From an uncultured bacterium (lineage in GTDB: Bacteria; CAIJMQ01), in the NCBI GenBank assembly GCA_903821905.1, contig CAIJMQ010000058.1, positions 1-9,259 on the forward strand: DNA of 9,259 bases. Direction: 5' to 3'. Below, piece by piece: positions 1 to 9,259 of this stretch. A program made the translations under genes and the position numbers. The notes beneath the pieces are model-generated. The model saw only the letters and a program-made list of their open reading frames with translations. It was not told where the DNA came from and did not search any database. Numbering within the stretch: the first letter of the stretch is position 1; the number at the start of each line of letters is the position of its first letter.

Positions 1-2
1 CT

Positions 3-2018
3 ACAGAAAAAACTACTGATATAAAAGCACGTATAAGTTTTCCTGAACCTGTATTTGATTTTGGTTCTGTATATCAGGGGGAAGAAATAACCCATGCTTT
101 TAAATTCCAAAATATAGGCGAAGATATTCTAAAAATTGATACAGTCCAAGCTTCTTGCGGCTGTTCAAAGGCGACAACATCCCAAAAAGAGATTGCACCA
201 GGGGAATTTGGTGAAATCGAGGCTGTATTCAACACAGCTGGATTTGAAGGCCAGCAGACAAAAATTATTCGCGTATCTTCAAATGACCCTATTAACCCTT
301 CCGTAGATCTAAAACTAGCAGGTACAGTAAAGTTGGAAGTTGAAATTAATCCAAGGTATATTCAATTGGGAGATGTTCCAAGACATTCGTGGGTTACCAA
401 GCAGATTGAAGTTATCCAAAGAGGAGAACAAGAACTCTTGATTGATCAAGTAACTACTGATAAAAAGTATATAAAAATAGAGAGTGTTGAGAAAAAGAAG
501 GTAGGGCAAAATGTTTATCTAATAAAAGTTTCTCTTAATGGCGATGCTCCCGTTGGTAACTTATTGAGCAGAATAGAAATCAGTACAAATCTAAAAAGGC
601 AAAAAAGAATTTTAATTGGAGTACAAGGACAGATTTTAGGAGATATCAAACTTTCCCCGGAACGGATAGCATTTAAAATCCCAACCGGCACAAAAAGGGT
701 TTTCCCGATTGTTCTCTCTGCAAAAGGCGACAATTTTGAAGTTATAAGAGTAGATAATGATATAAAGTATCTTGTTTCGCAGGTAATTACACTTGAGAAA
801 TTTAGAAAATATAGAATTGATTTTTCTATAGATGAAAAAGCTCCTAGCGGTGCAATTACCGGGAAGGTTAAGGTCTATACCAATTATCCAGGAGAGACTG
901 AGTTAACGATCCCTGTCTTGGGTTGGATAAATAATAAAACAATTGAAATCGGGTATTTTTTTGAAAGAGGTTGTTTAAAGTGTGAGCGTGTTTACCCCAT
1001 TCTGCAGTCAATAAAAGAAGAATTCCCAAGCGTTGTGCTTAAAGAGTATGACATTGAACCAAGAGAAAATTTGGAATTAAATGAAGAACTATGTGAAATT
1101 TATGGTGTTCCGGAAGATAAAAGAATGACAACTCCTACGATTTTTATAGGCAAGGACTTCTTAATAGGAGAATCAGTAACTAAGGAAAACCTCGTTGAAT
1201 TGATTAATAAGTATAAAGATGGCGCATCTTTACCTTTAAATGAAACAGCTAAAATGGGAGATGTTGCAGAAGAAAATGTCATGGACAGGTTCCGTTCATT
1301 TGGTGTCTTTGCCATAATAGGAGCGGGATTGCTTGATGGGTTTAATCCTTGTGCCTTTGCCACCATAATATTTTTTATTTCTTACCTCACAATCTTAAAA
1401 AGAAAGGGAAGAGAAATTATTCTTGTCGGGGCTGTCTTCACGATAGCTGTATTTATCACATATCTTTTACTTGGCATGGGCCTCTTTGAATTTTTAAAAT
1501 ATCTGTCCTTCCTAAAACATTTTATTAGAGTTGTGTACGGAGTTATGGCGATACTTACATTAATACTTGGAGTAATGAGTTTTATAGATTATTTAAAGTG
1601 CAGAAAAGGGCAATCTAGGGAAATACTACTGCAACTTCCTGCCTTTTTAAAGAATAAGATACATTCTACTATTAAAGAGCAGGCAGGCTTAAAAAGATAT
1701 GTTTTTGCAGCATTTATCACCGGGTTTATAGTATCAATCTTAGAATTGTCCTGTACAGGCCAAGTATATTTACCGACAATTGTTTATGCAATGGGTATTA
1801 GCAAGCTCAGGCTTGGTGCCTATATGTATCTTCTGGTCTACAATATCATGTTTATTTTGCCGCTTATAGTAATTTTTATACTGGCGTATTTTGGGACTAC
1901 TTCCATCCGATTAAGTGATGTCCTAGGGAAAAACATAGCGCTGATAAAACTTTTAACATCCATTCTGTTCTTTATCTTTGCGGCATTCTTAGCAATGATG
2001 ATTATAGTCCCGGTTTAG
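3..2018 (+). CDS. DUF1573-thioredoxin-CcdA/DsbD-like membrane redox protein, 5'-truncated by window edge
   Basis: The reading frame is open from base 3, so this is the C-terminal 671 residues of a longer protein; the TTG at 333 is internal. Numbering from the first visible codon, residues about 10-110 form a DUF1573 domain with its conserved Cys-Gly-Cys (C52, C54). Residues about 111-212 and 213-309 look like two further beta-sandwich repeats lacking that motif. Residues about 312-405 resemble thioredoxin, with C324-L-K-C327 and a cis-proline-type TTPT segment. From about 430 to the end come roughly six hydrophobic segments with NPC (C450) and SCTG (C584), matching the paired membrane cysteines of CcdA/DsbD. 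In that family, electrons pass from cytoplasmic thioredoxin across the membrane to extracytoplasmic thiols. I infer that this protein carries its own extracytoplasmic thioredoxin acceptor and DUF1573 modules. The N-terminus, and any signal peptide, is outside the window. The domain assignments are fairly secure; the substrate is unknown. Confidence 0.88.
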   Translation, partial: TEKTTDIKARISFPEPVFDFGSVYQGEEITHAFKFQNIGEDILKIDTVQASCGCSKATTSQKEIAPGEFGEIEAVFNTAGFEGQQTKIIRVSSNDPINPSVDLKLAGTVKLEVEINPRYIQLGDVPRHSWVTKQIEVIQRGEQELLIDQVTTDKKYIKIESVEKKKVGQNVYLIKVSLNGDAPVGNLLSRIEISTNLKRQKRILIGVQGQILGDIKLSPERIAFKIPTGTKRVFPIVLSAKGDNFEVIRVDNDIKYLVSQVITLEKFRKYRIDFSIDEKAPSGAITGKVKVYTNYPGETELTIPVLGWINNKTIEIGYFFERGCLKCERVYPILQSIKEEFPSVVLKEYDIEPRENLELNEELCEIYGVPEDKRMTTPTIFIGKDFLIGESVTKENLVELINKYKDGASLPLNETAKMGDVAEENVMDRFRSFGVFAIIGAGLLDGFNPCAFATIIFFISYLTILKRKGREIILVGAVFTIAVFITYLLLGMGLFEFLKYLSFLKHFIRVVYGVMAILTLILGVMSFIDYLKCRKGQSREILLQLPAFLKNKIHSTIKEQAGLKRYVFAAFITGFIVSILELSCTGQVYLPTIVYAMGISKLRLGAYMYLLVYNIMFILPLIVIFILAYFGTTSIRLSDVLGKNIALIKLLTSILFFIFAAFLAMMIIVPV

Positions 2019-2044
2019 AAATAAATTTATAAACTCTGCAAGGG

Positions 2045-2050
2045 AAGGAG
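2045..2050 (+). promoter_or_regulatory. Strong ribosome binding site of the flavodoxin-like gene
   Basis: AAGGAG lies seven bases before the ATG at 2058 and is one of the clearest Shine-Dalgarno sequences in the window. It fixes the start of the small flavoprotein. Only 39 bases separate this gene from the preceding membrane redox gene, which suggests co-transcription. Confidence 0.8.
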
Positions 2051-2057
2051 ATAAAAA

Positions 2058-2489
2058 ATGGCTAAAGTCCTTATAGTTTATTATTCCTTGGGTGGTAATA
2101 CAAAGATAGCAGCAGAAGCAATCCTAAAAGGTGCACAGGGGGTGGGGGCTAACGTTACGATTAAAAATGCCTTAAAAGCAAATGCCGATGATTTAATTGA
2201 CTGTGATGCTGTAGCCATTGGGACACCAGATTATTTTAGCTATATGGCAGGTGGTTTAAAGGATTTTTTTGACCGTGCCCTCTATTCTGTAGAGGGTAAA
2301 GTTACAGATAAACCATGTTTTGTCTTTGTGACACATGGAGGTGGCGGAAAAGCCGTTGAAAGTGTTGAGGAAATGTGTAAAAGATTTAAGTTTAAAGAAA
2401 TTGGCAAACCACTCTTAATAAAAGGCAAGCCGGATAGTAAAGCAGAGAAACAGCTTGAAGAAGCTGGTAGGAAACTGGCTAATTCGTAA
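2058..2489 (+). CDS. Flavodoxin-like FMN-binding protein
   Basis: This 143-residue protein has the flavodoxin fold signature. The N-terminal strand is followed by a phosphate-binding loop, S10-L-G-G-N-T15, like the S/T-x-T-G-x-T loop that holds the FMN phosphate. The second flavin loop is GTPDYFSYMAGG at 55-66, followed by the helix KDFFDR. A glycine-rich THGGGG at 92-97 occupies the third flavin-contact region. The length equals that of short-chain flavodoxins. No signal peptide is visible, so it is probably a cytoplasmic electron carrier or a small flavin oxidoreductase. It sits 39 bases after the DUF1573-thioredoxin-CcdA gene and 33 bases before mnmA, in an apparent redox/sulfur operon. 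Its electron donor and acceptor cannot be read from sequence. It could equally be a WrbA-like or flavodoxin-domain reductase. Confidence 0.87.
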   Translation: MAKVLIVYYSLGGNTKIAAEAILKGAQGVGANVTIKNALKANADDLIDCDAVAIGTPDYFSYMAGGLKDFFDRALYSVEGKVTDKPCFVFVTHGGGGKAVESVEEMCKRFKFKEIGKPLLIKGKPDSKAEKQLEEAGRKLANS

Positions 2490-2522
2490 GAATAGAAGCG
2501 TATCTCAATCTGTGTAATATCA

Positions 2523-3602
2523 ATGTCGAACAAGAAGAAAGTGGTTATCGCTATGAGCGGCGGCGTAGATTCTTCGGTTGCTGCCGGTTTATTGGTTAAA
2601 GCAAATTATGAAGTTATAGGAATAAGTTTAAAACTTTTTGATGTAGAGCAAGAAGAAAAAAGTCCTGGCTGTTGCGGTATTCAAGGTATAGAAGATGCCA
2701 GAACAGTATCAAAAAAACTTGGGATTCCCTTCTATGCAATTAATTACACAAAAAAATTTAGGGAAGAGGTTGTTAAGTATTTCTGTTCAGAGTACACAAA
2801 AGGGAGAACTCCCAACCCATGTATCATATGTAACAAGAAGATAAAATTTGGATATCTTCTTCAAAAAGCAAAAGAATTGGGCGCAGATTATATTGCGACA
2901 GGTCACTATGCTAAAGTTGATTATAACAAGGTGCTCCGCAGGTATATTTTGAGAAAAGGCAAAGACAAAAAGAGAGATCAATCGTATTTTTTGTTCTCTC
3001 TATCGCAGGAGCAGCTAAAACATACTCTTTTCCCGCTTGGTGATTACACGAAAGAGGAAGTCCGCAGCCTCGCGAAAGAATTCGGGTTAAATGTTCACAA
3101 TAAACGTGCAAGTCAGGATGTATGCTTTATCACGGATGCGGATTATCATAAATTTTTAAGAAAGCAGCTTAAGAATAAATGCCAGACAGGATTAATAGTA
3201 AGGACTAAAGGAGAAGAAGTTGGAAAACATCAAGGTATCGCTTTTTATACTATTGGTCAGAGAAAAGGGATAGGTTGTCATAGTAAACCAATGTATGTGA
3301 CTGGTATTGATAAGAAAAAGAATGTTATTGTAATAGGAGAAGAAAAAGAATTATACAAAGATTTCTTAATTGCAAAAGATGTAAATTGGATAGATAGGGA
3401 AAATTTAACAAAACCGTTAAAGATTACAGCCAGAATAAGATATAGAAACAAGGAAAATGAGGCTATTGTTTCTCCTTTTAAAAGAGGTTTAATTAAAGTA
3501 AAATTCACTAAACCGCAAAGAGCGATTACTTCCGGACAAGCTGTAGTGTTTTATAATAGAGATAAAGTTGTTGGCGGAGGTTGGATAAAAAATGAAGAAT
3601 AA
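2523..3602 (+). CDS. mnmA: tRNA-specific 2-thiouridylase MnmA
   Basis: MnmA activates U34 of the Lys, Glu and Gln tRNA anticodons with ATP and replaces the C2 oxygen with sulfur delivered by a persulfide relay from a cysteine desulfurase. The product is 359 residues, the normal family length. The PP-loop SGGVDSS is at 12-18, TGHYA at 126-130 and RDQSYFL at 151-157. The two functional cysteines are C100 (in NPCIIC) and C201 (in SQDVCFI). A further Cys, C103, completes a CxxC; in some family members these cysteines have been proposed to bind an iron-sulfur cluster rather than act only as persulfide carriers. The start agrees with the family N-terminus, although no good Shine-Dalgarno sequence precedes it. 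It is flanked by two flavodoxin-fold genes and its 3' end overlaps the next gene by 11 bases. Confidence 0.97.
   Translation: MSNKKKVVIAMSGGVDSSVAAGLLVKANYEVIGISLKLFDVEQEEKSPGCCGIQGIEDARTVSKKLGIPFYAINYTKKFREEVVKYFCSEYTKGRTPNPCIICNKKIKFGYLLQKAKELGADYIATGHYAKVDYNKVLRRYILRKGKDKKRDQSYFLFSLSQEQLKHTLFPLGDYTKEEVRSLAKEFGLNVHNKRASQDVCFITDADYHKFLRKQLKNKCQTGLIVRTKGEEVGKHQGIAFYTIGQRKGIGCHSKPMYVTGIDKKKNVIVIGEEKELYKDFLIAKDVNWIDRENLTKPLKITARIRYRNKENEAIVSPFKRGLIKVKFTKPQRAITSGQAVVFYNRDKVVGGGWIKNEE
3576..3580 (+). promoter_or_regulatory. Ribosome binding site embedded in the mnmA 3' end
   Basis: GGAGG lies 11 bases upstream of the ATG at 3592 and is encoded within the glycine codons of the MnmA C-terminal VGGGW segment. 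It supports translation of the overlapping flavoprotein gene from 3592, and implies that ribosomes finishing mnmA pass over the downstream initiation site. The spacing is slightly long. Confidence 0.55.
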
Positions 3603-4176
3603 CAAGCCGAAAAGAATAATCGGGATTTCCGGCAGCCCCAGAAGGCACGGGAACACGGAAATACTTTTAGATAGAGCTCTGGAAGTTGCTAAAAGAAAAG
3701 GAGCTAAAGTAAAGAAAATTTTTATCAATGAACTTAAGTTTTCCCCCTGCCAAGAATGCAAAAACATAAGAAAAGATGGGGTTTGTATTATCAGGGATGA
3801 CTGGCAAATATTGTGCTCGGAAATAGAAAAAGCAGATGGCATAATTCTTGCGTCTCCTATCTTTTTCGGGAGTGTTTCTGCGCAGACAAAGATGATGATA
3901 GACCGCTTCCAGTGTCTATGGCTTGCGAAGAACATATTCAAGACCTATAAAACAAAAAAGAGAAAAGCAGGTGCTTTCATATGCGTAGAGGCATCTAACA
4001 GAAAAGACTTTTTTATTAATGCAAAATCAATTGTGAGAAATTTCTTCACAACCATTGATACGGATTACAGGGGAGAACTCTTTTGCTCAGAGATTGATAA
4101 AAAGGGAACCGCAAGAGAACACCCGGAATGTCTAAAAAAAGCTTCCAATATAGGCAAGAGAATTCTATCTCTATAG
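3592..4176 (+). CDS. NADPH-dependent FMN reductase / iron-sulfur flavoprotein family protein
   Basis: This 194-residue flavodoxin-fold protein has the FMN-reductase family N-terminus ISGSPRRHGNTEILL (about 12-26) and the second flavin loop ASPIFFGSVSAQTKMMIDRF (87-106). Between them is a cysteine cluster, C53-x2-C56-x8-C65, followed by IIRDD. In the iron-sulfur flavoprotein branch this region usually has four closely spaced cysteines (Cx2Cx2Cx4-7C) binding a [4Fe-4S] cluster. Here the third position is Asn58, so only three remain; C75, C108, C131, C165 and C180 lie elsewhere. It is probably a cytoplasmic flavin oxidoreductase moving electrons from NAD(P)H or ferredoxin; the substrate is unknown. 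The start overlaps the mnmA stop by 11 bases in another frame, with GGAGG upstream, which implies translational coupling. Family assignment is firm, but cluster binding is doubtful. Confidence 0.88.
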   Translation: MKNNKPKRIIGISGSPRRHGNTEILLDRALEVAKRKGAKVKKIFINELKFSPCQECKNIRKDGVCIIRDDWQILCSEIEKADGIILASPIFFGSVSAQTKMMIDRFQCLWLAKNIFKTYKTKKRKAGAFICVEASNRKDFFINAKSIVRNFFTTIDTDYRGELFCSEIDKKGTAREHPECLKKASNIGKRILSL

Positions 4177-4194
4177 GAAACCTTTTAATTCCTG

Positions 4195-4206
4195 TGATAC
4201 AATAAT
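4195..4206 (+). promoter_or_regulatory. Candidate promoter -10 region for the ugd gene
   Basis: TGATACAAT (4195-4203) fits an extended -10 element (TG-N-TACAAT). An overlapping alternative, AATAAT (4201-4206), also matches the -10 consensus at five of six positions. No convincing -35 box lies 16-18 bases upstream. It sits 20-30 bases after the preceding gene and about 45 bases before the ugd start, where a new transcription unit would be expected. Four C residues follow directly. The call is tentative because AT-rich DNA yields such hexamers by chance. Confidence 0.4.
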
Positions 4207-4251
4207 CCCCATTAGAAATCTCTAAACTGTAAAAAGCGAGGGGTCATAACA

Positions 4252-5547
4252 ATGAAAATAGCGGTTATTGGTTCAGGGCATGTCGGATTAGTTACGGGGG
4301 CATGCTTTGCCGAGCTTGGCAATGAAGTAATATGTGTGGACCATGACAAGAAAAAACTCCGTATGTTTGAAAACGGTGAAATACCTTTCTATGAGCCCGG
4401 ATTAGATAGGTTAGTTCATGCAAATTTAACTGAAGGACGACTTTCTTTTTCCGGTGATACAAATAGCGCAGTTTCAGCTTCTAAGGTTATATTCATATGC
4501 GTTGGCACGCCTTCCTTAAAAACAGGAGAAGTAGATATGTCAGCGATTGAGAAAAGTGCCTGCCAAATTGCAAAGTCGCTTAATAACTATAAACTAATCG
4601 TGGAGAAATCTACTGTTCCGGTTGAAACAGGCCAGTGGTTATTGAAAACTTTAGAGAAAAAGGCACCAAAGGGAGCAGATTTTGATGTTGCCTCTAATCC
4701 TGAATTCTTAAGAGAAGGGTCCGCCATTCATGATTTTATGCATCCCGACAGGATTATCATCGGCGTGTCCTCAGAAAAAGCGGCCTCTTCCCTTGTCCAT
4801 CTTTACTCTTCCTTAAATGCCCCTATTCTAATTACAGATATTAAATCAGCGGAACTAATCAAACATGCTTCTAATTCATTTCTTGCTATGAAAATATCGT
4901 TTATTAATGCGATAGCTGATATATGCGAAAAAACAGGTGCAGACATTTTGAGAGTGGCTAAAGGAATGGGGCTTGACGAGCGTATTGGTCATGATTTTTT
5001 GAATGCAGGGATTGGATACGGCGGCTCTTGTTTCCCGAAAGACGTATCGGCTTTTATCAATATAGCGAAAAAGTTAGGTTGTGACTTTAAACTGCTTGAA
5101 GAAGTCAGGGGTATAAATGAAAAACGAAGTATTCATTTTGTGAAAAGAGTGGATAAACTCCTCGGAGGGATTAAGAATAAAACAATAGCTATTTGGGGAT
5201 TATCTTTTAAACCAGATACCGACGACATAAGAGAGGCTCCCGCTGTATATATTATTAAAGAACTAATGAAGAAAAAAGTAAAAAATATTCGCGCTTATGA
5301 CCCAAAAGCTATGGATAACATCAAAAATATATATCCCAACATCTCGTATTGTAACTCTCCTTACGAAGCAGCTAAAGGCGCCCATGCTGTACTTGTTCTT
5401 ACGGAGTGGAAAGATTTCAAACATTTGGATTTATTAAAAATCAAGTCATCTCTTAAAAAACCGATAATAGCAGACGGCAGAAATCTATATGATCCTGGCA
5501 AAATGAAGCGGATGGGTTTCCAGTATATAGCTGTTGGAAGAGTATGA
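4252..5547 (+). CDS. ugd: UDP-glucose 6-dehydrogenase
   Basis: The enzyme oxidises UDP-glucose to UDP-glucuronate with two NAD+ per turn, supplying precursors for capsule, exopolysaccharide or lipopolysaccharide. The protein is 431 residues, typical of the family. The N-terminal Rossmann motif GSGHVG is at 7-12. CVGTPS (83-88), EKSTVPVETG (118-127) and NPEFLREGSA (149-158) are standard family blocks. K204 in ELIKHASN and the catalytic thiol C260 in GGSCFPKD complete the active site. The C-terminal domain carries the WGLSFKPDTDDIREAP motif. The start has GCGAGGGG about eight bases upstream. The next gene overlaps the stop by four bases. The related UDP-ManNAc and GDP-mannose dehydrogenases are less likely, given the NPEFLREGSAIHDF and GIGYGGSCFPKD forms. 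Confidence 0.95.
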   Translation: MKIAVIGSGHVGLVTGACFAELGNEVICVDHDKKKLRMFENGEIPFYEPGLDRLVHANLTEGRLSFSGDTNSAVSASKVIFICVGTPSLKTGEVDMSAIEKSACQIAKSLNNYKLIVEKSTVPVETGQWLLKTLEKKAPKGADFDVASNPEFLREGSAIHDFMHPDRIIIGVSSEKAASSLVHLYSSLNAPILITDIKSAELIKHASNSFLAMKISFINAIADICEKTGADILRVAKGMGLDERIGHDFLNAGIGYGGSCFPKDVSAFINIAKKLGCDFKLLEEVRGINEKRSIHFVKRVDKLLGGIKNKTIAIWGLSFKPDTDDIREAPAVYIIKELMKKKVKNIRAYDPKAMDNIKNIYPNISYCNSPYEAAKGAHAVLVLTEWKDFKHLDLLKIKSSLKKPIIADGRNLYDPGKMKRMGFQYIAVGRV

Positions 5548-5864
5548 ATACAAAATTATTCTATTCTATCCAAGAAGTAAGCGAATATACCCAGGTGCCA
5601 CCTTATACAATTCGCTATTGGGAGAGGCAGCATAATCTTATTCATCCCGAAAAGGATTCTCGTGGCAGAAGAAGATATAGCTATGCTGATTTAGAGTTAA
5701 TAAAAAGGATAAAAGAGTTAATATATGATAAAAAATATAAGGCTAAAGGTATAAAAGATAAGATTAAAGAAGGCGGGAAAGAAGAGAATTTAGAAACAAT
5801 TAAGGATACAATGAATCTAGTGAAAAAAGAACTTGAGTCAATACTGGAAATAGTCAATAGATAA
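5544..5864 (+). CDS. Small MerR-family transcriptional regulator
   Basis: This 106-residue protein begins with a MerR-type winged helix-turn-helix. The helix-turn-helix spans about residues 7-26, with the recognition segment TIRYWERQ at 22-29. The wing contains the run GRRRYSYADL at 41-50. A lysine-rich helical stretch and a short C-terminal coiled-coil (about 79-105), probably a dimerisation helix, follow. There is no ligand-binding domain and no metal-binding cysteine, so it is not a metal sensor of the classic MerR or CueR type. Its ATG overlaps the ugd stop in an ATGA arrangement and GGAAGAG stands just upstream, so it is translated with ugd. It ends 28 bases before tRNA-Pro. Whether it regulates ugd, itself or something else cannot be told. 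Confidence 0.88.
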   Translation: MNTKLFYSIQEVSEYTQVPPYTIRYWERQHNLIHPEKDSRGRRRYSYADLELIKRIKELIYDKKYKAKGIKDKIKEGGKEENLETIKDTMNLVKKELESILEIVNR

Positions 5865-5892
5865 AAAAGAAATTCAAGGTTTAATATTTTAA

Positions 5893-5970
5893 CGGGGCGT
5901 GGCGCAGCTTGGCTAGCGCGCTTGAATGGGGTTCAAGAGGTCGCTGGTTCGAATCCAGTCGCCCCGACCA
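5893..5970 (+). tRNA. tRNA-Pro (anticodon GGG), CCA encoded
   Basis: A complete cloverleaf can be folded by hand. The acceptor stem CGGGGCG (5893-5899) pairs with CGCCCCG (5960-5966). The D stem is GCGC/GCGC around the loop AGCTTGGCTA. The anticodon stem CTTGA/TCAAG encloses the loop ATGGGGT, with anticodon GGG at 5928-5930. The T arm is GCTGG-TTCGAAT-CCAGT. Discriminator A5967 is followed by an encoded CCA. The C1-G72 pair and G37 fit bacterial proline tRNAs. It reads the proline codon CCC (and CCT by wobble). It lies 28 bases after the merR-type gene and directly abuts the rpmH promoter. No separate promoter could be identified, so it may be transcribed with ugd and the regulator and then processed. 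Confidence 0.97.
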
Positions 5971-5971
5971 A

Positions 5972-6001
5972 TTGACGATTATGTCGGGGTTATCTTATAA
6001 T
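5972..6001 (+). promoter_or_regulatory. Near-consensus sigma70-type promoter of the rpmH-yidD-yidC operon
   Basis: TTGACG (5972-5977, five of six consensus bases) and TATAAT (5996-6001, perfect) are separated by 18 bases. Transcription would begin near 6008, giving a leader of about 20 bases that holds the rpmH ribosome binding site. The -35 box begins two bases after the last A of the tRNA CCA. The discriminator just after the -10 is CCCC; in well-studied bacteria, GC-rich discriminators mark promoters of the translation apparatus that respond to ppGpp. This is the strongest promoter match seen in the window. Confidence 0.82.
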
Positions 6002-6005
6002 CCCC
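5986..6005. repeat. Imperfect inverted repeat overlapping the rpmH -10 box
   Basis: GGGGTTAT (5986-5993) can pair with ATAA-T-CCCC (5997-6005) around a three-base loop, with one bulged T. The right arm contains most of the -10 hexamer. It lies upstream of the predicted start of transcription, so it would form an RNA hairpin only in transcripts reading through from the tRNA. It may be an operator, a processing element or chance. There is no U-tract, so it does not look like a terminator. Confidence 0.35.
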
Positions 6006-6026
6006 ACTAATTGAAAAGGAGAGAAG

Positions 6027-6164
6027 ATGCCTAAAAGAACTTATCAACCATCTAAAAGAAGAAGAAAAAGAGTGCACGGTTTCATGAGAAGGTCAAAGAC
6101 TAAAAATGGCAGAAAGGTTTTAGCCAGAAGGAGAAAGAAAGGGAGAAAGAGAATTTCAATATAA
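6027..6164 (+). CDS. rpmH: Large ribosomal subunit protein bL34
   Basis: This is a 45-residue, extremely basic protein. The N-terminus [19 protein letters not shown], the central [21 protein letters not shown] and the C-terminal KRIS match bL34 throughout, at the normal length. bL34 binds 23S rRNA in the large ribosomal subunit. The start is preceded by AAGGAG (6016-6021) with a five-base spacer, and the gene is first in the operon behind the promoter at 5972-6001. The stop is only three bases from the start of yidD. In most bacteria rnpA follows immediately; here it does not. Confidence 0.97.
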
Positions 6165-6167
6165 GTC

Positions 6168-6377
6168 ATGCAGAAGGTCCTACTGAAATCAATTTCTCTT
6201 TATAAACATTTTATTTCTCCTTTCCTTCCTAAGCGCTGTCGTTTCTATCCAAGCTGTTCTGGATATGCTTACGAAGTTATCGAGAAAAAAGGCATATTCA
6301 GAGGAGTTTTTTATACTTTAATTAGAATTTCTAAGTGCCACCCTTTCCATCCGGGCGGTTACGATCCTGTGAGGTGA
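6168..6377 (+). CDS. yidD: Membrane protein insertion efficiency factor YidD
   Basis: This 69-residue protein has the complete family signature. It comprises an amphipathic N-terminal helix with LYKHFISPFLPKRCRF, then FYPSCSGYA, then the C-terminal ISKCHPFHPGGYDPV; the three cysteines are present. YidD is a peripheral inner-membrane protein of the cytoplasmic face that helps YidC/Sec insert membrane proteins. It begins three bases after the rpmH stop with no obvious Shine-Dalgarno of its own, so it probably depends on translational coupling. Its stop codon overlaps the yidC ribosome binding site (GAGGTG, 6371-6376). The gene order yidD-yidC is the normal one. Confidence 0.96.
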   Translation: MQKVLLKSISLYKHFISPFLPKRCRFYPSCSGYAYEVIEKKGIFRGVFYTLIRISKCHPFHPGGYDPVR

Positions 6378-6382
6378 TTCTT

Positions 6383-8110
6383 ATGGAAAAACGATTCATT
6401 TTTGCCATTTTTCTTATAACTTTAATACTTATTATATTCCAATCTAAGTATTTCTTTCCTTCCCAAGAAAAGATAAAACCGGAAGAAACGCAAGTAAATA
6501 CGGAACAATTATTAAATGAAACAGCATATGAACCTCCCTCTCTCAAAGGAATTTCCGTTGAATCGGCACTATATACCGCCGTGGTTTCGGAAAAAGGCGG
6601 TATTAGAAGTTATAGGCTAAAAGAATATGAAACTCGAGATGTCGGAATTTCCCAAATAGAACAAAAGTTAAATAAACTACTTCAACAGGCAGAATATCAA
6701 CCGAAAGCCGTTACGCCGTCCCTTCTTTATTCAATAATGAAGTTAAAATACCAACTTGCTCATCTCAAAGACTCGGGTGGGAAGAAAGGAGAGGAACTAG
6801 TATCTTTCAGTGAGCTTTATTATGATTCTCTCCCTCCGCATATAGAATTGATAGACAAAAACAATAAATTAATATGGGAAGAAAAAGATAATTATCGAGT
6901 AGTAGAAACAGAACTGAACAAAATCCAGCTGATTCAAGACATTCCAGGTGTAGGCACTATAAAAAAAGAATTCTTTTTCAATCCCGATTCATACGCAACA
7001 GACGTAAAAGTTGTAGTAGATAATACTATGGCTAATGCCTCCCAACCTTATAAACTTATTATAACTTGTGGTCCCGACATAGGTGTTGATGAAGGAGTGC
7101 AGGGTTTTACTAATCTAGGCCCTTTGGCTCTTATTGACGGCCAGATAAAAAAGGAGCAATTTAGCAAGGATGCAAAAAATAAAAATGTAGATAAAATTGA
7201 ATATGGGGAGATTGGATGGGTAGCTTTACAGGATAAATATTTTACAAAAATTTTGATACCGAATGAAAAAATTAAAAGTGCATACATAAAAAAGAATGAA
7301 TATGAAGAATATACTGTAGGGCTAAGAACGGAAATACCTTCTCTCCAACCCAAAGAAGCCAAAGAATTCTCTTTTACAGTTTATTTGGGTCCTAAAAAAT
7401 TAGAACATTTATCTCAGGTTGGCAAAGATACTACTAAAATAATAGATTACGGAGTCTTTGGGAACCTTTTTCGCATAGTATACATCCTTAATTTTTTCTA
7501 CAGATTGACTCATAATTATGGCGTGGCAATTATTCTCTTAACCGTTCTGATTAATCTTATACTATTGCCTCTTTCTTTAAAAAGCTTCCAGTCCATGAAA
7601 GATATGCGTAAACTACAACCCGAGATGGAAAAAATAAGGAAGGAATTCAAAGATGACCCCCAGAAAATGAACCAGGAGGTAATGGAGTTATACAGGAGGC
7701 ATAAAATAAATCCTGCTGGCGGATGTTTGCCAATGTTACTTCAGCTCCCAGTTTTATTTGGATTATTTATGACTTTACGTTCGGTTATAGAGTTGAGAGG
7801 GGCTCCTTTTGTGTGGTGGATAAAAGACCTTTCTCTTCCGGATGCACTTACATTGCCGTTTAATCTGCCTTTTCAGCTCGGAGCAAGTATAAATATCCTC
7901 CCCATAATTATGACCGGAGCAACATTTTTACAGCAGAAGGTTTCCGGGACAGGCGGTACCTCCCAGGCAATGATGCTTTTCCTACCTCTTTTTATGCTTT
8001 TTATCTTCTATAATTTCTCCTCTGGACTTGTTTTGTATTTTTTGTGCAGCAATTTAATAAATGTCTTAGAGCAACTATGGGTCAACCGCTTAGGTGCTAA
8101 AACAGCTTAG
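6383..8110 (+). CDS. yidC: Membrane protein insertase YidC (Oxa1 family, Gram-negative type)
   Basis: YidC inserts and folds inner-membrane proteins, alone or with SecYEG. The ATG at 6383 is chosen over the in-frame ATG 48 bases upstream. It has GAGGTG six bases before it and places the first membrane segment (about residues 5-20) at the N-terminus; the upstream start would lie inside yidD. The protein is 575 residues. A large periplasmic P1 domain spans about 55-345, with the block IGWVALQDKYF matching GGWVAMLQQYF of E. coli. The conserved insertase core runs from about 375 to 570, including MRKLQPEMEKIRKEF, NPAGGCLPMLLQLPV, ELRGAPF and FSSGLVLYF. Two oddities stand out. N391 occupies the position of the groove arginine (R366 in E. 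coli), and a helical stretch of about 55 residues (about 87-140) seems inserted early in P1. Confidence 0.97.
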   Translation: MEKRFIFAIFLITLILIIFQSKYFFPSQEKIKPEETQVNTEQLLNETAYEPPSLKGISVESALYTAVVSEKGGIRSYRLKEYETRDVGISQIEQKLNKLLQQAEYQPKAVTPSLLYSIMKLKYQLAHLKDSGGKKGEELVSFSELYYDSLPPHIELIDKNNKLIWEEKDNYRVVETELNKIQLIQDIPGVGTIKKEFFFNPDSYATDVKVVVDNTMANASQPYKLIITCGPDIGVDEGVQGFTNLGPLALIDGQIKKEQFSKDAKNKNVDKIEYGEIGWVALQDKYFTKILIPNEKIKSAYIKKNEYEEYTVGLRTEIPSLQPKEAKEFSFTVYLGPKKLEHLSQVGKDTTKIIDYGVFGNLFRIVYILNFFYRLTHNYGVAIILLTVLINLILLPLSLKSFQSMKDMRKLQPEMEKIRKEFKDDPQKMNQEVMELYRRHKINPAGGCLPMLLQLPVLFGLFMTLRSVIELRGAPFVWWIKDLSLPDALTLPFNLPFQLGASINILPIIMTGATFLQQKVSGTGGTSQAMMLFLPLFMLFIFYNFSSGLVLYFLCSNLINVLEQLWVNRLGAKTA

Positions 8111-8127
8111 TTTAAATACAAAGACAG

Positions 8128-9240
8128 ATGAAAATATTTCTTATCTTGTTTGCGTTCCTCTTGATATTTACTTTGCTGCCAAGGGTAGTCGTTTTTGGGG
8201 AAGAAATTGCTAATTTACATTTGACAGCAAAAGATTTAAATCTGCTCAGTTTTGAGTCCCTATTAAAAAAGTATTCCCCACCAATAAAATACAATGGGGA
8301 TATTTCTTTAGAGGCTGACCTTAAATTTAAAGAAGATTCTGTTGTTGCGACAGGGAACTTTTCTTCTTCTAAGATCTATTTATCTGGAGCGAATTCATCT
8401 TCCCCCCTCCTTCTTTCTAATGTGGAAGGAGATTTTGAAGCTAAAATTATAGATGGTAAACCCTCCATAAAAGGTAAAATAAAAAGTACTGGTGGGCAGT
8501 GGGAGCAGTTCTATTTCCAAAATTTGGAAGCTGATTACAGCTTATTGGATAACAAACTTAATATTAGCAGGTGTGAAGTTAAACTTGCTGACGGGGTTGT
8601 ATATATAAATGGTGATATCAATTTTGCCAAAGGACCACCATTTTTTAATGTTAAGTTAATTGCTCAAGGAGTCAATATTGGGAGTATTTCAGAAGATTGG
8701 GGCAATTCCAAAGGTATTTCGGGAATACTCTCATCGGAAGCAAATCTGTCTGGAGAATGGGGAAAACCAACGACTTATTTGGGAAAAGGTAAAGTTGAAA
8801 TAAAAGAAGGCACTCTTGGTAAAATAGGATTAATCGGTCGTATCATTACATTTTCTCCTTTGGCAGCTTTATCGGGAGATTTATCCCTAACTACCTTAGA
8901 AGGAGATTTTAATATTTTAGAAGGATATGCCTCTACGGAGAATACTATTATTAAAGGGCCGGGTGTGAAAATAACGGCAACAGGAGATGTGGGGTGGAAC
9001 AAGAAATTAGACTTTGTTCTTGGTTTATATGCCTCCTCGGAACTTCTTAAGGGCACCCAAATTACAAAACTGCTGGGAATCCTTATGGATGATTTCGGTA
9101 ATGCATTAAGGAAAATCAAATTAACAGGCACTATTGATAACCCGGAGTTTGTTATTGTTCCTTTGGGCATCGGAGATGCAATTATTGAAGGACTACAGAA
9201 GTCTTTTAACAGGGTTGCTCCGTTGGGAAATACGCCATAA
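8128..9240 (+). CDS. AsmA-like / TamB-like exported protein
   Basis: The 370-residue product starts with a hydrophobic signal or anchor (about residues 2-23) ending near VVVFGEE. The rest is dominated by repeating beta-strand patterns of the AsmA/DUF3971 type: alternating GDISLEADL, SNVEGDFEAK, INGDINF, LSSEANLSG and the C-terminal GPGVKITATGDV followed by LTGTIDNPEFVIVP. This ending is typical of AsmA-like C-terminal domains. Such proteins are long beta-groove bridges in diderm envelopes, linked to phospholipid transport and outer-membrane biogenesis. At 370 residues it is far shorter than full AsmA or TamB, so it may be one module or work with partners. It starts 17 bases after yidC, without a clear Shine-Dalgarno sequence, and probably shares its transcript. 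The family call is by pattern and is moderately secure; the precise role is inferred. Confidence 0.72.
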   Translation: MKIFLILFAFLLIFTLLPRVVVFGEEIANLHLTAKDLNLLSFESLLKKYSPPIKYNGDISLEADLKFKEDSVVATGNFSSSKIYLSGANSSSPLLLSNVEGDFEAKIIDGKPSIKGKIKSTGGQWEQFYFQNLEADYSLLDNKLNISRCEVKLADGVVYINGDINFAKGPPFFNVKLIAQGVNIGSISEDWGNSKGISGILSSEANLSGEWGKPTTYLGKGKVEIKEGTLGKIGLIGRIITFSPLAALSGDLSLTTLEGDFNILEGYASTENTIIKGPGVKITATGDVGWNKKLDFVLGLYASSELLKGTQITKLLGILMDDFGNALRKIKLTGTIDNPEFVIVPLGIGDAIIEGLQKSFNRVAPLGNTP

Positions 9241-9259
9241 ATGGCTATTTAACTATTAA

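Follow-up and report, generated by a model that had tools for sequence, protein, structure and literature searches.

The window, a 9,259-bp stretch of DNA that makes up the entire contig C58 of a 1.30-Mb, 84% complete host genome, begins with a gene whose product joins three DUF1573 modules, a thioredoxin domain and a membrane core homologous to DsbD/CcdA in a single polypeptide. We judge it fairly probable that this protein is a DsbD-type transmembrane dithiol relay ending in the CxC motif of the first DUF1573 module, which would act on an envelope substrate. The relay as such is well supported; the flow of electrons, its direction and the transfer from the CxxC to the CxC are predicted from the sequence.

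Domain structure of the fusion protein

The fusion frame is open to its stop codon and has no internal stop, as checked on the ORF and its translation. Because the window is a whole contig, the ~25–30 N-terminal residues that form the signal peptide of relatives are absent from the fusion ORF. Full-length relatives in three genomes (G001, G002 and G003) are 62–69% identical over window residues 5–669, have an identical domain order and comprise 691–731 residues (longest ORFs) with a signal-peptide-like start, e.g. MKRLVIFIIAFFYLLVFPVVSTCAED. An assembly chimera or join within positions 3–2018 was ruled out by these three colinear orthologues, and a check for frameshifts in the same interval found none. 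The fusion is present in all four genomes of the host's family and absent from the sister family (seven genomes of the phylum compared). The architecture described in the earlier note, one polypeptide with three sandwich modules, a thioredoxin and a membrane domain, was borne out by profiles, fold match and relatives. The residue numbers given there for C52/C54, C324/C327, C450 and C584 are all correct on the translation, but the note counted seven cysteines of interest while listing six pair positions.

Table 1. Features of the window, with positions in the 9,259-bp stretch
Feature	Position	Strand	Evidence or remarks
Fusion gene, 5' truncated at contig edge: DUF1573 x3, thioredoxin, DsbD/CcdA-like membrane core	3..2018	+	671 aa visible
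DUF1573 module 1, residues 11–109, PapD/ASH-like beta-sandwich	33..329	+	Pfam PF07610 E 3.4e-29; pLDDT ~95; 2qsv Z 14.8
Cys-Gly-Cys C52-C54, proposed redox receiver	156..164	+	CxC kept across phyla; predicted UxC in two genomes; published UGC/UxC selenoproteins
DUF1573-like module 2, residues 117–211, without CxC	351..635	+	In-house profile E 4e-22
DUF1573-like module 3, residues 219–309, without CxC	657..929	+	In-house profile E 1e-15; low-confidence model region
Thioredoxin-fold domain, residues ~312–410	936..1232	+	Z 10.3 to 2e0q; Z 11.3 to 7q3j
CLKC active site C324/C327	972..983	+	Both Cys in 72/72 relatives
DsbD/CcdA-like membrane core, six hydrophobic spans	1299..2015	+	HHalign 94.6%, E 7e-8 against PF02683 proteins; hydropathy
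NPC motif C450, first membrane cysteine	1344..1352	+	72/72; aligned to SPC of DsbD/CcdA
CTGQ motif C584, second membrane cysteine	1752..1763	+	72/72; aligned to PCVG of DsbD/CcdA
Short flavodoxin, 39 bp downstream of fusion	2058..2489	+	In the window's genome only, not in the three relatives
mnmA, tRNA 2-thiouridylase	2523..3602	+	Downstream of fusion in 4/4 genomes of the family
NADPH-dependent FMN reductase-like protein, overlapping mnmA	3592..4176	+	Domain match

A search for the DUF1573 domain recovered it in module 1, where Pfam PF07610 matched in two stretches with 101.2 bits against a gathering score of 26.1; modules 2 and 3 were detected with an in-house DUF1573 profile, which placed the first of its three modules at residues 15–109 (E 6e-32). 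The OS_HP2 model NF041425 gave the window protein 94.9 bits, just under its curated cut-off of 100. The best solved-structure match of module 1, 2qsv, superposes with an rmsd of 2.8 over 105 residues. AlphaFold modelled the thioredoxin domain at a pLDDT of 86–98 and modules 2 and 3 with low confidence, and its models yield no usable contact between CGC and CLKC. Modules 2 and 3, which have no cysteines, probably act as spacers or offer a docking surface.

The CGC is indeed confined to the first module, but this is a general property of DUF1573 proteins and not peculiar to the fusion: nearly every relative examined carries a CxC in its first cysteine-bearing module and none in modules 2 and 3. 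Across phyla the motif occurs as CGC, CAC, CSC, CPC and CNC, its middle position being free to vary (G, A, S, P, N), and the nine fused DUF1573 modules found all have two close cysteines (CGC in four, CSC in two, and CAC, CPC and CTTC in one each). An in-frame TGA stands at the first position of the CxC in two genomes, predicting UGC in one (G007, L042) and UAC in the other (G045, L023). Published surveys describe DUF1573/OS_HP2 as a UGC/UxC selenoprotein family in which the first Cys is replaced by Sec (PMC2398784, PMC9312934, PMC13188914). On these comparisons the CGC is more likely a redox than a metal site, and the CxC is a probable redox receiver of the relay. A UGA near the DUF1573 gene of another genome (G024), considered as a Sec codon, was rejected as an ordinary stop codon.

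The CLKC thioredoxin-like domain N-terminal to the membrane core was confirmed by fold match and domain positions. Its fold is clear (Z 10.3–11.3 against thioredoxins) and a PDB sequence search returned thioredoxin-like matches only; the Pfam Glutaredoxin model remained below threshold on this domain, with 18.1 bits against a cut-off of 22.9. Hydropathy resolves six hydrophobic spans in the core with positively charged loops 1 and 3, which places the N-terminus outside. Together with the signal-peptide-like starts of relatives, these loops uphold the extracytoplasmic location of the thioredoxin domain.

The membrane core and its wider family

Homology of the membrane core to CcdA/DsbD escaped the Pfam models but was found by profile–profile comparison, with the cysteines in register. 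The window protein gave no match to DsbD_TM or DsbD_2 (PF02683 and PF13386) at E values up to 1, and these models matched 2 and 6, respectively, of 72 relatives. When the family alignment was compared by HHalign with an alignment of PF02683-recognised proteins, the score was 94.6% (E 7e-8, 210 columns), in a register that sets NPC opposite SPC and CTG opposite PCVG, that is, at both catalytic positions. Reversed, column-shuffled and YidC controls all gave less than 1%, and masking of every Cys still left 83%. A transitive bridge between the family of the window protein and the PF02683 proteins is provided by ArsG of G002 (C14:72244), which is matched by PF02683 (2.4e-9), by alignment A3 (7.7e-10) and by the ArsG model (293 bits). 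In fold searches (Foldseek/VIA), the matches listed for the full model were sandwich and thioredoxin folds, with no CcdA match among them, and those listed for the Trx–membrane model were thioredoxins, again with no CcdA match for the membrane part among them. None of the 72 aligned relatives lacks C324, C327, C450 or C584, so the membrane cysteines that had been singled out in the NPC and SCTG motifs are invariant; other cysteines are poorly kept (C364 in 22/72 and C533 in 4/72).

When one genome per species was scanned for the Trx–membrane part with an alignment as query, at least 576 relatives were returned, the best 80 of which were analysed; a single-protein query gave no match in a scan of genome contigs for close relatives. 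The best 80 come from Chloroflexota, Atribacterota, Poribacteria, Latescibacterota, Gemmatimonadota, Thermodesulfobacteriota and others, and 54 of them have a second upstream CxxC, i.e. the order Trx–Trx–membrane. DUF1573 was found in the flanks of 21 of these 80 nearest relatives against ~0.2 expected, kinship being ignored; the expectation refers to 727 kb at a background density of 0.30 per Mb (60 genomes). Four of the 21 are fusions (L044 and L045 from Poribacteria, L047 from Eisenbacteria, L054 from Gemmatimonadota) and five are directly adjacent (L078 from WOR-3, L093, L102, L103 and L119); the remaining 59 of the best 80 have no DUF1573 nearby. A further fusion, with CPC, occurs in G013. 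Within 1.5 kb, DUF1573 accompanies 13/80 Trx–membrane loci compared with 0/30 canonical CcdA loci (Fisher p 0.018, kinship ignored). At the level of whole genomes, co-occurrence of DUF1573 with the Trx–membrane family is weak (6/9 compared with 17/51, p 0.07, kinship likewise ignored). A tree of the Trx–membrane part gave 2–4 changes for the fusion, the fewest forced being one.

In three loci (L093, L119 and G009) the operon order is an Lpd-like NAD(P)H disulfide flavoenzyme, a DUF1573 protein with CGC and a Trx–Trx–membrane protein, which reads as a predicted whole route from pyridine nucleotide to CxC. The architecture described in the earlier note thus recurs in several phyla, but it is one member of a wider Trx–(Trx)–membrane family with varied N-terminal modules.

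A second recurrent partner of the core is a metallophosphatase/5'-nucleotidase-like N-terminal module (L107, L115, L070, L092 and L112, from their N-termini, and L037 of G044), with cysteine motifs ACRCP, PCRCP, ACPTCP or HGCG just ahead of a GGLA-type motif. In a Lentisphaerota protein of 1551 residues (L120), a long middle region connects a thioredoxin-like N-terminal part with the Trx–membrane core. Separately, at L040 (7791–9302 and 10235–10711), DUF1573 is fused to an N-terminal domain that by eye is C39-peptidase-like, with CCG in place of CxC, near a small exported cysteine-rich protein.

Predicted electron path and alternatives

In the reading we prefer, electrons would pass from NADPH via thioredoxin reductase to cytoplasmic thioredoxin (both encoded in the genome), then to the membrane pair C450/C584 and on to C324/C327 in the thioredoxin domain outside the cytoplasm. 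The last stage would be the dithiol C52-x-C54 in DUF1573 module 1, and this module would reduce, or isomerise disulfides in, an envelope substrate. DUF1573 would thereby fill the role of the Ig-like N-terminal domain in DsbD. That domain, nDsbD, receives electrons from cytoplasmic thioredoxin via the membrane part and the C-terminal domain at C103/C109 and then distributes them (PMC7347389), and its immunoglobulin-like fold is named in the title of Goulding 2002, cited in the same paper. By analogy, the DUF1573 module may hand electrons onward. DUF1573 as a divergent DsbD_N was rejected at profile level (HHalign 1.7%), and at so low a similarity the sandwich seems to be an independent stand-in for nDsbD. 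The self-contained transmembrane reductant pathway of DsbD logic that had been suggested for this gene is therefore sustained in its three pairs and its homology, the relay itself being predicted.

Upstream of the fusion, relatives carry rrf2, cysK, iscS, a ThiI-like gene, nadA, iscU and nfu, some of them absent from one genome or another, and G002 adds HcyBio, NIL-ferredoxin and AIRS-like genes between cysK and iscS. This neighbourhood suggests a possible link with cysteine, Fe–S and thiolation metabolism in this lineage only; neighbourhoods elsewhere differ, so we do not take the link as a general role. The flavodoxin, being restricted to the window's genome, is probably outside the core system. 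At L033:9118–9627 of G001, iscU is split over two frames, possibly by a frameshift or sequencing error. Elsewhere in the host genome lies a cluster of a TlpA-like lipoprotein, CcdA, thioredoxin and TrxB, and this canonical CcdA/TlpA system counts against the relay reading, as do the missing CGC–CLKC contact in the models and the 59 of the best 80 relatives with no DUF1573 close by. No DsbD_N (PF11412) was found in the host genome (84% complete).

CxC motifs bind soft metals, and on that general ground the CGC could be a Cu or Fe site on DUF1573, with the Trx–membrane part merely keeping it reduced for metal binding; the fusion also has genes for Fe–S assembly and for an Rrf2-type regulator beside it. 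One DUF1573 gene is listed in the iron-dependent stimulon of Bacteroides thetaiotaomicron (PMC10434189). However, the Sec that relatives carry at the first position suits redox catalysis better than metal storage, the X of CxC is free to vary and one fused relative has CTTC. With the first Cys replaced by Sec in OS_HP2/DUF1573 selenoproteins and by a UGA in two genomes, a metal site is improbable. The earlier note had offered the CGC as a final target or a metal site; the latter has become less likely, and the former is one option among others. As such an end client, structural or enzymatic, the DUF1573 CGC would only need to stay reduced and would transfer no electrons onward. The fusion, as a dedicated 1:1 partner, fits this option, as do the Poribacteria and other lineages in which the core is fused to the metallophosphatase-like cysteine-motif module, as if cores served different clients; but the same genomes also encode CxC DUF1573 paralogues that stand alone, with no core linked to them, and nDsbD hands electrons on from the equivalent position in its relay. 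We regard an end client as rather unlikely.

The membrane core might alternatively be an ArsG-type efflux permease, exporting organoarsenicals, and not an electron conduit. The ArsG model NF040495 does match 71/72 relatives weakly (best E 2e-9), but the window protein, at 16.5 bits, falls short of the cut-off of 200, the window contains no ars genes, and in the relatives the true ArsG is encoded elsewhere, in an ars operon, after two Trx-like genes and beside Acr3, so that a permease is a very improbable reading. Because the true ArsG follows two Trx-like genes in its own operon, ArsG itself looks DsbD-type, and what is annotated as an efflux permease may in fact be a DsbD-type relay. Such ars operons, in which an Acr3-like transporter accompanies two Trx-like genes and a CcdA-like 'ArsG', were seen at L183 (G002 C14:68000–78000) and L186 (G003). 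Least probable of all is that the fusion protein is a cytochrome c maturation reductant in the CcdA/ResA role: a CcdA-type core with an extracytoplasmic thioredoxin domain would suit it, but no Cytochrom_C_asm (PF01578) protein was detected in the host genome at its 84% completeness.

Relation to known systems

The DsbD-type relay that we favour resembles E. coli DsbD in its three redox pairs, its profile-homologous membrane core and the presence of a thioredoxin and a beta-sandwich redox domain outside. The order differs, being Ig-like alpha, membrane beta and thioredoxin gamma in DsbD and sandwich, Trx and membrane in the window protein, and so does the sandwich, which is PF11412 in DsbD but a CGC-bearing DUF1573 without a Pfam DsbD match here. 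Like CcdA with TlpA, ResA or CcmG, the fusion has a six-span core feeding an extracytoplasmic thioredoxin, although it is a single polypeptide with an extra DUF1573 stage and its host encodes a CcdA system separately. ArsE–ArsF–ArsG likewise combines two Trx-like parts with a CcdA-like core, and ArsG is the nearest named NCBIfam model; its components are separate genes in ars operons, and ArsG has SPC and FCP where the window protein has NPC and CTGQ. In flavinylation clusters of DsbD, DUF4266 and DUF3570, a DsbD-family protein is paired with a secreted protein bearing a C-terminal CxC (PMC8238504), but DUF4266 is a small secreted protein and not DUF1573, and ApbE flavinylation is used there. 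The OS_HP2/DUF1573 selenoproteins share the same beta-sandwich, with UGC or CGC; in the literature searched they are published solely as a family of unknown function, with no membrane relay described.

The CGC/UGC motif of DUF1573, a common exported domain of unknown function, was put on record in 2008 and has had no role assigned to it since. We propose, tentatively, that DUF1573 with its CxC/UxC site evolved independently as a widespread extracytoplasmic module with thiol/selenol reductase or isomerase activity, a functional counterpart of nDsbD. In many little-known phyla it would be served by Trx–membrane cores that go unrecognised by Pfam and would also serve other cysteine-motif modules. 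The analysis exposes a large Trx–membrane family that is mostly missed by the Pfam DsbD models, and 'ArsG' permeases may likewise be relays. The fusion and operon links in several phyla lead to a specific prediction, that the CxC works as a redox site supplied by a thioredoxin domain, and with it a widespread uncharacterised family would gain its first concrete, testable function.
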